Virus record (IMG/VR): IMGVR_UViG_3300032288_005212
Span: 42,085-106,084 of that record
DNA from: a virus
Direction: 5' to 3' (one strand)
Length of the DNA: 64,000 nucleotides
Shown piece by piece: positions 1 through 64,000 of this stretch (position 1 is the stretch's first letter; each line of letters opens with the position of its first letter). The notes under the pieces were generated by a model, which was given only the letters and a program-made list of their open reading frames with translations, was not told the origin of the DNA and made no database searches. The translations under genes and the position numbers were made by a program.

Positions 1-192
1 AACACTCACACGACGCTTTTCAAAAAACTTTAGACGAGCCGTGCCAATCTTATCTACCAGCTTACCAAGTCGAGTACAAGCAAACTTCTCCCCAATCTCA
101 AAACGCCGGTCTTCCGAAAGAAAGAAAAAAACGCTATCAATCAACTGATACGGGCCGTACCAGTTCGTATACTTTCGAATTACGACTTTCAT
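1..192 (-). CDS. Hypothetical phage protein, partial (runs off left edge)
   Basis: An open frame begins at the ATG complementary to 190-192 (MKVVIRKYTNWYGPYQLID) and stays open to base 1, giving at least 64 residues with no stop. It overlaps the preceding gene (stop at 137), as most genes of this operon do. The start, a basic segment followed by W-x-G-P-Y-Q, resembles small conserved phage proteins of unknown role. The C-terminus lies outside the window, so length and function cannot be judged. Confidence 0.6.
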   Translation of the reverse strand, partial: MKVVIRKYTNWYGPYQLIDSVFFFLSEDRRFEIGEKFACTRLGKLVDKIGTARLKFFEKRRVSV

Positions 193-310
193 TGATTTGC
201 CTCTTTAGATCACGAATTTCGTCAGCAGCAAGAAACATAATTCCTGCGTAGATAGACATATTTGCCATACGAAGAAGTTTTTCTCCGTACTCTTCGAGTT
301 TACTCTCCAT
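137..310 (-). CDS. Small hypothetical protein (57 aa)
   Basis: The start chosen is the internal ATG at 310 (MESKLEEYGEKLL), which overlaps the stop of the upstream gene in the typical arrangement of this operon. A longer in-frame Met at 322 would sit deeper in the neighbour. The product is short, charged and predicted helical, with no recognisable motif. It overlaps the next gene (start 192). Confidence 0.5.
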   Translation of the reverse strand: MESKLEEYGEKLLRMANMSIYAGIMFLAADEIRDLKRQINESRNSKVYELVRPVSVD

Positions 311-554
311 GATCCACCTCAAAACAAATATCCGTTTTGTCCAGATAGATACGAGTAACCACTTTATTTACATCAGGAAGCATAGTTCCAACAGCAATAA
401 AAGGGCCGCCAGAAGGATCTACAAAACCGAGTTCGTTGTAGTTGACAGTTTCTTGTCCTTCCTTACCGCCAAAACGAAAGTAGCTACCACCCTTCATTAC
501 ATAATGGTCACCTTCAGCATCAAAGGTAATTATTTCGCCATAACGATTTCGCAT
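300..554 (-). CDS. Small hypothetical protein (84 aa), first gene behind a strong promoter
   Basis: An 84-residue ORF starts MRNRYGEIITFDAEGD, preceded by a purine-rich GGGAGAG ribosome-binding site. It is the first gene downstream of the minus-strand promoter at 578-606 and probably leads the transcript that leaves the window to the left. Composition suggests a compact beta-rich cytoplasmic protein. No family is recognised. Confidence 0.55.
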   Translation of the reverse strand: MRNRYGEIITFDAEGDHYVMKGGSYFRFGGKEGQETVNYNELGFVDPSGGPFIAVGTMLPDVNKVVTRIYLDKTDICFEVDHGE

Positions 555-577
555 ACATTCTCTCCCGTAAAGAAGAT

Positions 578-606
578 ATTATAAGGCTTTTTTAGTTGCA
601 AGTCAA
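578..606 (-). promoter_or_regulatory. Sigma70-type promoter
   Basis: On the minus strand TTGACT (601-606) is separated by 17 bp from TATAAT (578-583) and preceded by an A-rich AAAAATAGTTC block. The same block recurs at other promoters of this window. It drives the leftward genes from 554. Confidence 0.85.
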
Positions 607-609
607 GAA

Positions 610-870
610 CTATTTTTCCCACCACTCGTAGACAGAGTTTGCAGTACGAAAACGCACATAATTTCTCACTTCGAGCAGTATCTCTTCAATTGGCGAAGTC
701 TGCCAGGCAAGGTTTTTTCCAATTGAAAGAGGGCCTACTCGCATACAGACCCCCACTCGAGGACTTGCGTGATATTGAATACACTCCTCTCGATTTTCGT
801 ACCATATAGCAGCAGAAAGCGGGCCACTAGAGCCCGCTCCATCACCAACCCTCTTCAGAAAGTAGGCCAT
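610..870 (-). CDS. Small hypothetical protein (86 aa), paralogue of the 1397-1666 gene
   Basis: The start is the ATG at 870 (MAYFLKRVGDG). The Met 21 codons further upstream lies deep in the preceding gene and is not needed. The product shares with the 1397-1666 gene the pattern DGAG-S-G, an internal RVGVCMRVG/VVGVAMRVG segment, WQTS, and a C-terminal NYVRFRTxNSxYEWWE motif, so the two are clear paralogues. It overlaps the upstream gene by 29 bp and ends just before the promoter at 578-606. Function is unknown. Confidence 0.6.
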   Translation of the reverse strand: MAYFLKRVGDGAGSSGPLSAAIWYENREECIQYHASPRVGVCMRVGPLSIGKNLAWQTSPIEEILLEVRNYVRFRTANSVYEWWEK

Positions 871-1039
871 CTTTCCACTCCTGAAACTGACGAGGAGACA
901 TATAGAACTCCAGTACAGTTTCAAGTGCCGCAAGAAGTCGATGGTCGTTCTCTTTTATTACGTCATCATAGGCTTGAGCAAGCTCATTTCGAATAAGAGT
1001 AGCAATTTGCTCGTGCTCAATATCAATTTCAAATTTCAT
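842..1039 (-). CDS. Small hypothetical protein (65 aa), acidic, helical
   Basis: A 65-residue ORF starting MKFEIDIEHEQIATLIRNEL. It is acidic, probably helical, and ends in a Trp-rich tail (EWKDGLLSEEGW). The start codon overlaps the stop of the preceding membrane-protein gene by 4 bp (ATGA type), which supports both. I recognise it only as a type of small protein found in phage early regions. Confidence 0.55.
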   Translation of the reverse strand: MKFEIDIEHEQIATLIRNELAQAYDDVIKENDHRLLAALETVLEFYMSPRQFQEWKDGLLSEEGW

Positions 1040-1200
1040 AGTGAACTCCAGTGTGAAAAGAAAAAATTAGCAATAATAAAAAGATTAGTAATCACTGATT
1101 GAACAATGAGAAAAGTACGAATCCAAGCAACTTTATCTGCTTCGGAATCGCTACCTACTTTCTCTCCGAGAGCTTTTGCCCACAGTGACCACATTTTCAT
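1036..1200 (-). CDS. Small membrane protein (54 aa)
   Basis: The ORF begins MKMWSLWAKALGEKVGSDSEADKV and continues into one hydrophobic helix (about residues 27-47, FLIVQSVITNLFIIANFFF), ending SSL. Small phage inner-membrane proteins with a WAKALGEK start followed by one transmembrane helix are common in my memory of phage genomes, always without known function. It overlaps both neighbours by 4 bp. Confidence 0.6.
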   Translation of the reverse strand: MKMWSLWAKALGEKVGSDSEADKVAWIRTFLIVQSVITNLFIIANFFFSHWSSL

Positions 1201-1400
1201 TCTTCGTCTTCGACTACAAAGTGAATTTCAGAACCTAACGCAGCTTGAAAAGCTGACTCAATATATGCCGTATCTTCGACATATTCCCAGCTATCATCCT
1301 TTTCAATATGCTTGATCCACTCTCCATCAGGACCACGCTCAAAAGTTCCGTTTTCTGTTTCCATCGTGTAAAAACGTCTTTCATAAATTGCAGTAATCAT
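1197..1400 (-). CDS. Small acidic hypothetical protein (67 aa)
   Basis: The start used is the ATG at 1400 (MITAIYERRFYTMETENG), which overlaps the TGA of the upstream gene. The upstream in-frame Met at 1415 is embedded in that gene. The product is acidic with an EDEE C-terminus and no motif I recognise. Confidence 0.5.
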   Translation of the reverse strand: MITAIYERRFYTMETENGTFERGPDGEWIKHIEKDDSWEYVEDTAYIESAFQAALGSEIHFVVEDEE

Positions 1401-1666
1401 ATATGCTCCCACCACTCGTATATTGAGTTGCTTGTTCGAAATCGAACGTAGTTTTCAGACTCTTCGAGAATCTCTGTAATCAGAGATGTTTGCCACCAAT
1501 CCTGGTAACTATAGGTTCGTCCACCAATTGAACCCACTCGCATAGCAACGCCCACTACGGGGCGCGCTCCATGAGAGAGCTTAACTTGTCCATTTTCTAA
1601 CCAAAGTGCAAGAGACATTCCACCACTGTCGCCAGCCCCATCACTTTCTCGTCGAAGATTATACAT
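1397..1666 (-). CDS. Small hypothetical protein (89 aa), paralogue of the 610-870 gene
   Basis: MYNLRRESDGAGDSG is followed by the same blocks as the 610-870 product: VVGVAMRVGS, WWQTS, and NYVRFRTSNSIYEWWEHI at the end. The pair implies a duplication within the early region, now separated by three genes. The fold is probably beta-rich and cytoplasmic. Function is unknown. Confidence 0.6.
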   Translation of the reverse strand: MYNLRRESDGAGDSGGMSLALWLENGQVKLSHGARPVVGVAMRVGSIGGRTYSYQDWWQTSLITEILEESENYVRFRTSNSIYEWWEHI

Positions 1667-1937
1667 TCTGTTCCTCTATACTATTGTGCAGGTCAAGATA
1701 GCCTGCGCACTGTGCTTGAGCATATGCTTCTGGCCCAAAGCCAAAGGTATCATACAGCACGCCACGATAAGTTCGATTTTCAACTAGTTCTGCTTTATGT
1801 ATTCTTCGTACAACTGCACAAAATGCTTTTAGTTGATCCTCTTTTGAAAGAGAATTCCAAAATTCCTCTTGTTCTGCTTCTAGTGACTCCATTGCTTCCT
1901 TAAAGATTTTACTAAATTCTTCCAAAGCTTCAAGCAT
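1659..1937 (-). CDS. Small hypothetical protein (92 aa), paralogue of the 5740-6021 gene
   Basis: The start is the ATG at 1937 (MLEALEEFSKIFKEAM), overlapping the preceding stop. It shares with the 5740-6021 protein the central block SSLSKE/NSLSKE-x-QL-x-FCAVVRRI, then TYR-x-LYD-F, and a C-terminal GxLxxHN. The two are about the same length, so they are full-length paralogues. The N-terminal third looks like an amphipathic helix or coiled coil. No function is known to me. Confidence 0.6.
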   Translation of the reverse strand: MLEALEEFSKIFKEAMESLEAEQEEFWNSLSKEDQLKAFCAVVRRIHKAELVENRTYRGVLYDTFGFGPEAYAQAQCAGYLDLHNSIEEQNV

Positions 1938-2262
1938 GATTGTCGCACCTCGTTTTGAGCCAACCACCTTTTACGAAATTTTGCCCAGGTGATCCACAGA
2001 TTTCACAAACATTATTGCTCATGCACTCTGCCATTCCAATCGCACCTTCGATGAATTCGTCAGCATAATGAGAATAAACTCGAAGTCCACCAAACTTTTC
2101 TTTGATTTGAACAACTTCGAATACGCCATCAAGCGGAGTGCGAGCTACATGACAATTAATCGTATGCAAAAGATTTTTAATCAAAGAATGCCATCCTTTT
2201 CCTACTGCAAAAATGCAATCATGTGATAGAATATCTTCATATTTTTCTCGAAGATCGTTCAT
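1930..2262 (-). CDS. Small zinc-binding phage protein (110 aa)
   Basis: The start is the ATG at 2262 (MNDLREKYEDIL), overlapping the upstream stop. The protein has a middle segment IKEKFGGLRVYSHYADEFIEGAI and a C-terminal zinc-knuckle-like CEICGSPG followed by CDNH. I recall this combination (FGxLRxY, then C-x-x-C-G-x-P-G) in a widespread phage family of unknown function. Metal binding is inferred from the Cys and His spacing. Confidence 0.6.
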   Translation of the reverse strand: MNDLREKYEDILSHDCIFAVGKGWHSLIKNLLHTINCHVARTPLDGVFEVVQIKEKFGGLRVYSHYADEFIEGAIGMAECMSNNVCEICGSPGQNFVKGGWLKTRCDNHA

Positions 2263-2459
2263 TTTTTCTTTTCCCACGCCCAGTTATCTGTTGCCCAATC
2301 AAGTATACAATCATTAAATGAATACTCTCCGTCCCCATACTTTCGGCACATCGCCTTATGCCAGAATGGAAAATAGTCACGACGAATATCTTCTTCGGTG
2401 ACAGTTACAATATGACCATCACCATATTCATCGTATGCGTCATATTGAAAATATCTCAT
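2259..2459 (-). CDS. Small hypothetical protein (66 aa)
   Basis: The ORF MRYFQYDAYDEYGDGHIVTV encodes an acidic and aromatic-rich 66-residue product ending WAWEKKK. Its stop overlaps the next start and its start overlaps the preceding stop. No domain is recognised. It looks like one of the small early phage proteins with a Trp-rich end. Confidence 0.5.
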   Translation of the reverse strand: MRYFQYDAYDEYGDGHIVTVTEEDIRRDYFPFWHKAMCRKYGDGEYSFNDCILDWATDNWAWEKKK

Positions 2460-2674
2460 TCGTCACCATCCCATTCAATACCGTTATTATAACACCATTC
2501 TTTAATAATGTCAATGCTTTTTTGCGCCTGGGCCTCTTCTGCATCCCAAGTTTCTTGAGTGTAGTTATCTCCGCCACAACCACAGTCACAGCCAAAACGC
2601 ACAGCCATACGAGTAGGACTCCAGAGAGCTTGCTCGTAGTTTGAAAACATATACTTGAGTTCAGAAAATTTCAT
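2456..2674 (-). CDS. Small Cys-rich hypothetical protein (72 aa)
   Basis: The product contains a tight CDCGCGGD cluster (around residues 29-36) and a second Cys near the C-terminus. This could bind a metal, although the spacing is not a classical zinc ribbon. It overlaps both neighbours by a few bases, in line with a coupled operon. Function is unknown. Confidence 0.5.
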   Translation of the reverse strand: MKFSELKYMFSNYEQALWSPTRMAVRFGCDCGCGGDNYTQETWDAEEAQAQKSIDIIKEWCYNNGIEWDGDE

Positions 2675-2918
2675 TTCTTTTTTGCAGCCTTATTTGCCTA
2701 TTTAAGTCTTCCCAAAGATTGATAGCTTCTTCTCGCGTATCTGCAGTTATATTTATACCACATTCATCATCCAAGTCAGGACATCGAATAGTCCAACACC
2801 AGTTCGACTGGGGAGCTTCTGCGTTTGAAATATAAGTTTTGGTTCCATCTTCTTCAAGAACCCATGCTTCGCCAGTAGGCTCTGGCTTAAATATAGTACC
2901 ACATACAGGACATTTCAT
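2661..2918 (-). CDS. Zinc-ribbon protein, Lar-like (85 aa)
   Basis: The N-terminal CPVCG (residues 3-7) pairs with a later Cys pair, C46 (IRCPDL) and C53 (DECG), and is followed by AxTREEAINLWEDLN. CPxCG, then C/CG, then A-x-x-x-W-N is the layout of Lar-type restriction-alleviation zinc ribbons and of many small phage zinc ribbons. An anti-restriction role is only a possibility. The zinc-ribbon fold is well supported. Confidence 0.55.
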   Translation of the reverse strand: MKCPVCGTIFKPEPTGEAWVLEEDGTKTYISNAEAPQSNWCWTIRCPDLDDECGINITADTREEAINLWEDLNRQIRLQKRNEIF

Positions 2919-3112
2919 TTTTTAACTCCAAAGTGTTCCTTTATCTCATCACCAATAATATCAAGACCGTAGTCATCTACATGAACATCAATACATTCCT
3001 GAATAATCAACTGTACGAAATATTCAAGCTCATCATCAGTAAACACCCAAGCAGGAGCAGAGATGTTCTCTACAATGGCTTCCAGAGCCAGGTCTCTAAT
3101 TCGTATATTCAT
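2915..3112 (-). CDS. Small protein of the repeated 'FAxLIxxEC' family (65 aa)
   Basis: MNIRIRDLALEAIVEN followed by ELEYFVQLIIQECIDV and a C-terminal EHFGVKK closely parallels the 4678-4881 protein (ELEQFARLIISECAN, REHFGIE) and more distantly the 4142-4345, 3620-3880 and 3343-3633 products. The family pattern is an N-terminal helix, a variable loop, then an amphipathic helix ending in E-C. Such proteins occur in multiple copies in many phages. Function is unknown. Confidence 0.6.
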   Translation of the reverse strand: MNIRIRDLALEAIVENISAPAWVFTDDELEYFVQLIIQECIDVHVDDYGLDIIGDEIKEHFGVKK

Positions 3113-3113
3113 G

Positions 3114-3353
3114 CTAGTCTCTCATCCAAGGTCTTGGAGCATACGCTGCCATCATTATTTCACGCATTAGCATATTTTCTTTTCGCAACTCTTCCACTTC
3201 TTTTTTCAGAGCTGCGTACTCACACGTTTGATGATGCGTCTTTGCATTTACGTTAAATTTGCAATGAGGGCACCACTGAGCATGAGTGAATATGTCAAAA
3301 CACTCACAGAGATCTATCGGAGAAAAGCACGTTCCGCAGACTTCACGATTCAT
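3114..3353 (-). CDS. Cys-rich zinc-finger-like protein with C-terminal coiled coil (79 aa)
   Basis: The start is the ATG at 3353 (MNREVCGTCFS), with an AAGGAG ribosome-binding site inside the previous gene. Cys pairs C6-C9, C15-C17, C28-C31 and H40-H41-C44 suggest one or two zinc sites. Residues about 49-68 (ALKKEVEELRKENMLMREIM) look like a short coiled coil, so a DNA- or protein-binding dimer is plausible. No named family. Confidence 0.5.
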   Translation of the reverse strand: MNREVCGTCFSPIDLCECFDIFTHAQWCPHCKFNVNAKTHHQTCEYAALKKEVEELRKENMLMREIMMAAYAPRPWMRD

Positions 3354-3633
3354 GTTTACTCCTTGCGCGAATGGCGGCAGCTTTAATGTCAAGAAGCTCG
3401 ACACCTTCTTCACCACCAATGTATCCCCATATAGCGTCGCGGCGGTGTTCTTCATCTGGCTCTACCAACTTCGCACACGCTTCCCGCTCATGCGCTGCGA
3501 TGAGGGCGGCAAACTTCTCTAGCTGTACTATACCCATCATCCAGACTGTGTTCTGAGATGGCAGTGCAACTTCTGCGTAAGGCTCTTCTGAGATAGCCTT
3601 TCGTGCCATCTCAATTAGATTAAGACGATTCAT
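3343..3633 (-). CDS. Repeated early-family protein (96 aa)
   Basis: The start is the ATG at 3633 (MNRLNLIEMARKAISEE). The ORF extends upstream only through the previous gene. The core EKFAALIAAHEREACAK matches the 3620-3880 protein and the wider FAxLIxxEC family. The last residues (RARSKHES) are encoded by the ribosome-binding site and start codon of the next gene, with an 11-bp overlap. Confidence 0.6.
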   Translation of the reverse strand: MNRLNLIEMARKAISEEPYAEVALPSQNTVWMMGIVQLEKFAALIAAHEREACAKLVEPDEEHRRDAIWGYIGGEEGVELLDIKAAAIRARSKHES

Positions 3634-3880
3634 GTTTACTCCTTGCGCGCATGGAGTCATAAATAACTTGTACTGGAGACTCACGTATGGCGGCGGCAAC
3701 CTCTGATAACGTTAAATAGTGTTCAGCGAGGATGCTATCTTCGCATACTCGTGCACACGCTTCTCGCTCATGCGCTGCGACAAGGGCGGCGAAGCGTTCA
3801 AGAAATGCAATATCACTTGAAGACATCGCCCAAGTGAAATTGACTTCACGTGCCATGCGGATGATATCATCACGATTCAT
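3620..3880 (-). CDS. Repeated early-family protein (86 aa)
   Basis: The start is the ATG at 3880 (MNRDDIIRMAREV). The core ERFAALVAAHEREACARV is nearly identical to that of the 3343-3633 protein, as is the C-terminus (RARSKHESS), so this is a tandem duplicate. The C-terminal codons coincide with the AAGGAG site and ATG of the next gene, a 14-bp overlap. Function is unknown. Confidence 0.6.
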   Translation of the reverse strand: MNRDDIIRMAREVNFTWAMSSSDIAFLERFAALVAAHEREACARVCEDSILAEHYLTLSEVAAAIRESPVQVIYDSMRARSKHESS

Positions 3881-4145
3881 GTTGCCACCAGGTGATTTTT
3901 CCATGAACTTTTTCATACTCGGCGATCAACTCTTCGTATGGCATGACTTCTTCTGTTTCAAAGGTGTCCAGCCAGTTTGTCAGATTGCCCCAGTCTTGCC
4001 GATGCATCATGCTCAACGCATACTCCTCTGGGTACTCTGAGTCTGTGCCGTAGATGTCGATGCGACCAGTGGCCCAACAGTCGCCGTGTTTCTCGGTCCA
4101 GTCAAGAGATACAGGTCCCATCCAGTTGGTGCTATAGTGGATCAT
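3870..4145 (-). CDS. Small hypothetical protein (91 aa)
   Basis: The ORF starts MIHYSTNWMGPVSLDW and is rich in Trp, Tyr and acidic residues. Its end (WWQHES) is encoded by the TGGTGGC region and start codon of the next gene, an 11-bp overlap. The NWMGP start and GRIDIYG segment suggest a small conserved phage family, but no function is known to me. Confidence 0.5.
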   Translation of the reverse strand: MIHYSTNWMGPVSLDWTEKHGDCWATGRIDIYGTDSEYPEEYALSMMHRQDWGNLTNWLDTFETEEVMPYEELIAEYEKVHGKITWWQHES

Positions 4146-4345
4146 CGCTTGAGTCCAAAACGATTGACTTTGAGCCAGTCTAATTGACTAACCGCTTCAT
4201 CATGTCCATGCCATGACAAATTATCCTGACATTCCCGAATCAATAACTCGGCGAATTTTTCAACATCCATCATTGCTGGAACTATACTGTCTCCCCACTC
4301 ACCTGCACCTGCCTGCAGGGCAAGTTCTCTAATTCGTTCGTTCAT
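4142..4345 (-). CDS. Repeated early-family protein (67 aa)
   Basis: The start is the ATG at 4345 (MNERIRELALQAGAGEW), which overlaps the previous stop by 4 bp. It has the family pattern xxRIxELA..., then VEKFAELLIRECQDNL. It is a member of the repeated small-protein family with 2915-3112, 3343-3633, 3620-3880 and 4678-4881. Function is unknown. Confidence 0.6.
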   Translation of the reverse strand: MNERIRELALQAGAGEWGDSIVPAMMDVEKFAELLIRECQDNLSWHGHDEAVSQLDWLKVNRFGLKR

Positions 4346-4542
4346 ACCCGTTTCACCTGCCAGCAATGACTGCGACCTTTGACACCGTCATCATATTGTA
4401 ACTCCAAGTCGCCCCAGAAGGACTCTGGTCCATCGTAGTGACGAATCTGACGAATCACTGTGGCTTCCATTTTTGCGGGACCCACATATACACGATCCCC
4501 CGCCTGAAATGGTGCAGGCTTCTGAACGATATCATTCTCCAT
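4342..4542 (-). CDS. Small hypothetical protein (66 aa), beta-barrel-like
   Basis: The start is the ATG at 4542 (MENDIVQKPAPFQAGDRVYVG). The ORF has earlier starts but they lie in another gene. The motif FxAGDRVYVGPxKMxATVIRQI followed by LELQYDDGVKGRSHCWQVKRV looks like a small KOW/Tudor-like beta-barrel. That is a guess from sequence texture. Confidence 0.5.
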   Translation of the reverse strand: MENDIVQKPAPFQAGDRVYVGPAKMEATVIRQIRHYDGPESFWGDLELQYDDGVKGRSHCWQVKRV

Positions 4543-4678
4543 AATATACACCCTTTGGTAGATCAGGTCGATACTTCCACAGCCAAAAGTCTGCCATGGG
4601 CATATGCCTGCTGGGAAAGTACCAGACTTTTCGATAGCCCAGACTCTGCATGAATTTGTCAAAGTACCAGCGTATCAT
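4532..4678 (-). CDS. Short hypothetical protein (48 aa)
   Basis: The ORF runs from the ATG at 4678 (MIRWYFDKFMQSLGYRKVWYF) to a TGA at 4532. It starts inside the stop of the upstream gene (TGATG) and overlaps the downstream start by 11 bp. It fills the only gap in this gene chain. It is aromatic and basic, with no motif. Confidence 0.45.
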   Translation of the reverse strand: MIRWYFDKFMQSLGYRKVWYFPSRHMPMADFWLWKYRPDLPKGVYYGE

Positions 4679-4881
4679 CACTCAATACCAAAGTGTTCTC
4701 GCCAAGCAGCAGCAATATGGCGATTATAGAGTTCGTTGTCAACCAAAGCATTTGCACACTCCGAAATAATCAGACGAGCAAACTGCTCTAGTTCTGCATC
4801 GTAGAACTGCCACACAGGCGGAACGTGCTTTCGTGTGCCTGCGGCGTCTTCAGCAAGTTTACGCAAGAGCACATCATTCAT
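4678..4881 (-). CDS. Repeated early-family protein (67 aa)
   Basis: MNDVLLRKLAEDAAGTRKHV is followed by the family signature ELEQFARLIISECANAL and a C-terminal EHFGIE, closest to the 2915-3112 protein. It belongs to the multi-copy small-protein family of this arm. Function is unknown. Confidence 0.6.
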   Translation of the reverse strand: MNDVLLRKLAEDAAGTRKHVPPVWQFYDAELEQFARLIISECANALVDNELYNRHIAAAWREHFGIE

Positions 4882-4882
4882 T

Positions 4883-5125
4883 TCAGTATGCTCCCCAGTC
4901 CCCGCCGCTCAGTGCGGCTTCAACTCTTGTGACGATATAGCCGTCATTGCTGTAGTCGTGGATGTACCTTAGCAACTCCTCCAACTCCGCGATGCGGGCG
5001 CGGAGGTAGGCGATTTCTTCCGTGATGCTTTCCTGATCTCCAATGGTCAGACGAATATCACCCAAGCCGAGATGGAAGTCTTTATGATGCCGCCGCATCT
5101 CAAACATCGATTCAATGTCCATCAT
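4883..5125 (-). CDS. Coiled-coil small protein (80 aa), related to the 5122-5379 product
   Basis: The middle of this acidic protein (ITEEIAYLRARIAELEELLRY) is a leucine-heptad coiled coil, and the end reads VEAALSGGDWGAY. The next gene upstream (5122-5379) has a similar coiled coil and also ends AALSGG, so the two share a cassette. The overlap with that gene is 4 bp. Function is unknown. Confidence 0.55.
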   Translation of the reverse strand: MMDIESMFEMRRHHKDFHLGLGDIRLTIGDQESITEEIAYLRARIAELEELLRYIHDYSNDGYIVTRVEAALSGGDWGAY

Positions 5126-5379
5126 TCCCTCCCGCCGCTCAGGGCGGCTTTAGCGTTGCGGTATGTAGCCGATCCGAATCCGAGAGCGCGCCATGTTTTG
5201 TACTCGCTTTCTCCGTAGTCGCGTATATTATCTCTGAGAAACCAATACTCCATGTTATCTACTGCGCCGCGAAGAGCAGCCTCCAACTCCGCGATGCGGC
5301 GGTCCTTCGCAGCGTTCTCCGCGCGGAGGCGTTCAAGCTCAGCGGTTTGCTCTTGAGCGATATCGTCATCATGATTCAT
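5122..5379 (-). CDS. Coiled-coil small protein (85 aa)
   Basis: The start is the ATG at 5379 (MNHDDDIAQEQTAELERLR). Residues about 10-42 form a strong heptad pattern (ELERLRAENAAKDRRIAELE). The C-terminal part has LGFGSATYRNAKAALSGG. It resembles coiled-coil phage proteins used as accessory oligomers; its role is unknown. Its start lies inside the 3' end of the preceding gene. Confidence 0.55.
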   Translation of the reverse strand: MNHDDDIAQEQTAELERLRAENAAKDRRIAELEAALRGAVDNMEYWFLRDNIRDYGESEYKTWRALGFGSATYRNAKAALSGGRE

Positions 5380-5569
5380 GTTTAATTCTCGCAAGAACAT
5401 TTAGAAGTTCAAATTCGCCATACGTCAAACTAAAATGCTTATCGTCAATAGTTACGTCAAACCCTTCGCCATTGTTCCACTCAGTAACTTCCATGAAAGA
5501 GTGATCTTTTGCCAAATGGCAGTACTCTTTCAAGGGTGCGAATACAGCTTTACGATTATAGAATTCCAT
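5369..5569 (-). CDS. Small hypothetical protein (66 aa)
   Basis: The start chosen is the ATG at 5569 (MEFYNRKAVFAP) because a GGAGG sequence lies 6 bp before it. An alternative ATG two codons upstream (MTM) is too close to that site. The product is a mixed alpha/beta cytoplasmic protein. Its last residues (KHES) are encoded by the start region of the next gene. Confidence 0.5.
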   Translation of the reverse strand: MEFYNRKAVFAPLKEYCHLAKDHSFMEVTEWNNGEGFDVTIDDKHFSLTYGEFELLNVLARIKHES

Positions 5570-5753
5570 CGTCATCCTCCAGGCAATATCCAATGCCAAT
5601 ATCAACGTAAGTTTGACCATTTTCATTATAGCGACGAACATTATAATTACCACGATAATGGTAACTACGAACGCCGTCACTAATCAAAATCTCTACGTCT
5701 CCAATATCAGCTTGGAGAAGTTGAAGTTCACTAATCATATCACTGATTTTCAT
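5556..5753 (-). CDS. Small conserved phage-type protein (65 aa)
   Basis: MKISDMISELQLLQADIGDVEILI followed by short beta strands and an acidic end (EDDDGIL). Proteins starting with this 'xMIxELQxLxxxxGDxEV' pattern are frequent in phages and remain uncharacterised. It overlaps its upstream neighbour by 14 bp. Confidence 0.6.
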   Translation of the reverse strand: MKISDMISELQLLQADIGDVEILISDGVRSYHYRGNYNVRRYNENGQTYVDIGIGYCLEDDDGIL

Positions 5754-6021
5754 TTATCACCATTGCATTATGCATTTCAAGAAAGCCCGCATCCATTGCA
5801 CGAACATAGGAATTGAAATCAAACTCAAATACGTCGTAAAGAATGTGACGGTAAGTTCCTTTTACTACAAACTCTCCGTCACAAATCCGTCGCACTACGG
5901 CGCAAAATACATCAAGTTGTTGCTCTTTTGAAAGCGAACTCCAAGTTTCCTCTTCTCGAGCACGATATACTTTTCGAGCCTGTTCAAAAGCTCCCCGAAG
6001 TTCTTCAATCACTTCTTTCAT
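5740..6021 (-). CDS. Small hypothetical protein (93 aa), paralogue of the 1659-1937 gene
   Basis: MKEVIEELRGAFEQARKVYRA is followed by the shared block SLSKEQQLDVFCAVVRRI, TYRHILYDVFEF and FLEMHNAM. The relation to the 1659-1937 product is obvious along the whole length. It is the first gene behind the promoter at 6045-6073, so it leads a leftward transcript. Function is unknown. Confidence 0.6.
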   Translation of the reverse strand: MKEVIEELRGAFEQARKVYRAREEETWSSLSKEQQLDVFCAVVRRICDGEFVVKGTYRHILYDVFEFDFNSYVRAMDAGFLEMHNAMVINENQ

Positions 6022-6044
6022 CTGTAACTTTCCAAAGAAGAATT

Positions 6045-6073
6045 ATTATAGTGCATAAAACTAAAAAAGTCAA
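6045..6073 (-). promoter_or_regulatory. Sigma70-type promoter
   Basis: On the minus strand TTGACT (68-73 of 6000s) and TATAAT (6045-6050) are 17 bp apart. The site lies inside the end of the 6070-6345 gene and the gap before the 6021 start. It drives the leftward small-gene operon. Confidence 0.8.
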
Positions 6074-6345
6074 CATTCATTCAGTCGTGCTTCTGCATAA
6101 AGAGCGGCGTATGCAATGAGATCTTCGCAACTATCAACGTGCCCTTTTTCTCTCTGCCTATCTCGTACCATTTTGAGTAGCGCAAGAATCAACATACCTT
6201 CAGCTTCGGTTAAATCTCTACCCGTAATTGCGTTAAAGGCCGCAATAGTGCGGCCCATGCTACGCTCTCCACTAGGAGAATCATACTGAAGCCCTCTTTC
6301 GGAAAGAAGGCACAGTGCGTTTTCTAGCAATGTTTCAACTTTCAT
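6070..6345 (-). CDS. Phage protein, DUF6378-like (91 aa)
   Basis: The start is the ATG at 6345 (MKVETLLENALCLLSERG), inside the 3' end of the upstream gene. The sequence YDSPSGERSMGRTIAAFNAITG followed by EAEGMLILALLKMVRD matches my memory of a family of phage proteins with a 'Y-x-x-P-x-x-E-R-S-M' core found near thymidylate and nucleotide genes. The family is annotated only as a domain of unknown function. Confidence 0.6.
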   Translation of the reverse strand: MKVETLLENALCLLSERGLQYDSPSGERSMGRTIAAFNAITGRDLTEAEGMLILALLKMVRDRQREKGHVDSCEDLIAYAALYAEARLNEC

Positions 6346-6523
6346 GGCCAATCTCAAACATTTCATCAATGTTAAGCATTACGGATGCTACGATTGCATC
6401 AGTAATAGCTTCCATGCTTGGCTGATCGTTATGCTTATAAGCACGGCGATAGCCTGCCGTTACTCCGGCAGCGATAGCGTCTTCAATAAGATCACGAAGT
6501 GCGGTCGGTCGAATTTGCATCAT
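6335..6523 (-). CDS. Small helical hypothetical protein (62 aa)
   Basis: MMQIRPTALRDLIEDAIAAG continues with YRRAYKHNDQPSMEAITDAIV. It looks wholly helical. The C-terminus (GHES) is encoded by the start region of the next gene. The N-terminus overlaps the upstream gene by 32 bp. The first of two adjacent Met codons is taken as the start, but the second is equally possible. Confidence 0.5.
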   Translation of the reverse strand: MMQIRPTALRDLIEDAIAAGVTAGYRRAYKHNDQPSMEAITDAIVASVMLNIDEMFEIGHES

Positions 6524-6770
6524 TTTTAATAAACCTCAGTTTTTGTTCGGGCTTCCAGTTTTTGAGATAGTCTGACATTTCATCAAACTGTCGAATATAT
6601 TCGGCAGTAGTAACTTCTCGAGTAGAAGTAATAAGTTCATCAAGATGAGTTTGTCCAAACTCTTCTACTTCTTCGCAGGTTACATAGTCTTTTGCATACT
6701 CTGCTTTTTCACATTCAATCGCATAAGCGTGACGAAAAATCTGTACAGTTTCAACAATATAAAGTGGCAT
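6492..6770 (-). CDS. Small hypothetical protein (92 aa)
   Basis: The start ATG at 6770 has a good GGAGG ribosome-binding site. MPLYIVETVQIFRHAYAIECEKAEYA is followed by acidic helical sequence. It opens the gene chain just downstream of the tRNA-Asn gene, so it may be cotranscribed with the tRNAs from the promoter at 7861-7889. No family is recognised. Confidence 0.6.
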   Translation of the reverse strand: MPLYIVETVQIFRHAYAIECEKAEYAKDYVTCEEVEEFGQTHLDELITSTREVTTAEYIRQFDEMSDYLKNWKPEQKLRFIKNDANSTDRTS

Positions 6771-6792
6771 AATGGCCTCCTTGTGTAAAAAT

Positions 6793-6867
<75 letters not shown>

Positions 6868-6908
6868 AGTTGCTGCTCAATTTACCCTCGGAGTAGCAAA
6901 CGAGAATA

Positions 6909-6992
6909 TGGTACCGATGAGAAGACTCGAACTTCCACAACTTACGTCACTAGAACCTAAATCTAGCGTGTCTACCATTCCACCACATCGGC
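6909..6992 (-). tRNA. tRNA-Leu (anticodon TAG)
   Basis: The acceptor is GCCGATG/CATCGGT with a G1-U72 pair. The anticodon stem is CTAGA/TCTAG with loop TTTAGGT, there is a long variable arm typical of leucine tRNA, and CCA is encoded. Confidence 0.92.
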
Positions 6993-7098
6993 AAGTACGG
7001 TTTTTATCTGCATCACACTCTCGGGTTACCCGTGCCGCAACTTAATCGGATGAAGGTAACTTGCCTCATGGCAGACCGGACAGCAACCGAAAACCGGT
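6990..7098 (-). other. Structured non-coding spacer
   Basis: The gap between the tRNA-Leu gene and the methyltransferase gene holds a 7-bp inverted repeat (GGCAAGT at 6990-6996, ACTTGCC at 7059-7065) about 76 nt across, an internal CGGG-TTA-CCCG hairpin (7022-7032), and a second hairpin ACCGG/CCGGT (7075-7098) just after the stop at 7102. There is no T-arm sequence, so it is not a tRNA. It may be an RNA processing structure. Confidence 0.35.
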
Positions 7099-7101
7099 AA
7101 T

Positions 7102-7761
7102 TTAACTTAACGAAGAATTAGTCAAATACTTATTTTGAATAGGAAATTTAAGTGGCTCAGCACTGAGTCTTTTAGCTATTACATAAATAGAACACTCAGA
7201 ACTTGCTTGAAACCTTGCTGTTGGATGCACTTCAGAAGAATTTGATCCATTAGTTACTATCATAAGCTCTATTTTCCAGTTATTTTGAGTGTACAAATCA
7301 TGGTAAAAAGTAGGCTGTATACAATAAAACCCATGATTTAACATCGTTAATGGGGGAGTATGAAAAATGACTCCACCAGGTTTAACAGCATTTGCTGCAT
7401 TAATCGTAGCCTGCCAAATATTGGCACAATGTTCAGTAGTACCACAGTCTAAAACTATATCGTACTTTCCAAAATCTTGGGGTTGATTTAGGTCAAAAAT
7501 TTCTTCTCTACCACGACTAGCTACAATATCAACATATCGTATTGTATTAATACCCAACTTCCTGAATACTTCGTCTGTCTCTGGCAATCTGTGGTGTCTT
7601 CCATGCCATCTACCAAAATCAGTTTCTGCAGTAGTTTGAAAGCCTGTAATAGTTTTAAGCTCATCCTGTGACATAACCATGTCTGGATATGACAAAGATA
7701 GCAATGAATCGCAGGGCATAAATTTTTTGATATTGCTAAGCCCTAATGCATTAATTCCCAT
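7102..7761 (-). CDS. Putative SAM-dependent methyltransferase-like protein (219 aa)
   Basis: The central block YDIVLDCGTTEHCANIW, followed by NAANAVKPGGVIFHTPP, is the acidic-loop and post-II region of a class I (Rossmann) methyltransferase. The usual glycine-rich SAM loop is not obvious upstream. The N-terminal part contains GRWHGRHHRLP. The gene lies between tRNA genes and uses AT-rich codons like the glycan island, so it may modify a sugar or lipid. The methyltransferase call is moderate and the substrate is unknown. Confidence 0.5.
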   Translation of the reverse strand: MGINALGLSNIKKFMPCDSLLSLSYPDMVMSQDELKTITGFQTTAETDFGRWHGRHHRLPETDEVFRKLGINTIRYVDIVASRGREEIFDLNQPQDFGKYDIVLDCGTTEHCANIWQATINAANAVKPGGVIFHTPPLTMLNHGFYCIQPTFYHDLYTQNNWKIELMIVTNGSNSSEVHPTARFQASSECSIYVIAKRLSAEPLKFPIQNKYLTNSSLS

Positions 7762-7777
7762 AATTATTACCTGTTTA

Positions 7778-7851
7778 TGGAGCCCACACTCGGAATCGAA
7801 CCAAGGATAGATGATTACAAATCAACTGTTATACCATTTAACTATGCGGGC
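7778..7851 (-). tRNA. tRNA-Thr (anticodon TGT)
   Basis: The acceptor is GCCCGCA/TGTGGGC and the anticodon loop TTTGTAA sits on GTTGA/TCATC, with one U-U mismatch. The T arm with TTCGATT is present and CCA is encoded. It is the first gene after the promoter at 7861-7889. Confidence 0.88.
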
Positions 7852-7860
7852 AGAAAATAT

Positions 7861-7889
7861 ATTATCAATCCTGGCGAGTAAAAAGTCAA
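7861..7889 (-). promoter_or_regulatory. Sigma70-type promoter for tRNA-Thr and downstream genes
   Basis: TTGACT (7884-7889) and GATAAT (7861-7866) are separated by 17 bp on the minus strand. The tRNA-Thr gene begins at 7851, about 10 nt from the -10 box. Confidence 0.8.
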
Positions 7890-8029
7890 GAATTTTGTGG
7901 CCCTGTAGCAACAAATTTTCTACCGCCTTTATGTTCTCGCATAATTGATCGTTGATTTGCTTCGATTTTTTCGAGCAGGTTTGAAATTTTGCGAAGCGTA
8001 AAAAGAACTTCTTTCGCCCAAGTAATCAT
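7886..8029 (-). CDS. Short basic protein (47 aa)
   Basis: The ORF starts at the ATG overlapping the stop of the MazG-like gene (ATGA, 8029) and reads MITWAKEVLFTLRKISNLLEK to a TGA at 7886. It is basic and helical at the N-terminus. Coupling to the upstream gene and filling of the gap support it. Function is unknown. Confidence 0.45.
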   Translation of the reverse strand: MITWAKEVLFTLRKISNLLEKIEANQRSIMREHKGGRKFVATGPQNS

Positions 8030-8412
8030 AAATCACCTTTTGCACGATTTTCGCTACGAGCGACTTCAAATCCGTCAGGATAGCGAGCTTGTAGCTTTTC
8101 TACATTCATTTTTACGATCTCTTCAAGATTAACTGAAAGAGCGTTGGCAGCATTGGCGAGATACCAACATATATCTCCCAACTCACGTAGCATATGATAA
8201 TGAACGTCAGCATTATATTCTTTTCCTTGAAAAATAATTTTCTTTACAATTTCAGAGAATTCACCGCTCTCGCTAGCCAGTCCAACACTTGCCGTCAGCA
8301 AGAGTGGGACATTCACGTTCAGCGTAACAATGCGATCAATAAACTCACTCAGTCCTTTTGATTCCGCACTCGTTGTATACTTTACAAACTTCTGATATTC
8401 ATTTAAATCCAC
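8026..8412 (-). CDS. MazG-like nucleotide pyrophosphohydrolase (128 aa)
   Basis: The motif GLASESGEFSEIVKKI (E48, E51, E54) followed by RELGDICWYLANAANAL is the metal-binding E-x-x-E ... E-x-x-D pattern of the all-alpha MazG/dUTPase-like NTP pyrophosphatases. Such enzymes hydrolyse (d)NTPs to monophosphates and in phages may tune nucleotide pools or ppGpp. It overlaps the end of thyX by 10 bp, so both are made from the same nucleotide-metabolism transcript. Confidence 0.75.
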   Translation of the reverse strand: MDLNEYQKFVKYTTSAESKGLSEFIDRIVTLNVNVPLLLTASVGLASESGEFSEIVKKIIFQGKEYNADVHYHMLRELGDICWYLANAANALSVNLEEIVKMNVEKLQARYPDGFEVARSENRAKGDL

Positions 8413-9023
8413 AGTTCAATTCCTTTTTCTTCCAAAGCGCGTTTACAGTCTTGAGCAACTTTCATATGCTCACGTTGAGTACCGTTTCCAGTACGAGTTT
8501 CAATATAATGCATCCAGGAACGTAGTGTTCCATTCATATAAATGCGCGAGAGTGTCATTCCTTCTGGAAGAACTGCTCGAGCCTGCTCTTTTGCAATTCC
8601 GTTGCTTAGCGCCCATTCATACATTTCACGAGCAACATCACTTACTTCTTTTTGGCGCTCTTCCCACTCAGTCACAAGGCTAGACATTCCATCAATTGGA
8701 AGACTATTTTGACGATTCTTCGTATCTTGAAGACGCGCTTCACGAGTAACAAACTCTTCTTTTACTTCCGCGTAACGCTGGCTAAACTCTTGAAAAGTAA
8801 AAGAGCGATGACGAAGAATTTGTCGAGCAATATCTCTCGTAGTTGTAATTTCAAGACAAGCATTTACCATCTCAAATGGAGAAAAATGTTTGTTTCGAAT
8901 CAAATATTTAATCAGTTGCGGAGCAGTAGTCATATTATACTGATTTGCAGGGTTTGATACCCTCGCACAGTATGCAACTGTTTCCATTGCTCCAGGTGTA
9001 ATCCATACTACTTTTACTGTCAT
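8403..9023 (-). CDS. thyX: Flavin-dependent thymidylate synthase ThyX
   Basis: ThyX makes dTMP from dUMP using FAD, NADPH and methylenetetrahydrofolate. The signature RHRSFTFQEFSQRY (residues 71-84) corresponds to the ThyX RHR-x7-S motif. Conserved flanking parts include HFSPFEM and a C-terminal RxWxHYIETRTGNGTQREH. The length of 206 residues is normal for phage ThyX. The ATG at 9023 has a GGAGAG site and the gene sits directly behind the promoter at 9053-9082, divergent from phoH. Confidence 0.93.
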   Translation of the reverse strand: MTVKVVWITPGAMETVAYCARVSNPANQYNMTTAPQLIKYLIRNKHFSPFEMVNACLEITTTRDIARQILRHRSFTFQEFSQRYAEVKEEFVTREARLQDTKNRQNSLPIDGMSSLVTEWEERQKEVSDVAREMYEWALSNGIAKEQARAVLPEGMTLSRIYMNGTLRSWMHYIETRTGNGTQREHMKVAQDCKRALEEKGIELWI

Positions 9024-9052
9024 ATTTTTCTCTCCTTAGTGGAATTTCACAT

Positions 9053-9082
9053 ATTATATCACTTATCTATGTAAAAAGTCAA
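9053..9082 (-). promoter_or_regulatory. Sigma70-type promoter for thyX
   Basis: TTGACT (9077-9082) and TATAAT (9053-9058) lie on the minus strand with an 18-bp spacer. The site is back to back with the phoH promoter 37 bp away. Confidence 0.8.
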
Positions 9083-9118
9083 GGTTTATTTTTCGAAGTA
9101 CCAATTAAAAAATAGTGC

Positions 9119-9147
9119 TTGACATAGTGTTCTAAACTTGTTACAAT
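9119..9147 (+). promoter_or_regulatory. Sigma70-type promoter for phoH
   Basis: TTGACA (9119-9124) and TACAAT (9142-9147) with a 17-bp spacer, preceded by the recurring AAAAATAGTGC block. Confidence 0.82.
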
Positions 9148-9167
9148 ATTAAAATAAGGAGTACTAA

Positions 9168-9860
9168 ATGGCAAAACATTATCAGCCTCAGCATTTTCAG
9201 CCAAAGTCATTCTCCCCAATAACAAGAAACCAGAGAAAAGTATTTGAGTACTTTCCACATAATCATCTTGTATTGCACGGAATGGCTGGAACTGGAAAAT
9301 CATTTCTTTCACTCTATCTATCTCTTCAAGCAGTTCTTGCTAAAAAATCACCGTATTTTAAAGTTATTGTGGTACGCAGTGCAGTGCCAACTCGAGATAT
9401 TGGATTTTTACCTGGTTCGCTAAAAGAAAAAATAGAGGCGTATGAAGAACCCTATAAAATAATTGTTGATGAAATTTTTGGTCGTGGAGATGCCTATGGT
9501 ATTCTCAAAAATAAAGGACAGATTGAATTTGTTACTACCTCCTATCTTCGAGGCGTGACTCTCGACGATTGCATTGTAATAGTAGATGAATTTCAAAACT
9601 GTACTTTCCAAGAATTAGATACTATTATAACGCGTATAGGCGAAAATGGCAAGATAATTTTCTGCGGAGACTATCGTCAAAGTGATCTTGACAAGAGTCG
9701 AGAGCGTAGAGGAATGATGAAATTTCTTGACATTCTCGAAAAAATGTACGAATTTGAGTTTGTAGAATTTGAAGCAGAAGATATTGTTCGAAGCGGCCTC
9801 GTAAAGTCCTACATTATAGCTAAGTCGGAACTTGAAGACCACTTAAAAAATAGTGCTTGA
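9168..9860 (+). CDS. phoH: PhoH-like P-loop ATPase (230 aa)
   Basis: Walker A is GMAGTGKS (residues 38-45), followed by VVRSAVPTRDIGFLPG. Walker B is VIVDEFQN and a later FCGDYRQSDL forms sensor I. These features, in this order and with this length, define phage PhoH. Host PhoH is a phosphate-regulated ATPase linked to RNA metabolism; the phage role is unsettled. The ATG at 9168 has an AAGGAG site and the promoter is at 9119-9147. The end overlaps the promoter of the Hsp20 gene. Confidence 0.88.
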   Translation: MAKHYQPQHFQPKSFSPITRNQRKVFEYFPHNHLVLHGMAGTGKSFLSLYLSLQAVLAKKSPYFKVIVVRSAVPTRDIGFLPGSLKEKIEAYEEPYKIIVDEIFGRGDAYGILKNKGQIEFVTTSYLRGVTLDDCIVIVDEFQNCTFQELDTIITRIGENGKIIFCGDYRQSDLDKSRERRGMMKFLDILEKMYEFEFVEFEAEDIVRSGLVKSYIIAKSELEDHLKNSA

Positions 9861-9885
9861 TTTTTTAGTTCACTCCTGTTATAAT
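9857..9885 (+). promoter_or_regulatory. Sigma70-type promoter for the Hsp20 gene
   Basis: TTGATT (9857-9862) and TATAAT (9880-9885) with a 17-bp spacer. It overlaps the last codons of phoH and carries the recurring AAAAATAGTGC block. Confidence 0.82.
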
Positions 9886-9890
9886 ATATG

Positions 9891-9916
9891 ACAGTGTGAG
9901 GGTCTGCCCACACTGT
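9891..9916 (+). other. 5' leader hairpin of the Hsp20 mRNA
   Basis: ACAGTGTG (9891-9898) pairs with CACACTGT (9909-9916) right after the promoter. It does not cover the ribosome-binding site at about 9947-9952, so it is more likely a stabilising 5' hairpin than a thermosensor. Confidence 0.5.
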
Positions 9917-9957
9917 TATAATAACGCTACCGAAAGGGGCAGCATAAGGAGAAACTT

Positions 9958-10329
9958 ATGAAACTTGATACTTTTTTTGTCGGCTTCGACAATTTTGCAC
10001 GAAATATTCCCGTTACCGACTATCCACGTTACAATACATTAAAAACTGATGACGATGGATATCTGCTTCAAGTAGCTCTTCCAGGCTGGGAGCCTGAGCA
10101 CGTTGAAGTATCCCTTCATAAAGGTGTACTTACAATTAAGGGTGAGAAGCAGCCAGAGAATGAGAATCTTCAGTGGATTCATAAAGGCATCTCTACTAAG
10201 AGCTTTGAGCGCAACTTTAAATTGGACACTGATCTCGAAGTGAAATCTGCAAAATTTCATAATGGTATGCTAGAGGTATATTTACAATATTCCTTTAACA
10301 GTAAGCCTATCAAGATCGAGGTACACTAA
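9958..10329 (+). CDS. Small heat-shock protein (Hsp20/alpha-crystallin, 123 aa)
   Basis: The alpha-crystallin core is visible from about residue 24. It contains GYLLQVALPGWEPEHVEVSLHKGVLTIKGEK, given here in family terms as the beta2-beta6 region, then the classical NGMLEVYL version of the G-x-L-x-V motif and a PIKIEV-like C-terminal anchor. Such ATP-independent chaperones hold unfolding proteins and occur in several large phages, where they may aid virion assembly. The ATG has a strong AAGGAG site. A terminator follows. Confidence 0.9.
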   Translation: MKLDTFFVGFDNFARNIPVTDYPRYNTLKTDDDGYLLQVALPGWEPEHVEVSLHKGVLTIKGEKQPENENLQWIHKGISTKSFERNFKLDTDLEVKSAKFHNGMLEVYLQYSFNSKPIKIEVH

Positions 10330-10335
10330 AAAGCT

Positions 10336-10363
10336 AGGCCGCCTACGGGGCGGCCTTGTTCTT
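10336..10363 (+). terminator. Rho-independent terminator after the Hsp20 gene
   Basis: AGGCCGCC (10336-10343), a 5-nt loop, GGCGGCCT (10349-10356), then TTGTTCTT. The 8-bp GC-rich stem is strong; the T run is interrupted. Confidence 0.8.
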
Positions 10364-10384
10364 ATTGTACATTGGAATAAACCA

Positions 10385-10747
10385 ATGCTACTACCTATAA
10401 TTGGAGGAGTTGTTGAGCTAGGGAAAACCTGGCTAGAAGGTAAGAATACAAAAATAAAAGCAAAGGCTGAAGCCGAGGCTACAGTTCTTGTTAAATCAGC
10501 TGAAAGTGAGGCAAACTGGGAAACTATAATGGCCCAAAATAGTGCTTCTTCTTGGAAAGATGAGTGGATTACAATTCTTTTTAGCATTCCTATGATACTA
10601 TGTTTCTTTCCCAGCACTGTTCAATATGTTAGAGATGGTTTTGCCGCTCTTGAAGGTATGCCGGACTGGTATCAGTATACTCTTTCAATAATTGTTGCGG
10701 CTTCATTTGGCGTTCGTTCTGCAATAGGATTTATGAAGAAAAAATGA
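10385..10747 (+). CDS. Putative holin, 3-TM type (120 aa)
   Basis: The sequence runs from an N-terminal GG-x-VELGKTWLEG through a charged Ala-rich helix (residues 22-45) and the motif SSWKDEWITILFSIPMILCF to a second hydrophobic stretch ending SIIVAASFGVRSAIGFMKKK. The S-x-KDE-x-x-T-L-x-F-x-x-P core and the C-terminal helix match the Holin_3TM family as I know it. It lies just before the lysozyme gene, which supports a membrane-permeabilising role in lysis. Confidence 0.8.
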   Translation: MLLPIIGGVVELGKTWLEGKNTKIKAKAEAEATVLVKSAESEANWETIMAQNSASSWKDEWITILFSIPMILCFFPSTVQYVRDGFAALEGMPDWYQYTLSIIVAASFGVRSAIGFMKKK

Positions 10748-10875
10748 AAGAAGTAAGCCTGATAGTAGATTCTACATCAAGAAAGTGGCGTAAAAAGTTA
10801 AAAAAGATTAGAAAAACCAAACAACGGCGCTACGATAGGGAGCTAGTGAATGGATTATCAAAAATTAAAAGATGA
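10744..10875 (+). CDS. Short, very basic protein (43 aa) between holin and lysozyme
   Basis: The ATG at 10744 overlaps the holin stop (ATGA). The frame reads MKEVSLIVDSTSRKWRKKLKK, then more Lys and Arg, to TGA at 10875, overlapping the lysozyme start by 26 bp. It lacks a lipobox or transmembrane helix, so it is not an obvious spanin. It might be a nucleic-acid-binding or accessory lysis peptide. Confidence 0.45.
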   Translation: MKEVSLIVDSTSRKWRKKLKKIRKTKQRRYDRELVNGLSKIKR

Positions 10876-11293
10876 GTTATCAGTAGATGAAGGATATAGA
10901 AATGAAATATATCTAGATCATCTTGGGTACCCAACAATAGGTATTGGACATTTAATTTTAAAAAGCGATCCAGAATACGGAAAGCCCGTAGGTACTTTAG
11001 TAAGTGGAGAAAGAATAACTGAACTATTTATAGCTGATGTTGAAAATTCAATAAAAGACGCTAAAAAATTATTTTCAAACTTTGATACTTGTTCTGACGA
11101 CATCCAAAGAGTTTTAGTAAATATGATGTTTAATCTTGGGTATACAAGGTTTTCAAAATTTAAAAAATTTAAAGCCGCAATAGAAGCTAGGAATTGGAAG
11201 CAGGCAGCAATAGAAGGTGCCGATTCTTTATGGTATAAACAAGTGCCTAATAGAGCACGCAGATTAATGGAAAGATTAAAAAATGGAGTATAA
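10850..11293 (+). CDS. Endolysin, T4-type lysozyme (GH24, 147 aa)
   Basis: Residues E14, D23 and T29 in the context DEGYR-x3-YLDHLGYPTIGIGH match the Glu-Asp-Thr catalytic triad of T4 lysozyme (E11, D20, T26). The rest follows the family to the C-terminal NRARRLMERLKNG. The enzyme cleaves the MurNAc-GlcNAc bond of peptidoglycan at lysis. There is no signal peptide, so it needs the adjacent holin. The 3' end overlaps the first glycan-island gene by 11 bp. Confidence 0.93.
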   Translation: MDYQKLKDELSVDEGYRNEIYLDHLGYPTIGIGHLILKSDPEYGKPVGTLVSGERITELFIADVENSIKDAKKLFSNFDTCSDDIQRVLVNMMFNLGYTRFSKFKKFKAAIEARNWKQAAIEGADSLWYKQVPNRARRLMERLKNGV

Positions 11294-11897
11294 AATACCC
11301 CACAAACACAGAAACAAAAAATTTGTTCTTTGTGCAACTGGACCTTCTCTTACCCCTGAAGTAGTAGAAACTATCAGAAAGTATAAAACTGAGGATCACG
11401 TTATTTTTGGAATAAATGACAGTTATCGAATAATTGATTTCCTAGATGAACACTATGCTTGTGATGAAAAATGGTGGAGCACTTGGGGTAAAGACTTTAG
11501 AGAAAAATATCCATATCTTTCTGCGTGGGCTTATGGAGATAACGCAGCAGAATATGGTGTAAAAGTTGTAAAAGGATTTCATAATCCAGGACTTAGTTTA
11601 CGTCAAGATAAACTTCATTATGGCTCAAATTCAGGATATCAAGCATTAAATATTGCATTTTTAATGGGGGGTAGAAAGTTCATCCTTGTTGGCTACAATA
11701 TGAGAAGAGTTGAGCATAAAAGCCACTTTTTCGGAGACCACGTAGGAATGAATAATACCAGCCCATACGACATATTTATAAAAAATTATAGCACAATACA
11801 AGGATCTATAAAAGAACTCATAGTAAACTGTACAGAAAACTCTGCTTTAAATTGTTTTAGAATGGGAAATTTGGAAGAGGAACTTCAGCGTGATTAA
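11283..11897 (+). CDS. Putative glycosyltransferase-like protein, DUF115/MptE-like (204 aa)
   Basis: The blocks FVLCATGPSLTPEVV, IFGINDSYRI, DEHYACDEKWW, and YGSNSGYQALNIAFLMGGRKFILVGYNM followed by HFFGDH form a Rossmann-like pattern seen in phage and bacterial proteins of the DUF115/MptE-like type, some of which transfer sialic-acid-like sugars. First gene of the island, overlapping the lysozyme gene, so probably cotranscribed with the lysis genes. The exact donor and acceptor are unknown. Confidence 0.5.
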   Translation: MEYKIPHKHRNKKFVLCATGPSLTPEVVETIRKYKTEDHVIFGINDSYRIIDFLDEHYACDEKWWSTWGKDFREKYPYLSAWAYGDNAAEYGVKVVKGFHNPGLSLRQDKLHYGSNSGYQALNIAFLMGGRKFILVGYNMRRVEHKSHFFGDHVGMNNTSPYDIFIKNYSTIQGSIKELIVNCTENSALNCFRMGNLEEELQRD

Positions 11898-12519
11898 AAT
11901 TTTTGTAGGCACTTCTCAGAATGGGGAGGATGCTTTAGCAGAAAAAACTTTAGAATACTCTTTAAGAAAACATAGTTCTGAAGAGCTGGAAGTTATATTT
12001 ATGCGAAATAATGACTCGTATATGGGCTATTTCAATAACTCCACCTGGGCCACTCCATTCACCAACCTTCGCTGGACAATCCCGGAGTATTGTGGATTTA
12101 CTGGACGAGCCATTTATATGGATGTGGATCAACTCAACCTTCGAGATATTTCAGAACTTTATCATATTGATCTTCAAGGAAAACCATTTGCCTCTAGAGA
12201 AGATAGATTATGTGTTATGGTCATTGACTGTGAAGCAATGCAGCCGTTGCTGCAGCCAGTACCAGTCATTAAAAATACTCCAAACTACGGTAATAGTATT
12301 TACTGGGATATTGTGAAAAAAAGCCATCATTTTGATCCTCGCTGGAACTGTCTCGATGGGGAGGATCGTCCTATTTCAGATATATGGCATCTTCATTTTA
12401 CCTCTATGCCAACACAGCCCTGGAAACCTGCTTGGTTTCGCGGAATGCCAAGACCACATTGGAGACAGGATTTAGTTGACCTATGGGAAAAATATAAAAT
12501 AGAAGCCCATGCACGATGA
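11890..12519 (+). CDS. Putative glycosyltransferase, GT-A fold (209 aa)
   Basis: IKIFVGTSQNGEDALAEKTLEYSL resembles the N-terminus of GT8-like enzymes. GRAIYMDVDQLNLRDI contains the D-x-D metal motif, and a later WHLHFTSMPTQPW segment resembles family C-terminal His motifs. It probably transfers a sugar from a nucleotide donor in the host cytoplasm. The GTG start at 11890 overlaps the previous stop (GTGATTAA), and the end overlaps the next ATG. Confidence 0.65.
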   Translation: MIKIFVGTSQNGEDALAEKTLEYSLRKHSSEELEVIFMRNNDSYMGYFNNSTWATPFTNLRWTIPEYCGFTGRAIYMDVDQLNLRDISELYHIDLQGKPFASREDRLCVMVIDCEAMQPLLQPVPVIKNTPNYGNSIYWDIVKKSHHFDPRWNCLDGEDRPISDIWHLHFTSMPTQPWKPAWFRGMPRPHWRQDLVDLWEKYKIEAHAR

Positions 12520-13193
12520 AAATTAGTATTCTTCTTACAACCCACAATAGAGAGCAAGAAGCAATTTATTGTATATCTAATCTGCTTGAACAAATAACCA
12601 ATCATATAGAAGTTATATTGTTAGACGATTATCATATTTATAATCCAAACTTAAATACTTTTTGCAATGAAAATTCTATACAGTATGTCCATACGGGTAT
12701 ACAAAAGAATGGACAATACTTATGGAGAATGCCTGGGTATGCTTTAAATATTGGGGCAAAACTTGCTGGTGCTGATTATTTAATCATAGGTAATTGTGAA
12801 ATATTACATACAGATAAAGATTGTATAAATAAAATGTATGAGTTTAAAGATTCTGTATCCAGCCCTATTGTTCTTCGACAAAAAGAAAAAGGTAACTTTG
12901 AGTCTTTTAATTTAATGCCTAATCGTTTTCCATTTTTTTGGGGGCTACCAAAACATATGTACATAGATATAGGCGGATTTGACGAAGATTTTACAGGAAC
13001 AGCTTTTGATGATGCGGATTTTTCTGATCGAATTTTAAGTATGTTAAAGTTTACTGAAATAGATTCAAAAGTTATACATTTGTGGAATCCTGATGTTGGT
13101 GGGGGCGATCGATGGGTGCATAATAAAAATCTTTATGAGACCCGCAAAGGGATTATAAAAAGAAATGTTGATAGAGAGTGGGGAGTTTTATGA
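12516..13193 (+). CDS. Glycosyltransferase family 2-like protein (225 aa)
   Basis: MKISILLTTHNREQEAIYCISNLLE is a typical GT2 start, followed by VILLDDY. The later GGFDEDFTGTAFDDADFSDRI resembles the acceptor-side GGFDExFxGxGxEDxDF motif of chondroitin-polymerase and galactosyltransferase C-terminal domains. The segment PGYALNIGAKLAGADYLI is also characteristic. It overlaps its neighbours by 4 bp on each side. Confidence 0.8.
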   Translation: MKISILLTTHNREQEAIYCISNLLEQITNHIEVILLDDYHIYNPNLNTFCNENSIQYVHTGIQKNGQYLWRMPGYALNIGAKLAGADYLIIGNCEILHTDKDCINKMYEFKDSVSSPIVLRQKEKGNFESFNLMPNRFPFFWGLPKHMYIDIGGFDEDFTGTAFDDADFSDRILSMLKFTEIDSKVIHLWNPDVGGGDRWVHNKNLYETRKGIIKRNVDREWGVL

Positions 13194-13969
13194 AATTTAT
13201 ATGTTTCGCACAGTTAAGAAATGAGCTAGAGAATGGAAATTTAGAGTTGTGGCTTCAACAACAGACTTCTCTATGCGATAAGATTTATGTGTACGATCAA
13301 AACTCAACCGATGGAAGCAAAGATTTATATAAAAAATATAAAAATCTTGAAGTAATCTACTCAGATAAAAATGATTTTGGAAATGAGATAGTTTGTAAAC
13401 ACCAGTTACTTCAACTACTGCAGAAAAATGAAGGCTATGATAATATCATTTTTTGGATAGACGGCGATACTTTTATTGATACAACTTTTGATAGACAAAA
13501 TATAGAAAATATTTTTGCACAAACCGAATTAACACACTTACGCTTACGACACTATAATCTATGGAGAAGCGATACATTTTATAGAACAGATGGAAAATAT
13601 CATAACTTATATAGAAATGGAGTAGTTGCTTTATGGAAAAACTCTCCTGATTTAAGTTTTAATCCTCGTTCTGGACTTCATACACAAGTAGCCCCAGATA
13701 GGTTAAATAGTCAAAATAACCATGGATTAATTGAAACCTCACTGATTCATCGTGGGTTTGCAACTGATTTTCAAATAATTAAAAGATATAAAACATATAA
13801 AAGTTTTGGTCAAACCGGATATAGATTAGAAATGCTATTAGATGAACAAAATTTATCTGTTACACAACTTGATATAAATTTGGTCCCAACATTTATACCA
13901 AAAAATTTAGACAGCCCCATAGGTAAAGAGTTAATTTTAGAAAAATATAGGAGAGGGTGCTTAGAATGA
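13190..13969 (+). CDS. Putative glycosyltransferase, GT2-like (259 aa)
   Basis: The start is the ATG at 13190, overlapping the previous TGA. FAQLRNELENGNLELWLQQ, VYDQNSTDGSKDLYK and IIFWIDGDTFID form the donor-binding and D-x-D segments of GT2-type enzymes that act without a Thr-x-Asn N-terminus. The remainder has basic and aromatic patches. Substrates are not predictable. It ends in overlap with a methyltransferase gene. Confidence 0.65.
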   Translation: MKFICFAQLRNELENGNLELWLQQQTSLCDKIYVYDQNSTDGSKDLYKKYKNLEVIYSDKNDFGNEIVCKHQLLQLLQKNEGYDNIIFWIDGDTFIDTTFDRQNIENIFAQTELTHLRLRHYNLWRSDTFYRTDGKYHNLYRNGVVALWKNSPDLSFNPRSGLHTQVAPDRLNSQNNHGLIETSLIHRGFATDFQIIKRYKTYKSFGQTGYRLEMLLDEQNLSVTQLDINLVPTFIPKNLDSPIGKELILEKYRRGCLE

Positions 13970-14544
13970 GCGATTTTTGGGAAAATAAACACAGACTAGA
14001 AGACTCGTATTGGCTAACTGGATCCGGTGTTGATACTTATTCTTTTTATCATAATATTAATTGGGAATTTTTTAAGGGTAAAAAAATACTAGAGATAGGT
14101 ATCGGTACTGGAAAATTTTTAAATCAGTGTAATAATAATTTTTTATTGTATGCTTCTGATATATCTACTATAGCTTTAAATAAAATAAACCATTTAGTAA
14201 TTAATTCTTATTTATCTAAAAATATAAAGCAGTGCCCAGAAGTAGATTTAGCAATTTGTCATTTAGTTTTTCAACATAACAATATATCAGAAGTAGAAAG
14301 AATAATAAATGATGTTAACTTAACTACAACTGGTATATTTAGCTTTCAATATGCTGAGTGTACAGATTTTAAATTAGCAAAAGAGAAAGATCCCAATATG
14401 GTACTAAATGAAACTCATTTTTTTCACTCTTACGAAGATATTGAAAATGCCATAAACAATAGCAATAAAAAATTATTACAACATCATGGTAGAGTTAAAG
14501 TTAGTACGGGTATACATTGGAATATTTGTAGAGTGTGCATATGA
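13966..14544 (+). CDS. Class I SAM-dependent methyltransferase (192 aa)
   Basis: The start is the ATG at 13966 (MSDFWENKHRLEDSYWLTGSG). KKILEIGIGTGKFLNQ is the SAM-binding motif I, YASDIS is motif post-I, and VDLAICHLVFQHN is motif II. Small methyltransferases of this type decorate sugars or glycan ends. It overlaps both neighbours by 4 bp in a coupled chain. Confidence 0.75.
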   Translation: MSDFWENKHRLEDSYWLTGSGVDTYSFYHNINWEFFKGKKILEIGIGTGKFLNQCNNNFLLYASDISTIALNKINHLVINSYLSKNIKQCPEVDLAICHLVFQHNNISEVERIINDVNLTTTGIFSFQYAECTDFKLAKEKDPNMVLNETHFFHSYEDIENAINNSNKKLLQHHGRVKVSTGIHWNICRVCI

Positions 14545-15263
14545 AAAATATAGAAGTCATATCCCTAATCTTTAAGTCTGTAGACTATTTAGATTTTATT
14601 GTTAATCAATTAAAAACAAACTGTAAAGCCGAAGGATGGGACGTAGGAGTACGCATTGTAGCTAATGATGCCAATGAAAAAGTTTTACATAGATTAAAAG
14701 ATAGCGATATACCTTATTCTATTTATAATGATCCATATCCAGATCAATATTACTTAAATAGAGTTTATAGATGCTGGAATTTTGCCGGTAAAAGTTCCGA
14801 GTATGATAACATATGTTTTGTAAATTCCGATATGGCGTTTAGCACTAATTGGCTAACTAACTTGCTAAAATTTCATGATGGAAAAAATATACCTACTAGC
14901 AGATTGGTTGAAAGCGGAAAAATGTTAAGTGGTATGCACGGCATTAGCTATGACTGTGGCAAACACCCTAAAATCTTTGATGCATCAAAGTGGGAATCTT
15001 ATGCTGAAGAAATCAAAGAAAATACTTGCCACAACGGTGGACTTTATATGCCATGTATATTTGAAAAATCAAGGTTTATAGAGAGCGGAATGTACCCTGA
15101 GGGAAACATATACGTTGATGGGGTTGGAACCTGTAACGGTAGAAAAATTTGTAGTGGCGATAGATGGTTTTTTAATAATTTAGAACAAAACTTTGGGATG
15201 AAACATATTACTGTGTTTAATTCTTTAGTGTATCATATACAGGAAGGTGAAATGGATGATTAA
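14541..15263 (+). CDS. Putative glycosyltransferase (240 aa), paralogue of the 15841-16611 gene
   Basis: The start is the ATG at 14541 (MKNIEVISLIFKSVDYLDFI). ICFVNSDMAFSTNWLTNLLKF carries the metal-binding D-x-D-like NSD and the acceptor loop, and its arrangement is repeated in the 15841-16611 protein (ATDHAFYTNWLANLLKH). The end has the ICSGDRWFFNNLE motif. Both probably add related sugars. Overlap with the previous gene is 4 bp. Confidence 0.65.
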   Translation: MKNIEVISLIFKSVDYLDFIVNQLKTNCKAEGWDVGVRIVANDANEKVLHRLKDSDIPYSIYNDPYPDQYYLNRVYRCWNFAGKSSEYDNICFVNSDMAFSTNWLTNLLKFHDGKNIPTSRLVESGKMLSGMHGISYDCGKHPKIFDASKWESYAEEIKENTCHNGGLYMPCIFEKSRFIESGMYPEGNIYVDGVGTCNGRKICSGDRWFFNNLEQNFGMKHITVFNSLVYHIQEGEMDD

Positions 15264-15840
15264 GTCAAACTGGGATGGAAGCAAAACTTTATCAATAGAC
15301 GGAACCGGTAGTCTTGCATCTGTGGACTGTAAAGTCGCACAAAACCTACATAAATTTATAGTTGATAATATCATAACAGAAGGTGCTATAATAGACTTTG
15401 GAGCAGGCCAAGGTTATTTTCAAAAATACTTTGAAGAAAATACTAATTTTGATGTGTGGTCTATCGAAGGTTATTCTGGATTGGATTTTAAAGCAAATAA
15501 AGATAAGTGGTTGCTCAGTAATCTCGGGACAAAGTTGACTCAGGAATATCACAAAAAATTTGACTTAGTAGTTTCTTTTGAATGTATAGAGCACATCCAT
15601 AAAACAGAGCAAGAAGTATTTTGGGAAAATGTATTTTTATGCTCTAATAAAGCTTTAATAGGAATACATACAGAAAATGAGGAACATGACGCCCATTGCT
15701 TTATAAGAAACACTGATTGGTGGGTGAATTTTTTTGAATCAAAAGGCTATAAGTACAAAATTCTTGGGCATTCTAAAGATTATTGGCCAGTTTGGCCAGA
15801 AGCACAGTGTTCTTTATTTGCATACTTAGAGGTACAATAA
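15256..15840 (+). CDS. Class I SAM-dependent methyltransferase (194 aa)
   Basis: The ATG at 15256 is preceded 8 bp upstream by AGGAAGG. A GTG at 15247 in the same frame is less likely. GAIIDFGAGQGYFQKYF is motif I, VWSIEGYSG motif post-I, and DLVVSFECIEHIHK motif II with the EHI/H pattern of small-molecule methyltransferases. It lies between two related glycosyltransferases, so a sugar O-methylation is likely. Confidence 0.75.
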   Translation: MIKSNWDGSKTLSIDGTGSLASVDCKVAQNLHKFIVDNIITEGAIIDFGAGQGYFQKYFEENTNFDVWSIEGYSGLDFKANKDKWLLSNLGTKLTQEYHKKFDLVVSFECIEHIHKTEQEVFWENVFLCSNKALIGIHTENEEHDAHCFIRNTDWWVNFFESKGYKYKILGHSKDYWPVWPEAQCSLFAYLEVQ

Positions 15841-16611
15841 GTGAAAAAGGTAGCTTTATACTGTCAAGTCGGCTCTGCAATTGATATGTTAGATTTTAGC
15901 ATAAATAATGCTATAAAAAATTCTGGCCTATCGAAGGAAGATTATGATATAATTTTTATATGCTGGAAAACTTCTGCGGAAGTTTATAGCTGGTTACATA
16001 AAAACAGTCATCACTATGAAGAAATGGACTATGATGAAGGAAAGGGGTTTTTATGGAACCTGTACAAAGGCTGGAATTTTGGATATGAAGTTGGTTATAA
16101 GTATTCAGATACAGTGTGCCCTATAGCTACTGACCACGCTTTTTATACTAATTGGTTAGCAAATTTATTAAAGCATCGACAAAATAATAGAATAGTTAAT
16201 TGCAAGTTGATAGAACCAGGCACCTTACCTTCTTTACACACAACTAAAAATTTTGGATTAACTACTAATACCGATTTTAAAGAGGAAGAATTTTTAAAAT
16301 TTTGTTCTACGATAAGTCAAGATAAATTAATTTTTGAGGATAATCTAGAGCCTTATTGGAAAAATAGAGGTGTAGGTGGTTCATACGGACATAGGCTTGA
16401 TGCTATGCCATTTATATGTCCAAAAGATGTTTGGGAAAGATTTGGGCCAATGCTACAAACAAAAAATTCTCATAGCGTAACAGGAGATACGGATTTTTTT
16501 GATAGGTGCAAAGCGGGTGGCGTAGAGGTAACTAAATCTTTAGATGCAATTAGTTATCATTGCGGCGGTATAGAGACAAAAAGAAATATGTCTAATAATA
16601 TTTACACTTGA
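15841..16611 (+). CDS. Putative glycosyltransferase (256 aa), GTG start
   Basis: GTG at 15841 follows the previous stop directly. KVALYCQVGSAIDMLDFSINNAI, a WNLYKGWNFGYEVGYKYSDT block and ATDHAFYTNWLANLLKH align with the 14541-15263 product, so a duplication occurred. The C-terminal TGDTDFFDRCKAGG resembles the ExDxxxR-type acceptor loop of GT2 enzymes. Substrate unknown. Confidence 0.6.
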   Translation: MKKVALYCQVGSAIDMLDFSINNAIKNSGLSKEDYDIIFICWKTSAEVYSWLHKNSHHYEEMDYDEGKGFLWNLYKGWNFGYEVGYKYSDTVCPIATDHAFYTNWLANLLKHRQNNRIVNCKLIEPGTLPSLHTTKNFGLTTNTDFKEEEFLKFCSTISQDKLIFEDNLEPYWKNRGVGGSYGHRLDAMPFICPKDVWERFGPMLQTKNSHSVTGDTDFFDRCKAGGVEVTKSLDAISYHCGGIETKRNMSNNIYT

Positions 16612-16618
16612 GGCTATT

Positions 16619-17416
16619 ATGATAAAAATAGGTATAATAGGTTTAGGCGTAATAGGTTCGGCGTGTAAGTACGGTTTTGAAAAGCTAGGGCATACAGTAT
16701 TAGTGCACGATATAAAACTCCAAACTAAATTGGAGGATTTAATTATCTGCGATATTATATATGTATGTGTTCCCACCCCCTCAGATTACTTGGGTAATTG
16801 CAATACGTCTATAGTGGAACAAGTAGTATATGCTTTAAAAAATTTAAATTACCAGAATATAGTTGCTATAAAATCTACGGTTAAACCAACTACAACACAG
16901 AAACTTATTGATGACACTAATTTATCTATTTGTTTTGTTCCAGAGTTTTTAAGAGAAAGATGCGCTATAGCCGATTTCACGGAAAACCACGACTTATTAG
17001 CAATTGGAACAGAAGATAACGATGTATTCAATAGAGTAAAAGAATGTCATGGATTTTTTCCAAGGAATATTATAAAGTTAACCCCAACAGAAGCAGAAAT
17101 ATTAAAGTACTACTCTAACACCTTTAATGCCTTAAAAGTTATTTTTGCTAATGAGATGTATGAAGTCTGTAAAAAAATAGGCGCTAACTACACAAAAGTT
17201 AAAGATACTTATATTTTACGAAATACTACTAAAGATATGTATTTAGATGTGAATGATAATTTTAGAGGCTACGCTGGAGTATGTCTACCAAAAGATACAA
17301 AAGCACTCAGTATGTTTATTAAGGATCTCGGCCTAGACTTAAAATTGTTTGAAACTTTAGAGCAAGAAAATGAGAAATTTAAAAAGACAGTGTTTGATGG
17401 TATGAGGCTAGAATGA
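16619..17416 (+). CDS. UDP-sugar 6-dehydrogenase family protein, shortened (265 aa)
   Basis: MIKIGIIGLGVIGSAC is the NAD-binding start. YVCVPTPSD, KSTVKPTTT, VPEFLRE and TPTEAEILKYYSNTFNALKVIFANEMYE are the standard motifs of UDP-glucose/UDP-ManNAc dehydrogenases, and C222 in GYAGVCLPKD is the catalytic thiol. Normal members reach about 400-450 residues with a C-terminal UDP-binding Rossmann domain. This one ends about 45 residues after the Cys, so that domain is missing. It may be active on a different nucleotide sugar, need a partner, or be non-functional. Confidence 0.8.
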   Translation: MIKIGIIGLGVIGSACKYGFEKLGHTVLVHDIKLQTKLEDLIICDIIYVCVPTPSDYLGNCNTSIVEQVVYALKNLNYQNIVAIKSTVKPTTTQKLIDDTNLSICFVPEFLRERCAIADFTENHDLLAIGTEDNDVFNRVKECHGFFPRNIIKLTPTEAEILKYYSNTFNALKVIFANEMYEVCKKIGANYTKVKDTYILRNTTKDMYLDVNDNFRGYAGVCLPKDTKALSMFIKDLGLDLKLFETLEQENEKFKKTVFDGMRLE

Positions 17417-18441
17417 AAAAAGTTCTGTTAACTGGTAGTGAAGGATTTATTGGTTCTTATATATGTAATGAATTATTGGATTACAACTATGTTGTAGTTG
17501 GGGTTGATAACTATTCTAAATATGGAAAAATTATTAGGCCACATAATTCCCATAAAAACTTTAAATTATATAATGAAGATATACTGTCTAGCAATTTCCT
17601 AAAAATAGTTAACAATGAAAAACCGGATATTATTATAGCTGGGGCAGCTATGATAGGCGGAATTTCCTATTTTCATAAATATGCTTATGACCTGTTAGCT
17701 ACAAATGAAAGAATACTAGCACAAACTTTTGATGCCGCAATATGTGGGCATAAAGAAGGCTGGCTCGAAAGAATAATTGTTATGTCTAGTTCTATGGTTT
17801 TTGAAGAGACGTCAATTTATCCTACCCCAGAAACAGAAATAAAGAAATGTCCCCCGCCTTCCTCTACTTATGGGTTTCAGAAGCTGGCATCCGAATATTT
17901 TGCAAAAGGGGCGTTTGAGCAATACGGATTACCTTATACAATACTTAGGCCTTTTAATTGTGTTGGTATTGGAGAGGAAGATTCAATATCAGAACATGAG
18001 GTTACATCTGGTAATATTAAATTATTGATGTCGCACGTTCTCCCAGATTTAGTTAATAAAATATTAAAAAAACAGTACCCATTACACATATTAGGAGACG
18101 GAGGCCAGGTTAGGTGTTACACTAATGGTGTAGACCTAGCAAGAGGCGTTAGGCTCGCTATTGAGTCTGATAAAGCCATAAATAATGATTTTAATTTATC
18201 TACAGAAGTATCTACTAGCGTCCTAGAATTGGCGGAGTTAATTTGGGAATTGATTAATCCAGAAAAACCTTTTAAATATGTTTCTGACGCTGCTTTTGAT
18301 TATGATGTTCAAAAAAGAATTCCAGACGTAAGCAAGGCTAGAGATATTTTAAATTTTGAGGCTAAAGTTTCCTTGGAGGAATCCGTTATAGAAGTTATAA
18401 ATTATATGAGTAAGAAGCATGAAAGAAATACAGTTATGTAA
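17413..18441 (+). CDS. NAD-dependent epimerase/dehydratase, GDP-fucose-synthase-like (342 aa)
   Basis: MKKVLLTGSEGFIGSYI is the G-x-x-G-x-x-G cofactor motif of extended short-chain dehydrogenases. MSSSMVF and YGFQKLASEYF give the Ser and the Y-x-x-x-K catalytic pair, and ILRPFNCVG and GDGGQVRCYTNGVDLARGV are substrate-side motifs. It likely interconverts or reduces a nucleotide-activated sugar. The ATG overlaps the previous TGA. The end overlaps the next gene by 23 bp. Confidence 0.8.
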   Translation: MKKVLLTGSEGFIGSYICNELLDYNYVVVGVDNYSKYGKIIRPHNSHKNFKLYNEDILSSNFLKIVNNEKPDIIIAGAAMIGGISYFHKYAYDLLATNERILAQTFDAAICGHKEGWLERIIVMSSSMVFEETSIYPTPETEIKKCPPPSSTYGFQKLASEYFAKGAFEQYGLPYTILRPFNCVGIGEEDSISEHEVTSGNIKLLMSHVLPDLVNKILKKQYPLHILGDGGQVRCYTNGVDLARGVRLAIESDKAINNDFNLSTEVSTSVLELAELIWELINPEKPFKYVSDAAFDYDVQKRIPDVSKARDILNFEAKVSLEESVIEVINYMSKKHERNTVM

Positions 18442-19078
18442 ATCAAAAATAAACGCTATAGACCTATACAGTATATACTGTCAAGTTGATACAGAAGGTA
18501 AATGGGCAGACGGCTGGAATAAATTTTTGAATGCTAAATCAGGGGAATGGCACGGCCACTATAAACTTTTAGCTTATTTATCAACTTTTTTTAGCCCAGG
18601 AGACACTTTATTAGATATAGGAACATTAACAGGAGCGTCTAGTCTAGCGCTGTCTTTTAACGAAACTGTAAAAGTTTATTCTTTTGATCTTGCCAAGCAA
18701 ACTTTTCATTCAGGAAACCCTGGTGATAGTAGGTACATTTATGAATCAGATGAGCAAGTGTTAGCAAAAAATACAAGAGAAAATATTACCTATATTGTAG
18801 GAGATTGTCTACAACATGGTAAATTATTACTAAACTCATCTTTAATATACGTCGATATAGACCATAGCGGAGAAATAGAGGCCAATATTTTGAATTTCTT
18901 GCACAGTAATAATTGGAGAGGTATAGTAATATTAGATGATATTTATTGGACAACTATGCAACCTCTTTGGAGCAGTATTCCTGAAAAAATGAAACTAGAC
19001 ATTAGTATCTACGGCAATGGCAAGGACGGAACAGGGCTCATTAACTTTGGAAATATTTATTCGGTGACCTATGAATAA
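18419..19078 (+). CDS. SAM-dependent methyltransferase-like protein (219 aa)
   Basis: DTLLDIGTLTGASSLAL is SAM motif I, VYSFDLAK is post-I, YIVGDCLQHGKLL is motif II, and SLIYVDIDHSGEIEANIL followed by IVILDDIYW matches the D-D-x-H/W pattern of O-methyltransferases of the rhamnosyl or cephalosporin-hydroxylase-like kind. Product and acceptor unknown. The start overlaps the epimerase end. Confidence 0.65.
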   Translation: MKEIQLCKSKINAIDLYSIYCQVDTEGKWADGWNKFLNAKSGEWHGHYKLLAYLSTFFSPGDTLLDIGTLTGASSLALSFNETVKVYSFDLAKQTFHSGNPGDSRYIYESDEQVLAKNTRENITYIVGDCLQHGKLLLNSSLIYVDIDHSGEIEANILNFLHSNNWRGIVILDDIYWTTMQPLWSSIPEKMKLDISIYGNGKDGTGLINFGNIYSVTYE

Positions 19079-19427
19079 TATAAGCTATCTAATAGAACAA
19101 ATAATATTAAATTCTATACAAGAATATGACGGTACTTACGACTCTGACAATTCTTTTAAAGAACTAGTTTCGATAGGCGAATTGGTAGATAGATTGTCCA
19201 TAGTAAATTTTAAACTTTATAAATTAAAAGATGAAGTAATGATGAGACCAGAGGATACGAACTTTAAAGCGTGGGCGTCCACAGAAGATGTAAAATTAGT
19301 TATTGAAAGGTCAAGACTAAAAAAGTGCATAGATGAGAAATTAATTTTTATGATACACAAAATTTATAATAATGATTTTTTGGCAGGCTTTAACTCCGAA
19401 GTTAAAAAATACGGTAATCAAATATGA
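19071..19427 (+). CDS. Hypothetical helical protein of the glycan island (118 aa)
   Basis: The product is helical and charged, with SIGELVDRLSIVNFKLYKLKDE and a later IERSRLKKCIDEKL. I recall small proteins with an 'ELIDRLSIxxxKxxx' block encoded next to bacterial glycosyltransferases, annotated only as domains of unknown function. It overlaps both neighbours (8 and 4 bp), which ties it to sugar synthesis. Confidence 0.55.
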   Translation: MNNISYLIEQIILNSIQEYDGTYDSDNSFKELVSIGELVDRLSIVNFKLYKLKDEVMMRPEDTNFKAWASTEDVKLVIERSRLKKCIDEKLIFMIHKIYNNDFLAGFNSEVKKYGNQI

Positions 19428-20449
19428 AGTGCTTAGTTATATTGGGGACTAGACCCGAAGCAATAAGGTTATACCATACTATAAAAGAACTTAATCCTTA
19501 CAAAATATTTTGGACAGGCCAAAATTTTTCCAAGAATTTAAGTACAGATATTATTCAAGATCCTAGATTTGATAATATTTATAAAGATATGGTATTGTCT
19601 TCTATAGAAGAAACAGATTTTTTTCAACAATTTACAAAAATGTTGTTAAATATCGATAGTTTTATAAAACAATGTAGCCCAGACAAAATTTTAATTCTAG
19701 GAGATACTAACTCTAGTTTAGCCGCTGCTTTAGCTGCTAAAAAGAATGATATTCCGTTATACCATATGGAAGCTGGGAATAGATGTTATAACCCCAAATC
19801 TCCGGAAGAGATTAATAGGAGAATGATAGATAGTATCGCTGACGTACATTTATGCTATACTAAATTCGCTAAACAAAACTTATTAAATGAAGGTGTGCCG
19901 CTAAATAAAATTCATGTAATTGGTAACCCAATGGCCGAGTTTCCAGAACTCCATTCATATGATACAAAAGAAAAAAGTCAGGTACTGGTTACTTTACATA
20001 GAAAAGAGAATGAAGAGTATTTACCGAATTTACTTAATTTTTTTAATAGTTTAAATTCTAAAGTCAAAGTTAAATTAGTATTACATCCAAGATATTATAA
20101 ATTTTTTACTGAAAAATTTACCGATGTGGTTCCAAGCGTAAACTTTTCTGATTTTGTAAAGTTACAGCAAGAGTCGAGCTTAATAATAACAGATTCTGGT
20201 ACCGTATGTGAAGAAGCCGCTATTCTTAAAAAACCTTGCCTAATAATAAGAGAAACAACAGAGAGACCAGAACTTTTAGAGTTAGGTAGCACAATTTTGG
20301 GGGATATAAAAAACACAGATAATCTATTAAGCAGCTCAGACGCTTTATTAAATTTAACACGAGACTGGGACTTACCAGATGAGTACAAGTATCAAAAAGT
20401 TTCTAAGAAAGTAAAAACTATTCTATTAAGTAAGCAAAACTATATATGA
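19424..20449 (+). CDS. wecB: UDP-GlcNAc 2-epimerase (WecB/CapG-like, 341 aa)
   Basis: LGTRPEAIRLYH at the start, LGDTNSSLAAALAAKKNDIPLYHMEAGNR, a PEEINRRMIDSIAD block, ITDSGTVCEEAAILKKPCLIIRETTERPE, and VLVTLHRKEN are hallmarks of the non-hydrolysing UDP-N-acetylglucosamine 2-epimerase family. It converts UDP-GlcNAc to UDP-ManNAc, or acts on C2 of a related 2-acetamido sugar. In the company of the 4,6-dehydratase (21177) and RmlD-like reductase (22154) it probably acts as the final C2-epimerase of a 6-deoxy-L-aminosugar route. Confidence 0.88.
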   Translation: MKCLVILGTRPEAIRLYHTIKELNPYKIFWTGQNFSKNLSTDIIQDPRFDNIYKDMVLSSIEETDFFQQFTKMLLNIDSFIKQCSPDKILILGDTNSSLAAALAAKKNDIPLYHMEAGNRCYNPKSPEEINRRMIDSIADVHLCYTKFAKQNLLNEGVPLNKIHVIGNPMAEFPELHSYDTKEKSQVLVTLHRKENEEYLPNLLNFFNSLNSKVKVKLVLHPRYYKFFTEKFTDVVPSVNFSDFVKLQQESSLIITDSGTVCEEAAILKKPCLIIRETTERPELLELGSTILGDIKNTDNLLSSSDALLNLTRDWDLPDEYKYQKVSKKVKTILLSKQNYI

Positions 20450-21165
20450 TAAATTTACAAAAGTTAAGCCTAGAAGAACTTAGAGATAGTTTTACAACCT
20501 CTTACCCATTTAATTATTTGGTTCTGGATAATTTTCTTGAGGAGAAAATAGCGGACAGCATATTAAACGATTTAAATACTGATGACTATTCGACTTGGGA
20601 TAAGAGAGCCGATGCTGGAGTACAAGTAAAAGATCGTTCCAATTGGAAGAATGATGCGGATGTGCCGCAGTCTACAAGAAATTTAATTCAGTACTTAAAC
20701 TCAGGAGATTTTTTACGGTGGCTATCAGAAGCCACAGGCATTCAAGGAATTATTCCAGACCCGTATCTTACCGGAGGAGGGTTTAATAAAATTAATAGGG
20801 GCGGCACTCTTGCTATACACGCTGACGGTAATTGGCATGATTTGATGGCAGTACACCGCAGGCTTAATTTAATTATATACCTAAATAAAAATTGGTTGCC
20901 AGAATGGGGCGGCAATCTTGAGCTATGGTCTAATAAAGATAGTAGGCCAGATAAATGTGAAAAAGAAATTGAGCCTTATTTTAATAGGCTGGTATTATTT
21001 AAAACTGATGATTACAGTTTTCATGGCCACCCAAAGCAACTAAACTGCCCAGAAAATGTTTCAAGAAAATCTTTGATATTGTATTATTATACAAGCACCA
21101 GACCCAGTACAGAAGTTGAGTCTTTAGAGAATAAGCACAGAGCTATATTTCATAAATCCGTATAA
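20446..21165 (+). CDS. 2-oxoglutarate/Fe(II)-dependent oxygenase (239 aa)
   Basis: H125-x-D127 (AIHADGNW), a distal His (H193 or H195, in FHGHPKQL) and a following Arg in VSRKSLILYYYT (R207) give the facial triad and 2-oxoglutarate-binding residue of the prolyl-4-hydroxylase-like superfamily. The sequence RRLNLIIYLNKNWLPEWGGNLELW is also typical. It may hydroxylate a sugar or a tail protein; the target is unknown. It overlaps the epimerase end by 4 bp. Confidence 0.8.
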   Translation: MINLQKLSLEELRDSFTTSYPFNYLVLDNFLEEKIADSILNDLNTDDYSTWDKRADAGVQVKDRSNWKNDADVPQSTRNLIQYLNSGDFLRWLSEATGIQGIIPDPYLTGGGFNKINRGGTLAIHADGNWHDLMAVHRRLNLIIYLNKNWLPEWGGNLELWSNKDSRPDKCEKEIEPYFNRLVLFKTDDYSFHGHPKQLNCPENVSRKSLILYYYTSTRPSTEVESLENKHRAIFHKSV

Positions 21166-21176
21166 GAGGAAAAATA

Positions 21177-22157
21177 ATGTTTAATAATTCTACTGTATTA
21201 ATAACTGGCGGCACTGGTTCTTGGGGTCAAACACTAACCACAAAATTAATTGAACTATATAGCCCTAAAAAAATTATTATATTTTCTAGGGGAGAATTAC
21301 AACAAGTATTAATGCAAAGAAAGTTTAATAATCCTATTATCCAATATATAATAGGAGACGTAAGAGACTATGAAGCTATAAAATTTGCTACACTTGGCGT
21401 AGATTATGTTTTTCACCTGGCTGCATTGAAACACGTTCCAATATGTGAAAATCAACCACAAGAAGCTATAAAAACTAATATAACAGGCACTACAAATGTT
21501 ATCAATGCAGCAATACTTAATAAAGTAAAAAAAGTAATAGATGTATCTACAGATAAAGCAGTAGACCCTATTAATTTATATGGTATGACAAAGGCTGTAG
21601 GAGAAAAAGCAATAATTCAAGCAAACGACCTCAGCTCGCATACAAAATTTGTATGCGTGCGCGGAGGAAACGTAATGGGATCAAACGGTAGTGTGATTCC
21701 ATTTTTCATAGAGCAGATTAAATCTGGCGGACCAATTACTATCACAGACTCCAATATGACTAGATTTTTCTTAACTTTAAATGAAGCTATTGGATTATTA
21801 TTTAAAGCAGCAGAAGATAGCATTGGAGGAGAAACATTTGTTATGAAAATGCCTTCTTGCTACATAGAAGATATCGCGTCTATCCTAATGCAAAAATACG
21901 GTATAGTGCCTATAAAGGATATCGGTATGAGGCCAGGGGAAAAGCTAGATGAAGTACTAATCTCAAAAAATGAGGCTAATCTATCTTACTGCTATGATGA
22001 TAATTACTATGTTATTCTACCAAATGTTTATAATAATTTGTTAAATGAGAAGTATTCTAACTTAGAAGTATTCCCTTACGAAGAATTTTCGTCAAGCACA
22101 TTTATCATGAACGACGAAGAAATCTCTTCTATGTTGTCTAAGGGAGGATTCCTGTGA
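21177..22157 (+). CDS. UDP-GlcNAc 4,6-dehydratase, PseB/CapE/WbvB-like (326 aa)
   Basis: TVLITGGTGSWGQTL is the NADP motif, DVRDYEAI, VFHLAALKHVP, STDKAVDPINLYGMTKAVGEK (catalytic Y-x-x-x-K and an unusual DK/M pair) and VRGGNVMGSNGSVIPFF are the family's signatures. The enzyme removes water from UDP-GlcNAc to give a 4-keto-6-deoxy intermediate, in the inverting members with C5 epimerisation. Neighbouring reductase and C2-epimerase genes suggest an L-series 2-acetamido-2,6-dideoxy sugar. Confidence 0.88.
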   Translation: MFNNSTVLITGGTGSWGQTLTTKLIELYSPKKIIIFSRGELQQVLMQRKFNNPIIQYIIGDVRDYEAIKFATLGVDYVFHLAALKHVPICENQPQEAIKTNITGTTNVINAAILNKVKKVIDVSTDKAVDPINLYGMTKAVGEKAIIQANDLSSHTKFVCVRGGNVMGSNGSVIPFFIEQIKSGGPITITDSNMTRFFLTLNEAIGLLFKAAEDSIGGETFVMKMPSCYIEDIASILMQKYGIVPIKDIGMRPGEKLDEVLISKNEANLSYCYDDNYYVILPNVYNNLLNEKYSNLEVFPYEEFSSSTFIMNDEEISSMLSKGGFL

Positions 22158-22933
22158 GCATTTTAGTGTTGGGCGGGGAAGGTATGGCAGGTTGGATGAT
22201 CGGAAATTTCCTGTCTAGAAAACACTCTGTATTAGTAACTACACGAGCAGATTTTGATGTTGAGAAAAGTTTAAAGCTTCCTGCAGGGTTTGATTACATA
22301 GTAAATTGTATAGGACTACTTTTGAACGACTCTAAAATTAACCCTGCAAAAACAATGTATGTTAATTCCTATTTTCCAAAATACCTGGAAAGGTTCTATA
22401 GAGATAGCAATACTAAAATAATACATTTATCTACAGATTGTGTATTTAACGGTACCAAAGGAAATTATCTAGAAACAGATTTGCCAAATGAGCTTGGAGT
22501 ATATGGTTTGTCGAAGTCTCTAGGTGAGATAGATAATAATAAAGATTTAACTCTAAGGGTTAGCATTATAGGCCCAGAGATAAGGCATCCAAGCAAAAGA
22601 AGCGGGCTTTTAAATTGGATACTTACTACAAAAGAAACACAACTAAACGGCTGGGTAAATGCACATTGGAATGGGATTACAACTTTAGAATTAGCTAAGT
22701 GTATAGACCAGTTTATAAAAAACCCAATAATTAGTGGAATATATCACCCAACTAATGAAACTATAACTAAGTACGAATTGCTAAATAAAATAAATTATAA
22801 ATATAATTTGGGAAAAGTTATAGTAAAATCTAATGCAGAAAAAAATATTGATAAAACTTTGCGGAATACAAAAGGATTTTTTAACGTATCATCTTATGAT
22901 ACACAGTTGGAAGAATTAAGAGCGTATATATGA
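22154..22933 (+). CDS. RmlD/WbvR-like nucleotide-sugar reductase (259 aa)
   Basis: SILVLGGEGMAGWMIGNFL is the cofactor loop. YIVNCIGLL, HLSTDCVFNGTKGNYLETD and YGLSKSLGE (Y-x-x-x-K) match dTDP-4-dehydrorhamnose reductase. The GTG start overlaps the previous TGA. In this context it would reduce the 4-keto intermediate made by the 21177 gene product. It lacks the cupin domain of CapF, so it fits WbvR better than CapF. Confidence 0.82.
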   Translation: MSILVLGGEGMAGWMIGNFLSRKHSVLVTTRADFDVEKSLKLPAGFDYIVNCIGLLLNDSKINPAKTMYVNSYFPKYLERFYRDSNTKIIHLSTDCVFNGTKGNYLETDLPNELGVYGLSKSLGEIDNNKDLTLRVSIIGPEIRHPSKRSGLLNWILTTKETQLNGWVNAHWNGITTLELAKCIDQFIKNPIISGIYHPTNETITKYELLNKINYKYNLGKVIVKSNAEKNIDKTLRNTKGFFNVSSYDTQLEELRAYI

Positions 22934-23613
22934 AAAAACTATGTACTGTTTGCGATAGCGTGTATTTTAATGAACACGCAATAAAATTAATTAATTCTGT
23001 GGAGAACTTACAAGCGACGTCTTTGATAGCTATAGTCGTTAATCCTAATTTGGATGATATAGCTACGATGAAAAAAATAAATTCATCTGCTAAAAATACG
23101 GTATGTAATTATGTTGTAGATAGTAGAGATACAAAAACTTTTTTTGCTTCTGCTAGATACATTTATTCTGCTGATATTGTAAGAGAGTACGAGTTAGAGG
23201 GTATTATGTTCCTAGACTCAGATTCTTTAGTTCTAAAAGAAGTAGAGTACCCTAGTACAGACTTTGGGCTATTTTTAAGAGAACCATTTCCGAATACGAC
23301 CGGAGTAGTAAAAGAAGGATCCTATGTACTTGGATCCAGCGTTTATATATCAAAAACTGGGATAGAGTTTGCGGAATATCTTCGGCAAGAGTTAAACTCT
23401 TATACTCTTGATACCTGGTATCTAGATCAGGTTGCATTATGGAGAGGGTATCAACTTTATAAAGATAAATTAAGTTTTACACAGTTAGATAAAAGTTACT
23501 TAGATTGGGATTTTGATGTAAACAGTACGATATGGAACGCAAAAGGCCCTAGAAAATATAGTGATAAAAATTACATACTAAAATCCAGACAATTTCATAA
23601 TTCTCCTTTCTGA
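22930..23613 (+). CDS. Putative glycosyltransferase, GT8-like (227 aa)
   Basis: MKKLCTVCDSVYFNEHAIKLINS is the start. LEGIMFLDSDSLVLKEVEYP contains the D-x-D metal motif, and WYLDQVALWRGYQLYKDK is the DQ-containing acceptor-side motif of GT8-like enzymes. It is the last gene of the island and overlaps the reductase by 4 bp. It likely attaches the aminosugar or a later residue. No terminator follows before the next promoter. Confidence 0.65.
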   Translation: MKKLCTVCDSVYFNEHAIKLINSVENLQATSLIAIVVNPNLDDIATMKKINSSAKNTVCNYVVDSRDTKTFFASARYIYSADIVREYELEGIMFLDSDSLVLKEVEYPSTDFGLFLREPFPNTTGVVKEGSYVLGSSVYISKTGIEFAEYLRQELNSYTLDTWYLDQVALWRGYQLYKDKLSFTQLDKSYLDWDFDVNSTIWNAKGPRKYSDKNYILKSRQFHNSPF

Positions 23614-23625
23614 GGTAAAAATAGT

Positions 23626-23654
23626 TTGACATATTTTGCTTAACCGTATATAAT
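23626..23654 (+). promoter_or_regulatory. Consensus sigma70-type promoter
   Basis: TTGACA (23626-23631), 17 bp, TATAAT (23649-23654), preceded by AAAAATAG. It separates the glycan island from the downstream regulatory genes. Confidence 0.9.
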
Positions 23655-23679
23655 ATGTTTTTCGCAAAGTATACTTACC

Positions 23680-24270
23680 ATGAATTTATTTTATCTTGAT
23701 GAAGACCTCGATAAGTGCGCCGAGTACCATGTTGACAAGCACGTCAATAAAATGCAGCTAGAAACTGCACAAATGATTTGTACAAATCTTTGGATTGATA
23801 GACTACTCGGCTATGTGCCTCGCGCACTTAATAAGGAAGAGAATAGAGTTCTTACGCAAGCAAGACTTGCTGAGAAGGATCTTCCTATTGAAGAGAGAAC
23901 TATTCCATATCTTCCAACTATGCAGAATCATCCCTGCACTATTTGGATGCGTACATCTCTCGATAACTTTGAGTGGTCGCACTGCTATGCCAACGCGCTC
24001 AGTTCCGAGCAACATTATCGCTACGGCACTACGCACAAGTCTATTCTGATTATCAATGCATTGCCAGACCCAAAAAATATTCCGAGCATCGGCTTTACAA
24101 CATTTGGACTCGCAATGCCAGACTCTCTCAAAAATTATGACGATCCGATCGGATCTTATCGAATGTACTATATGCTAGATAAAGGTACATTTGCTTCTTG
24201 GAAAAAGCGATCAAAGCCACCCTGGTGGGATGAAAACATCGCAGACTATGAAAAAAGGATTACAAGATGA
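23680..24270 (+). CDS. Conserved phage protein of unknown function (196 aa)
   Basis: MNLFYLDEDLDKCAEYHVDKHVNKMQ (18 of these residues recall the start of a widespread phage family) then TAQMICT, PTMQNHPCTIWMRTSLDNFEW and YRMYYMLDKGTFASWKKRSKPPWW. These His, Cys and Trp-rich blocks are strongly conserved in T4-like and other phages, yet I know no assigned function. Its promoter lies 26 bp upstream, so it is probably expressed early. Confidence 0.75.
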   Translation: MNLFYLDEDLDKCAEYHVDKHVNKMQLETAQMICTNLWIDRLLGYVPRALNKEENRVLTQARLAEKDLPIEERTIPYLPTMQNHPCTIWMRTSLDNFEWSHCYANALSSEQHYRYGTTHKSILIINALPDPKNIPSIGFTTFGLAMPDSLKNYDDPIGSYRMYYMLDKGTFASWKKRSKPPWWDENIADYEKRITR

Positions 24271-24485
24271 TTTGCAAGAATTGTGGAGAAGATCTTTCTG
24301 GTGATGGAGAAAAGATACCTTTTCATTGTATAAACCTTTCCGAAGAAGATTGGTGGTATGAACCACCAGATTCCGGCCCCTATTATTGTGACCAGTATCT
24401 TGATGATACTGATGATGGATTTGCATTAGCTTCTGCCGGTTTCGGAACTGATGAAGACTACGGCTATTTTGGCGATTATGACTAA
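24267..24485 (+). CDS. Zinc-ribbon small protein (72 aa)
   Basis: C3-C6 (ICKNCGE) and a later C21 and C41 suggest a zinc site, and the C-terminal half is very acidic (DQYLDDTDDGF, DEDYGYFGDYD). It overlaps the previous gene by 4 bp. Role unknown; acidic tails of this kind often mimic nucleic acid. Confidence 0.5.
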   Translation: MICKNCGEDLSGDGEKIPFHCINLSEEDWWYEPPDSGPYYCDQYLDDTDDGFALASAGFGTDEDYGYFGDYD

Positions 24486-24636
24486 TCTTATTTTGGAAAA
24501 GGGAAAGTATAAACTTTACTGCTTTTACCATCCAGAAAGACATTTCGCTATCTATGAAAAAGATATTGCAGTATTTTTAACAAAATACGAAAAAGAAGCA
24601 ATACGAGTTTTTTCACAACTTACAAAAGGAAAATAA
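24478..24636 (+). CDS. Short hypothetical protein (52 aa)
   Basis: The start is the ATG at 24478 (MTNLILEKGKYKLYCFY), overlapping the previous stop. A longer frame upstream is inside that gene. It ends two bases before the GTG of the next gene. No motif is seen. Confidence 0.45.
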   Translation: MTNLILEKGKYKLYCFYHPERHFAIYEKDIAVFLTKYEKEAIRVFSQLTKGK

Positions 24637-24637
24637 T

Positions 24638-25294
24638 GTGGCTAGAGTAAAAGCAAAAGATTACGAAGATCTCAGCGATTCGAATATTCGTAAAGTAATT
24701 GCAGCGCTTAACGCTTCTCCGCCTATCTCAAAAAAAGAAGCGTGCGAAGCTCTTAAAATTTCTTATAATACTAGCCGTCTCTCGAAAATTATCGAAGAGT
24801 TTACTGCAACTCAAGAAAATAAAAAACGTCTTCGAGATAAAAAAAGAGGACTACCTGCTACAAATGGTGAAATTCAATATATTATAAAAGACTACATTAA
24901 TGGAGTCCCTCTTTATAAAATTTCTGAAGATCTTTATCGACCAACGAACTTTATAAAAGCAGTTGTAGATAAAATCGGCGTTCCAGAAAGAGAGCCTAGC
25001 TTTAGTCGTTTGAAAGCACAACTTCTTCCTGATAACTGCCAAGCCATTGATTTTGAAGAAGGAGAGATTGCATGGTCCGCTACTGAAAGAGCAAAATGCA
25101 AAATTCTCAAAAGACTAGACGATGATAAGTACATTCCAAAATATGGAGTACCGTGCTATAACATTTTTGTATTTGAGCAATCTGATGATTCCTACTACTC
25201 AAAGAGTAAAGGATTTTATGCTGCTGCTCTCGCCTATGACCTGGGCAAGCTGACTCATCTTGAGCAGTATGGAATAAATTTAAATGATCTTTGA
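24638..25294 (+). CDS. Helix-turn-helix DNA-binding protein (218 aa)
   Basis: The GTG start reads VARVKAKDYEDLSD. ISKKEACEALKISYNTSRLSKIIEEF looks like a helix-turn-helix. The second half includes INGVPLYKISEDLYRPTNFIKAVVDKIG, another HTH-like unit, and a C-terminal NIFVFEQSDDSYYSKSKGFYAAALAYDLG. Phage regulators with such paired HTH motifs are common; whether this one acts as a repressor, activator or transcription factor cannot be told. It overlaps the next gene by 11 bp. Confidence 0.6.
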   Translation: MARVKAKDYEDLSDSNIRKVIAALNASPPISKKEACEALKISYNTSRLSKIIEEFTATQENKKRLRDKKRGLPATNGEIQYIIKDYINGVPLYKISEDLYRPTNFIKAVVDKIGVPEREPSFSRLKAQLLPDNCQAIDFEEGEIAWSATERAKCKILKRLDDDKYIPKYGVPCYNIFVFEQSDDSYYSKSKGFYAAALAYDLGKLTHLEQYGINLNDL

Positions 25295-25529
25295 GTATTA
25301 CCTTATATTTTCGATAACAACGGGATTATGTATTGTCTGGTTAAATAGACAGGCGAAGATTCAAAGCGGAATTGAACATTCTACTTTTATATTCTACATT
25401 GTCTCTTTTTTAATAGCATTTTTATTTGCGCCTGTATTTTTTCTAATCTTTTTATTTTACTCGACGGGATATAGAAGCGGGATTTTAGAAGCAATGAAAA
25501 ACACTTATAACGAGAAAAATAGTTCTTGA
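25284..25529 (+). CDS. Two-helix membrane protein (81 aa)
   Basis: Two hydrophobic stretches, about residues 3-20 and 32-57, are separated by a short polar loop, and the C-terminus is charged. An inner-membrane location follows. It could modify host membrane functions during infection, but no family is known to me. The end overlaps the next promoter. Confidence 0.55.
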   Translation: MIFEYYLIFSITTGLCIVWLNRQAKIQSGIEHSTFIFYIVSFLIAFLFAPVFFLIFLFYSTGYRSGILEAMKNTYNEKNSS

Positions 25530-25554
25530 CTTTGAAGCTCAAATATCTTATAAT
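25526..25554 (+). promoter_or_regulatory. Consensus sigma70-type promoter
   Basis: TTGACT (25526-25531), 17 bp, TATAAT (25549-25554), with the AAAAATAGTTC block upstream. It drives the 25666 gene. A leader hairpin CCGGGA-GCTG-TCCCGG follows at about 25619-25634. Confidence 0.88.
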
Positions 25555-25665
25555 ATCTTTCATACGGTGAGGGAAAGATAGATGGGCGATAGATTTTACC
25601 GTCAACAGATTAAAGCTACCGGGAGCTGTCCCGGATTCAACAAACCTAAAAAAGGAAATCGCAAA

Positions 25666-26034
25666 ATGGCATGGGATGATGATAAGCGCGCTGCAGCAGT
25701 AGAAGCCTACGAGAAGGCAAACCCTACTCCTGAGAACTCGATGGAGATCGTTAAGCAGATCGCTGACGATATGGGAGAGTCAGCTAATGGTGTTCGTATG
25801 GTTCTGACGAAGGCTGGCGTTTATATTAAGAAAAGCGAAGGGTCTGCTTCTAGCAGTTCTTCTTCGAAGGCTGCTGCTTCTGGTGGTACTCGCGTATCTA
25901 AGGCAGCAGCCCAGGATGCAATCACCGCAGCTCTTCGTGATGCTGGTCAGGAGATTGACGAAGACGTTGTTGGAAAACTTACTGGCAAAGCTGCCATGTA
26001 TTTTGCTAACATTATCAATAAGCTGAATAAGTAA
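25666..26034 (+). CDS. Small DNA-binding protein with HTH and Ser/Ala linker (122 aa)
   Basis: The start is the ATG at 25666 with AAAGGAAA upstream. A longer frame begins in the leader. MAWDDDKRAAAVEAYEKANP and IVKQIADDMGESANGVRMVLTKAGVYIKK form a helix-turn-helix like the repeats of the 29215 gene. A Ser/Ala-rich linker is followed by a helical domain with SKAAAQDAITAAL. A monocistronic unit with its own promoter and a strong terminator suggests an abundant early nucleoid- or transcription-associated protein. Confidence 0.65.
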   Translation: MAWDDDKRAAAVEAYEKANPTPENSMEIVKQIADDMGESANGVRMVLTKAGVYIKKSEGSASSSSSSKAAASGGTRVSKAAAQDAITAALRDAGQEIDEDVVGKLTGKAAMYFANIINKLNK

Positions 26035-26047
26035 TGTAGTGTCTTTG

Positions 26048-26081
26048 AAAACCCCGATAGTTTTCCGCTATCGGGGTTTTT
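26048..26081 (+). terminator. Strong Rho-independent terminator
   Basis: AAAACCCCGATAG pairs with CTATCGGGGTTTT in a 13-bp stem with a 7-nt loop and a T run. The stem is symmetric enough to work on both strands. Confidence 0.92.
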
Positions 26082-26143
26082 CCGCATCTCGACATATTAG
26101 CAACGAGGAAAGAGGTTTCTTACAATGCAATATGGAGTAATAT

Positions 26144-26407
26144 GTGGACAAAGAAGAACTCAGAAAATTAATAGAGGATGCGGGCGATGCGATTATAACG
26201 TATAAAAGCCCGAACTCTAAAAAGGTAAAGTATAATGTTTGTACAGTAGACTTTACCACGCCCTATATACGAGATAAAAGTAATAGGGCAAAAGAAGATG
26301 ATGATACGCTTCTCATGTTTTGTTGGGATACGGATTCGTTTCGCCTAATGAAACCTGATAACGTCAAGTCTGTCGTTCCTTTAGCGGCAGTGCTAAAGAA
26401 TGAATGA
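26144..26407 (+). CDS. Small hypothetical protein (87 aa), GTG start
   Basis: The GTG at 26144 has a TGGAG site 6 bp upstream. VDKEELRKLIEDAGDAIIT is followed by VKYNVCTVDFTTPYI and an acidic loop. The end overlaps the PC4-like gene by 8 bp. It may be a small nucleic-acid-related accessory protein, but there is no recognised domain. Confidence 0.55.
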   Translation: MDKEELRKLIEDAGDAIITYKSPNSKKVKYNVCTVDFTTPYIRDKSNRAKEDDDTLLMFCWDTDSFRLMKPDNVKSVVPLAAVLKNE

Positions 26408-26681
26408 CATATATAGTAGAATAATAACTAATGATGGTTTTAAACAAGTTCGGTTATACATAAATGAATTTCGAGAGCAAGAATATCTTCACATTCGTGA
26501 GTATTATCTCGATTTTGACGAAGAATGGAAACCTACACCGAAAGGAATATCTATTCCACTTGAGATAGAAACATCAAAAGAATTATTCATTGCAATATCA
26601 GAAATTCTTTCGCTAGCCGAAAGTAAGAAAGTTGTCGAAGAGGTATTTGGCGACTTAATAAAGAGCATATATACTTCATGA
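26400..26681 (+). CDS. PC4-like single-stranded DNA-binding/transcription cofactor (93 aa)
   Basis: The central YLHIREYYLDFDEEWKPTPKG is the beta-strand pattern of the PC4/p15 fold (R-x-Y-Y-x-x-x-x-E-W-K-P-x-x-K-G), followed by ISIPLE. PC4-like proteins bind single-stranded DNA and influence transcription; many phages encode one. The gene lies between a regulator and the ligase genes. Confidence 0.7.
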   Translation: MNDIYSRIITNDGFKQVRLYINEFREQEYLHIREYYLDFDEEWKPTPKGISIPLEIETSKELFIAISEILSLAESKKVVEEVFGDLIKSIYTS

Positions 26682-26779
26682 CAGCATTATATGTTTTAGG
26701 TGGCCTCATAGTTTTGTTAATTGCATTTCGACTTATGCTAGGAATGGTCAATTATTTTGTTAACGAACTAGAAAAATAA
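26678..26779 (+). CDS. Membrane peptide (33 aa)
   Basis: The ATG overlaps the preceding TGA. MTALYVLGGLIVLLIAFRLM is one transmembrane helix followed by a short polar tail (NYFVNELEK). Small single-helix phage peptides are common. Support is the coupled start and the clean gap to the following promoter. Confidence 0.45.
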   Translation: MTALYVLGGLIVLLIAFRLMLGMVNYFVNELEK

Positions 26780-26781
26780 AC

Positions 26782-26810
26782 TTGACAAATTTGTTATTAT
26801 CCTTCAAAAT
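26782..26810 (+). promoter_or_regulatory. Sigma70-type promoter for the ligase N-terminal gene
   Basis: TTGACA (26782-26787) is followed 17 bp on by CAAAAT (26805-26810), a weaker -10 in the same TTC-AAAATATC context as the TT-ATAATATC of others. Confidence 0.65.
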
Positions 26811-26831
26811 ATCTTTTTTCGAGAAATTTAA

Positions 26832-27749
26832 ATGAAAGATTTTCTAGATCGGGCAGCCAAAGCGTATTATGATGGTAATCCAATCATCAGCGACGAAGAG
26901 TTTGACGCTCTTTCGGCAGCATATCAGTATGAAGATGTGGGAACTTCTGATGGAGAAGTACCACATCTTTTTCCTATGTATAGCCTTCAAAAAGTATTTG
27001 AAGGAGAAGATGCTCCAACTATTTTCAGCGAACACGATATCGTAGTAACGCCCAAGCTAGATGGAGCAGCAGTTGCGCTCGTCTATGAAAATGGACTTTT
27101 TATTCGTGGGCTTACTCGTGGCAATGGTAAAAAAGGTCGAGTAGTTACTCATCTTCTCCGCCATCTCGTCCCCGCGAGAATCTCGAGAAGTGGGATTGTT
27201 CAGATAACTGGAGAAGTAGTCGCTCCGAAAGAAATTCCAAATGCTAGAAACTATGCTTCTGGCGCGCTCAATCTCAAAAGCGAGGAAGAGTTTCGTACTC
27301 GTGATCTTACATTTATTGCGTATGATATTCTTCCAAAGACTGATACTCATTGGTCGGAAGAAATGTATGAACTTCAAGAATTTCATACTGTAATGCAATC
27401 CGACTGGACTCAGTTTCCAGACGATGGAAAAGTGTTTCGTATTGATTCAAATGCTGAATTTGAGAGAGCTGGCTATACAGCTCACCATCCTCGTGGTGCT
27501 TTTGCGCTCAAGCGTAAGGCACCTGGAGTAGTTACTAAACTATTGAACGTAATTTGGAATGTTGGAAAGTCTGGAGTAATCTCCCCAGTAGCTATTCTCG
27601 AGCCAGTCAAGATTGGAGAAGCTACGGTATCAAAAGCTACTCTTCACAATATTCGATTTATCGAAGATATGAATCTTGAGATTGGTTGTATGGTAGAAGT
27701 AATTCGTTCAGGGGAAATCATTCCCAAGATTGTGAGGAGAGTTTCGTGA
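26832..27749 (+). CDS. ligA: NAD-dependent DNA ligase, N-terminal part (domain Ia, adenylation, OB; 305 aa)
   Basis: YYDGNPIISDEEFDAL is domain Ia (NAD binding). K75-L-D77-G78 is the adenylation motif, followed by RGLTRGNGKKG (canonical TRGDG). ITGEVVAPKEIPNARNYASGALN is motif III/IIIa. GVISPVAILEPVKIGEATVSKATLHN and VEVIRSGEIIPK are the OB fold. The ORF ends right after the OB fold, without Zn finger, HhH or BRCT; those lie in the 28469 gene. Phage T5 likewise has its ligase in two genes, as I recall. Two intervening genes lie between the halves. Confidence 0.9.
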   Translation: MKDFLDRAAKAYYDGNPIISDEEFDALSAAYQYEDVGTSDGEVPHLFPMYSLQKVFEGEDAPTIFSEHDIVVTPKLDGAAVALVYENGLFIRGLTRGNGKKGRVVTHLLRHLVPARISRSGIVQITGEVVAPKEIPNARNYASGALNLKSEEEFRTRDLTFIAYDILPKTDTHWSEEMYELQEFHTVMQSDWTQFPDDGKVFRIDSNAEFERAGYTAHHPRGAFALKRKAPGVVTKLLNVIWNVGKSGVISPVAILEPVKIGEATVSKATLHNIRFIEDMNLEIGCMVEVIRSGEIIPKIVRRVS

Positions 27750-28030
27750 TTGATGACAGCAATATGTTTGGCTATCAAGGAATTCTTGATAGAAAAACAC
27801 ACTATGTTCCAGCAATTGGAATATTTGACCACTTTTGGGCTCTTCGTCAACCTACACGAGACAAAATCATCGAAGGATGGATAGCCACTCTTCAAGTTAT
27901 TCTTGAAAATAAAGAGTTCGAGCCCGAAGAAATTTCTGGTAGTGTTCTCATGTTTACGAATGAGAGCGTTGTAGAAGAAAAAGAATCAGATAATGTAGTT
28001 CAATTTCCAAAGATTACAAAATCTCTGTGA
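27746..28030 (+). CDS. Hypothetical protein between the ligase halves (94 aa), GTG start
   Basis: GTG at 27746 overlaps the ligase TGA (GTGA). An ATG at 27686 in the same frame lies in the ligase gene and is rejected. VIDDSNMFGYQGILDRKTHYVP continues with IFDHFWALRQPTRDKIIEGW and an acidic C-terminus. No domain is recognised. The next gene starts with a 4-bp overlap. Confidence 0.55.
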   Translation: MIDDSNMFGYQGILDRKTHYVPAIGIFDHFWALRQPTRDKIIEGWIATLQVILENKEFEPEEISGSVLMFTNESVVEEKESDNVVQFPKITKSL

Positions 28031-28389
28031 GTGGAATTTATAATGAAACTTTTTTTCGAAATCATCCCGATGAAGCAAACGGGCCAGGCGTGCTTTACTG
28101 TGTAATTTTAGTCAATAAGAAAACTCTCGAGCGAGAGTGTATTAAGATTGGAATTGCTTATGGAAAAAACTGGAAAGACGTTCTTCGTCGCAGTCGCGGA
28201 TTTACTGGTTACGAAATACGAATTCAAAAAGTAGTTCATAGCACTCTTTATAATTGCTGGAAACTAGAACAAGAACTTCATGCGAAGTTTTCTCATTTGC
28301 ACTTTAGCCCAAATTCAAAGTTTGGTGGGTATACAGAATGTTTTCAAATAGACAACGATATAATCCGTGCAGTGCCAAAGAAAATATGA
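28027..28389 (+). CDS. GIY-YIG / T5orf172-like nuclease-fold protein (120 aa)
   Basis: GVLYCVILVNKKTLERECIKIGIAYG, then RSRGFTGYEIRI, LYNCWKLEQELHAKFSHLHF and FGGYTECFQ, match the T5orf172/MUG113 version of the GIY-YIG fold, with a G-x-Y, KIG, an Arg/Glu helix and a final F-x-G-x-T-E-C/W-F. Such domains may be nucleases, sometimes in selfish elements. The GTG start overlaps the previous stop. It lies between the ligase halves, where a homing-type element could have split the gene. Confidence 0.7.
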   Translation: MSGIYNETFFRNHPDEANGPGVLYCVILVNKKTLERECIKIGIAYGKNWKDVLRRSRGFTGYEIRIQKVVHSTLYNCWKLEQELHAKFSHLHFSPNSKFGGYTECFQIDNDIIRAVPKKI

Positions 28390-28411
28390 GTCAACTTGAA
28401 AAAAATAGTTC

Positions 28412-28440
28412 TTGACTTTTAAGGTGAAATCATCTATAAT
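28412..28440 (+). promoter_or_regulatory. Consensus sigma70-type promoter for the ligase C-terminal gene
   Basis: TTGACT (28412-28417), 17 bp, TATAAT (28435-28440), with AAAAATAGTTC in front. The second ligase gene can therefore be expressed independently of the first. Confidence 0.88.
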
Positions 28441-28468
28441 ATTCCTTCAATAGATCGAGAAAGCTGTT

Positions 28469-29212
28469 GTGAAAATAAGTGTGCCAACTAACTGTCCAAG
28501 CTGCGAGTCTCCCCTCGTCTGGAAAAATGACCTTCTTTATTGTGTCAACGAAGATTGCGGCAGCAGGGCTTTTAAGCGCATTCAACACTTTGCACAGACT
28601 TTGAAAATCAAAGGCCTGGGGCCTTCATCAATCCAGAAACTTGACATACAAGATATTCATGATATTTATCATATGTCAGAAGAACAGATTGCAGAAGGAC
28701 TTCAGTCTGAGAAACTGGGCGGAAAACTTGTAGAGGAAATTGAGAAATCAAAATCAGTTTCTCTCGAACAACTTCTTCCTGCATTTTCTATTCCTCTTAT
28801 CGGTAAAACTGCGGCAGAGAAACTCTGCAAGGTTATTAACCATATTTCAGAAGTTACTGTAGAGGTTTGTGAAAAGGCTGGGCTTGGCCCGAAAGCAACA
28901 GAAAACCTGTTGAATTGGTATGAGAGCGAGTTTGTTGGTATTCTTGACTCTCTTCCGTTTTCTTTCGCTACTACTGGTAGTATAAAACCAACTAAAGGTA
29001 TTGTTTGTATTACAGGCAAACTGAAATCATTCAAAACCAAAGCGGAAGCCGAAAAGATTTTGCTAGATTTGGGATACGGTATCAAATCCTCCCTTACAAA
29101 AGAAGTCACAATTCTAGTTAATGAAAGCGGCATTGAATCTGCAAAAACCCAAAAAGCTAGAGACGCTGGTGTCTCTATTGTTACTAACCTTCTTGAAATG
29201 ATAGGAAATTGA
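28469..29212 (+). CDS. ligB: NAD-dependent DNA ligase, C-terminal part (Zn finger, HhH, BRCT; 247 aa)
   Basis: C9, C12, C25 and C30 form the ligase zinc finger, followed by FKRIQHFAQTLKIKGLG. HhH repeats occupy roughly residues 45-165 (GLGPSSIQKL, IPLIGKTAAEKL, GLGPKATENL). GIVCITGKLKSFKTKAEAEKI then LTKEVTILVNES is a BRCT domain. It starts with GTG behind its own promoter. Together with the 26832 product it should make a two-subunit ligase for sealing DNA nicks. Confidence 0.9.
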   Translation: MKISVPTNCPSCESPLVWKNDLLYCVNEDCGSRAFKRIQHFAQTLKIKGLGPSSIQKLDIQDIHDIYHMSEEQIAEGLQSEKLGGKLVEEIEKSKSVSLEQLLPAFSIPLIGKTAAEKLCKVINHISEVTVEVCEKAGLGPKATENLLNWYESEFVGILDSLPFSFATTGSIKPTKGIVCITGKLKSFKTKAEAEKILLDLGYGIKSSLTKEVTILVNESGIESAKTQKARDAGVSIVTNLLEMIGN

Positions 29213-29214
29213 AA

Positions 29215-29946
29215 ATGACGAAACAGAAATGGACTGATGAGCGCACGGACGCTCTTGCAAAATTCGTTGGTGATGAGGCTCCGGTCTCGCACGCAACTGT
29301 AGTAGCTGCTGCTGACGAGATGGATGCTTCCCCTCGTTCGGTAGCTTCTAAGCTCCGCAAAATGGGTTATGAAGTTGAGTCGTCTGCTACTGCAACGACA
29401 AAGGCTTTTTCGGACAGCGAAGAAGCTACGCTTCGTACGTTTGTTGCCGATAACTCTGGCGAATACACCTATGGTGAAATCGCTGCTGCATTCGCTGGTG
29501 GTAAGTTCTCCGCCAAGCAAGTACAGGGTAAACTCCTGTCGATGCAACTGACGGAGCACGTTAAGCCGACTCCGAAAGCCGAAGTAGCGCGTTCGTTCTC
29601 GAGCGCAGAAGAGCAGAAGTTTATTGCTCTGGCTGCTAAGGGCGCTTTCCTCGAAGATATTGCTGACGCTCTTGATCGCAATGTCAACCAAATTCGTGGT
29701 AAGGCACTTTCACTTCTGCGTTCGGGTGCTATTGATGCGATCCCGGCTCAGAAAGAGAGCCACGCTTCCGCCAAGGCCGATCCTCTGGAAGGCGTTGACG
29801 TAGCGAAGATGACTGTTGAAGAGATTGCTGAGCAAATCGGCAAGACGGCTCGTGGTGTTAAGACCATGCTTACCCGTCGCGGCCTCCAGGCTGCTAACTA
29901 TGACGGCGCTGCTAAGGCTGCAAAAGCTGCCGAAGCTAACGGCTAA
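29215..29946 (+). CDS. Multi-HTH DNA-binding protein, T5 D5-like candidate (243 aa)
   Basis: The start is the ATG at 29215, 8 bp after AGGA. A TTG at 29209 is also possible. There are four Myb/HTH-like units at about residues 5-55, 61-112, 121-170 and 185-235, each with a charged start (KWTDER, AFSDSEE, SFSSAEE) or TVEEIAEQIG, and a helix like SVASKLRKMGY or GVKTMLTRRGL. Abundant, multi-site DNA binding is likely. Its position before helicase and primase fits the T5 D5 transcription or replication protein; identity is inferred, not shown. Confidence 0.6.
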   Translation: MTKQKWTDERTDALAKFVGDEAPVSHATVVAAADEMDASPRSVASKLRKMGYEVESSATATTKAFSDSEEATLRTFVADNSGEYTYGEIAAAFAGGKFSAKQVQGKLLSMQLTEHVKPTPKAEVARSFSSAEEQKFIALAAKGAFLEDIADALDRNVNQIRGKALSLLRSGAIDAIPAQKESHASAKADPLEGVDVAKMTVEEIAEQIGKTARGVKTMLTRRGLQAANYDGAAKAAKAAEANG

Positions 29947-29972
29947 TTCTTAAAATTTAAGAATACGGCTAG

Positions 29973-30007
29973 ACTGGGAAGGAGTTCGCTCCTTCTCAGT
30001 TTTTTCT
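29973..30007 (+). terminator. Rho-independent terminator
   Basis: ACTGGGAAGGAG, TTCG loop, CTCCTTCTCAGT, then TTTTTT. The 12-bp stem has one G-T mismatch. A 19-bp palindrome (ATTCTTAAA/TTTAAGAAT) lies just before it. Confidence 0.9.
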
Positions 30008-30037
30008 TTGCATATTTATTATTACGGGGGATGATAG

Positions 30038-31375
30038 GTGAATCTGGCTAGTATTCTTCTCAAGTCTGTAATCGCGAACAGCGATATAGACACTTGGGCG
30101 GAATGCCAGTATCATTACTTTCCATCCGAATATTCCGAGATTTGGAAGGTAATAGATAAATATGTGCAGACACATGGCGTTCTTCCCTCTTTTGACTCAA
30201 TCAATCTATCTCTTCGTGATGGTCTTCTTCGTGAGCGTTTCTTTTCGCTAGAAAAAGCCGAAGATGTAGATATTGATGGAAAAACACTTCTTGAGTATCT
30301 CAAGAACGAATACACACAAATAGAAATTATGTCGCAACTAGAAAAGTATCTGGAAGATACTATTGCAATCGAATCTGCGGCTGAGAATATTGAAGCTCTT
30401 CAGAACATTGTTTTGAGCGTTGAAGATAAGGTTGATCTGAAGGGTGCTAGTGAAAATATGAGAAAGATGGAACTCTTTGAACCAGAAGAGGATCTTAATC
30501 GTCATATTCCACTTGGTTTGAATTCTGATTATGATAGACTGCAGTCTTTTGCTCCTTCTGAGCTTATTTTGATTGGTGGTCGTCGTGGTGCTGGTAAATC
30601 TACTACTTGTGCAAACATTGCTGCAAATGCTTTTGCAAACGGTAATTCTGTTATGTACTTTACGATCGAGATGACAGCACGAAGCATTATGCAGCGTTGC
30701 TGTTCTGTTGCTACGGGTATTCCGCACACTGCTATTCGAAATAGAAATCTTTCTCTTGGTGAATGGCAGCTTGTAGCAGAGTGGTGGGCTACCAGATTTG
30801 AAGATGGTGAGAGGTCGTACAATAGTTATCTTTCTCATCGAGATTTCAGCAAGTTTCATAAAGAACTAACTCTAAAGCCACTTCGACAAAAACAGTTGGA
30901 TATTGTATATAATCCTTCACTTACTCTAGCGAATATTCGAACGGAGCTAGATAAAAAGATGAGTAAGCTAGAGCCTCGAGTTGTTATTGTAGACTATATC
31001 AACCAAGTAAAGCGCGGAGTAATTACTCGAAATAGAATGGGTCAGTATGACTGGACTGAGCAAATTGAGATTAGTAAGGCTTTAAAAAGTTATGCTCAAG
31101 ATTATAACGTAATTATGATTTCTCCATATCAAATTGATGCAACTGGAGAAGCTCGTTTTGCGAAGGGTATTCTTGATGCAGCAGACGCTGCATTTACTCT
31201 AGACACACATGATAAGGCAGATAACATCATTACATTTAATTGTGTGAAGATGAGAAATAGTGAAGAAGTATCTTTTACATCTACAATGGACTGGGTATCG
31301 TTGAAAATTGGCCCTTGTACTGGGGAGATCCCAAAAAAGGGTGAAGTCACAGAAGATGTTTATGAGGCTGTGTAA
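30038..31375 (+). CDS. Replicative DNA helicase, DnaB-type (445 aa)
   Basis: The first 150 residues are the helical N-terminal domain. GGRRGAGKST (about residues 180-189) is Walker A, VVIVDYINQV is Walker B, and the segments SPYQIDATGEARFAKG and ADAAFTLD match the later RecA-like motifs of DnaB family helicases, which move 5' to 3' on the lagging strand. The GTG start has GGGGGATGATAG upstream. It is followed immediately by the primase gene. Confidence 0.88.
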   Translation: MNLASILLKSVIANSDIDTWAECQYHYFPSEYSEIWKVIDKYVQTHGVLPSFDSINLSLRDGLLRERFFSLEKAEDVDIDGKTLLEYLKNEYTQIEIMSQLEKYLEDTIAIESAAENIEALQNIVLSVEDKVDLKGASENMRKMELFEPEEDLNRHIPLGLNSDYDRLQSFAPSELILIGGRRGAGKSTTCANIAANAFANGNSVMYFTIEMTARSIMQRCCSVATGIPHTAIRNRNLSLGEWQLVAEWWATRFEDGERSYNSYLSHRDFSKFHKELTLKPLRQKQLDIVYNPSLTLANIRTELDKKMSKLEPRVVIVDYINQVKRGVITRNRMGQYDWTEQIEISKALKSYAQDYNVIMISPYQIDATGEARFAKGILDAADAAFTLDTHDKADNIITFNCVKMRNSEEVSFTSTMDWVSLKIGPCTGEIPKKGEVTEDVYEAV

Positions 31376-32202
31376 TGAGCAGTGTAGAGCAAGTTCTTGA
31401 TGAAAAAGGTATTCCATACAGGCAGTCTGGAAAAGATTTGCTTATACGATGCCTAAATCCAGACCATGATGATAGTAACCCATCAATGCGAGTTGACCGA
31501 GTTCTTGGAATTTTTAATTGTTTTGCTTGTGGCCATAAAGGTAATCTTTTTAAGCACTATAAAGTAGAGGTTAGTGAGACTGGAATAAGACGAGAGAAGA
31601 TACGAAGAATAATGGATAATCTTCGTAGTTCTGGAGTAGGTCTATCAATGCCGGAAGGCTACCAACCATTTGAAAGAGATTGGAGAGGTATAAAAGCAGA
31701 TACTTATAAAAAGTTTTCAGCATTTTATCATATAGCTCCAAACTATTCTGGTCGTGTTAACTTTCCTATTCGTAGTCCAAGCGGTAGAATAGTTGCTTTT
31801 CAAGGCCGTGATGAGAGTAGCACACTTCAAAATAAATATATGTTTACTCCTCACGGAGCAAAGCTACCGCTCTACCCACTAGCAAAACCAATACAGGGAA
31901 GAGTTATTTTAGTAGAGGGTATATTCGATATGCTTAACCTACATGATAAGGGGCTTGATAATGCCGTTTGTTGTTTTGGAGTGAATAACTTCAATGAAGA
32001 TAAACTTACTATATTAAAAATTTCTGGCGTCTCTGGAATTGATATTATATTCGATGCCGATGACGCAGGAAAAGCCGGGGCGGAAAAGATAAAGAAAATA
32101 GCTGGAGAGTTTCCTTCAAGAGTAGTAAATTTAAAAGCTGGGGATCCTGGCTCTTTATCTGAAAAACAAGTAGCTGGATTAAGAAAAAGGCTATATGGTT
32201 GA
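31375..32202 (+). CDS. DNA primase, CHC2 and TOPRIM (275 aa)
   Basis: C26, H31, C49 and C52 form the CHC2 zinc motif. SGRIVAFQGRDE corresponds to the RNA-polymerase-fold core, VILVEGIFDMLNL is the TOPRIM Glu, and IIFDADDAGKAG is its DxD motif. It is shorter than bacterial DnaG (about 600 residues), lacking the helicase-interacting end, as in T4 gp61-like small primases. It starts overlapping the helicase stop (TAATGA). Confidence 0.88.
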   Translation: MSSVEQVLDEKGIPYRQSGKDLLIRCLNPDHDDSNPSMRVDRVLGIFNCFACGHKGNLFKHYKVEVSETGIRREKIRRIMDNLRSSGVGLSMPEGYQPFERDWRGIKADTYKKFSAFYHIAPNYSGRVNFPIRSPSGRIVAFQGRDESSTLQNKYMFTPHGAKLPLYPLAKPIQGRVILVEGIFDMLNLHDKGLDNAVCCFGVNNFNEDKLTILKISGVSGIDIIFDADDAGKAGAEKIKKIAGEFPSRVVNLKAGDPGSLSEKQVAGLRKRLYG

Positions 32203-32207
32203 TTTTT

Positions 32208-32292
32208 GCCCGTATGGCGGAATAGGTAGACGCAACGGACTTAAAATCCGTTTTCTTTGGAAGTGCCGGTTCGAGTCCGGCTACGGGTACCA
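32208..32292 (+). tRNA. tRNA-Leu (anticodon TAA)
   Basis: The acceptor is GCCCGTA/TACGGGT (G1-U72). The anticodon stem is ACGGA/TCCGT with loop CTTAAAA. There is a long variable arm, T arm with TTCGAGT, and encoded CCA. Confidence 0.93.
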
Positions 32293-32295
32293 ATT

Positions 32296-32463
32296 ATGAA
32301 TGAATGTGGAAAACAAGTAGTTGAGCGAGTTATTTATAACGAGCAAAAAGCATATAAAGTTACAGAAACAATTGGATCTTATGTAGGAAATGTACAAGTA
32401 ATTGTAACTCACTATACTCGCAGTCACCCAATATTTGATTATACGCTTGAAAATGTGATATGA
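32296..32463 (+). CDS. Small hypothetical protein (55 aa)
   Basis: The start is the ATG at 32296 (MNECGKQVVERVIYNEQ), just after the tRNA-Leu CCA. The frame extends upstream into the tRNA but that is fortuitous. The product is beta-rich, with ETIGSYVGNVQVIVTHYTRS. It overlaps the next gene by 4 bp. Confidence 0.5.
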   Translation: MNECGKQVVERVIYNEQKAYKVTETIGSYVGNVQVIVTHYTRSHPIFDYTLENVI

Positions 32464-32714
32464 AAACAATAAAGGATTTAGTACCAGAAATTGAAGATTC
32501 TCTATTAGAGAGATTTTATCCACATATTGCCAAAAATATTATAGATTTTTGGGGTACTACTTATTTTAATGACTATATGGATCGTTTATCCGTAGACGAT
32601 AGAGGTTCGAGAGAAGGATTTCCATTTAGTGTGCTAATGGAATTACAAAAAATACTAGAGGCACATACAAATAAGTTCCCTCATTATAAAAGAGTACATA
32701 CAGTATGGGTATAA
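32460..32714 (+). CDS. Small hypothetical protein (84 aa)
   Basis: MKTIKDLVPEIEDSLLERFYP followed by IIDFWGTTYFNDYMDRLSVDDRGSREGF. Charged and helical; conserved phage-type small protein with no known function. It overlaps the following small ORF by 10 bp. Confidence 0.55.
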   Translation: MKTIKDLVPEIEDSLLERFYPHIAKNIIDFWGTTYFNDYMDRLSVDDRGSREGFPFSVLMELQKILEAHTNKFPHYKRVHTVWV

Positions 32715-32881
32715 GAGAATCTACTATAGAACAAAGAGAGGAATCTTTTATAGTAAGACTATATGATAAAGTCTTAGTAAAAGTTATAGAAGTATATTCT
32801 ATTCATGAAGCTCAATTTATTAGTAGATGCTGGGACTCTGGTATGTTTACAAAAGACGAGTTTCGAGATTCGGGCCTTTAG
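32705..32881 (+). CDS. Small hypothetical protein (58 aa), stop inside tRNA-Met
   Basis: The ATG at 32705 overlaps the preceding gene. MGIRESTIEQREESFIVRLYD reads to a TAG at 32879-32881, which is the TA and G of the tRNA acceptor/D-arm junction. Good overlap at the start and a full-length frame support it, but nothing is recognisable in the product. Confidence 0.45.
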   Translation: MGIRESTIEQREESFIVRLYDKVLVKVIEVYSIHEAQFISRCWDSGMFTKDEFRDSGL

Positions 32882-32947
32882 CTTAATGGTCAAAGCAGCG
32901 ACCTCATAAGTCGTTGAGTGTAGGTTCAACTCCTACAAGGCCCACCA
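32872..32947 (+). tRNA. tRNA-Met or tRNA-Ile2 (anticodon CAT)
   Basis: The acceptor is GGGCCTT/AAGGCCC. The anticodon arm is GCGAC-CTCATAA-GTCGT, the T arm GTAGG-TTCAACT-CCTAC, and the discriminator A with CCA is encoded. Elongator Met or lysidine-modified Ile cannot be told apart here. Confidence 0.92.
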
Positions 32948-32952
32948 AGCAA

Positions 32953-33028
32953 GTTCCGATAGCTCAGGGGATAGAGCAGTAACCTTCTAAGTTACTGGTC
33001 GGGGGTTCAAATCCCTCTCGGAACGCCA
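32953..33028 (+). tRNA. tRNA-Arg (anticodon TCT)
   Basis: The acceptor is GTTCCGA/TCGGAAC. The anticodon arm is GTAAC-CTTCTAA-GTTAC, the T arm GGGGG-TTCAAAT-CCCTC, and CCA is encoded. Reads AGA codons, frequent in this AT-rich genome. Confidence 0.93.
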
Positions 33029-33116
33029 GGAAAGATGGCAGAGTGGTTGAATGCAACGGTCTTGAAAACCGTCGAAGAGAAATCTTCCGTGAGTTCGAAT
33101 CTCACTCTTTCCACCA
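33029..33116 (+). tRNA. tRNA-Ser (anticodon TGA)
   Basis: It starts one base after the tRNA-Arg CCA. The acceptor is GGAAAGA/TCTTTCC. The anticodon arm is ACGGT-CTTGAAA-ACCGT. A long variable arm is present and CCA is encoded. Confidence 0.93.
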
Positions 33117-33125
33117 AAATTTTTA

Positions 33126-33154
33126 TTGACATATTCACTTTAATGCAGTATAAT
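33126..33154 (+). promoter_or_regulatory. Perfect-consensus sigma70-type promoter
   Basis: TTGACA (33126-33131), 17 bp, TATAAT (33149-33154). The AbrB-like ATG is only 8 bp after the -10 box, so transcript leader length is minimal. Confidence 0.92.
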
Positions 33155-33161
33155 ACACTTT

Positions 33162-33329
33162 ATGAAAACAACACTAGAAGTATTTGAAATGGACGACGAT
33201 CTCTACCTTCAACTGCCAGATGAGTTTGTAAAAGAACTTGGATGGAACGAGGGTGATACCCTCGTCTGGACTGAAAACGATGATGGGTCTTTTACCCTCA
33301 GAAAAGAAGAGATTTATGCAGAAAATTGA
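33162..33329 (+). CDS. AbrB/MazE-like DNA-binding protein (55 aa)
   Basis: LYLQLPDEFVKELGWNEGDTLVW (within residues 14-36) is the swapped-hairpin AbrB-like pattern (L-x-x-LP-x-E-x-x-x-x-L-G-x-x-x-G-D-x-L), as in MazE-type antitoxins and transition-state regulators. The end is acidic. It has its own perfect promoter and is followed in overlap by a hydrophobic peptide ORF. It could autoregulate or bind a partner; no toxin homologue is seen. Confidence 0.7.
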   Translation: MKTTLEVFEMDDDLYLQLPDEFVKELGWNEGDTLVWTENDDGSFTLRKEEIYAEN

Positions 33330-33420
33330 TAAATACGTTAGTTGCGCTAGTAATTTTATAGAATTCAGTATAATAGTATCAATGATTGGCGTTTGTGTCG
33401 CATCAATACTATTTATGTAA
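33316..33420 (+). CDS. Hydrophobic peptide (34 aa) overlapping the AbrB-like gene
   Basis: MQKIDKYVSCASNFIEFSII then a Val/Ile/Leu stretch to ILFM makes one membrane-spanning helix. The start overlaps the end of the AbrB-like gene by 14 bp. A GAAGAGA site lies upstream. It may be a tiny membrane protein. The stop lies just before the tmRNA acceptor piece. Confidence 0.45.
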   Translation: MQKIDKYVSCASNFIEFSIIVSMIGVCVASILFM

Positions 33421-33424
33421 TTCG

Positions 33425-33760
33425 TTGATGTAGTGTGAGAGATTTTTGGACGGCGGTTCAATTCCGCCCACCTCCACCTAAGCACATTCGGCTCCAAATG
33501 CTTAGCCGGCGTTTTAGCGGGTTTCATGCTTGAGTTAGGCGCTCAACTGTTAACGGATGTGTTTAGTTGGGGGTGTTTAGGATTTGACAGGAATCAGCAG
33601 CACTGCGGAGAATCGGCAATGTGAAAGTCGTTAGGATTGGGATTACCCGGTCGAAGAAGCAAAAAAAAGTAAACGCAAACGATGACGTTTATTTTGAGGA
33701 TATTCGCCTAGCGGCGTAACATTCTCGGGGTTTTAGGTTATCCTGGCAACAGAAAACCTT
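33425..33760 (+). ncRNA. ssrA: Circularly permuted (two-piece) tmRNA
   Basis: tmRNA rescues stalled ribosomes. The 3' half comes first: T stem GGCGG (33452-33456), loop TTCAATT, CCGCC, then acceptor strand CACCTCC (33469-33475), A76 and CC. After an intervening segment of about 90 nt, the 5' half starts at 33569 with GGGGGTG, which pairs with CACCTCC, G3-U70 (alanine identity) included. TTTAGGATTTGACAGGAAT matches the tmRNA 5' consensus. The tag frame starts at GCA 33675: ANDDVYFEDIRLAA, stop TAA 33717-33719, with a CGCC/GGCG hairpin at its end. A terminator-like hairpin AGGTT/AACCT with a T run lies at 33735-33763. The 5' end of the primary transcript is not defined by the sequence. Confidence 0.9.
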
Positions 33761-33800
33761 TTTATTACAGCATCTACTGGTGCAGGCTTTAGGAGTATAT

Positions 33801-34148
33801 ATGAAACTCAAGGCTTTTATTTTAAGCAGTTTAATTGCTTTTAATGCTACTGCAGCAGATGCAGTTCTTAGTTGGACATATCCAACTACTTATGAAGATG
33901 GTACAGCTCTCCCAGTATCGGAAATAAGTACCGTTACTATTTATTACGGTTCTACCACAGGATCTTCTGCTTACAAAGTAACTGTAGCTCCTCCTGCAAC
34001 TACATACACTATAACTAACCTTGCAAAAGGTACTTGGTACTTTACTGCTACAGTAACTGCTACAAACGGTTTAGAGTCTGTAAGAAGTGTAGAAGTAAAC
34101 AAATCATTACTTGGCAGCTCAAAGCCAAAAGCCCCAACATTGCGTTAG
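33801..34148 (+). CDS. Exported fibronectin type III-like protein (115 aa)
   Basis: The start is the ATG at 33801 (MKLKAFILSSLIAFNATAADA), behind TAGGAG. The first 20 residues are a signal peptide ending at ATAADA. The rest, VLSWTYPTTYEDGTALPVSE, VTIYYG, and TITNLAKGTWYFTATVTATNGLES, is a fibronectin type III domain. It would be exported and may decorate the virion or be shed; a superinfection role is only a possibility. It directly follows the tmRNA. Confidence 0.7.
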   Translation: MKLKAFILSSLIAFNATAADAVLSWTYPTTYEDGTALPVSEISTVTIYYGSTTGSSAYKVTVAPPATTYTITNLAKGTWYFTATVTATNGLESVRSVEVNKSLLGSSKPKAPTLR

Positions 34149-34159
34149 AGTACTAAAAA

Positions 34160-34531
34160 ATGACACTTGTACACAAACACCTAATTATTCGAGCAGAGGT
34201 TGACCGTGCCCCAAATAATCGTATTTGGGCCGAGGAGTGGCTGAAGCAACTTGTAGAAAAAATTGGCATGAAAGTTTGCGCGGGCCCAATCTCAGAATAT
34301 GTAGATATGCCTGGAAATCGTGGACTAACTGCTGTTGTTATTATTGAAACATCCCACATCGCCCTTCATTGCTGGGATGAGCCTACACCAAATCTTCTTC
34401 AGTTTGACGTTTATTCCTGTGGAGAGTTTGATGTAGCCGAGATTCTAAGAGAGCTAGAACAGTTCGGTCTACTAAAAGTAGAATATAAGTTTCTCGATAG
34501 AGAACATGGGTTAACAGAAATTGCAATTTAA
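34160..34531 (+). CDS. S-adenosylmethionine decarboxylase-like protein (SpeD family, 123 aa)
   Basis: GLTAVVIIETSHIALHCWDE followed by FDVYSCGEF matches the SpeD core (ESHISIHTWPE and DxFTCG). S65 is the would-be pyruvoyl residue, H70 and C87 the catalytic residues. But the residue before S65 is Thr, where typical enzymes have Glu, so the self-cleavage or substrate choice may differ. SpeD makes decarboxylated AdoMet for spermidine. Related proteins have become ornithine or arginine decarboxylases. Length is normal for class 1b proenzymes. Neighbour on both sides within 15 bp. Confidence 0.78.
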   Translation: MTLVHKHLIIRAEVDRAPNNRIWAEEWLKQLVEKIGMKVCAGPISEYVDMPGNRGLTAVVIIETSHIALHCWDEPTPNLLQFDVYSCGEFDVAEILRELEQFGLLKVEYKFLDREHGLTEIAI

Positions 34532-34943
34532 TCACTCTGAAGAAAGAGACGATCTAAGTAAGCCAAATTTATTGCCTTACGGCATTACGCCGTCTGCTCC
34601 AGCAATAATTCTTCCAGACGTTGAACTCTTCAAAAGAAATAAATCGCAAACAGTAAAAAATCACTTTCAAACAAAGTTTGAAGAAATTAAAGCCGAGTAC
34701 CAAAAATTGCTTGACCAAGTATGTATAAATGACTTATTATATAAGTCTAGATACAGTTTTACACCATTAGTTGGTAAAACATACTATCTATATAGGGTAG
34801 CAGAAGAAGACTATATTTTGAGCCTTATCGAACCAGAAAGGTGGAATAAATATGAGTTTATTGGAGCTTTTAGACTTTCATCAAATGATGTTTGGGTGCA
34901 GGAAACATATGAATATAGCAGTGTCAGTAGCACAGGACTATAA
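34521..34943 (+). CDS. DUF2452-like protein (140 aa), TTG start
   Basis: TTG at 34521 overlaps the previous stop. NHFQTKFEEIKAEYQKLLDQV, LYKSRYSFTPLVGKTYYLY and LSLIEPERW plus EFIGAFRLSSNDVW match the DUF2452 family found in bacteria and phages. No function has been assigned as far as I know. No ATG exists near the N-terminus, so the TTG start is inferred from length and overlap. Confidence 0.65.
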   Translation: MQFNHSEERDDLSKPNLLPYGITPSAPAIILPDVELFKRNKSQTVKNHFQTKFEEIKAEYQKLLDQVCINDLLYKSRYSFTPLVGKTYYLYRVAEEDYILSLIEPERWNKYEFIGAFRLSSNDVWVQETYEYSSVSSTGL

Positions 34944-35247
34944 AGACTGGGAAACTTTTCAATCTGTAATGGATTCTTTTTTAGAACTTCACGATATGGA
35001 TTTTTTAGTTACAGCAAAACCTCACCAGCTTATCTCTCTTTACTGTAAAATTGATATTGTACCATGCTATGTCAACTCTCTCCGTGAACGAGATAAGTAC
35101 GACATGGGTCTGGTATTCTCAACGGCAAAATCGCCTATGAGTGATGAGTGCGAAGTAATGTGCTATGGACACAAGCCGTATTACATATATCATACGGATA
35201 AAGATGAATTTAGTTATATCCACCTTCAAAGTCCCGGAACGACTTAA
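34909..35247 (+). CDS. Hypothetical protein (112 aa)
   Basis: The start is the ATG at 34909 (MNIAVSVAQDYKDWETF), with CAGGAA upstream. An ATG at 34852 in the same frame lies within the DUF2452-like gene. TAKPHQLISLYCKIDIVPCYV and MGLVFSTAKSPMSDECEVMCYGHKPYYIY suggest a mixed alpha/beta fold. No family is recognised. Confidence 0.55.
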   Translation: MNIAVSVAQDYKDWETFQSVMDSFLELHDMDFLVTAKPHQLISLYCKIDIVPCYVNSLRERDKYDMGLVFSTAKSPMSDECEVMCYGHKPYYIYHTDKDEFSYIHLQSPGTT

Positions 35248-35268
35248 ATCTTGCCCTGGTCGGAGTGA

Positions 35269-35463
35269 ATGATTTATCCTAATTATGAGCGTTGTTGCCA
35301 AAGATGCAAAAACTGGTTTACTTCCCATGAAACCAGTACGCTTACAACAATTTGTATAGAATGTGAACTGGGATTAGCACAGCCTGGTAGTGCGTCTGCT
35401 TTGGGTGCAGAAGGTCGTGTGTTCGAGTCACACATCCCAGACCAAATTAAAGTGCCAATCTGA
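35269..35463 (+). CDS. Zinc-ribbon-like ORF reading into tRNA-Pro
   Basis: MIYPNYERCCQRCKNWF has C9, C10 and C13, and a later CIECE (C29, C32), a treble-clef-like Cys arrangement. From residue 34 on, the frame runs through the tRNA gene and its last residues are tRNA sequence (LAQPGSASALGAEGRVFESH). The real protein may end inside the tRNA region or be translated through it. It is uncertain. Confidence 0.4.
   Translation: MIYPNYERCCQRCKNWFTSHETSTLTTICIECELGLAQPGSASALGAEGRVFESHIPDQIKVPI
35368..35444 (+). tRNA. tRNA-Pro (anticodon TGG)
   Basis: The acceptor is CTGGGAT/ATCCCAG. The anticodon arm is TCTGC-TTTGGGT-GCAGA, the T arm GTGTG-TTCGAGT-CACAC, and the discriminator A with CCA is encoded. 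It lies within the reading frame of the preceding ORF. Confidence 0.92.
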
Positions 35464-35490
35464 GATTAAATTCTCTACTTTGAGGTTATT

Positions 35491-37770
35491 ATGGCCAATG
35501 TAGCTATTATTGAAGCGAAACCTTCGAAAACTAATTTTAAGCAATATTTTAAATTTGATTTTGATAGGTTTGCGTTGTCTTCGGACCCCACAATTAAAAA
35601 GGTTCTGAAAAAAGACGTCGACCTTAATTTTAACCCAGATGGCTATACCTGGGTTATTCTTGTTGGTTCTGAGCCACTGAAGTACTTTACTAAAGTAACT
35701 CAGGTAACTCAGTACGCAGGAACCGTGATTGATAATAAGTTTCTTCCTATTATCAATCCGAGTATGCTCACGTTTAAAGCCGAAGCTAAGAAACTCTGGG
35801 ATGATTCTCTTGAGAGTATTCTTGGCTATATTTCTGGCGACAAGAAAAAGGCTGACGTGTCTGACGAGAAGTTTCTCGGCATTCGAGATACAAACGAAGC
35901 AATTGCGTATATTCAAAAGTGCATTGATTCTCCAGAGGATTTCGTAGGCATTGACTCCGAAACAACTGGTCTGTATCCTCGCAATGCTCATATGCTTGGC
36001 ATTAGTCTTTCTTATAAGAAAGATGCTGGTGCGTATATTGATGCAGATTGCATTGATGAAAAAGCAGAGGCTAAGTTGCAGGAACTTTTCGACAAAAAGC
36101 GTATGGTCTTTCATAATGCAAAATTTGATATTCCAATGTTCGAATATCATTTCAGTCTTCGGGTTCGAAACTTTGAAGACACAATGCTTATGCACTATAT
36201 GATTGACGAAAATCCGGGTACTCATGGCTTGAAAATGCTTGCCATGAAGTATACGGAGTACGGCGACTACGAAAAACCAATGTATAATTGGATTGAGCAG
36301 TACCGTAAAGATCATAAAGTTTTGAAAGACGATTTTCGCTGGGAGTGGATTCCGTTTGAAGTAATGAAGACTTACGCAGCTATCGACGCTGCTGTAACTT
36401 TTATTCTTTTTGCGAAGTTTGAGAACGCACTCAAGCGGGGAAATCCGCAATTGATGCGCGTCTATAAGACTATTCTACTTCCAGCGTCTCGCTTTTTGAT
36501 GGATGTACAGGATAACGGTGTTCCGTTTAATGTTGACCGACTTATTGCTAGCCAAGGTCTTATGTCAAAGGAGATCGAAGAGGCAGTAGTCGAACTTCGA
36601 AAGCATGAAAGCATTGTAAAGTTTGAAAAAGAGCAGGAGAAGGAGTTCAATCCGAATAGCGTAATGCAGCTTCGAAAGTTGCTTTTCGATTATGTTGGTC
36701 TTGAGCCTACTGGAATTGTAACTGAAAAAGGTGAGCATTCTACGAATTCTGAAGTTCTCGAAAAACTTGCACTGCAACATGAGATTCCGAAGCTGATTCT
36801 TGAAATTCGTAAAAAGACGAAGATTAAGAATACTTATCTCGATAAAATTATTCCTCAGCTAGATTCTGATGGAAGACTTCGTACGAACTTTAACCTTCAT
36901 GGTACCACTTCTGGACGACTGTCTTCGAGTGGAAAGTTAAATATGCAGCAGCTTCCTCGAGATAATCCGATTGTAAAAGGTTGTATTAAAGCTCGGGATG
37001 GTCACAAGATTGTATCAATGGACTTGCAGACTGCTGAAGTTTATGTAGCCTCTGTTCTTGCAGACGATCTTGAGCTTCAAGATGTGTTCAGGTCTGGGGG
37101 AAACTTTCACTCTACAATTGCGAAAAAAGTATTTCGTCTCAATTGTCCTGTGGAAGAAGTTGCAGAAAAATATAAGGAAGTTCGTCAGGCTGCAAAAGCC
37201 GTAACGTTCGGAATTATGTATGGCGCTGGACCACAAAAGATTAGTGAGCAAGTAACCAAAGACGGCGGAAGACTTTCCGTAGGCGAAGCAAAAGATATTA
37301 TTAAAGAATATTTTAGTGCTTTCTGGAAACTGGAGGAGTGGATTAATGAGCAAAAAGCATTCATCGAGAAAAACGGTCACGTCTATTCCATCTTTGGAAG
37401 AAAGCGTAGACTCGACGCAGCCAAAGACAAAGAAAACAAGGGAGTCCAAGGACACGCAGTCCGCTCCGGCCTTAACTTTCTTGTACAGTCTGCGGCATCG
37501 GATATTAACTTGATTGGTGCAATTGAAGTTAATAACGTAATCAAGCAGCGTGGAATGAAAGCTAAAATCTTCGCACTTGTGCACGACTCGATTCTTGCTG
37601 AAGTTCCAAATGACGAAGTTGAGGATTACAAAGCTATTCTTTCAGCTGAGATTCAAAAAGACAGGGGTATTAGTATCCCAGGTTGCCCAATCGGTATCGA
37701 TATTGACGTAGGCGATGACTACTCAATGGGCAAATTTGAAGATAAATATGCTGGTTCCATTAAACTTTAA
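35491..37770 (+). CDS. DNA polymerase, PolA family with 3'-5' exonuclease (759 aa)
   Basis: Exo I is GIDSETTG (D155, E157), then HNAKFDIPMF and YAAIDAAVT for exo II and III. Motif A is MDLQTAEVYVAS with D511; bacterial PolA has D-Y-S-Q-I-E. Motif B includes RQAAKAVTFGIMYG, and motif C is VHDS (about 696-699). It replicates the phage DNA with the DnaB-type helicase and primase. The divergent motif A is, as I recall, like T5-type polymerases. No 5' nuclease domain is present; that function is in the 43788 gene. Confidence 0.93.
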   Translation: MANVAIIEAKPSKTNFKQYFKFDFDRFALSSDPTIKKVLKKDVDLNFNPDGYTWVILVGSEPLKYFTKVTQVTQYAGTVIDNKFLPIINPSMLTFKAEAKKLWDDSLESILGYISGDKKKADVSDEKFLGIRDTNEAIAYIQKCIDSPEDFVGIDSETTGLYPRNAHMLGISLSYKKDAGAYIDADCIDEKAEAKLQELFDKKRMVFHNAKFDIPMFEYHFSLRVRNFEDTMLMHYMIDENPGTHGLKMLAMKYTEYGDYEKPMYNWIEQYRKDHKVLKDDFRWEWIPFEVMKTYAAIDAAVTFILFAKFENALKRGNPQLMRVYKTILLPASRFLMDVQDNGVPFNVDRLIASQGLMSKEIEEAVVELRKHESIVKFEKEQEKEFNPNSVMQLRKLLFDYVGLEPTGIVTEKGEHSTNSEVLEKLALQHEIPKLILEIRKKTKIKNTYLDKIIPQLDSDGRLRTNFNLHGTTSGRLSSSGKLNMQQLPRDNPIVKGCIKARDGHKIVSMDLQTAEVYVASVLADDLELQDVFRSGGNFHSTIAKKVFRLNCPVEEVAEKYKEVRQAAKAVTFGIMYGAGPQKISEQVTKDGGRLSVGEAKDIIKEYFSAFWKLEEWINEQKAFIEKNGHVYSIFGRKRRLDAAKDKENKGVQGHAVRSGLNFLVQSAASDINLIGAIEVNNVIKQRGMKAKIFALVHDSILAEVPNDEVEDYKAILSAEIQKDRGISIPGCPIGIDIDVGDDYSMGKFEDKYAGSIKL

Positions 37771-38245
37771 ACAGATAAATAGAGCTGTTAAGTTTCCTGT
37801 ATATGAAATCCCGTCAGAGGATTTATACTCCTCTGATGGGCTTCTTTTTATTAACGGAAAAGTGCTAGACGATAAAAACCAAAGCGGTAAAACTCTCGGA
37901 GAGAGAAGATTAAAAACTTCTCAGCTAAAAGCTCCGTTGGTAAAATCGTATCATTCCTTTATCGATTTAGTAAAGTCTACACATTCATTATTTATTGATA
38001 GCCGCGGTGTTCCGTTTCGCTATGAAAGAGGTAAGGTTTGTACTGTAGAGTCTCGTAAAATCAAAAAGAAAATGTCTCGAAATACTTATACAGTTATTTA
38101 TGTGGAAAAAGTAAATAGTTTATTTTCAATGTCACGGTATCCAGCAGCAGAAGAATGGGCGCAGATATTATATCTAGATAAGATGCCGTGGCTTTTATAT
38201 GGCGTATCTGAGATGGAACTAAAATCTTTTCGAAAGACAATATGA
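37748..38245 (+). CDS. Hypothetical protein between polymerase and helicase (165 aa)
   Basis: The start is the ATG at 37748 (MLVPLNFKQINRAVKFPVYEIP), overlapping the polymerase by 23 bp. A charged segment RERRLKTSQLK-like run, then RKIKKKMSRNTYTVIYVEKVN, suggests a nucleic-acid-linked protein. Its position between polymerase and D10-like helicase suggests a replication accessory role. No homologue is recognised. Confidence 0.6.
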   Translation: MLVPLNFKQINRAVKFPVYEIPSEDLYSSDGLLFINGKVLDDKNQSGKTLGERRLKTSQLKAPLVKSYHSFIDLVKSTHSLFIDSRGVPFRYERGKVCTVESRKIKKKMSRNTYTVIYVEKVNSLFSMSRYPAAEEWAQILYLDKMPWLLYGVSEMELKSFRKTI

Positions 38246-39534
38246 AAGCAATAATATCAAATAGAATATATCTTAATGCTCGAGATCCATCTCATATTGT
38301 TGAGATGGAAAAAGCTTTAACTTATAAGATTGATTCCTATAAGGAAGATGCTCCCCCAATAATCATTAAGAATATTCGAAAGATACGAGACAACCTTTAT
38401 TCTATTCCAGTTGGAAGAACTGATCTTATTCCAAAGGGTTACGAAATAGTAGATAAGAGACTAGAAGTTCCAGTAGAGTTTCCAGAGTTTCGATTTGATC
38501 TTCGAGACAGTCAAAAGGAAATCTACGATAAAATTGAAGGAAATGCAGTAATTAATGCTTTTGTATCGTGGGGCAAGACTTTTACAGCACTTGCAATTGC
38601 AGCAAAGTTTTCTCAGAAAACCTTGATTGTTACTCACACAATTGCACTAAGAACTCAGTGGGAAGCTGAGATTAAAAAAGTATTTGGAATTACTCCAGGA
38701 GTAATTGGAAGTGGAGTTTTTAATATTGCTCCTCCAATAGTTGTTGGAAACGTACAAACGCTTTATAAAAAGCGTGGAGAGATAGAAAAGACATTTGGTA
38801 CTTTGATTATAGACGAGTGCCATCACATCCCAGCTAATACTTTTAATCGTCTTGTCGATGCTAGTTATGCCAAGTATAAAATTGGACTGACTGGAACAGT
38901 AGAAAGAAAGGATGGACGACACGTACTTCTTCCAGACTACTTTGGCACCACCAAGTTCACGCCTCCGCGTGAAAATTATATGGTTCCTACAGTTGATGTT
39001 ATCCAATCAAAAGTGCGATTTATGGATGGAGCTAAAATTCCTTGGGCGATTCGAGTAAACGATCTTGTAGCTCAGGAAGGTTATGGAGAGCTAATCGCAC
39101 TGCTTGCAGCAGCTTATCGAAAACAAGGTCATAAAGTTCTTCTTCTTTCTGATCGAGTTTACTTTCTCAAACGTATTGCTGCAACGCTTGGAGACCATTG
39201 TGAGATTATTACAGGAGAAAACTCTACAGAAGATCGAGAAGCAAAGATTCGCAAAATCAATGCTGGTGAAGTAGATATTCTTCTTGGAACACAAAGTATC
39301 TTCTCTGAGGGTATTAGCGTGAATCCACTTAGTTGTCTTATTCTCGCATCTCCTGTAAATAATACTCCGCTACTCACACAGCTTATTGGTCGAGTAGTAC
39401 GAGAGTATCCAAATAAAAAATCTCCGGTTATCGTTGATATTAATCTCAAAGGAAAGACAGCTGAAAAACAAGCTCAATTTCGTCTCGGGCACTATATCAA
39501 GGAAGGATACCAAGTGAACTTTATACCTGTTTGA
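38242..39534 (+). CDS. Superfamily 2 DNA helicase, T5 D10/UvsW-like (430 aa)
   Basis: NAFVSWGKTFTALAIA is the Walker A region; it lacks the usual first glycine-rich stretch. LIIDECHHIP is the DEAH-like box, IGLTGTVERKDG motif III, LLSDRVYFL in domain 2, and QLIGRVVREYPNK motif VI. Such helicases act on branched DNA in phage recombination and origin use. The gene overlaps its neighbour by 4 bp. Confidence 0.85.
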   Translation: MKAIISNRIYLNARDPSHIVEMEKALTYKIDSYKEDAPPIIIKNIRKIRDNLYSIPVGRTDLIPKGYEIVDKRLEVPVEFPEFRFDLRDSQKEIYDKIEGNAVINAFVSWGKTFTALAIAAKFSQKTLIVTHTIALRTQWEAEIKKVFGITPGVIGSGVFNIAPPIVVGNVQTLYKKRGEIEKTFGTLIIDECHHIPANTFNRLVDASYAKYKIGLTGTVERKDGRHVLLPDYFGTTKFTPPRENYMVPTVDVIQSKVRFMDGAKIPWAIRVNDLVAQEGYGELIALLAAAYRKQGHKVLLLSDRVYFLKRIAATLGDHCEIITGENSTEDREAKIRKINAGEVDILLGTQSIFSEGISVNPLSCLILASPVNNTPLLTQLIGRVVREYPNKKSPVIVDINLKGKTAEKQAQFRLGHYIKEGYQVNFIPV

Positions 39535-39544
39535 AAAATTGTTC

Positions 39545-39573
39545 TTGACTTTTTTTGTTCAATACGGTATAAT
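39545..39573 (+). promoter_or_regulatory. Consensus sigma70-type promoter
   Basis: TTGACT (39545-39550), 17 bp, TATAAT (39568-39573), in the context AAAAATTGTTC. It starts a transcript for the recombination and nucleotide genes. Confidence 0.88.
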
Positions 39574-39596
39574 ATCTTTTTTGGGAGTAATTATAA

Positions 39597-39989
39597 ATGA
39601 TTTTTTTCGATTGGCCTACAGTATTTATTCAGTCTGAAGGGCTGCCTAGTAAAATACTGGATATCGTTGCGTATCTTACTTTTAAGCCAATTCCAAAGAA
39701 TAATTATGATGCTCACATTAAAAAGATGGCAGCAATAAATTGGATGGGCCACTCTTATCTTCTTAACCCCAAAAAGGTTATTACGGCAAGAGAAACTTTT
39801 CCAGCCGAAAAACTTGCAGAATATGTGGCGCTAGCAAGTTTTCGTAATTATAATCAATACAAAGTCACAAAACAAGCTACTCTGTCGGTATATGAATGTC
39901 CTATATCGGTGGAGTCTTTACAAAGCAATAAACTACTTTCCATACAAAATGACCAAATATATTTTTGTTGGGAAGAAGTTCTTCACTAA
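39597..39989 (+). CDS. Hypothetical protein (130 aa)
   Basis: MIFFDWPTVFIQSEGLPSKIL, KPIPKNNYDAHIKKM and YQIYFCWEEVLH-like end are visible. The fold is mixed. It is first behind the 39545 promoter and directly before the putative single-strand binding protein. No family is recognised. Confidence 0.55.
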   Translation: MIFFDWPTVFIQSEGLPSKILDIVAYLTFKPIPKNNYDAHIKKMAAINWMGHSYLLNPKKVITARETFPAEKLAEYVALASFRNYNQYKVTKQATLSVYECPISVESLQSNKLLSIQNDQIYFCWEEVLH

Positions 39990-39998
39990 GGAAAAACA

Positions 39999-40640
39999 AT
40001 GGGTATTAAATTTACGACTTCTTCTGGTTCTGCCAAGAAAAACAATCTTGACCAGTATGCTTACAAAAACGGCGACAACTGTGTTCGTCTGATTGGTGAC
40101 CTTCTTCCTCGGTATATTTACTGGGTAAAAGGTGATAAGGATAAGAACATTCCAATGGAGTGTCTGTCTTTTGATCGCGCCTCTGAGCGTTTTACAAATT
40201 CAGAAAAAGATTGGGTGAAGGAATACTATCCCGATCTCAAGTGCTCCTGGGCATATTCCATTCAGTGTATCGATCCCGCTGATGGAAAGGTAAAAATCTT
40301 CAATCTGAAGAAAAAGCTGATGGATCAGATTCGTGTAGCTGCCGAAGACCTTGGCGATCCTACCGATCCCGAAAATGGCTGGGAAGTACACTTTAAGCGT
40401 GTAAAGAACGGCCCAAATGTTTATAACGTAGAGTACACTCTACAGACTCTCAAGTGCCAGAAGAGCATTCGCCCTCTGACTACTGAAGAGCGTGAAGCTG
40501 TTGAAGCATCTGCGTCGATTGACGAGCTTCTTCCACGTCCGACGCCCGATCAGCAGAAAGAGTACCTCGAGCGCATGATGACTGGTGCTACTGAGTCGAA
40601 TACCGACGAATCTATTAGCGACGAATTCGATGTAGAATGA
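39999..40640 (+). CDS. Putative single-stranded DNA-binding protein (213 aa)
   Basis: CVRLIGDLLPRYIYWVKG and CLSFDRASERF, WVKEYYPDLKCSWAYSIQCID, and an acidic C-terminal tail (DESISDEFDVE) fit what I recall of phage SSB-like proteins with an OB-type core and acidic tail for protein contacts. Position between replication and recombination genes agrees. I rate the call as moderate. A strong GGAAAAAC site precedes the ATG. Confidence 0.55.
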   Translation: MGIKFTTSSGSAKKNNLDQYAYKNGDNCVRLIGDLLPRYIYWVKGDKDKNIPMECLSFDRASERFTNSEKDWVKEYYPDLKCSWAYSIQCIDPADGKVKIFNLKKKLMDQIRVAAEDLGDPTDPENGWEVHFKRVKNGPNVYNVEYTLQTLKCQKSIRPLTTEEREAVEASASIDELLPRPTPDQQKEYLERMMTGATESNTDESISDEFDVE

Positions 40641-41590
40641 GAATATTATTTTCAGCAGACTGGCATATCAAGCTAGGACAGAAGAACGTGCCCACTAGCT
40701 GGGCTCGTTCAAGATACCTCTCCTTCTTCGATAAGCTAAAAGAGCTGGAAGAGAATGTAGATTTACATATAATTGGTGGAGATATTTTTGATAGGGTTCC
40801 AACTCTTGATGAGTTGGAGCTCTATTTTTCGTTTGTAAAAAGCACAAAAATAGAGACAATTATATATGATGGCAATCATGAAGCGACAAAGAAGAATAGT
40901 AGTTTTTTAACTGTTCTTGCAGATGTAACTTCAAATCTGAATGAGAGAGTAACTGTGATTACTTCTAGTTATGAAGATTCTCGAGGCTTCTCGATTCTTC
41001 CATACTGTGAACTTCATAAGAAAGATTCCATTGAAAAACTAAACTCATCTCTTCCGTTGTTTACTCATGTAAGAGGAGAAATACCACCACACGTTACGCC
41101 AGAAGTTGATCTTGAAAGGTTTAGTAATTTTCCAATTGTTTTTGCAGGCGATTTACACGCTCACTCAAACTCTCAGAGAAATATTGTTTACCCAGGTAGT
41201 CCAATGACTACATCTTTTCATAGATCAAAAGTAAATACAGGGCTTGTACTCATTGATAACTGGAACTGGAGTTGGATTGATCTCGATCTTCCTCAACTTA
41301 TTCGAAAGACAGTTACAGATACAAATGAGATGATTCCAGGTATAAAAGATCATATCATTTACGAACTAGAAGGTGATATGCGAGATCTGGCAAAAGTAGC
41401 AAATACAGAGCTTCTTGACAAAAAAGTAGTGAAACGAAACATTGAAACTTCTCTCGTACTCGACAAGAGTATGACTCTCGCAGAAGAGCTTGTTGAGTAT
41501 CTAACCTACATCTTAGAAATTTCGGACGATAAAATACCTAGTATTGTAGGGTTGTTTAATGATTACACTAAAAACATTGAAATGGGATAA
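40637..41590 (+). CDS. SbcD/Mre11-like nuclease, recombination subunit (317 aa)
   Basis: MRILFSADWHIKLGQ has the D-x-H metal motif, HIIGGDIFDRVP is GDxxD, and YDGNHEATKKNSS is GNHE. VFAGDLHAH and YPGSPM complete the metallophosphoesterase core. With the 41559 ATPase it forms the phage SbcCD-like recombination nuclease (T4 gp47, T5 D12 equivalent). It overlaps the previous stop by 4 bp and the next start by 32 bp. Confidence 0.9.
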   Translation: MRILFSADWHIKLGQKNVPTSWARSRYLSFFDKLKELEENVDLHIIGGDIFDRVPTLDELELYFSFVKSTKIETIIYDGNHEATKKNSSFLTVLADVTSNLNERVTVITSSYEDSRGFSILPYCELHKKDSIEKLNSSLPLFTHVRGEIPPHVTPEVDLERFSNFPIVFAGDLHAHSNSQRNIVYPGSPMTTSFHRSKVNTGLVLIDNWNWSWIDLDLPQLIRKTVTDTNEMIPGIKDHIIYELEGDMRDLAKVANTELLDKKVVKRNIETSLVLDKSMTLAEELVEYLTYILEISDDKIPSIVGLFNDYTKNIEMG

Positions 41591-43358
41591 TTGCTTTTCT
41601 TATGGAGAAGGCAATATTCTTGATCTTTCTGAGAATAAGATAACTCAGATTTTAGGCACAAATGGAGTTGGAAAATCCTCTATTCCGCTAATTCTTGAAG
41701 AAGTTTTGTTTAACAAAAACTCAAAAGGAATTAAAAAAGCGGATATTCAAAACAGGTTGATTGAAAAAGGGTACAATATCGAGCTGTCTTTTTCCAAAGA
41801 TGCCGACGAGTATGAAATCAATCTTGTTCGACGTGCAGCTACTATTAAAGTCAAACTGTTTAAAAACGGAGATGACATTAGTAGCCATACGGCAACAAAT
41901 ACCTATAAAACCATAGAGGATATACTTGGTATTGATTTTCGAACCTTTTCTCAAGTCGTATATCAAAATACCAACTCCAGCCTTAATTTTCTTACAGCTA
42001 CTGATGCAAATAGAAAGAAATTTCTTATTGACCTTCTTGGTCTTGAGCAGTATGTTGAACTATTTGAAGTATTTAAAAATGCTTCAAAAGATGTTGAGCA
42101 AGAATTCTCAAAGTTAGAAGGAAAGATTGTAACTATCGAAAGATGGCTAGAATCAAATAAGTTGTTTGATACAACTCCAAAAGAAATTCAACCACTTCCT
42201 ACTATTTCAGCTAACGATCAGGAGGAGATGAATCGTCTTGCTATTGAATTAAATAATATTTCGACCACTAATAGAGAGATTGCAAAGAATAATCAATTAA
42301 AAGATCTTCTTAGGCAAATTCCGATAGCGTCTATAAGAGAGATGCCTGAAGATCAAGTGGAATCCTATGATGTGTACCAAGCACAACTAGGCGAAATTAA
42401 AAGCATAGTTGGATCTGCCAAAAAACTCATAGGTAAGATGGAGGATCTAGGAAATGTATGCCCAACTTGTGAACAATCAGTGCCAGAGCAATTCAAGCTC
42501 GATCACATACACAAAGAAAAAGAAAAGATTACTGAGCAAGAAGGAAAATACAAAGATATTCAGGCGAGAATTAAGGAAATTCAAGAAAAGAATGAGAGGG
42601 CTGTTCTAAAAAATAGAAAGCTAAAAGAGTGGGAAGACCTTTATCGATCTATTAAACACGATATGCCCACTAAACTCATTAATGAAGATGAGTTAAAGGA
42701 AAAATTAAGTGCTCTCAGAACACGTATCAAAGATACAGAAACTCTGATTGCAAAAATTAGCAGAGAGAATAATGACCGCGCTAGCCACAATGCCAAGATT
42801 TCTGTCATTCAAGAACAGACTGAGAATTTCAAATCTCAGTTAGCAACTCTTCAGGTTGATTATGAAACCTGTAATTCAAAGAGAGCTAATCTTGAAGTGC
42901 TTAAAAAAGCATTTAGTACAAATGGTCTTGTAGCTTACAAGATCGAAAACTTGGTAAAAGAGCTAGAAGAACTTACTAGCAACTATCTATCTGAACTATC
43001 AGATGGTAGATTCACTTTGAATTTTACTGTTAGTAACGATAAACTAAATGTGGAAATTACAGATAATGGTAACGTGATAGATATTCTTGCACTTTCTTCT
43101 GGAGAGTTGGCTCGAGTAAATATTGCAACACTACTTGGTATTCGAAAACTAATGAGTAGTCTATCTTCTAGTAAAATCAACGTATTATTTCTTGACGAAG
43201 TAATGAACGTTCTTGATGAGCTAGGAAGAGAGAAGTTAGTTGATGTTCTACTCAATGAAGAACTAAATACCTATATCGTAAGCCACCAATGGTCTCATCC
43301 TCTTTTAAATAAGATTGAGGTTCAAAAAACCCGAGGCATTAGTGGAATTATTGTCTAA
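41559..43358 (+). CDS. SbcC/Rad50-like ATPase, recombination subunit (599 aa)
   Basis: ILGTNGVGKSSI is Walker A (about residues 33-42). Long coiled-coil arms flank the zinc hook CPTCEQS (about 303-309). LSSGELARVNIA is the ABC signature and INVLFLDEVMNVLD is Walker B. It is the partner of the 40637 nuclease in resecting and processing DNA ends (T4 gp46, T5 D13 equivalent). Confidence 0.92.
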   Translation: MITLKTLKWDNCFSYGEGNILDLSENKITQILGTNGVGKSSIPLILEEVLFNKNSKGIKKADIQNRLIEKGYNIELSFSKDADEYEINLVRRAATIKVKLFKNGDDISSHTATNTYKTIEDILGIDFRTFSQVVYQNTNSSLNFLTATDANRKKFLIDLLGLEQYVELFEVFKNASKDVEQEFSKLEGKIVTIERWLESNKLFDTTPKEIQPLPTISANDQEEMNRLAIELNNISTTNREIAKNNQLKDLLRQIPIASIREMPEDQVESYDVYQAQLGEIKSIVGSAKKLIGKMEDLGNVCPTCEQSVPEQFKLDHIHKEKEKITEQEGKYKDIQARIKEIQEKNERAVLKNRKLKEWEDLYRSIKHDMPTKLINEDELKEKLSALRTRIKDTETLIAKISRENNDRASHNAKISVIQEQTENFKSQLATLQVDYETCNSKRANLEVLKKAFSTNGLVAYKIENLVKELEELTSNYLSELSDGRFTLNFTVSNDKLNVEITDNGNVIDILALSSGELARVNIATLLGIRKLMSSLSSSKINVLFLDEVMNVLDELGREKLVDVLLNEELNTYIVSHQWSHPLLNKIEVQKTRGISGIIV

Positions 43359-43795
43359 TGGTAGATTCAAGAATGAAAGGACAACGTGGAGAATACTTAG
43401 TAAGAGACTTGTTGAGAGACGCAACAGGACTTACTTTTGAGAGAGTGCCCAGTTCGGGCGCTCTTTCTTATCTCAAAGGAGACTTATACATACCAGATGC
43501 AAAAAATGTATATTGCATTGAAGTAAAGAATTATGATAGCAGTCCTTTGAATGATAAGATATTTACAAACAAAACTAACTATTTGTCTAACTGGTGGGAG
43601 AAAATTGTACAACAGGCTGGACTCAAATTACAAAAACCACTTCTATTTTTTAAATACACAAGATCAAAAATTTATGTAGTTACATCAGAAAAGCCAGTCA
43701 ATACAAAGTATATGCACATATCCTGGCTAGACTGTTATGTAATGCTCGCAGAAGAATGGCTCAAACAAGAAACGCTGGAGTTTGTTCGTGATTAA
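43358..43795 (+). CDS. PD-(D/E)XK nuclease, Holliday-junction-resolvase-like (145 aa)
   Basis: MKGQRGEYLVRDLLRDATG gives the N-terminal Glu helix, GDLYIPD the Asp and CIEVKNYD the E-x-K. This is the core of the PD-(D/E)XK superfamily in archaeal resolvase-like proteins. By position between D13-like and D15-like genes it corresponds to T5 D14, a proposed Holliday junction resolvase. Confidence 0.72.
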   Translation: MVDSRMKGQRGEYLVRDLLRDATGLTFERVPSSGALSYLKGDLYIPDAKNVYCIEVKNYDSSPLNDKIFTNKTNYLSNWWEKIVQQAGLKLQKPLLFFKYTRSKIYVVTSEKPVNTKYMHISWLDCYVMLAEEWLKQETLEFVRD

Positions 43796-44645
43796 ATTTA
43801 AAGAAACAATGCTAGATAAGAATAACAATGTTCTTATCGTTGATGCTATGAACCTAGCGTTTCGATGGAAGCATCAAGGTAAAACGGACTTTGAAGATGA
43901 GTATATTCGTACAGTTCAAAGTCTAGCCCAATCTTATAAGTGCAGCAATATCATTATCGCTGCAGATCAGGGAAATAGCTACTATCGTAAGTCTATTTGC
44001 CCAGAATATAAAGAAAATAGAAAAGAAAGATACGAGAACCAGACGGACGAAGAAAAAGAAGCAATGGAAGAATTTTTTCAGGAGTACGAAAGAACTCTTG
44101 AAGCTCTTTCAGAAAAGTTTCTTGTTCTTCGATATAAAGGTGTAGAGGCAGATGACTTAGCTGCTTTTATTGTTAAGTATCGAGAGTCGCTAAATATTGA
44201 AGATATTTGGTTAATCTCAAGTGATAGAGACTGGGATCTTCTTGTAAATGATAATGTTTCAAGATTCTCCACAGTAACTAGAAAAGAAACTACAGTTCAT
44301 AATTGGGATGAGTTTTTTGAGTTTCCGAGAGAAGAGTATATCAGCTACAAAGTTCTAATGGGCGATAAAGGAGATAATATCTCAGGCGTTCCAGGAATTG
44401 GTCCAAAGCGAGCAACAGATTTAATAAATCAATACGGCTCTGCTTTCGATATTTACGATATGCTACCGCTACAAGGAAAATACAAATACATCCAAACGCT
44501 GAATGAAAATGCGGAACTATTGCTAAAGAATTATATGCTGATGGATCTACTCAGCTATTGTGAAGAAGCAATAACTTTTCCAAAGCACTCAATCGAAGAG
44601 ATAGAGACGAAGATAAAGGAATTTTTGAATGAAGTTGAATTATAA
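43788..44645 (+). CDS. 5'-3' exonuclease / flap endonuclease, T5 D15-like (285 aa)
   Basis: The GTG at 43788 has GGAG 7 bp upstream. TTG 43782 and ATG 43809 are alternatives. VLIVDAMNLAFRW and the GVEADDLAAFIVK acidic pair, LISSDRDWDLLV, RFSTVTRKE, then GDKGDNISGVPGIGPKRA (helix-3-turn) and LPLQGKYKYIQTLN are the FEN1 motifs and very close to the T5 D15 sequence I know. The enzyme removes flaps and RNA primers, the job missing from the polymerase. Confidence 0.92.
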   Translation: MIKFKETMLDKNNNVLIVDAMNLAFRWKHQGKTDFEDEYIRTVQSLAQSYKCSNIIIAADQGNSYYRKSICPEYKENRKERYENQTDEEKEAMEEFFQEYERTLEALSEKFLVLRYKGVEADDLAAFIVKYRESLNIEDIWLISSDRDWDLLVNDNVSRFSTVTRKETTVHNWDEFFEFPREEYISYKVLMGDKGDNISGVPGIGPKRATDLINQYGSAFDIYDMLPLQGKYKYIQTLNENAELLLKNYMLMDLLSYCEEAITFPKHSIEEIETKIKEFLNEVEL

Positions 44646-46398
44646 GCTGGATTTTCTACTATCCGAATTTGGGGTAAAAACTCTTCAAGATAGATACATG
44701 ATCGCAGGCGAAAACTCGCCTCAAGATGCTTTCGCACGTGCGGCGAGAGCCTTTGCCGACGATGAAGAGCATGCACAGAGACTATATAACTATGCAAGTA
44801 ACCTCTGGTTTATGTTCAGTACACCAATACTGTCAAATGGTGGGACTACTCGAGGTCTCCCTATTAGTTGCTTTCTTAACTATGTTGATGACTCTCGAGG
44901 GGGAATTACCGGACATTACACTGAAAACGCTTTTCTTTCTTCTGTTGGTGGCGGGATTGGTGGATGTTGGAATGATGTTCGTTCTGTAGGAAGTAAAACT
45001 TCCTCTGGTTCGGAAAGTACAGGAGTAATTCCGTTTCTCAAAGTTGTCGATGCAGAAATGCTTGCGTTTTCACAAGGCGTGACACGTCGTGGAAGCTACG
45101 CTGCATATCTTCATATGTCGCATCCAGAGATCGAAGAGTTTCTCGATGTACGAAAACCGACTGGTGGAGACATTAATCGAAAGTCGACAAATCTTCATCA
45201 CGCCGTTATTATTCCAGATGCCTTTATGAAACTCATAGAAGGAGCTACAAAGGAAGAAGGTTTTGACGATTCTTGGCCTCTTATCGACCCACACAGTGGA
45301 AAGGTAACAAAGACAGTTCCAGCTAAAACTCTTTGGGTAAAACTTATTCAAAACCGAGTTGAAACTGGTGAACCATATATTATGTTTGAAGATACGGTAA
45401 ACGAAGCACTTCCAGAGTCACAAAAGAATCTTGGGCTTCGCGTACATCATTCAAATCTTTGTAGTGAGATTACTCTTCCAACAAACGAATATCGAACTGC
45501 AGTTTGCTGCCTTTCAAGTGTAAATCTTGAAGAGTATGACTCCTGGTCAAAGTGCGATCAATTCATTCCCGATCTTATAAGAATGCTTGACAATGTTCTT
45601 ACATATTTTATTGATAATGCTCCGCCTGAGCTAGAGAAAGCAGTATTTAGTGCTACTCGAGAGCGCAGCATCGGTCTTGGAGCGATGGGATTTCATGCGT
45701 ACCTTCAGAGACATCACTTACCGTTTGAAAGTGCTCTTGCAAAAGGCAGAAACATGGCGATGTTCAAGCATATTAAGCAAAAAGCAGTGGAAGCCAGCCG
45801 ACAGCTCGCTATTGAGCGTGGCGAAGCACCTGATGCCGAAGGCACTGGAATGCGTAATTGCCATTTGCTGGCTATTGCTCCTAATGCTAGTAGCAGCATT
45901 ATATGTGGTAATACTAGCCCTAGCATCGAGCCTTATCGTGCTAATGCGTTTGTTCAAAAAACTAAGAGCGGCACTAGCCTTCTGAAGAACGAATATCTTG
46001 AATCTGTTCTTCAGGATCTTGACCAGGATACTGACGAAGTCTGGAAAAGCATCATGATGAATGAAGGCTCTGTACAGCATCTTGACTTTCTTGATGACTA
46101 TACAAAGGATGTATTTAAGACTGGAGTAGAAATCGATCAGCGTTGGATTATTGATCTTGCGGCAGATCGACAGCAGTATATCTGCCAAAGCCAGTCTCTC
46201 AATGTTTTCTTTCCGGCAAACGTTTCAAAGCAAGAACTTCACGCTATTCATATGATGGCATGGAAGAAAAAAGTAAAGACTCTTTATTATCTTCGAAGTG
46301 AAGCATACAAGAGAGCAGAAAAAATCTCTGATGAAGCTCTTCGACAACTTGTTGTTGAAAGCACAGATGAAAACGCTTGTCTTGCTTGCCAGGGATAA
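44629..46398 (+). CDS. nrdA: Ribonucleotide reductase class I, alpha subunit (NrdA, 589 aa)
   Basis: The active-site cysteines are C81 (LPISCF) and C294 or C293 (AVCCLSSVNLEEY), with the thiyl-radical N276-x-C278-x-E280 (SNLCSEI). The Tyr pair YYLRSEA is at 553-554 and the C-terminal CLACQG (C584, C587) receives electrons. At 589 residues there is no ATP-cone allosteric domain at the N-terminus, so dATP inhibition is likely lost. It overlaps the FEN1 gene by 17 bp. Confidence 0.93.
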   Translation: MKLNYKLDFLLSEFGVKTLQDRYMIAGENSPQDAFARAARAFADDEEHAQRLYNYASNLWFMFSTPILSNGGTTRGLPISCFLNYVDDSRGGITGHYTENAFLSSVGGGIGGCWNDVRSVGSKTSSGSESTGVIPFLKVVDAEMLAFSQGVTRRGSYAAYLHMSHPEIEEFLDVRKPTGGDINRKSTNLHHAVIIPDAFMKLIEGATKEEGFDDSWPLIDPHSGKVTKTVPAKTLWVKLIQNRVETGEPYIMFEDTVNEALPESQKNLGLRVHHSNLCSEITLPTNEYRTAVCCLSSVNLEEYDSWSKCDQFIPDLIRMLDNVLTYFIDNAPPELEKAVFSATRERSIGLGAMGFHAYLQRHHLPFESALAKGRNMAMFKHIKQKAVEASRQLAIERGEAPDAEGTGMRNCHLLAIAPNASSSIICGNTSPSIEPYRANAFVQKTKSGTSLLKNEYLESVLQDLDQDTDEVWKSIMMNEGSVQHLDFLDDYTKDVFKTGVEIDQRWIIDLAADRQQYICQSQSLNVFFPANVSKQELHAIHMMAWKKKVKTLYYLRSEAYKRAEKISDEALRQLVVESTDENACLACQG

Positions 46399-46401
46399 TT
46401 T

Positions 46402-47016
46402 ATGACGAGCGTACTTAATCTCTACGCTGGAGTAGGCGGAAATAGAAAGCTCTGGGAGGATGTGGACGTTGTAGCAGTTGAGTTAGATCCAAAGATCGCT
46501 GCGGTGTATGAGAAACTATATCCAAATGACTCAATGTTTGTAGAAGACGCTCACAAGCTACTTCCAGAAGTATACGATCAATTTGATTTTATTTGGAGTA
46601 GCCCTCCTTGCCAGTCTCATAGTAGAATGGCAAGGGCAAACTCTCGAACAGCTCCAAAGTATCCAGAAATGGATTTGTATCAACAAATTATCTTTCTAAA
46701 AACATACTTTAAGGGCGGCTGGATCGTAGAAAATGTAAAGCCATACTATACACCACTTATTCCACCTACAAAAATAATAGGACGACATTATTTCTGGGCA
46801 AACTTTGACTTCGAAGCTGAAGACATAGCTCGCCCAGATAATTTTATAAATAACGGTACTTTGAAAGGACGAGAAGCACTGCAAGACTGGTTAGATATTC
46901 ATTTTGAAGAAAAACTTTATTATGGAACTAATCATTGCCCTGCTCAGGTACTTCGAAATTGTGTACATCCTATTATAGGAAAGCAAATCTTTGATTTTTG
47001 GAAACAAACTAAATGA
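46402..47016 (+). CDS. C5-cytosine DNA methyltransferase-like protein (204 aa)
   Basis: LNLYAGVGGNRKLW is motif I (F/Y-A-G-x-G-G), VAVELDPKIAAVYEKLYPN motif II, IWSSPPCQSHSR is motif IV with catalytic C70, and WIVENVKPYY is motif VI (ENV). It is only 204 residues, about half a typical enzyme, so the target-recognition domain is small or absent. It sits between nrdA and nrdB. It may protect phage DNA or, less likely, modify dCMP. Confidence 0.75.
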   Translation: MTSVLNLYAGVGGNRKLWEDVDVVAVELDPKIAAVYEKLYPNDSMFVEDAHKLLPEVYDQFDFIWSSPPCQSHSRMARANSRTAPKYPEMDLYQQIIFLKTYFKGGWIVENVKPYYTPLIPPTKIIGRHYFWANFDFEAEDIARPDNFINNGTLKGREALQDWLDIHFEEKLYYGTNHCPAQVLRNCVHPIIGKQIFDFWKQTK

Positions 47017-47972
47017 GCCTACTTACAGAACGCGAATACTACAAACCCTTTAACTACCCGTGGGCTTTTGAGCACTATAAAACTCAACAGCATATGCATT
47101 GGCTGCCTGGTGAAGTAAATCTTGCAGACGATCTTCGTGACTATCGAGATAAGCTGAGTCCAGTGAATAAAAAACTTCTGAGTTCAATCTTTCGATTCTT
47201 TACTCAGGCTGATGTTGATGTTTGCTGCGGTTATGCTAAGCATTACCTTCCAACGTTTAAGCAACCAGAAGTGCGAATGATGCTTGCATCTTTTGCAGCA
47301 ATGGAAGCTGTCCATCAAGAAGCATATTCCCTTCTGCTTGAAACTCTCGGTTTTAGTGATGATGAATATGTAAAGTTTATGGAGCATAAAGCAATGCTCG
47401 ATAAGCACGAGTATCTTTCCAACTTTGGAATGGAAACAAAACTAGATATTGCTAAAACAATGGCAATTTATAGTGGATTTACGGAAGGTGTTCAGCTTTT
47501 TAGTAGCTTTGCTATTCTACTGAACTTTCCTCGCCATAATTTGATGAAAGGAATGGGGCAGATTGTAACGTGGAGTATTCGAGACGAGAGTCTTCATGTT
47601 GAAGGAATGTCTCAGTTGTTTCGCACATTTATTCAGGAGAACCCTGAACTGTGGACGGACGATCTGAAGTACGAAGTCTACTGTGCAGCAGAGCGTACAG
47701 TTGAGCTTGAAGATGCTTTTATTGATCTTTGCTTCGAAGGTGCGGAAGTTCCCGATCTTACTTCGGCTGAAGTAAAAGAATATATTCGCTATATTGCGGA
47801 TCGTCGACTTCTTGGACTAGGAATGAAGAAAATCTTTAAGAGCGATAAAAATCCCCTTCCTTGGATTGACTACATGGTAAATGCTGTTGAGCATACCAAC
47901 TTCTTTGAAAATCGTGCAACAGAATATGCTCGAGCCTCCACTACTGGAAATTGGCAAGACATATTTAAATAA
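47013..47972 (+). CDS. nrdB: Ribonucleotide reductase class I, beta subunit (NrdB, 319 aa)
   Basis: The di-iron ligands are visible: D67 (TQADVDV), E98 and H101 in EAVHQEAYSLLLE, then EGVQLF, and DESLHVEG. Y105, four residues after H101, matches the radical-bearing Tyr122 of E. coli NrdB. This and NrdA make dNDPs for phage DNA. It overlaps the methyltransferase stop by 4 bp and ends in a terminator. Confidence 0.93.
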   Translation: MSLLTEREYYKPFNYPWAFEHYKTQQHMHWLPGEVNLADDLRDYRDKLSPVNKKLLSSIFRFFTQADVDVCCGYAKHYLPTFKQPEVRMMLASFAAMEAVHQEAYSLLLETLGFSDDEYVKFMEHKAMLDKHEYLSNFGMETKLDIAKTMAIYSGFTEGVQLFSSFAILLNFPRHNLMKGMGQIVTWSIRDESLHVEGMSQLFRTFIQENPELWTDDLKYEVYCAAERTVELEDAFIDLCFEGAEVPDLTSAEVKEYIRYIADRRLLGLGMKKIFKSDKNPLPWIDYMVNAVEHTNFFENRATEYARASTTGNWQDIFK

Positions 47973-47975
47973 GAG

Positions 47976-48000
47976 AAAGGGGCGTAAAGCCCCTTTTTTA
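47976..48000 (+). terminator. Rho-independent terminator after nrdB
   Basis: AAAGGGGC, 5-nt loop, GCCCCTTT, then TTT. The A-rich left flank lets it act on the converging minus-strand tail operon too. Confidence 0.88.
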
Positions 48001-48156
48001 TATCGTAATTTCCTCAACTTGGTCGAGTGTTACCGATATACTTTCATCGCTAAGTGTTACAGGTATTTCCTGCACCACTAATCTTTTTGAAGGTACGGTC
48101 GTATCTGATTTTTTAATTATAATTACAGTTGATTTTTTTACTAATATGTTCGCCAT
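47998..48156 (-). CDS. Short tail-operon protein (52 aa)
   Basis: The ATG at 48156 overlaps the end of the 1597-aa gene by 16 bp. MANILVKKSTVIIIKKSDTT continues to a TAA at 47998. Val, Ile and Thr-rich with charged residues, probably beta-rich. It is the last gene of the leftward tail operon. Function is unknown. Confidence 0.5.
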   Translation of the reverse strand: MANILVKKSTVIIIKKSDTTVPSKRLVVQEIPVTLSDESISVTLDQVEEITI

Positions 48157-51100
48157 GTTGTACCATTCCATATCTTAATTGGTTTTGTAACCCAAGCTGT
48201 ACCATTCCATACTTTGAGAGGCTTTAATACCCAAGCCGAACCTGTCCAAACTTTTATCAATCCTCTTGCGGTTGTAATATTTGTTAACTGTCCAGTTAGT
48301 GTATATGTAACTGTTGAAAGTGATAATTTTCTTCCGTACAGAATTTGTATTGAAGTAGAAACATAGCCAGGCTCTACATATCCACCTTCTACATATCCAG
48401 ATAGTTCGATTGCTTTTGTAGTCGCTGTCAGTACATATGTGCGACGGAAAGCTAGTGTTCCGCCAGTTAAATTGTACTGGGCAGTGTCGAGCGGTAATTT
48501 TTCTCCCCCAATTAAACTTGCATCATTTCTAGTGAGAGTATAGGCTCCAGTATCTGCAACGAGTCTCTTATTCGCTGACAGGTTTGCTGGTTGCAGATTT
48601 TCGTTATAAGTCTGTGTATCCGTAATAAGTCGACGATTTCTGAGCAAATTCGCGGACTGTAAATTTTCTGAGAAAGTTCCGGTTTCTGCAATTAATCTAC
48701 GATTTCTAAGTAGATTGGCTGGCTGTAAGTTTTCGTTATAAGTTTGGCTATCTAGACTTAATTTACGATCTACTCTTAAAACAGTATCATTTATCGTAAT
48801 AGTATAGGCGCGGCTATTTGCAATTATATTACCAGCACTTGCAAAGTTGAGTGCATTTCCTATCAGAGAATAGTTTTGAGTAGTCGCACTAAGGAAACGA
48901 GCTACTCGTAGGTTTGCGGGCTGAAGATTTTCATTGTAAGTTTGCGTGTCTGCGACAAGTCGACGGTTTCTAAGTACATTTGCTGGCTGTAGATTTTCGT
49001 TATAAGTCTGTGTATCTGCTACAAGGCGACGAGAAACTCTTAAATTCGCAGGCTGCAGATTTTCTGCAAAAGTTCCGCTTTCTGCTACTAATCTTTTTCC
49101 AGTATTAATATTTGCTGGCTGAAGATTTTCATTGTAAGTTTGAGTATCTGCAACTAATCTACTATTACGGAGTACATTTGCAGGCTGTAAATTTTCATTA
49201 TAAGTTTGAGTATCAGCTACTAATCTACGATTGCGTAGTATGTTAGCAGCTTTTAAATCATCATTGTAAGTCTGTACATCAGCTACTAATCTACGATTAC
49301 GCAGTATATTTGCTGACTGAAGATTTTCGTTATAAGTTTGAGATTCTGCTATTAATTTACGATTGCGTAGTATGTTAGCAGGCTGTAAATTTTCATTATA
49401 AGTTTGTACAGCGGCAAGTAATTTACGAGCTACAAAAAGATTTGCAGGTTGTAGATTTTCATTATAAGTCTGTACGTCAGCAACTATTCGACGTCCGCGA
49501 AGTAGGTTTGCTGGTTGTAAATTTTCGTTATAAGTCTGAGAGTCTGACGTTAATCTACGAGAAACTATTAAAGTTGCATCGTTTCGAGTAAGAGTGTAAC
49601 TACGAGTATCAGTTTTGAGTACGTTTGCAGATACAAAAGAAAGTACTTTTCCGCTTAAAGTATAAGTTTGAGTAGTTGCAATAACTACTCGACTATATTT
49701 AAATGTCGCGTCGTTTCGAGTAAGAATGAGAGCTCTCGTATCTGCGACTAATCTACGATTGCGTAGTATGTTTGCAGGTTGTAGATTTTCATTATAAGTT
49801 TGAGTATCTGCAACTAATCTACGATTTCTCAGTAGATTGGCTGGTTGTAAATTCTCGTTATAAGTCTGTGTATCAGCTACTAATCTACGGTTTCTCAGTA
49901 TATTCGCAGGTTGTAAATTCTCGTTATAAGTCTGTGTATCAGCTACTAATCTACGGTTTCTCAGTATATTCGCAGGTTGTAAATTCTCGTTATAAGTTTG
50001 AGTATCTGCTACTAATCTACGATTGCGTAGTATGTTTGCAGCTTTTAAATCTTCGTTATAAGTCTGTGTATCAGCTACTAATCTACGATTGCGTAGTATG
50101 TTCGCTGGCTGTAATGTCTCAGTATACGCTCGAGTATCAGCTACTAATCTACGGTTTCTCAGTAGATTGGCTGGTTGTAAATTCTCGTTATAAGTCTGTG
50201 TATCAGCTACTAATCTACGATTGCGTAGTATGTTCGCTGGCTGTAATGTCTCAGTATACGCTCGAGTATCAGCTACTAATCTACGGTTTCTCAGTAGATT
50301 GGCTGGCTGAAGATTTTCATTATAAGTTTGAGTTGTAGCTACTAATCTACGATTGCGTAGTATGTTCGCTGGCTGTAAATTAAGCGCAAAAGAACGAGAG
50401 TCAGCAACTAAGGTGCGACTCTGTGTTATTGTAGTATAAGTTAATTCCGCAGACCAAGTGCCCGCAGACCAAATATAATATTTAAATGTATCAGGACCAG
50501 CTGCACTTACAATACCAGTCGAGTTAATCGAAACTGGATATGAGTTTGTAACAGTGGTAGTTCTATAAAGTATTTGGTCTCCGACCTGTATGGCTGGAGA
50601 TTGCCCATTATAAATGCAAGTTGAAAGCGCCGCCTGAGAAATATCAGTTACGACATGAAGAGCATATCCTGCAGGTGCTTCAATTGTTATTTGCTTACTG
50701 GCAAGTATTCCAATTATTGTAGTAGGTGGGCCAGTAAGCGTAAAGGCTTGCGCTGTAATTGGAATATTTAATCCACGAAAGAAGAATAAATTTTGTCCTG
50801 CTACGGTAAAAGTGCCTTTTTCTGCGGTGAGCGTTTTTTGCGAAGAAGTTTTTGTTAAAGTAGCATCATTGCCAGTAAACGTATAAGCGCGAACATCCGC
50901 AGTTAGCTTTCTGTTATATTTTATCCCTATTGAATCTTCAACAATAGAATATGCTACAAAGTTATCCCCACGACTTGTATTTACATTAGTTCTATTGTAA
51001 TATATGCCAGGTTGACCAGTTGAATAAGTGTTATCAGTTACAGTATCTATTAATACATTATTTATGTACGCAGATATTTGATTACCTACTACTCTTAATG

Positions 51101-52934
51101 TTAAAGTATCCCCGACTACAGGAACTATCGGTACTGTGCCTATTATAGTACCATTAGTGCCATCTATTCGTAGTATTGCTCTACCGCCATCATTAAAACC
51201 ATCAATACTTAGTGCATACCCTCCAGAAGAAGTGAGCCTTACACCAGGCCCTATTCTATCACCTACGTTTAAAGCTGTAATTAATATTTCTGATTCATGA
51301 TTGTCTAAAAAGTCATAGACAGAAGTTGAAACCGCCGCATAACTTCTAGTGGAGCCGTCGGTTTCGTAAAATTCTCCATTAAAAATATCTATGTCATTTA
51401 ATAAATTTGTCCAGTTTCCAGAACTTACTGTTGCTAATTCTCCATTCGAATAATTAAACGTGTCACGATACTTTAACTGGTCCGATAGTCTAAATAGCCC
51501 TAGATTTCCAAATACTCTTCTTCCAACTTTTAAATTTACAGAATCAACTCCGACGGTATAGCCAACGAAGTTATCGCCTCTTGAGGCATTTATATTACCA
51601 CGATTATAATAAATTCCAGGTTGTCCAGTACTATAGGTATTATCTGTAACTGTTTCTATCAATATTCCATTTTTATAAGCAGAAATTTGATTCCCAACAG
51701 CACGAATTTTGAGAGTATCTCCATTAATTGGAGCAATTGTAAGAGTACCTATTTTTACACGAGTAGTGCCATCCAGCCTATAAATACTTCGTGATGGATC
51801 ATTTGTTCCATCAGCATGAATAATATAGGCCCCGGAAGCAGTCACTCTTACCGCAGGGCCAGGATAGTCTCCTGACCCTAGTAGACTAACCAATATCTCT
51901 GCTTCTTGATTGTCATGGAAATCATATGTTGAAGTATTTAATTCAGCATAGCTATTTGAGCCCAAACTTTCATAAAATCGTCCATTTAATATATCAATTG
52001 AGCCATTTCTATCTACCCAAACTCCTGAGCTTACTGTAGATAATACGCCGTTTGAGTAATCAAACGTATCGCGATACTTTAACTGATCTGACACCGTAAG
52101 TTGGCAGGTATTTCCATAAACATATCTACTACGCGATAAGTTTGCATCTCGTAGTGTCTCATTATACGTCTGTGTATCCGCCGTAAGAGTACGCTGTAGA
52201 GCAGCTTCTCGAATTCGAAGCAAAGCAAGCGGGCCACGAACGTTTGTAGTTGTTCCACCAGCAGTTGCCGTAATTGTTGGTGCAGCACTCGCTGTTCCAC
52301 TTGTTACAGAAGCGTATGCAGTAAAACCACCAATATCGTTTCCAGCATTACTGTCTGGCTCATTTAATTCTGTTGCAGTTGCAAAAACTGCACCAGTTGC
52401 GCTAATTACGTGTGCGGAAAACTGTGTTGGTGTGGTAACGTCAGTCGGAATAGACATAGCCCAAATCGCAAGATCTCCAGTTTGAAGACCTGGGTTTGCA
52501 GCAAGAGTTACTGAAACGTTTCCACCAGTAGTATCTTGTCCGTCAGAGGCACCATAAGAAATTGTTCCTCCACCCGTAGGAATTCGAACTATAAAGGCAA
52601 AAGATACATCATTTCCACCAAGTGTAACTGATAAAGTTCCGCTTTGGTTTGCAACTGGGCTATTCCAGCTATATATTCTTATATTTGTATCACCCTGATC
52701 CGCTGCAACTGGAGAGCCGGCTGCAGCATATCCGCCACCACCAATACGCTCCTCTTGAAGAGTCCAGCCAGTTGGGGTTGTAACCGTACCTCCACCATTA
52801 GTTGTAGGTTTTTGACCGACAAAAAGCAAAACGACATCAGTCGCTGCAATATTTGCAGGATATGCTGGTGCAACAGTCGTTCCTCCGGATGCGGAGTAAG
52901 CTGTTGCTGCTGCGACTGGTGTACCTAAAGCCAT
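48141..52934 (-). CDS. Very large repetitive tail/receptor-binding protein (1597 aa)
   Basis: The N-terminal 235 residues (MALGTPVAAATAYSAS, then PTGWTLQEE, and AFIVRIP) are a compact beta-rich domain typical of phage tail proteins. Two LamG-like modules follow, each with QLKYRDTFxYSNG, NQISAY and YSTGQPGIYYNR. From about residue 830 to 1480 come about 30 copies of a 22-residue unit (pattern RRLVADTQTYNENLQPANxL). The C-terminus has three W-N/T-G-x-x-W repeats. It is probably an elongated adhesin or fibre. Confidence in the role is moderate; the structure is clear. Confidence 0.8.
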   Translation of the reverse strand: MALGTPVAAATAYSASGGTTVAPAYPANIAATDVVLLFVGQKPTTNGGGTVTTPTGWTLQEERIGGGGYAAAGSPVAADQGDTNIRIYSWNSPVANQSGTLSVTLGGNDVSFAFIVRIPTGGGTISYGASDGQDTTGGNVSVTLAANPGLQTGDLAIWAMSIPTDVTTPTQFSAHVISATGAVFATATELNEPDSNAGNDIGGFTAYASVTSGTASAAPTITATAGGTTTNVRGPLALLRIREAALQRTLTADTQTYNETLRDANLSRSRYVYGNTCQLTVSDQLKYRDTFDYSNGVLSTVSSGVWVDRNGSIDILNGRFYESLGSNSYAELNTSTYDFHDNQEAEILVSLLGSGDYPGPAVRVTASGAYIIHADGTNDPSRSIYRLDGTTRVKIGTLTIAPINGDTLKIRAVGNQISAYKNGILIETVTDNTYSTGQPGIYYNRGNINASRGDNFVGYTVGVDSVNLKVGRRVFGNLGLFRLSDQLKYRDTFNYSNGELATVSSGNWTNLLNDIDIFNGEFYETDGSTRSYAAVSTSVYDFLDNHESEILITALNVGDRIGPGVRLTSSGGYALSIDGFNDGGRAILRIDGTNGTIIGTVPIVPVVGDTLTLRVVGNQISAYINNVLIDTVTDNTYSTGQPGIYYNRTNVNTSRGDNFVAYSIVEDSIGIKYNRKLTADVRAYTFTGNDATLTKTSSQKTLTAEKGTFTVAGQNLFFFRGLNIPITAQAFTLTGPPTTIIGILASKQITIEAPAGYALHVVTDISQAALSTCIYNGQSPAIQVGDQILYRTTTVTNSYPVSINSTGIVSAAGPDTFKYYIWSAGTWSAELTYTTITQSRTLVADSRSFALNLQPANILRNRRLVATTQTYNENLQPANLLRNRRLVADTRAYTETLQPANILRNRRLVADTQTYNENLQPANLLRNRRLVADTRAYTETLQPANILRNRRLVADTQTYNEDLKAANILRNRRLVADTQTYNENLQPANILRNRRLVADTQTYNENLQPANILRNRRLVADTQTYNENLQPANLLRNRRLVADTQTYNENLQPANILRNRRLVADTRALILTRNDATFKYSRVVIATTQTYTLSGKVLSFVSANVLKTDTRSYTLTRNDATLIVSRRLTSDSQTYNENLQPANLLRGRRIVADVQTYNENLQPANLFVARKLLAAVQTYNENLQPANILRNRKLIAESQTYNENLQSANILRNRRLVADVQTYNDDLKAANILRNRRLVADTQTYNENLQPANVLRNSRLVADTQTYNENLQPANINTGKRLVAESGTFAENLQPANLRVSRRLVADTQTYNENLQPANVLRNRRLVADTQTYNENLQPANLRVARFLSATTQNYSLIGNALNFASAGNIIANSRAYTITINDTVLRVDRKLSLDSQTYNENLQPANLLRNRRLIAETGTFSENLQSANLLRNRRLITDTQTYNENLQPANLSANKRLVADTGAYTLTRNDASLIGGEKLPLDTAQYNLTGGTLAFRRTYVLTATTKAIELSGYVEGGYVEPGYVSTSIQILYGRKLSLSTVTYTLTGQLTNITTARGLIKVWTGSAWVLKPLKVWNGTAWVTKPIKIWNGTTWRTY
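48530..50430 (-). repeat. Long 66-bp tandem repeat array within the tail gene
   Basis: The stretch consists of about 30 variant copies of a 66-bp unit encoding RRLVADTQTYNENLQPAN-type peptides. Some copies are replaced by other motifs (LTRNDAT, TETLQPAN). Adjacent copies near 49860-50290 are nearly identical at the DNA level, a sign of recent unequal recombination. Confidence 0.9.
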
Positions 52935-52942
52935 CTCAACTC

Positions 52943-53545
52943 CTAGCTATATGGAGGCGTAATAGTCGCCTGTCCAAACTTATTTCTTTGATAGTAAAAG
53001 TCAACGCCAATTAAAAATGCAGGATCTGGAAATGTATCTTCAATGGAAGCACCGTCTCGAAAAATACGCATTAAAAATCTCATATTTGGTTCTGCTTGAT
53101 TTCCAGGAAATGGAGTACTGACAACTTGAAGATGCTTATACGCAACGCCATCCGCAGTTGCATTATAATATTCTGTAATTGGCGCAAAGAACGTACCATT
53201 TACAGTGGCTCCAATATAATCAATTCCCCAGCGTACTGTACCTGTTGCGGTGCTGTTGCCTGGAGACCAGTGAAAGGCCAAATAAAGATCCGTTCCAGTC
53301 GCCCAATCAAATGGAACATCCCAGTTTGTAAAACTTTCCATTGGTGCGTTTGACACATAAGAGTAGGCAACAAGATTTCCATAAAAAGGAGTTAATTCTG
53401 CGGGATTTCCAGAACCGTCACGAACAGAGGGTTCAAGACCGTCCATCATCCAAGCCGTATCTGTACGCCCTTTTAGATCGAGAAAGTTTCCATCAAGTTC
53501 CGCATATGTGAGAGCGGATCCTTTGCTTGCGCGTGTAATTATCAT
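52943..53545 (-). CDS. Putative tail fibre/baseplate protein (200 aa)
   Basis: RASKGSALTYAELDGNFLDL is a motif at the start of many phage tail fibre proteins. GTDLYLAFHWSPGNSTATGTVRWGIDY and DFYYQRNKFGQATITPPYS follow. It shares the operon with the other tail genes, starting in overlap with the upstream gene (4 bp). Confidence 0.7.
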   Translation of the reverse strand: MIITRASKGSALTYAELDGNFLDLKGRTDTAWMMDGLEPSVRDGSGNPAELTPFYGNLVAYSYVSNAPMESFTNWDVPFDWATGTDLYLAFHWSPGNSTATGTVRWGIDYIGATVNGTFFAPITEYYNATADGVAYKHLQVVSTPFPGNQAEPNMRFLMRIFRDGASIEDTFPDPAFLIGVDFYYQRNKFGQATITPPYS

Positions 53546-54255
53546 ACTGCCCTCATTATATCAAACGAAACTGTTCCCAATGGCATTCCAGAGGAAAGAA
53601 AAGTTGAAAGATTTGGAATTGTAAATGTTGGAGAGACTGACGGACTGTAGGTCTGCATATTCAAAGTATAAGAAGATTTTCGAATTCTTGCAGATGTTCC
53701 GTTATTGAGATTGTAGCCAGAGACGGCTACTGCAGCTTGAGATGGAGATATTGAGTCATCTCCATCTACATTAATTATTTGATCTACGTTGCCAGTAAGC
53801 TCATTTGACCATGCGCCGAACGAATATGTACGATACTTAAAAGTTGCTGTTCCGTACGAACTTGTAATAAAGGTTCCATTCGAAAGACCAGTTACAATTT
53901 GACTATCAGTTGCAACTTTTTCCCACGTAATCTGCTCAATTGGGAAATTTGTAGTATCAATATAATCCCATCCAGTTTGAGGAGCGAGAGCAATTTCAAA
54001 CGTAGCTCTTGTATCAGTTTTTGTAAGAGTTGCGTTATTTCTTGTAAGGCTAAGATTTCGAGGCGCTAAATCAATTGCGTATGTTACAGGATCATTAATC
54101 GTAATCGAAAAAGCGCGAGTTTCAGCGGTTAATTTTCTTGTTGGTTTAAATGCAACAATTTTAAAATAATCAGACGCAAGAGTATTTACTAATGAATTAT
54201 CATTAGCAAGTAGAGATATTAATCTTCCACTAGTCTTACGATATCTGAATTTCAT
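53542..54255 (-). CDS. Tail protein with a repeat-like core (237 aa)
   Basis: RKLTAETRAFSITIND and LTRNNATLTKTDTRA are the same motifs that recur in the 1597-residue protein, which suggests shared beta-repeat modules. The segment GTATFKYRTYSFGAW-S resembles the WSAGTWSAEL turn of the larger protein. It is probably a tail accessory or fibre component. Confidence 0.6.
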   Translation of the reverse strand: MKFRYRKTSGRLISLLANDNSLVNTLASDYFKIVAFKPTRKLTAETRAFSITINDPVTYAIDLAPRNLSLTRNNATLTKTDTRATFEIALAPQTGWDYIDTTNFPIEQITWEKVATDSQIVTGLSNGTFITSSYGTATFKYRTYSFGAWSNELTGNVDQIINVDGDDSISPSQAAVAVSGYNLNNGTSARIRKSSYTLNMQTYSPSVSPTFTIPNLSTFLSSGMPLGTVSFDIMRAV

Positions 54256-55061
54256 CCGTTAATTATATCAAATTCGAGATAAGGAGTTCCCGAAGACGTG
54301 CCATCTGGCTGTGATACCATCCAAAGAGCAGAATCAGCATAAATTTGTGGTGCGCCCATAATATCCCAACCTTGGGTATCTTGAGCATTTGCAACTCGAA
54401 TATCAAATCGTGCAAGTCGGCGAGCAATAATAATATTAAATGCTCCAGCAGATGCAACTGTACCGCCTACGGTTACAGATTCAATTTTTTGTACTCCACG
54501 ATCTCCCGCAGCAAGTGGAAGAGCAATAATTCTTGGAGTTGTAAATCCGTTTACTGATTGGGCGACTGGAACACTTCGACCAGTTGTTCCAGCTTCATTT
54601 GTATATGTTGCAGTGATTGTAGTTGCAGTTGCGGAAACAGTAGTCGTAAGTTCAATTAAAATTTCTACAAGCTCATAATCTGTTGCTGGAAGCCGGGCGG
54701 CAATTGAAGGCTGAGAAGAAAATGTAGTCGTTGCGAGAGTTGTAAGCGAGATTGCACCTGCACCCCAAATACGATCATATAGAATCATTCCTCCAGCCCT
54801 ATCATTAGAGAATTTCCCATTTGCAAGATAACCAGTTGCTCCGCCACCAAAAGCATTAATAGTTGGGCAACCAGCAGTTGCATCGGTAAATAATACACCT
54901 GTTGTGGTGTTGCCAACTGCAAGAGTACCTGCACCAGGGTTTCCGTTTGCTGCAAATAAGCTAAAAGGCTGAGCGGCAACAGTAGTCACCGTACCGGTTT
55001 TTAGCATTAATACTCTTTGTTTTGAGGCTGCAAACCATCCGTCAACTGAACTAATCGCCAT
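54252..55061 (-). CDS. Conserved phage tail protein (269 aa)
   Basis: MAISSVDGWFAASKQRVLMLKTG, AGGMILYDRIWGAGAISL, and the C-terminal VSQPDGTSSGTPYLEFDI are typical of a family of phage structural proteins. Many Ala, Gly and Thr residues and beta-prone sequence support a virion role. It overlaps neighbours by 4 and 11 bp. Confidence 0.65.
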   Translation of the reverse strand: MAISSVDGWFAASKQRVLMLKTGTVTTVAAQPFSLFAANGNPGAGTLAVGNTTTGVLFTDATAGCPTINAFGGGATGYLANGKFSNDRAGGMILYDRIWGAGAISLTTLATTTFSSQPSIAARLPATDYELVEILIELTTTVSATATTITATYTNEAGTTGRSVPVAQSVNGFTTPRIIALPLAAGDRGVQKIESVTVGGTVASAGAFNIIIARRLARFDIRVANAQDTQGWDIMGAPQIYADSALWMVSQPDGTSSGTPYLEFDIING

Positions 55062-57489
55062 TGAAATTCTCCGTTAGATCTAAATTAACCGTACCAAATT
55101 TGATACCGCTTGAATAAAGTTGTGAAGGTGATGGAGCACTGAATGTTCCATTTGAATAAGTAATCATAGTAAATTTTGAACCCTGCCGTAGCTTTGCTCC
55201 AGTAATTGGAGAAAGGGCGAGGCCTGATATATTTAATCCTGTCTGATTAAGAGAAGCGTTAGAAGCAGAGATTATTTCTGGCCCTTGTTGCTGTAATATA
55301 TCTGGGTCACTTTGTACAATACTATTATTTGCGTAAAATTTATTTTTTTGATTTGTTGCAATATTTCGAAGCGTAATATTATCTAAATTTACTGTACCAG
55401 GCTGTTTAAGAGATAAAAATAGTTGATTATTTGCACCTACAATAAAATTAGCCGGACTAGAGCTATTATAAATATCAAAAGAATCTATATCAATTTTTTC
55501 TGTATTTGCAGCACTTACACTGCTAAAAAATAATTCTGTTTGTACAGGGTTTAATGGGTCACAATAAATTTTTATAGATCTAATTTTATTAGGGTATTCC
55601 CCTACTCTAGCTCTATATCCATCAAATTTTGTACGAGGCGAAACAATTAATTCAAAACTACCTAATGGTGAAACAGCAGTACTATTTATTGAATTACTAA
55701 CAGAACCTATTGCGATATTTGGACAAGTTATAAGAGTAGACGTCCCATAATCAACTGAGTAAAATCCTATATTAGTAGCGCCCTTAATAGTTGAATTACC
55801 TAAAATAGCATTAGTACCAGTGCCAAAACTTAAACTCGATTCGCAAAGAATATTATAATTATTAGTATATACATTTATAATATTAGAAGTTCTTGGAGAA
55901 AGGTTAAAATCATTATATACTGTAATTGAAGTAGAGCTTGATGGGCCTTGAGCGTTTATGTCTGATTGTAAATGTAAATCTGAAATTAAATTTGCTTTAA
56001 AATTATAAATTTTCATATTATTTAGATTTACATAGTGAGGAGATACTGCGGTATTTAAATAACCAGCAGCATCATGTAACGCAATAAAATCAAAACCAAT
56101 TGATCCAACAAAGGATAGTCCTGATAAATCAATATTACCTCCATAGACGCCACCACCAAGACTGAGTGAATACCAAAATTTTGTGCGATTTTGAGTATAT
56201 AAATTTTTACAAGACAAATAACCCAAATCAAAAAATAAATCGCCATCATAACTATTGTCATCAATAATTACAGTGTCATTATTATTTGGAAAATTTTCTC
56301 TATTTGGAGACCCGCCGGACGATAGGGCCCAAATATTATTAAGTTGCCATACTTCTCCACTAGAGTTTGGAGAAGCAACAAGATATACTGTTCTTGGGGA
56401 ATAAATAAAATTAACATTATCCGGCGGCTCGAATGAAGTATCTACATATCTATTATCTATACCGGAAAATTGATTTGGAGAAGTTGTATATACCCATGCA
56501 TACCGTATGTCTAAATGATTAAAATTTGAAATATTATTAACTTGTGTGGGATATGAACCAGTTAACTCAACATTTATTCTTTTATCATAATCTGTACCAA
56601 TAAAATTTAAATTAGTTATGATTGGAGACTGTGAAGTATCGTGGTAAAAAGTTGTAATGCTTCCATCAGGATCGTCCTGATAAGCGTATACATTTAAGTT
56701 ATTATTTATAGTTGTGGTAGTTCCAATATACCTTTCAAAATAGGCAAAAGAAGTTACGGGTTTTAAATTGATTTCTTTAAATGGGTTAGTATTGCCGCCC
56801 CAGTCTAAGTAATAACCTCCACTTAAATTTAATATAGGACTTCCAGTATAATTAGTGCCGTAATGTCTAAAAAATTGATCATTTATTGCGGCAGCGCTCA
56901 TAGGGCTCATAGTTATTGTAGAAGATCCAAAATTATAAAACCCGCTATTAAGATTACCTAGTTCAAGAGACTCCGACACTTCTATATTAAAATTATTAGT
57001 ATTTACAGTAGGGCTGCCATATATTGACATAGAGCCGCATCTTACATCGCTCAATAAATTTATTACCGATAGCGGGCTACCAGAATCAATTGCTATATAA
57101 TCTATATAGCAATTATTAAGTGATAGCTCTGGAGATGTAATAGATAAAGGATCTACGTCTAGTTTACTAATATTAGTTTCAAATAAATGTGGTGATGGGC
57201 ATAAAAATGATCCTACAACAAAAGTTCTTGGAATACCTCCGGTATTATTAGTAGTATAAGTTTCTAAACTTAACTTTTTATCTACAGCAGACGCATGAAA
57301 TAATCTTACTGTTTTTATTCCAAGACCCATTGACACAACAAAAGGCGACCCGGTATCAGAATTTGCATCAAAATAAACATCATCAGGGCTGGTCGGCACT
57401 GATGCGCCTCCAGCCCCGCCTGAAGTTGTTGACCATTTTAACGGATCATCCCAATTTCCTGATCCGCCAACCCAATACCTGTCAGCCAT
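55051..57489 (-). CDS. Large beta-helical tail/adhesin-like protein (812 aa)
   Basis: MADRYWVGGSGNWDDPLKWST resembles the start of virion and autotransporter-like passenger proteins. The remainder is rich in short beta strands, N/S/T and repeated SP-x-T turns (SPRT, SPLSVI). A parallel beta-helix is likely. Adhesion or glycan binding is inferred. Confidence 0.65.
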   Translation of the reverse strand: MADRYWVGGSGNWDDPLKWSTTSGGAGGASVPTSPDDVYFDANSDTGSPFVVSMGLGIKTVRLFHASAVDKKLSLETYTTNNTGGIPRTFVVGSFLCPSPHLFETNISKLDVDPLSITSPELSLNNCYIDYIAIDSGSPLSVINLLSDVRCGSMSIYGSPTVNTNNFNIEVSESLELGNLNSGFYNFGSSTITMSPMSAAAINDQFFRHYGTNYTGSPILNLSGGYYLDWGGNTNPFKEINLKPVTSFAYFERYIGTTTTINNNLNVYAYQDDPDGSITTFYHDTSQSPIITNLNFIGTDYDKRINVELTGSYPTQVNNISNFNHLDIRYAWVYTTSPNQFSGIDNRYVDTSFEPPDNVNFIYSPRTVYLVASPNSSGEVWQLNNIWALSSGGSPNRENFPNNNDTVIIDDNSYDGDLFFDLGYLSCKNLYTQNRTKFWYSLSLGGGVYGGNIDLSGLSFVGSIGFDFIALHDAAGYLNTAVSPHYVNLNNMKIYNFKANLISDLHLQSDINAQGPSSSTSITVYNDFNLSPRTSNIINVYTNNYNILCESSLSFGTGTNAILGNSTIKGATNIGFYSVDYGTSTLITCPNIAIGSVSNSINSTAVSPLGSFELIVSPRTKFDGYRARVGEYPNKIRSIKIYCDPLNPVQTELFFSSVSAANTEKIDIDSFDIYNSSSPANFIVGANNQLFLSLKQPGTVNLDNITLRNIATNQKNKFYANNSIVQSDPDILQQQGPEIISASNASLNQTGLNISGLALSPITGAKLRQGSKFTMITYSNGTFSAPSPSQLYSSGIKFGTVNLDLTENFNGD

Positions 57490-57490
57490 T

Positions 57491-57919
57491 TTAAGCCAGA
57501 GTTAACAAACCATTTGCCTGATCAAAGTCAAGAGTTAATGTTTCGCCAGTTGCAAGAGTAATGGAAGAGCCATAATCGTACCAGCCAATTAATGCATCAA
57601 CTGGTGAAACTGCTGTATCGTTGTATATTACAACATATCTGAACGGCCCCACAGAACCGTTAGCCGCAGTAATTGTATTGTCACCAACTGTTAATTTATA
57701 TGTACCAGAAGTTTGTGCAGAGCTTGAAGGTGAAAGAATTAGACTCGAAGTAGGGGAAACGTTAGTAGTGGAAACTACTGTTAAATCAGCCAACACACTA
57801 TTTGTAGCAAGAGGCGCTGGAGACTCAACAAGAGCAACTCTTAGTGTGTCAGAGCCAAGATTATGTGTTTTTTCTGCAAGATGCTCTACGAAAGCATTAA
57901 ATTTATTAAATGTAGCCAT
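57491..57919 (-). CDS. Tail protein (142 aa)
   Basis: MATFNKFNAFVEHLAEKTHNLGSDTLRVALVES is a conserved start of small phage tail proteins. FRYVVIYNDTAV-SPVDALIGWYDYGSSITLATGETLTLDFDQANGLL is another frequent block in this family. It is one base from the next gene, so it is part of the operon. It is probably a beta-sandwich virion component. Confidence 0.7.
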   Translation of the reverse strand: MATFNKFNAFVEHLAEKTHNLGSDTLRVALVESPAPLATNSVLADLTVVSTTNVSPTSSLILSPSSSAQTSGTYKLTVGDNTITAANGSVGPFRYVVIYNDTAVSPVDALIGWYDYGSSITLATGETLTLDFDQANGLLTLA

Positions 57920-57929
57920 TTATATCTCC

Positions 57930-59459
57930 TTAGGTTGTATCTACCCAAAGTGCACCAATAGAAGGACTCGTAGGTGCCGTTGAGCTTACTGTGATTATTG
58001 AATATCTTCCATCAAGATTTACTGTCGCTCCAGCAGAGCCAACACCACTTAGAGTAAGATTTCCTGTCGATGAGTTAAAACTACCAGTATTAATATAAGA
58101 GTCAGACCCTGATTCTAATAAAGTGGTAGCAGTTGATTGACGTGAATATATTTCACTTACTGAAATAATATGAACTTTTGCATTGTTTGCATACCCGTTT
58201 TGAGTCTGTAATACAATTTTATACATTGGAACCATTTCGGGAAATGGTAATCCATAATTTACAAAAGTTTCAGCAAGAGCATCTTTTTCTGTCGCGTGCT
58301 CTACAGAACCCATTAATAACTTAATGGGATACTGGCTATCATTTGTAGCCAATAACCAGTATGATACAAACTTTCCATTTCCTACTTCTACTAAACTTCC
58401 ACTTCCAGAAGTAATTGAGTTATAAGCCGCTCGGCTTCCTATACTTGCTGGAACCCATGGATCAGAAGAAGGAGTACTTTGTGTATAGTTTGTACCGGTT
58501 AAATAAAGAACAGGTATTACTGCATTTGAATTTATTATCTGCTGATAATGCCCTGCCGGACTCGCTGCATGAGTAATCGAATGAACTAAATCCTCATCCG
58601 CTACTGTAATGTTTGATAGGCCAAGAGATACTGTATTACTATTGAGTGTATAGCTAATATCTCCGCCGTTTCTCCACACAGCTCCAATATTAAGATGCTG
58701 TGCAAGATGCCAATTTGTATCCCTCGAAGAAGAATGTCTCTCATCTCCAAGTATAATTGCCGAAGACCCATTCCAATAAACATATGCAACTAAAAGATCA
58801 TCGATTATTGATGGAGTTGCTCCAACCACTCCTTCCTCTAAAAGGTAAGTAGTTGGATTAAACTTGATATATCTCCCGCCAGGCGTATTTGTAATTACAA
58901 GAGTCTTTGTTGTATCTGTAGTAATTCGCTTTCCGCGATAATATACATTAAAGCTAGTACCTGTTGGAAAAAGAGAAAAAGTTCTAGTGCCGGCATTAAA
59001 AGAATAATCCGAATCAACTAGATTCGGAAATCCTGTCATATCTTTGGTAATGTCTCCTACAGTCTCTCTTGAATAATTATCAACAGCTCCTCCCGAAAAA
59101 GGTGCTGTTATAGTTACATCTTTTACTACCTTTACTTTTCCGATAAGTAGTGTAGTAACTTCATTTGCAGCATTTACTTCTTGAAGATCGTAAAAGTAAG
59201 TTTTCGATTCAAGAGTTATGGTCTCTTCTGGAGCGACCATAATTGTAAGAATACCCAAAGCAGCATTTGGAGAACCTGCAGTTGCTGGTCCAATTTGAAG
59301 TGCTGCATCAGCATCTGTATCATCTATGTTCGACTTAAGAGTAAGCCAGTATTCGTTTCCTGTAATATTTTCGGGTGCGCCAGCGGAAGTCTGAATATTA
59401 AATGTTAATATCCAGGTATCTCCGCGTACTTGATTATCAAGATTTTTTTCCGTATACAT
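57930..59459 (-). CDS. Receptor-binding/baseplate protein with a BppU-like N-terminus (509 aa)
   Basis: The first 115 residues (MYTEKNLDNQVRGDTWILTF, YWLTLKSNIDDTDAD, TLLIGKVKVVKDVT) are a paralogous domain of the 59459-59815 protein and resemble BppU-type N-termini. The rest is a beta-rich region with GGRYIKFNPTTYLLEEG and a C-terminal GATVNLDGRYSIITVS. It is likely a tail side protein. It starts directly at the stop of the next gene. Confidence 0.65.
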   Translation of the reverse strand: MYTEKNLDNQVRGDTWILTFNIQTSAGAPENITGNEYWLTLKSNIDDTDADAALQIGPATAGSPNAALGILTIMVAPEETITLESKTYFYDLQEVNAANEVTTLLIGKVKVVKDVTITAPFSGGAVDNYSRETVGDITKDMTGFPNLVDSDYSFNAGTRTFSLFPTGTSFNVYYRGKRITTDTTKTLVITNTPGGRYIKFNPTTYLLEEGVVGATPSIIDDLLVAYVYWNGSSAIILGDERHSSSRDTNWHLAQHLNIGAVWRNGGDISYTLNSNTVSLGLSNITVADEDLVHSITHAASPAGHYQQIINSNAVIPVLYLTGTNYTQSTPSSDPWVPASIGSRAAYNSITSGSGSLVEVGNGKFVSYWLLATNDSQYPIKLLMGSVEHATEKDALAETFVNYGLPFPEMVPMYKIVLQTQNGYANNAKVHIISVSEIYSRQSTATTLLESGSDSYINTGSFNSSTGNLTLSGVGSAGATVNLDGRYSIITVSSTAPTSPSIGALWVDTT

Positions 59460-59815
59460 TAGGTACTTCTAGTCACATCTTTTACTACCTTTACTTTTCC
59501 AAGTAAAATGGTTTTAATAATTGGTGGAGAAGATGTATCTGCCTGCTGAACATCATAGTTATATGTTTGAGCAGTGATGTTTGTAGAGGCGTGCGGTACG
59601 TTAATGTAAACGATACCATTTGTGGCATTAACTCCAGAAGCTACAGTACTAACCTGTAGCTGACCTGGGTCTGAAGAATCTATATCACTTTTTAGTGTAA
59701 ACCAATAAGTATAATTAGTGATATTTACTATTGAATTGTTTTCTGTGACGGTAAGTTTTATTGACCAGTCATCTCCGCGAACTAGCGGATTTAAATCTTT
59801 TGCTGTATAAGACAT
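59459..59815 (-). CDS. BppU-like tail protein, N-terminal domain only (118 aa)
   Basis: MSYTAKDLNPLVRGDDWSIKL, YWFTLKSDIDSSDPG and TILLGKVKVVKDVT match the N-terminus of the 57930 gene product residue for residue in pattern, so one is a duplicated module of the other. First gene behind the promoter at 59865-59893. Confidence 0.65.
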   Translation of the reverse strand: MSYTAKDLNPLVRGDDWSIKLTVTENNSIVNITNYTYWFTLKSDIDSSDPGQLQVSTVASGVNATNGIVYINVPHASTNITAQTYNYDVQQADTSSPPIIKTILLGKVKVVKDVTRST

Positions 59816-59864
59816 AGATTTTCCTATCTAGCTCGCTCAAATCGTAGAGCTTTAAATTATACAA

Positions 59865-59893
59865 ATTATATCAGTCGAGGACCAAATTGTCAA
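59865..59893 (-). promoter_or_regulatory. Sigma70-type promoter for the leftward tail genes
   Basis: On the minus strand TTGACA (59888-59893) and TATAAT (59865-59870) are 17 bp apart. It lies in the only real gap of the tail operon (59816-59910). Confidence 0.85.
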
Positions 59894-59910
59894 GTTTTAT
59901 TTTTTGGAGG

Positions 59911-60330
59911 TTAACTGGTACAAAAATTATGCTGATCTATTCGAATAGTGCGCTTACAAAAAGTCTTTTTCCAGAATGGATTTGCTTTTCGTGGATTATA
60001 ATAATAATAAGAATCCTTTACGAGATTTTGGTACTTTCCGAGTAGTACATTTTTTGCCACTTCTTCACTGATTTTCCATTCTTCGAGATCGATTGGTTTT
60101 GTAGAAGTACAAGACCAACTAAACTGGCAGGTCTCATAAACAACTTCACAAATAGTTTTTGGAAAGTCAGGATGTTGCAGTCGATTAAGAGTAACATAAC
60201 CAACTGCAATTTTTCCTGCTTCCATCTCTCCTCTTGCTTCGTGATAGATATTCTGCGTGAGGCAGAAAGTTTGAAATTTGTCCGAAGCATTTACAGAAAT
60301 TGAAAATAATAAAAGAAATAATAATCTCAT
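59911..60330 (-). CDS. Exported cell-wall hydrolase, SleB-like (139 aa)
   Basis: MRLLFLLLFSISVNASDKF is a signal peptide of about 15 residues. NIYHEARGEMEAGKIAVGYVTLNRLQHPDFPKTICEVVY (split in shorter blocks) and SYYYYNPRKANPFWKK match the SleB/Hydrolase_2 family that cleaves peptidoglycan cross-bridges or glycan strands. It may help the tail reach the membrane or act at lysis. It overlaps the tail-tip gene by 4 bp. Confidence 0.82.
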   Translation of the reverse strand: MRLLFLLLFSISVNASDKFQTFCLTQNIYHEARGEMEAGKIAVGYVTLNRLQHPDFPKTICEVVYETCQFSWSCTSTKPIDLEEWKISEEVAKNVLLGKYQNLVKDSYYYYNPRKANPFWKKTFCKRTIRIDQHNFCTS

Positions 60331-63300
60331 GCAAGATTTCCTAAACGTACACGAAGAACACCTGCTGCATATATATCAATTCTATTGTTAGTGGCATCCA
60401 TAAATATTCCAGAAACTCCACCAGCTGGGCTTGCTTTAAGGCTAGATATTGCTAATTGAGTAGTAGTTATAGCATTTGCGGCAATTACCCCAGTCTTTAA
60501 GTAACTTGTTTCTTGTATCCAAGCAGTCGAAGCAGGACTATACCTCCAAGCTGTTTGAGACGGAGTTGCAGCACTATTTTCTACTATAGCACTATAACCT
60601 AATTCGGGACTAACGACTTCACCACTACTTGGAGGCCCTAAGTTTGCCCCAGCAGTACCTGTCCCAGTCCCCGTTCCTGATCTTTTAAAGAAATAAAATC
60701 CTGGACCACCCTGAGGTCCGGTGGCGCCGTCTGTGCCATCAATACCATCAATACCATTAGTACCACTTTTTGATTTAGAAAATTTTTGTGTTTTTGTTAA
60801 AGAAAAAGAAGTGCCAGTACTTGTTTTTCCCGTTATAGTAAATGTAGCTGTAGAAGTATCAGTACCAGAAGCCACCCCAGCTGTATAATTATAACTTACA
60901 TAAGTTGTAAAGTTATTTAAAGTTGGAATAGTTATATTAGTTCCTACAGCAGATACAGTCCAAGTACCAGCAGTAGTTCCTAAACCATTATAAGTTAATA
61001 AGTTTGCACCTTCATATACACGTATTTCTGTTCCAGAATTTGTATAAGTGCTAACAGCTCCTGTACTGCTTGCTGGAAACACATGAGATTCATTTGATAA
61101 AGTAGCAACTACAGCATTTGAAGCAGAGTTTACAACTGCCACTCCCTGCTCATCTAATTTAGTAGTAAATCCTCCAGCAGCATATAATTCTGCTTTTATA
61201 GAAGTACACCCAGAAGTAGGAGTATACACAGTACTAGATTCATTAACACTACTTGCGTATGATTCCGTGCCAGAACCGTTTTCGTATATTTTAAATCTTC
61301 CTGCATATGCTGATGCAGCGGCTATTCCTACCTGTGAAAAAGAAGAAAAAGTTACCGAAGTTGGAGTAAAAGTATTTGCATCATTTTTAGCTAAAGCAGC
61401 TACACTAGATGTTAGCCAATAGGAAGTAGATGAAGCTCCGTCCTGTGCAATTAATCTTGCTGGACTTGTCCATTCTCCAATTGGTATAAAGTCTGTTGGA
61501 CTATTTTGTGCTGCAGTAGCTTGAATTGCCCATAAATAAGCTCCTCCAGTAATAGGAACTTCTGGACTCCAAGCAGAAGGTTGATTAGTAATAGCTCCGG
61601 TACTAAAAGTATAAGTAGCAGTAGCAGGAGTTGTACCTACTGCTGGAGCTGTTGAAGTACCTGTTCTTTGATATAGAAGAACTGTAGCTACGTTTAAGCC
61701 ATTTGTACCATCATTTCCATTCTGAGATAATAATACCGGTGAAGTCCATTCAGTACTTAATACTTGATCAGTATTAGTAGTTGAACTAGCAGTAGCTACA
61801 GTTACATATAATGGGCTTGTTCCAGTTGGAATAGTTTTAGACCATCCATTAGACAATGTTGTAGTAATAGAAGGAGTGGGGGAGAAACTATAATCTACCG
61901 TTCCTGGATTATCTGTTGGTGCTACGTTAACTCTTTTATAGGCATATATTTGGGCTGTATTGGCACCAGAAGTACCAGAAGTACCATCCTGTGCTATTAA
62001 TCTTGCTGGGCTTGCCCACTCTCCTATGCCAATAGTATCTGTTGGACTATTTTGTGCTGCGGTAGCTTGAATTGCCCATAAATAAGCTCCTCCAGTAATA
62101 GGAACTTGAGGACTCCACCCAGAAGGAGGATTTGCTACATCTCCACTACTAAAAGTATAAGTAGCAGTAGCAGGAGTTGTACCTACTGCTGGAGCTGTTG
62201 AAGTACCTGTTCTTTGATATAAAAATACTGTAGCAGTATTTAATCCATTAATTCCATTAGTACCATCGGTACCGGACAGCAAAACAGGGCTACTCCATTC
62301 ACCACTAGATATTTGATCTGTAAGGCTAGTTGAAAGTGCGGAAGCTACAGTTACATACAGCGGACTAGTCCCGCTTGGAATAGTTTTAGACCAACCGTTT
62401 GATAAAGTAACTGGTGAAGTTATAGATGATGAAGAAAAAGTATATTCTATATTTCCAGGATTATCTGTAGGGGCTATATTTACTCTCTTATAAGCGTATA
62501 CTTGAGCATTATTTGACCCTGCAGCACCAGCAGCACCATTTTGAGATATTAACCTAGCTGGGCTTGCCCATTCACCAACATTTATTACATCCGTTGGAGA
62601 GTTTGAAGCAGCTGTAGCTTGAATTGCCCATAAATAATCTCCACCACTGATAGGCACTGAAGTTGTCCACCCTGTGGGAGGACTTGCAATATTACCACTA
62701 GCAAAAGTATATATAGTATTAGCAGGACTTGTACCTACTGCTGGAACTATACTATTAGTTGTTCTCTGGTACAATAATACTGTAGCAGTATTTAAACCAT
62801 CAAGACCACTTTGACTTAATAATACTGGAGAAGACCATTCTGTACTTAATATTTGATCTGTATTAGTTGATGACAAAGCGGAAGCTATTGTAACATATAA
62901 TGGACTTGTTCCAGTTGGAATAGTTTTAGACCAGCCATTTGATAAAGTAACTGGTGAAGTTATTGAGGGTGTCGGAGAAAAAGAATACTCTACATTTCCT
63001 GGGTTATCTGTAGGAGCTGAACTTACTCTTTTGTAGGCATATACTTGAGTAATATTATTTCCACTAACTCCTGGGGTTCCATTTTGAGATATTAGTCTTG
63101 CTGGGCTTGCCCACTCTCCTATGCCAATAGTGTCTGTTGGACTATTTTGTGCTGCAGTAGCTTGAATTGCCCATAAATAATCTCCACCAGAAATAGGAAT
63201 AGTAGAACTCCAACCACTTGGTTCATTAGTAACAACCCCACTACTAAAAGTATAAGTAGCAGTAGCAGGAGTTGTACCTACTGCTGGAGCTGTTGAAGTA

Positions 63301-64000
63301 GTAGTTCTTTGATATAAAAATACTGTAGCACTATTTAAGCCATCTAAACCATTTTGAGTTAGCAATACTGGAGAAGACCATTCTGTACTTAATATTTGAT
63401 CTGTTGGAGTATCTGATAATGCTGTTGCTATTGTTACATATAGCGGATTAGTGCCGCTTGGAATAGTTTTAGACCAATTATTTGCTAAAGTAACTGGGGA
63501 AACAATTGTAGCGGTAGGAGAAAAAGAATACTCTACATTACCTGGGTTATCTGTAGGAGCTGGACTTACTCTTTTGTAGGCATATACTTGTGCAATATTT
63601 TTACCGGAAGCACCTACCGGACCAGCCTGAGCTATTAATTTAGCAGGACTTGCCCACTCTCCTATAGCTATAATATCGGTAGGTGAGGAAGAAATAGCTG
63701 TGGCTTGAGTAGCCCATAAATAATCTCCACCAGAAGCAGGAATACCTGGACTCCAACCAGTAGGTGGGCTTCCTAAAACACCAGTTGAAAAAGTATAAGT
63801 AGCAGTAGTTGGTGTAGAACCAATTGGTGGTGGAGTAGAGCTAGAAGTTTTTTGATATAAAAATACTGTGGCAGTACTTAATCCATCCAATCCATTTTGA
63901 GCTAGTAATACTGGTGTTGACCATTCTGTACTTAATATTTGATCCGTATTTGTAGTAGAATAAGCAGTAGCTGCAGTAACATATAATGGGTTACTCCCAC
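60327..64000 (-). CDS. J-like tail-tip/host-specificity protein, partial (at least 1224 aa)
   Basis: The frame is open to the right edge, so the N-terminus is missing. A TTG near 63890 that might look like a start lies inside repeats and is not the start. Five or so repeats of about 150 residues (NTATVFLYQRT, WAIQATAAQNSPTD, PLYVTVA) precede a Gly-rich collagen-like DGATGPQGGPG segment. The C-terminal ANAITTTQLAISSLKAS and NNRIDIYAAGVLRVRLGNLA block is typical of J/central tail-tip proteins that bind the receptor. Confidence 0.82.
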   Translation of the reverse strand, partial: GSNPLYVTAATAYSTTNTDQILSTEWSTPVLLAQNGLDGLSTATVFLYQKTSSSTPPPIGSTPTTATYTFSTGVLGSPPTGWSPGIPASGGDYLWATQATAISSSPTDIIAIGEWASPAKLIAQAGPVGASGKNIAQVYAYKRVSPAPTDNPGNVEYSFSPTATIVSPVTLANNWSKTIPSGTNPLYVTIATALSDTPTDQILSTEWSSPVLLTQNGLDGLNSATVFLYQRTTTSTAPAVGTTPATATYTFSSGVVTNEPSGWSSTIPISGGDYLWAIQATAAQNSPTDTIGIGEWASPARLISQNGTPGVSGNNITQVYAYKRVSSAPTDNPGNVEYSFSPTPSITSPVTLSNGWSKTIPTGTSPLYVTIASALSSTNTDQILSTEWSSPVLLSQSGLDGLNTATVLLYQRTTNSIVPAVGTSPANTIYTFASGNIASPPTGWTTSVPISGGDYLWAIQATAASNSPTDVINVGEWASPARLISQNGAAGAAGSNNAQVYAYKRVNIAPTDNPGNIEYTFSSSSITSPVTLSNGWSKTIPSGTSPLYVTVASALSTSLTDQISSGEWSSPVLLSGTDGTNGINGLNTATVFLYQRTGTSTAPAVGTTPATATYTFSSGDVANPPSGWSPQVPITGGAYLWAIQATAAQNSPTDTIGIGEWASPARLIAQDGTSGTSGANTAQIYAYKRVNVAPTDNPGTVDYSFSPTPSITTTLSNGWSKTIPTGTSPLYVTVATASSTTNTDQVLSTEWTSPVLLSQNGNDGTNGLNVATVLLYQRTGTSTAPAVGTTPATATYTFSTGAITNQPSAWSPEVPITGGAYLWAIQATAAQNSPTDFIPIGEWTSPARLIAQDGASSTSYWLTSSVAALAKNDANTFTPTSVTFSSFSQVGIAAASAYAGRFKIYENGSGTESYASSVNESSTVYTPTSGCTSIKAELYAAGGFTTKLDEQGVAVVNSASNAVVATLSNESHVFPASSTGAVSTYTNSGTEIRVYEGANLLTYNGLGTTAGTWTVSAVGTNITIPTLNNFTTYVSYNYTAGVASGTDTSTATFTITGKTSTGTSFSLTKTQKFSKSKSGTNGIDGIDGTDGATGPQGGPGFYFFKRSGTGTGTGTAGANLGPPSSGEVVSPELGYSAIVENSAATPSQTAWRYSPASTAWIQETSYLKTGVIAANAITTTQLAISSLKASPAGGVSGIFMDATNNRIDIYAAGVLRVRLGNLA
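61420..64000 (-). repeat. About 450-bp imperfect tandem repeats in the J-like gene
   Basis: Blocks with the same text (for example ACTGTAGCAGTATTTAA and CCTACTGCTGGAGCTGTTG) recur roughly every 450-490 bp through the edge. They encode the repeated 150-residue beta module. Confidence 0.8.

Follow-up and report, generated by a model that had tools for sequence, protein, structure and literature searches.

A circularly permuted tmRNA gene in a T5-like phage genome and its place among phage and bacterial two-piece tmRNAs

A complete circularly permuted gene for tmRNA, the rescue RNA that releases ribosomes after stalling and adds a tag to the incomplete proteins, lies on the plus strand at 33420-33764 of the window, the 64,000-nt stretch of DNA analysed here, whose numbering is used throughout and which is part of a 106,084-base IMG/VR metagenomic contig. 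The gene stands within a group of tRNA genes called by ARAGORN (Met, Arg and Ser upstream, Pro downstream), between DNA primase/helicase genes and genes for a T5-like DNA polymerase, a helicase, SbcCD and ribonucleotide reductase (RNR), and these surroundings place it inside a phage genome rather than in a flank of host DNA. Cultured T5-like phages of Aeromonas, Providencia and Salmonella have DNA polymerases that share about 43% identity with this one. Neither SmpB nor a second tmRNA was found in the 106-kb record, and no Rfam riboswitch matched within the window.

A sigma-70-type consensus precedes a small MazE-antitoxin-like ORF and the tmRNA (Table 1). This ORF (55 aa, PF04014, 33162-33329) follows the consensus directly, with its ATG about 7 nt past the -10 box, and its mRNA might be leaderless. 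Shortly 3' of the tmRNA gene, a protein of 123 aa resembling S-adenosylmethionine decarboxylase is encoded at 34160-34531 (PF02675, E 1.7e-12), and two minus-strand genes at 48141-52934 and 60327-63890 encode proteins of 1597 and 1187 aa that are almost without family match and are probably virion or tail proteins.

ARAGORN called a permuted tmRNA at 33387-33810 with the tag ANDDVYFEDIRLAA followed by a stop, and the Rfam model RF04321 (tmRNA_permuted) matched over its full length (model 1-213 of 213, span 33420-33719) with 93.7 bits, twice the cut-off of 47 (E 7.6e-17 for the 64-kb window), the halves being in order and the tag frame open. From 5' to 3', the gene is made up of the P2 3' strands, T arm, acceptor 3' strand, A-CC-U, intervening sequence (IVS), acceptor 5' strand, D-loop region, P2 5' strands, tag frame and 3' pseudoknot, and an unconstrained minimum-free-energy fold of 33425-33760 recovered the T arm, the acceptor stem, P2 between the halves and the IVS stem (z -3.8). 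The anatomy of a permuted tmRNA is well supported, and what an earlier note had read from the letters of this locus was borne out in several respects: the gene is permuted and phage-borne, the acceptor half precedes the coding half at a distance given as about 90 nt and measured as 89 nt, the acceptor strands GGGGGUG and CACCUCC form 7 of 7 pairs including the alanine identity pair G3-U70, and a CACTGC/GTAGTG helix, suggested there as possible, can form in the P2 region between 33430-33435 and 33601-33607. RF04321 and ARAGORN, the kinds of check that the note had proposed, both recognised the gene rather than failing on it. Among the clade-specific Rfam models, run with relaxed thresholds, beta_tmRNA (RF01850) scored highest, its 63.5 bits lying below the gathering score of 84; since other bacterial genes reach similar scores below this cut-off, membership of RF01850 is not established, and a beta origin read from the score was dropped. 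The window gene is real and well formed, a probably functional tmRNA of a known kind.

Table 1. Features of the permuted tmRNA gene and its upstream region (window numbering).
Feature	Position	Strand	Basis and remarks
Sigma-70-type promoter, TTGACA-17-TATAAT	33126..33154	+	12/12 consensus positions; consensus match only
Acceptor piece, 5' part: P2 3' strands incl. GUAGUG 33430-33435	33420..33448	+	RF04321, fold; mature start approximate
T arm, GGCGG-UUCAAUU-CCGCC	33452..33468	+	sequence, parsing, fold
Acceptor 3' strand CACCUCC 33469-33475, discriminator A 33476, CCU 33477-33479 (not CCA)	33469..33479	+	sequence, parsing
IVS-closing stem, 5' strand CUAAGCACAUUCG	33478..33490	+	register conserved and covarying, 40 distinct sequences
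IVS, 89 nt, removal expected on maturation	33480..33568	+	parsing
IVS-closing stem, 3' strand CGGAUGUGUUUAG	33554..33566	+	register conserved and covarying, 40 distinct sequences
Acceptor 5' strand GGGGGUG with G3-U70, coding-piece start	33569..33575	+	sequence, parsing, fold; putative RNase P site before 33569
D-loop region GGAUUUGACAGG and P2 5' strands incl. CACUGC	33576..33620	+	RF04321, fold
Extra internal hairpin GAUUGGG-AUUA-CCCGGUC	33635..33652	+	comparison of 8 sequences
Tag frame ANDDVYFEDIRLAA and stop; resume codon GCA 33675, preceded by GUAAAC; TAA 33717-33719	33675..33719	+	ARAGORN, RF04321
3' H-type pseudoknot, loop GGCAACAGAA 33745-33754	33727..33759	+	layout and loop as in bacterial permuted tmRNAs
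Pseudoknot pairings: GGGGU 33727-33731 with AUCCU 33740-33744; AGGUU 33735-33739 with AACCU 33755-33759		+	

In the coding piece, the D-loop region deviates from the usual GGUUUCGACAGG, and the internal hairpin that follows is common, among the eight genes compared, only to the window gene and two viral relatives (L031 and L017), with one compensatory change, G-C being replaced by A-U in L031. The tag frame has an Ala resume codon, a stop and a hydrophobic ...AA end, and its C-terminal LAA is retained in close phage relatives. The tag exceeds the most frequent tag length (10 aa) and belongs to a family, AND..YFED.RLAA, found in the window and three viral contigs (L059, L246, L247); neither the tag nor its family occurred in the 84,980 bacterial and archaeal species genomes scanned. 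The pseudoknot loop is identical to that of alphaproteobacterial-type genes. Taken by itself, this sequence forms the pseudoknot with only a marginal advantage over shuffles (p 0.10), and the case for it rests on the conserved loop and its position. The coding piece ends at about 33760-33764, the pseudoknot stopping near the end of the interval treated in the earlier note.

From pattern scans of IMG/VR, supplemented by named phages, 46 distinct permuted genes in viral contigs or phage genomes could be parsed, some of the scanned contigs being possibly bacterial flanks of prophages. The 7-bp acceptor stem with G3-U70 is present in all 46, and acceptor pair 68 covaries; the scan patterns had prescribed no more than the greater part of the acceptor 3' strand and the parser had required at least 6 of the 7 pairs, and the strength of this check comes from the pairing of all seven positions, from G3-U70 and from the double changes at pair 68. 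At the acceptor end, the window gene encodes CCU where CCA is expected, and an encoded A76 is also missing in many viral relatives and in several Burkholderiales genes. The sequence of the T arm and acceptor was rejected as a host marker, since the tmRNAs that contain its exact 31-mer are mostly one-piece ones from Stenotrophomonas and its relatives. Several viral permuted tmRNAs (L019, L033, L035, L082, L088 and others) encode unusually long tags, such as AKANTGEVTVSGKNVKFSARTAQRQSLAV, and make up a tight clade of their own in the tree.

The IVS of the window gene is closed by a 13-bp stem. The IVS ends pair better than shuffles in 43 of 45 genes (p < 0.05), nearly always in a single register that continues the acceptor stem; in this register 455 of 520 cells are paired in 40 distinct sequences, against a mean of 342 and a maximum of 378 when the 3' halves were re-partnered and at most 237 in slid registers. 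The first scan pattern had fixed AAG at the 5' side of the stem, so that three positions were not free, but covariation is seen at the positions further in. The stem includes the base at the A76 place, which varies together with its IVS partner; an A is not encoded there in roughly half of the genes, among them the window gene, from which we infer that the end would be trimmed and CCA added. By eye, the stem is also seen in bacterial genes, namely in 10 of 11 from Burkholderiales and, among the 28 alphaproteobacterial-type ones whose IVS exceeds 20 nt, in about 19; it is therefore general to permuted precursors, and the idea that it is phage-specific was rejected. These positions are unpaired in the shown consensus of both RF04321 and RF01850, and we found no earlier description of the stem in the literature consulted, older key work lying outside that search. 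A covarying stem of this kind makes precursor processing testable.

A related DNA polymerase is encoded in 15 IMG/VR contigs, in none of which a tmRNA adjoins the polymerase gene; one of them, a 92-kb T5-like relative whose polymerase is 76% identical, carries a permuted tmRNA at another locus, with the tag ANDEVYDLAIAA. A protein-based search for relatives using a widespread gene gave nothing useful.

In a tree built from alphaproteobacterial-type, Burkholderiales-type and viral genes together (these bacterial labels being read from Rfam score and tags), the window tmRNA joins L031 (support 100/94). The pair belongs to a cluster of 11 (93/83) made up of phage genes only, among them those of the two named phages, BUCTxx99 and QDWS595. 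An initial tree without beta bacteria had separated bacteria from viruses only because a beta-type pattern had picked the viral rows, and it was replaced. Grouping of the window gene with the sampled core Burkholderiales, a group named after the tree had been seen, was weakly rejected (p-AU 0.037); its grouping with the alphas (0.13) was not rejected, nor was a single clade of all betas (0.13) or of all bacteria (0.21). Because the alignment has about 320 columns and several branches are long, the deep branching order is unsure. The capture from a two-piece host that the earlier note had proposed thus receives no backing from the tree, in which the gene groups with phage tmRNAs and a recent capture from the sampled Burkholderiales is weakly rejected. 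Most sampled Burkholderiales genes fall inside the viral diversity, a nesting that is weakly supported and in which the viral rows were chosen by the beta-type pattern; on this ground the permuted tmRNA of Burkholderiales may itself derive from phages, as part of an old, diverse, phage-maintained lineage passing from one phage to another unrelated one and able to work whichever tmRNA form the host has, a broad scenario that we consider speculative and on balance unlikely.

Nor is the form of a phage tmRNA a safe guide to that of its host, as the earlier note had assumed in deducing a two-piece host. The record of the Stenotrophomonas phage BUCTxx99 contains a permuted tmRNA that it leaves without annotation, yet none of five S. 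maltophilia genomes contains a permuted tmRNA above the RF04321 cut-off and the tmRNAs at Stenotrophomonas loci are one-piece. Above the same cut-off, permuted tmRNAs were detected in 2 of 185 genomes of the class to which S. maltophilia belongs and, in a patchy distribution, in 11 of 250 sampled genomes of the order of the beta-type genome (Burkholderiales). The window gene and its relatives suggest that phages keep their own two-piece tmRNA lineage, in at least one case with a one-piece host. The easy inference from phage to host form is thereby broken, and the Stenotrophomonas/BUCTxx99 pair offers a system for asking whether a two-piece phage tmRNA works beside a one-piece host tmRNA.

As to function, we regard it as very likely that the window gene encodes a functional two-piece tmRNA, for which expression, processing, alanine charging, tagging and a benefit to the phage are predicted. 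Most likely it would act in trans-translation during infection with the SmpB of the host, none having been found in the record. A single transcript would fold so that the acceptor arm and IVS form one long stem, and host tRNA-processing enzymes would excise the IVS, with RNase P cutting at 33568/33569 and a 3' endo- or exonuclease acting near 33476-33479, A76 being supplied by the CCA-adding enzyme. Pairing in the acceptor stem and P2 would hold together the two resulting RNAs, of about 60 and about 190 nt, which would receive alanine by way of G3-U70 and then be bound by host SmpB; they would enter ribosomes stalled on broken mRNA, as expected from degradation of host transcripts in infection, add A+ANDDVYFEDIRLAA to the stalled product and release the ribosome. 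Speaking for this reading are the RF04321 and ARAGORN calls, the covariation of the acceptor and IVS stems, the pseudoknot loop, the compensatory change in the hairpin, the LAA kept in close phage relatives, the permuted tmRNA of the T5-like relative and the location in a tRNA cluster; counted against it are CCU in place of CCA, the deviating D-loop region and the long tag with its absence from the genomes scanned.

Some of these features could be accommodated otherwise. The phage RNA could be a decoy or competitor that, bearing a tag of its own, occupies stalled ribosomes or the SmpB of the host and so takes the place of the host tmRNA, so that phage products are spared or the protease receiving tagged proteins is changed, rather than rescue capacity being added. 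A tag that is phage-specific in the collections searched and a phage record in which no SmpB was found would fit such a role, as would the phage DS6A form, which consists of little beyond the tRNA-like domain and reportedly inhibits the endogenous tmRNA in E. coli (PMC11915505, PMC4131195); nevertheless, all parts for trans-translation are intact in the window gene, including tag, stop and C-terminal LAA, and a decoy would have no need of a conserved frame, which makes this explanation improbable.

CCU for CCA, the altered D-loop region and an RF04321 score below that of many bacterial permuted tmRNAs (up to 176) might instead mark a decaying, non-functional passenger captured from a bacterial chromosome. 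This seems very improbable given the intact stems with compensatory changes, the open tag frame similar to that of relatives and the retention of the gene in related phages, and the missing A76 is shared with many viral relatives, in which the base covaries with its IVS partner. That the locus is a chance resemblance or a tRNA-derived false positive deserves hardly any credence: RF04321 does match below its cut-off in many genomes that lack a permuted tmRNA, but here the score is double the cut-off, the ordered halves and open tag frame are accompanied by strong comparative covariation, and such a reading is already contradicted.

The earlier note knew of no permuted tmRNA in a phage, a statement overtaken by the two-piece tmRNAs published in 2022 for Methylophilales phage Melnitz and Pelagibacter phage Mosig, along with 53 ARAGORN calls in public phage genomes (PMC9004378), and by the 46 genes parsed here; RF04321 is also described, as are 79 tmRNA sequences from phages that cover all forms (PMC11915505). 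Phage tmRNAs have been hypothesised to keep the hijacked machinery working or to degrade host proteins (PMC9004378, PMC11915505). What is new, as far as checked, is the T5-like carrier, the two unannotated cases in cultured phages, the mismatch with host form and the covariation of the IVS stem; known carriers of two-piece tmRNA are extended by a T5-like lineage and by the cultured phages BUCTxx99 and QDWS595.

As in the window, the permuted ssrA of Mosig lies in a phage genome, and the RF04321 scores are 93.6 and 93.7 bits, respectively. However, Melnitz and Mosig are marine myophages, whereas the window belongs to a T5-like phage with another tag and an extra hairpin; the Mosig gene exceeds the alpha_tmRNA cut-off, while the top clade-specific model for the window is beta_tmRNA, below cut-off, and Melnitz has a glutamine riboswitch (PMC9004378), unlike the window, where no Rfam riboswitch matched. 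BUCTxx99 (OR529408.1, about 98.6 kb; L242, 2443-2768) carries a permuted tmRNA with the tag ANDDVYVVALAA and an RF04321 score of 100.1 bits, its IVS being only 4 nt long against 89 nt in the window. Alcaligenes phage vB_Af_QDWS595 (OK149171.2; L243, 1946-2322) has an unannotated permuted tmRNA with the tag ANDNVYAAAA; in this member of the Schitoviridae, the tmRNA lies in a tRNA cluster, next to an ARAGORN tRNA with the anticodon tta (stop). Both phages, unlike the window, encode CCA, and they are of types unrelated to it, having no close polymerase. The betaproteobacterial permuted tmRNAs of RF01850 resemble the window gene in the start of the IVS (CACCUAAG..CAUUC), in a T loop of canonical type and, in several of them, in an encoded CCC or CCU. 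The closest tmRNAs in the tree, L031 (ANDDVYSEDFALAA) and L017/L071 (ANDDVYTEEYALAA) from IMG/VR, have the internal hairpin in common with the window, but their IVS is 26-27 nt long rather than 89, CCA is encoded and the tmRNA adjoins other genes; L031 and the window also have further genes in common.
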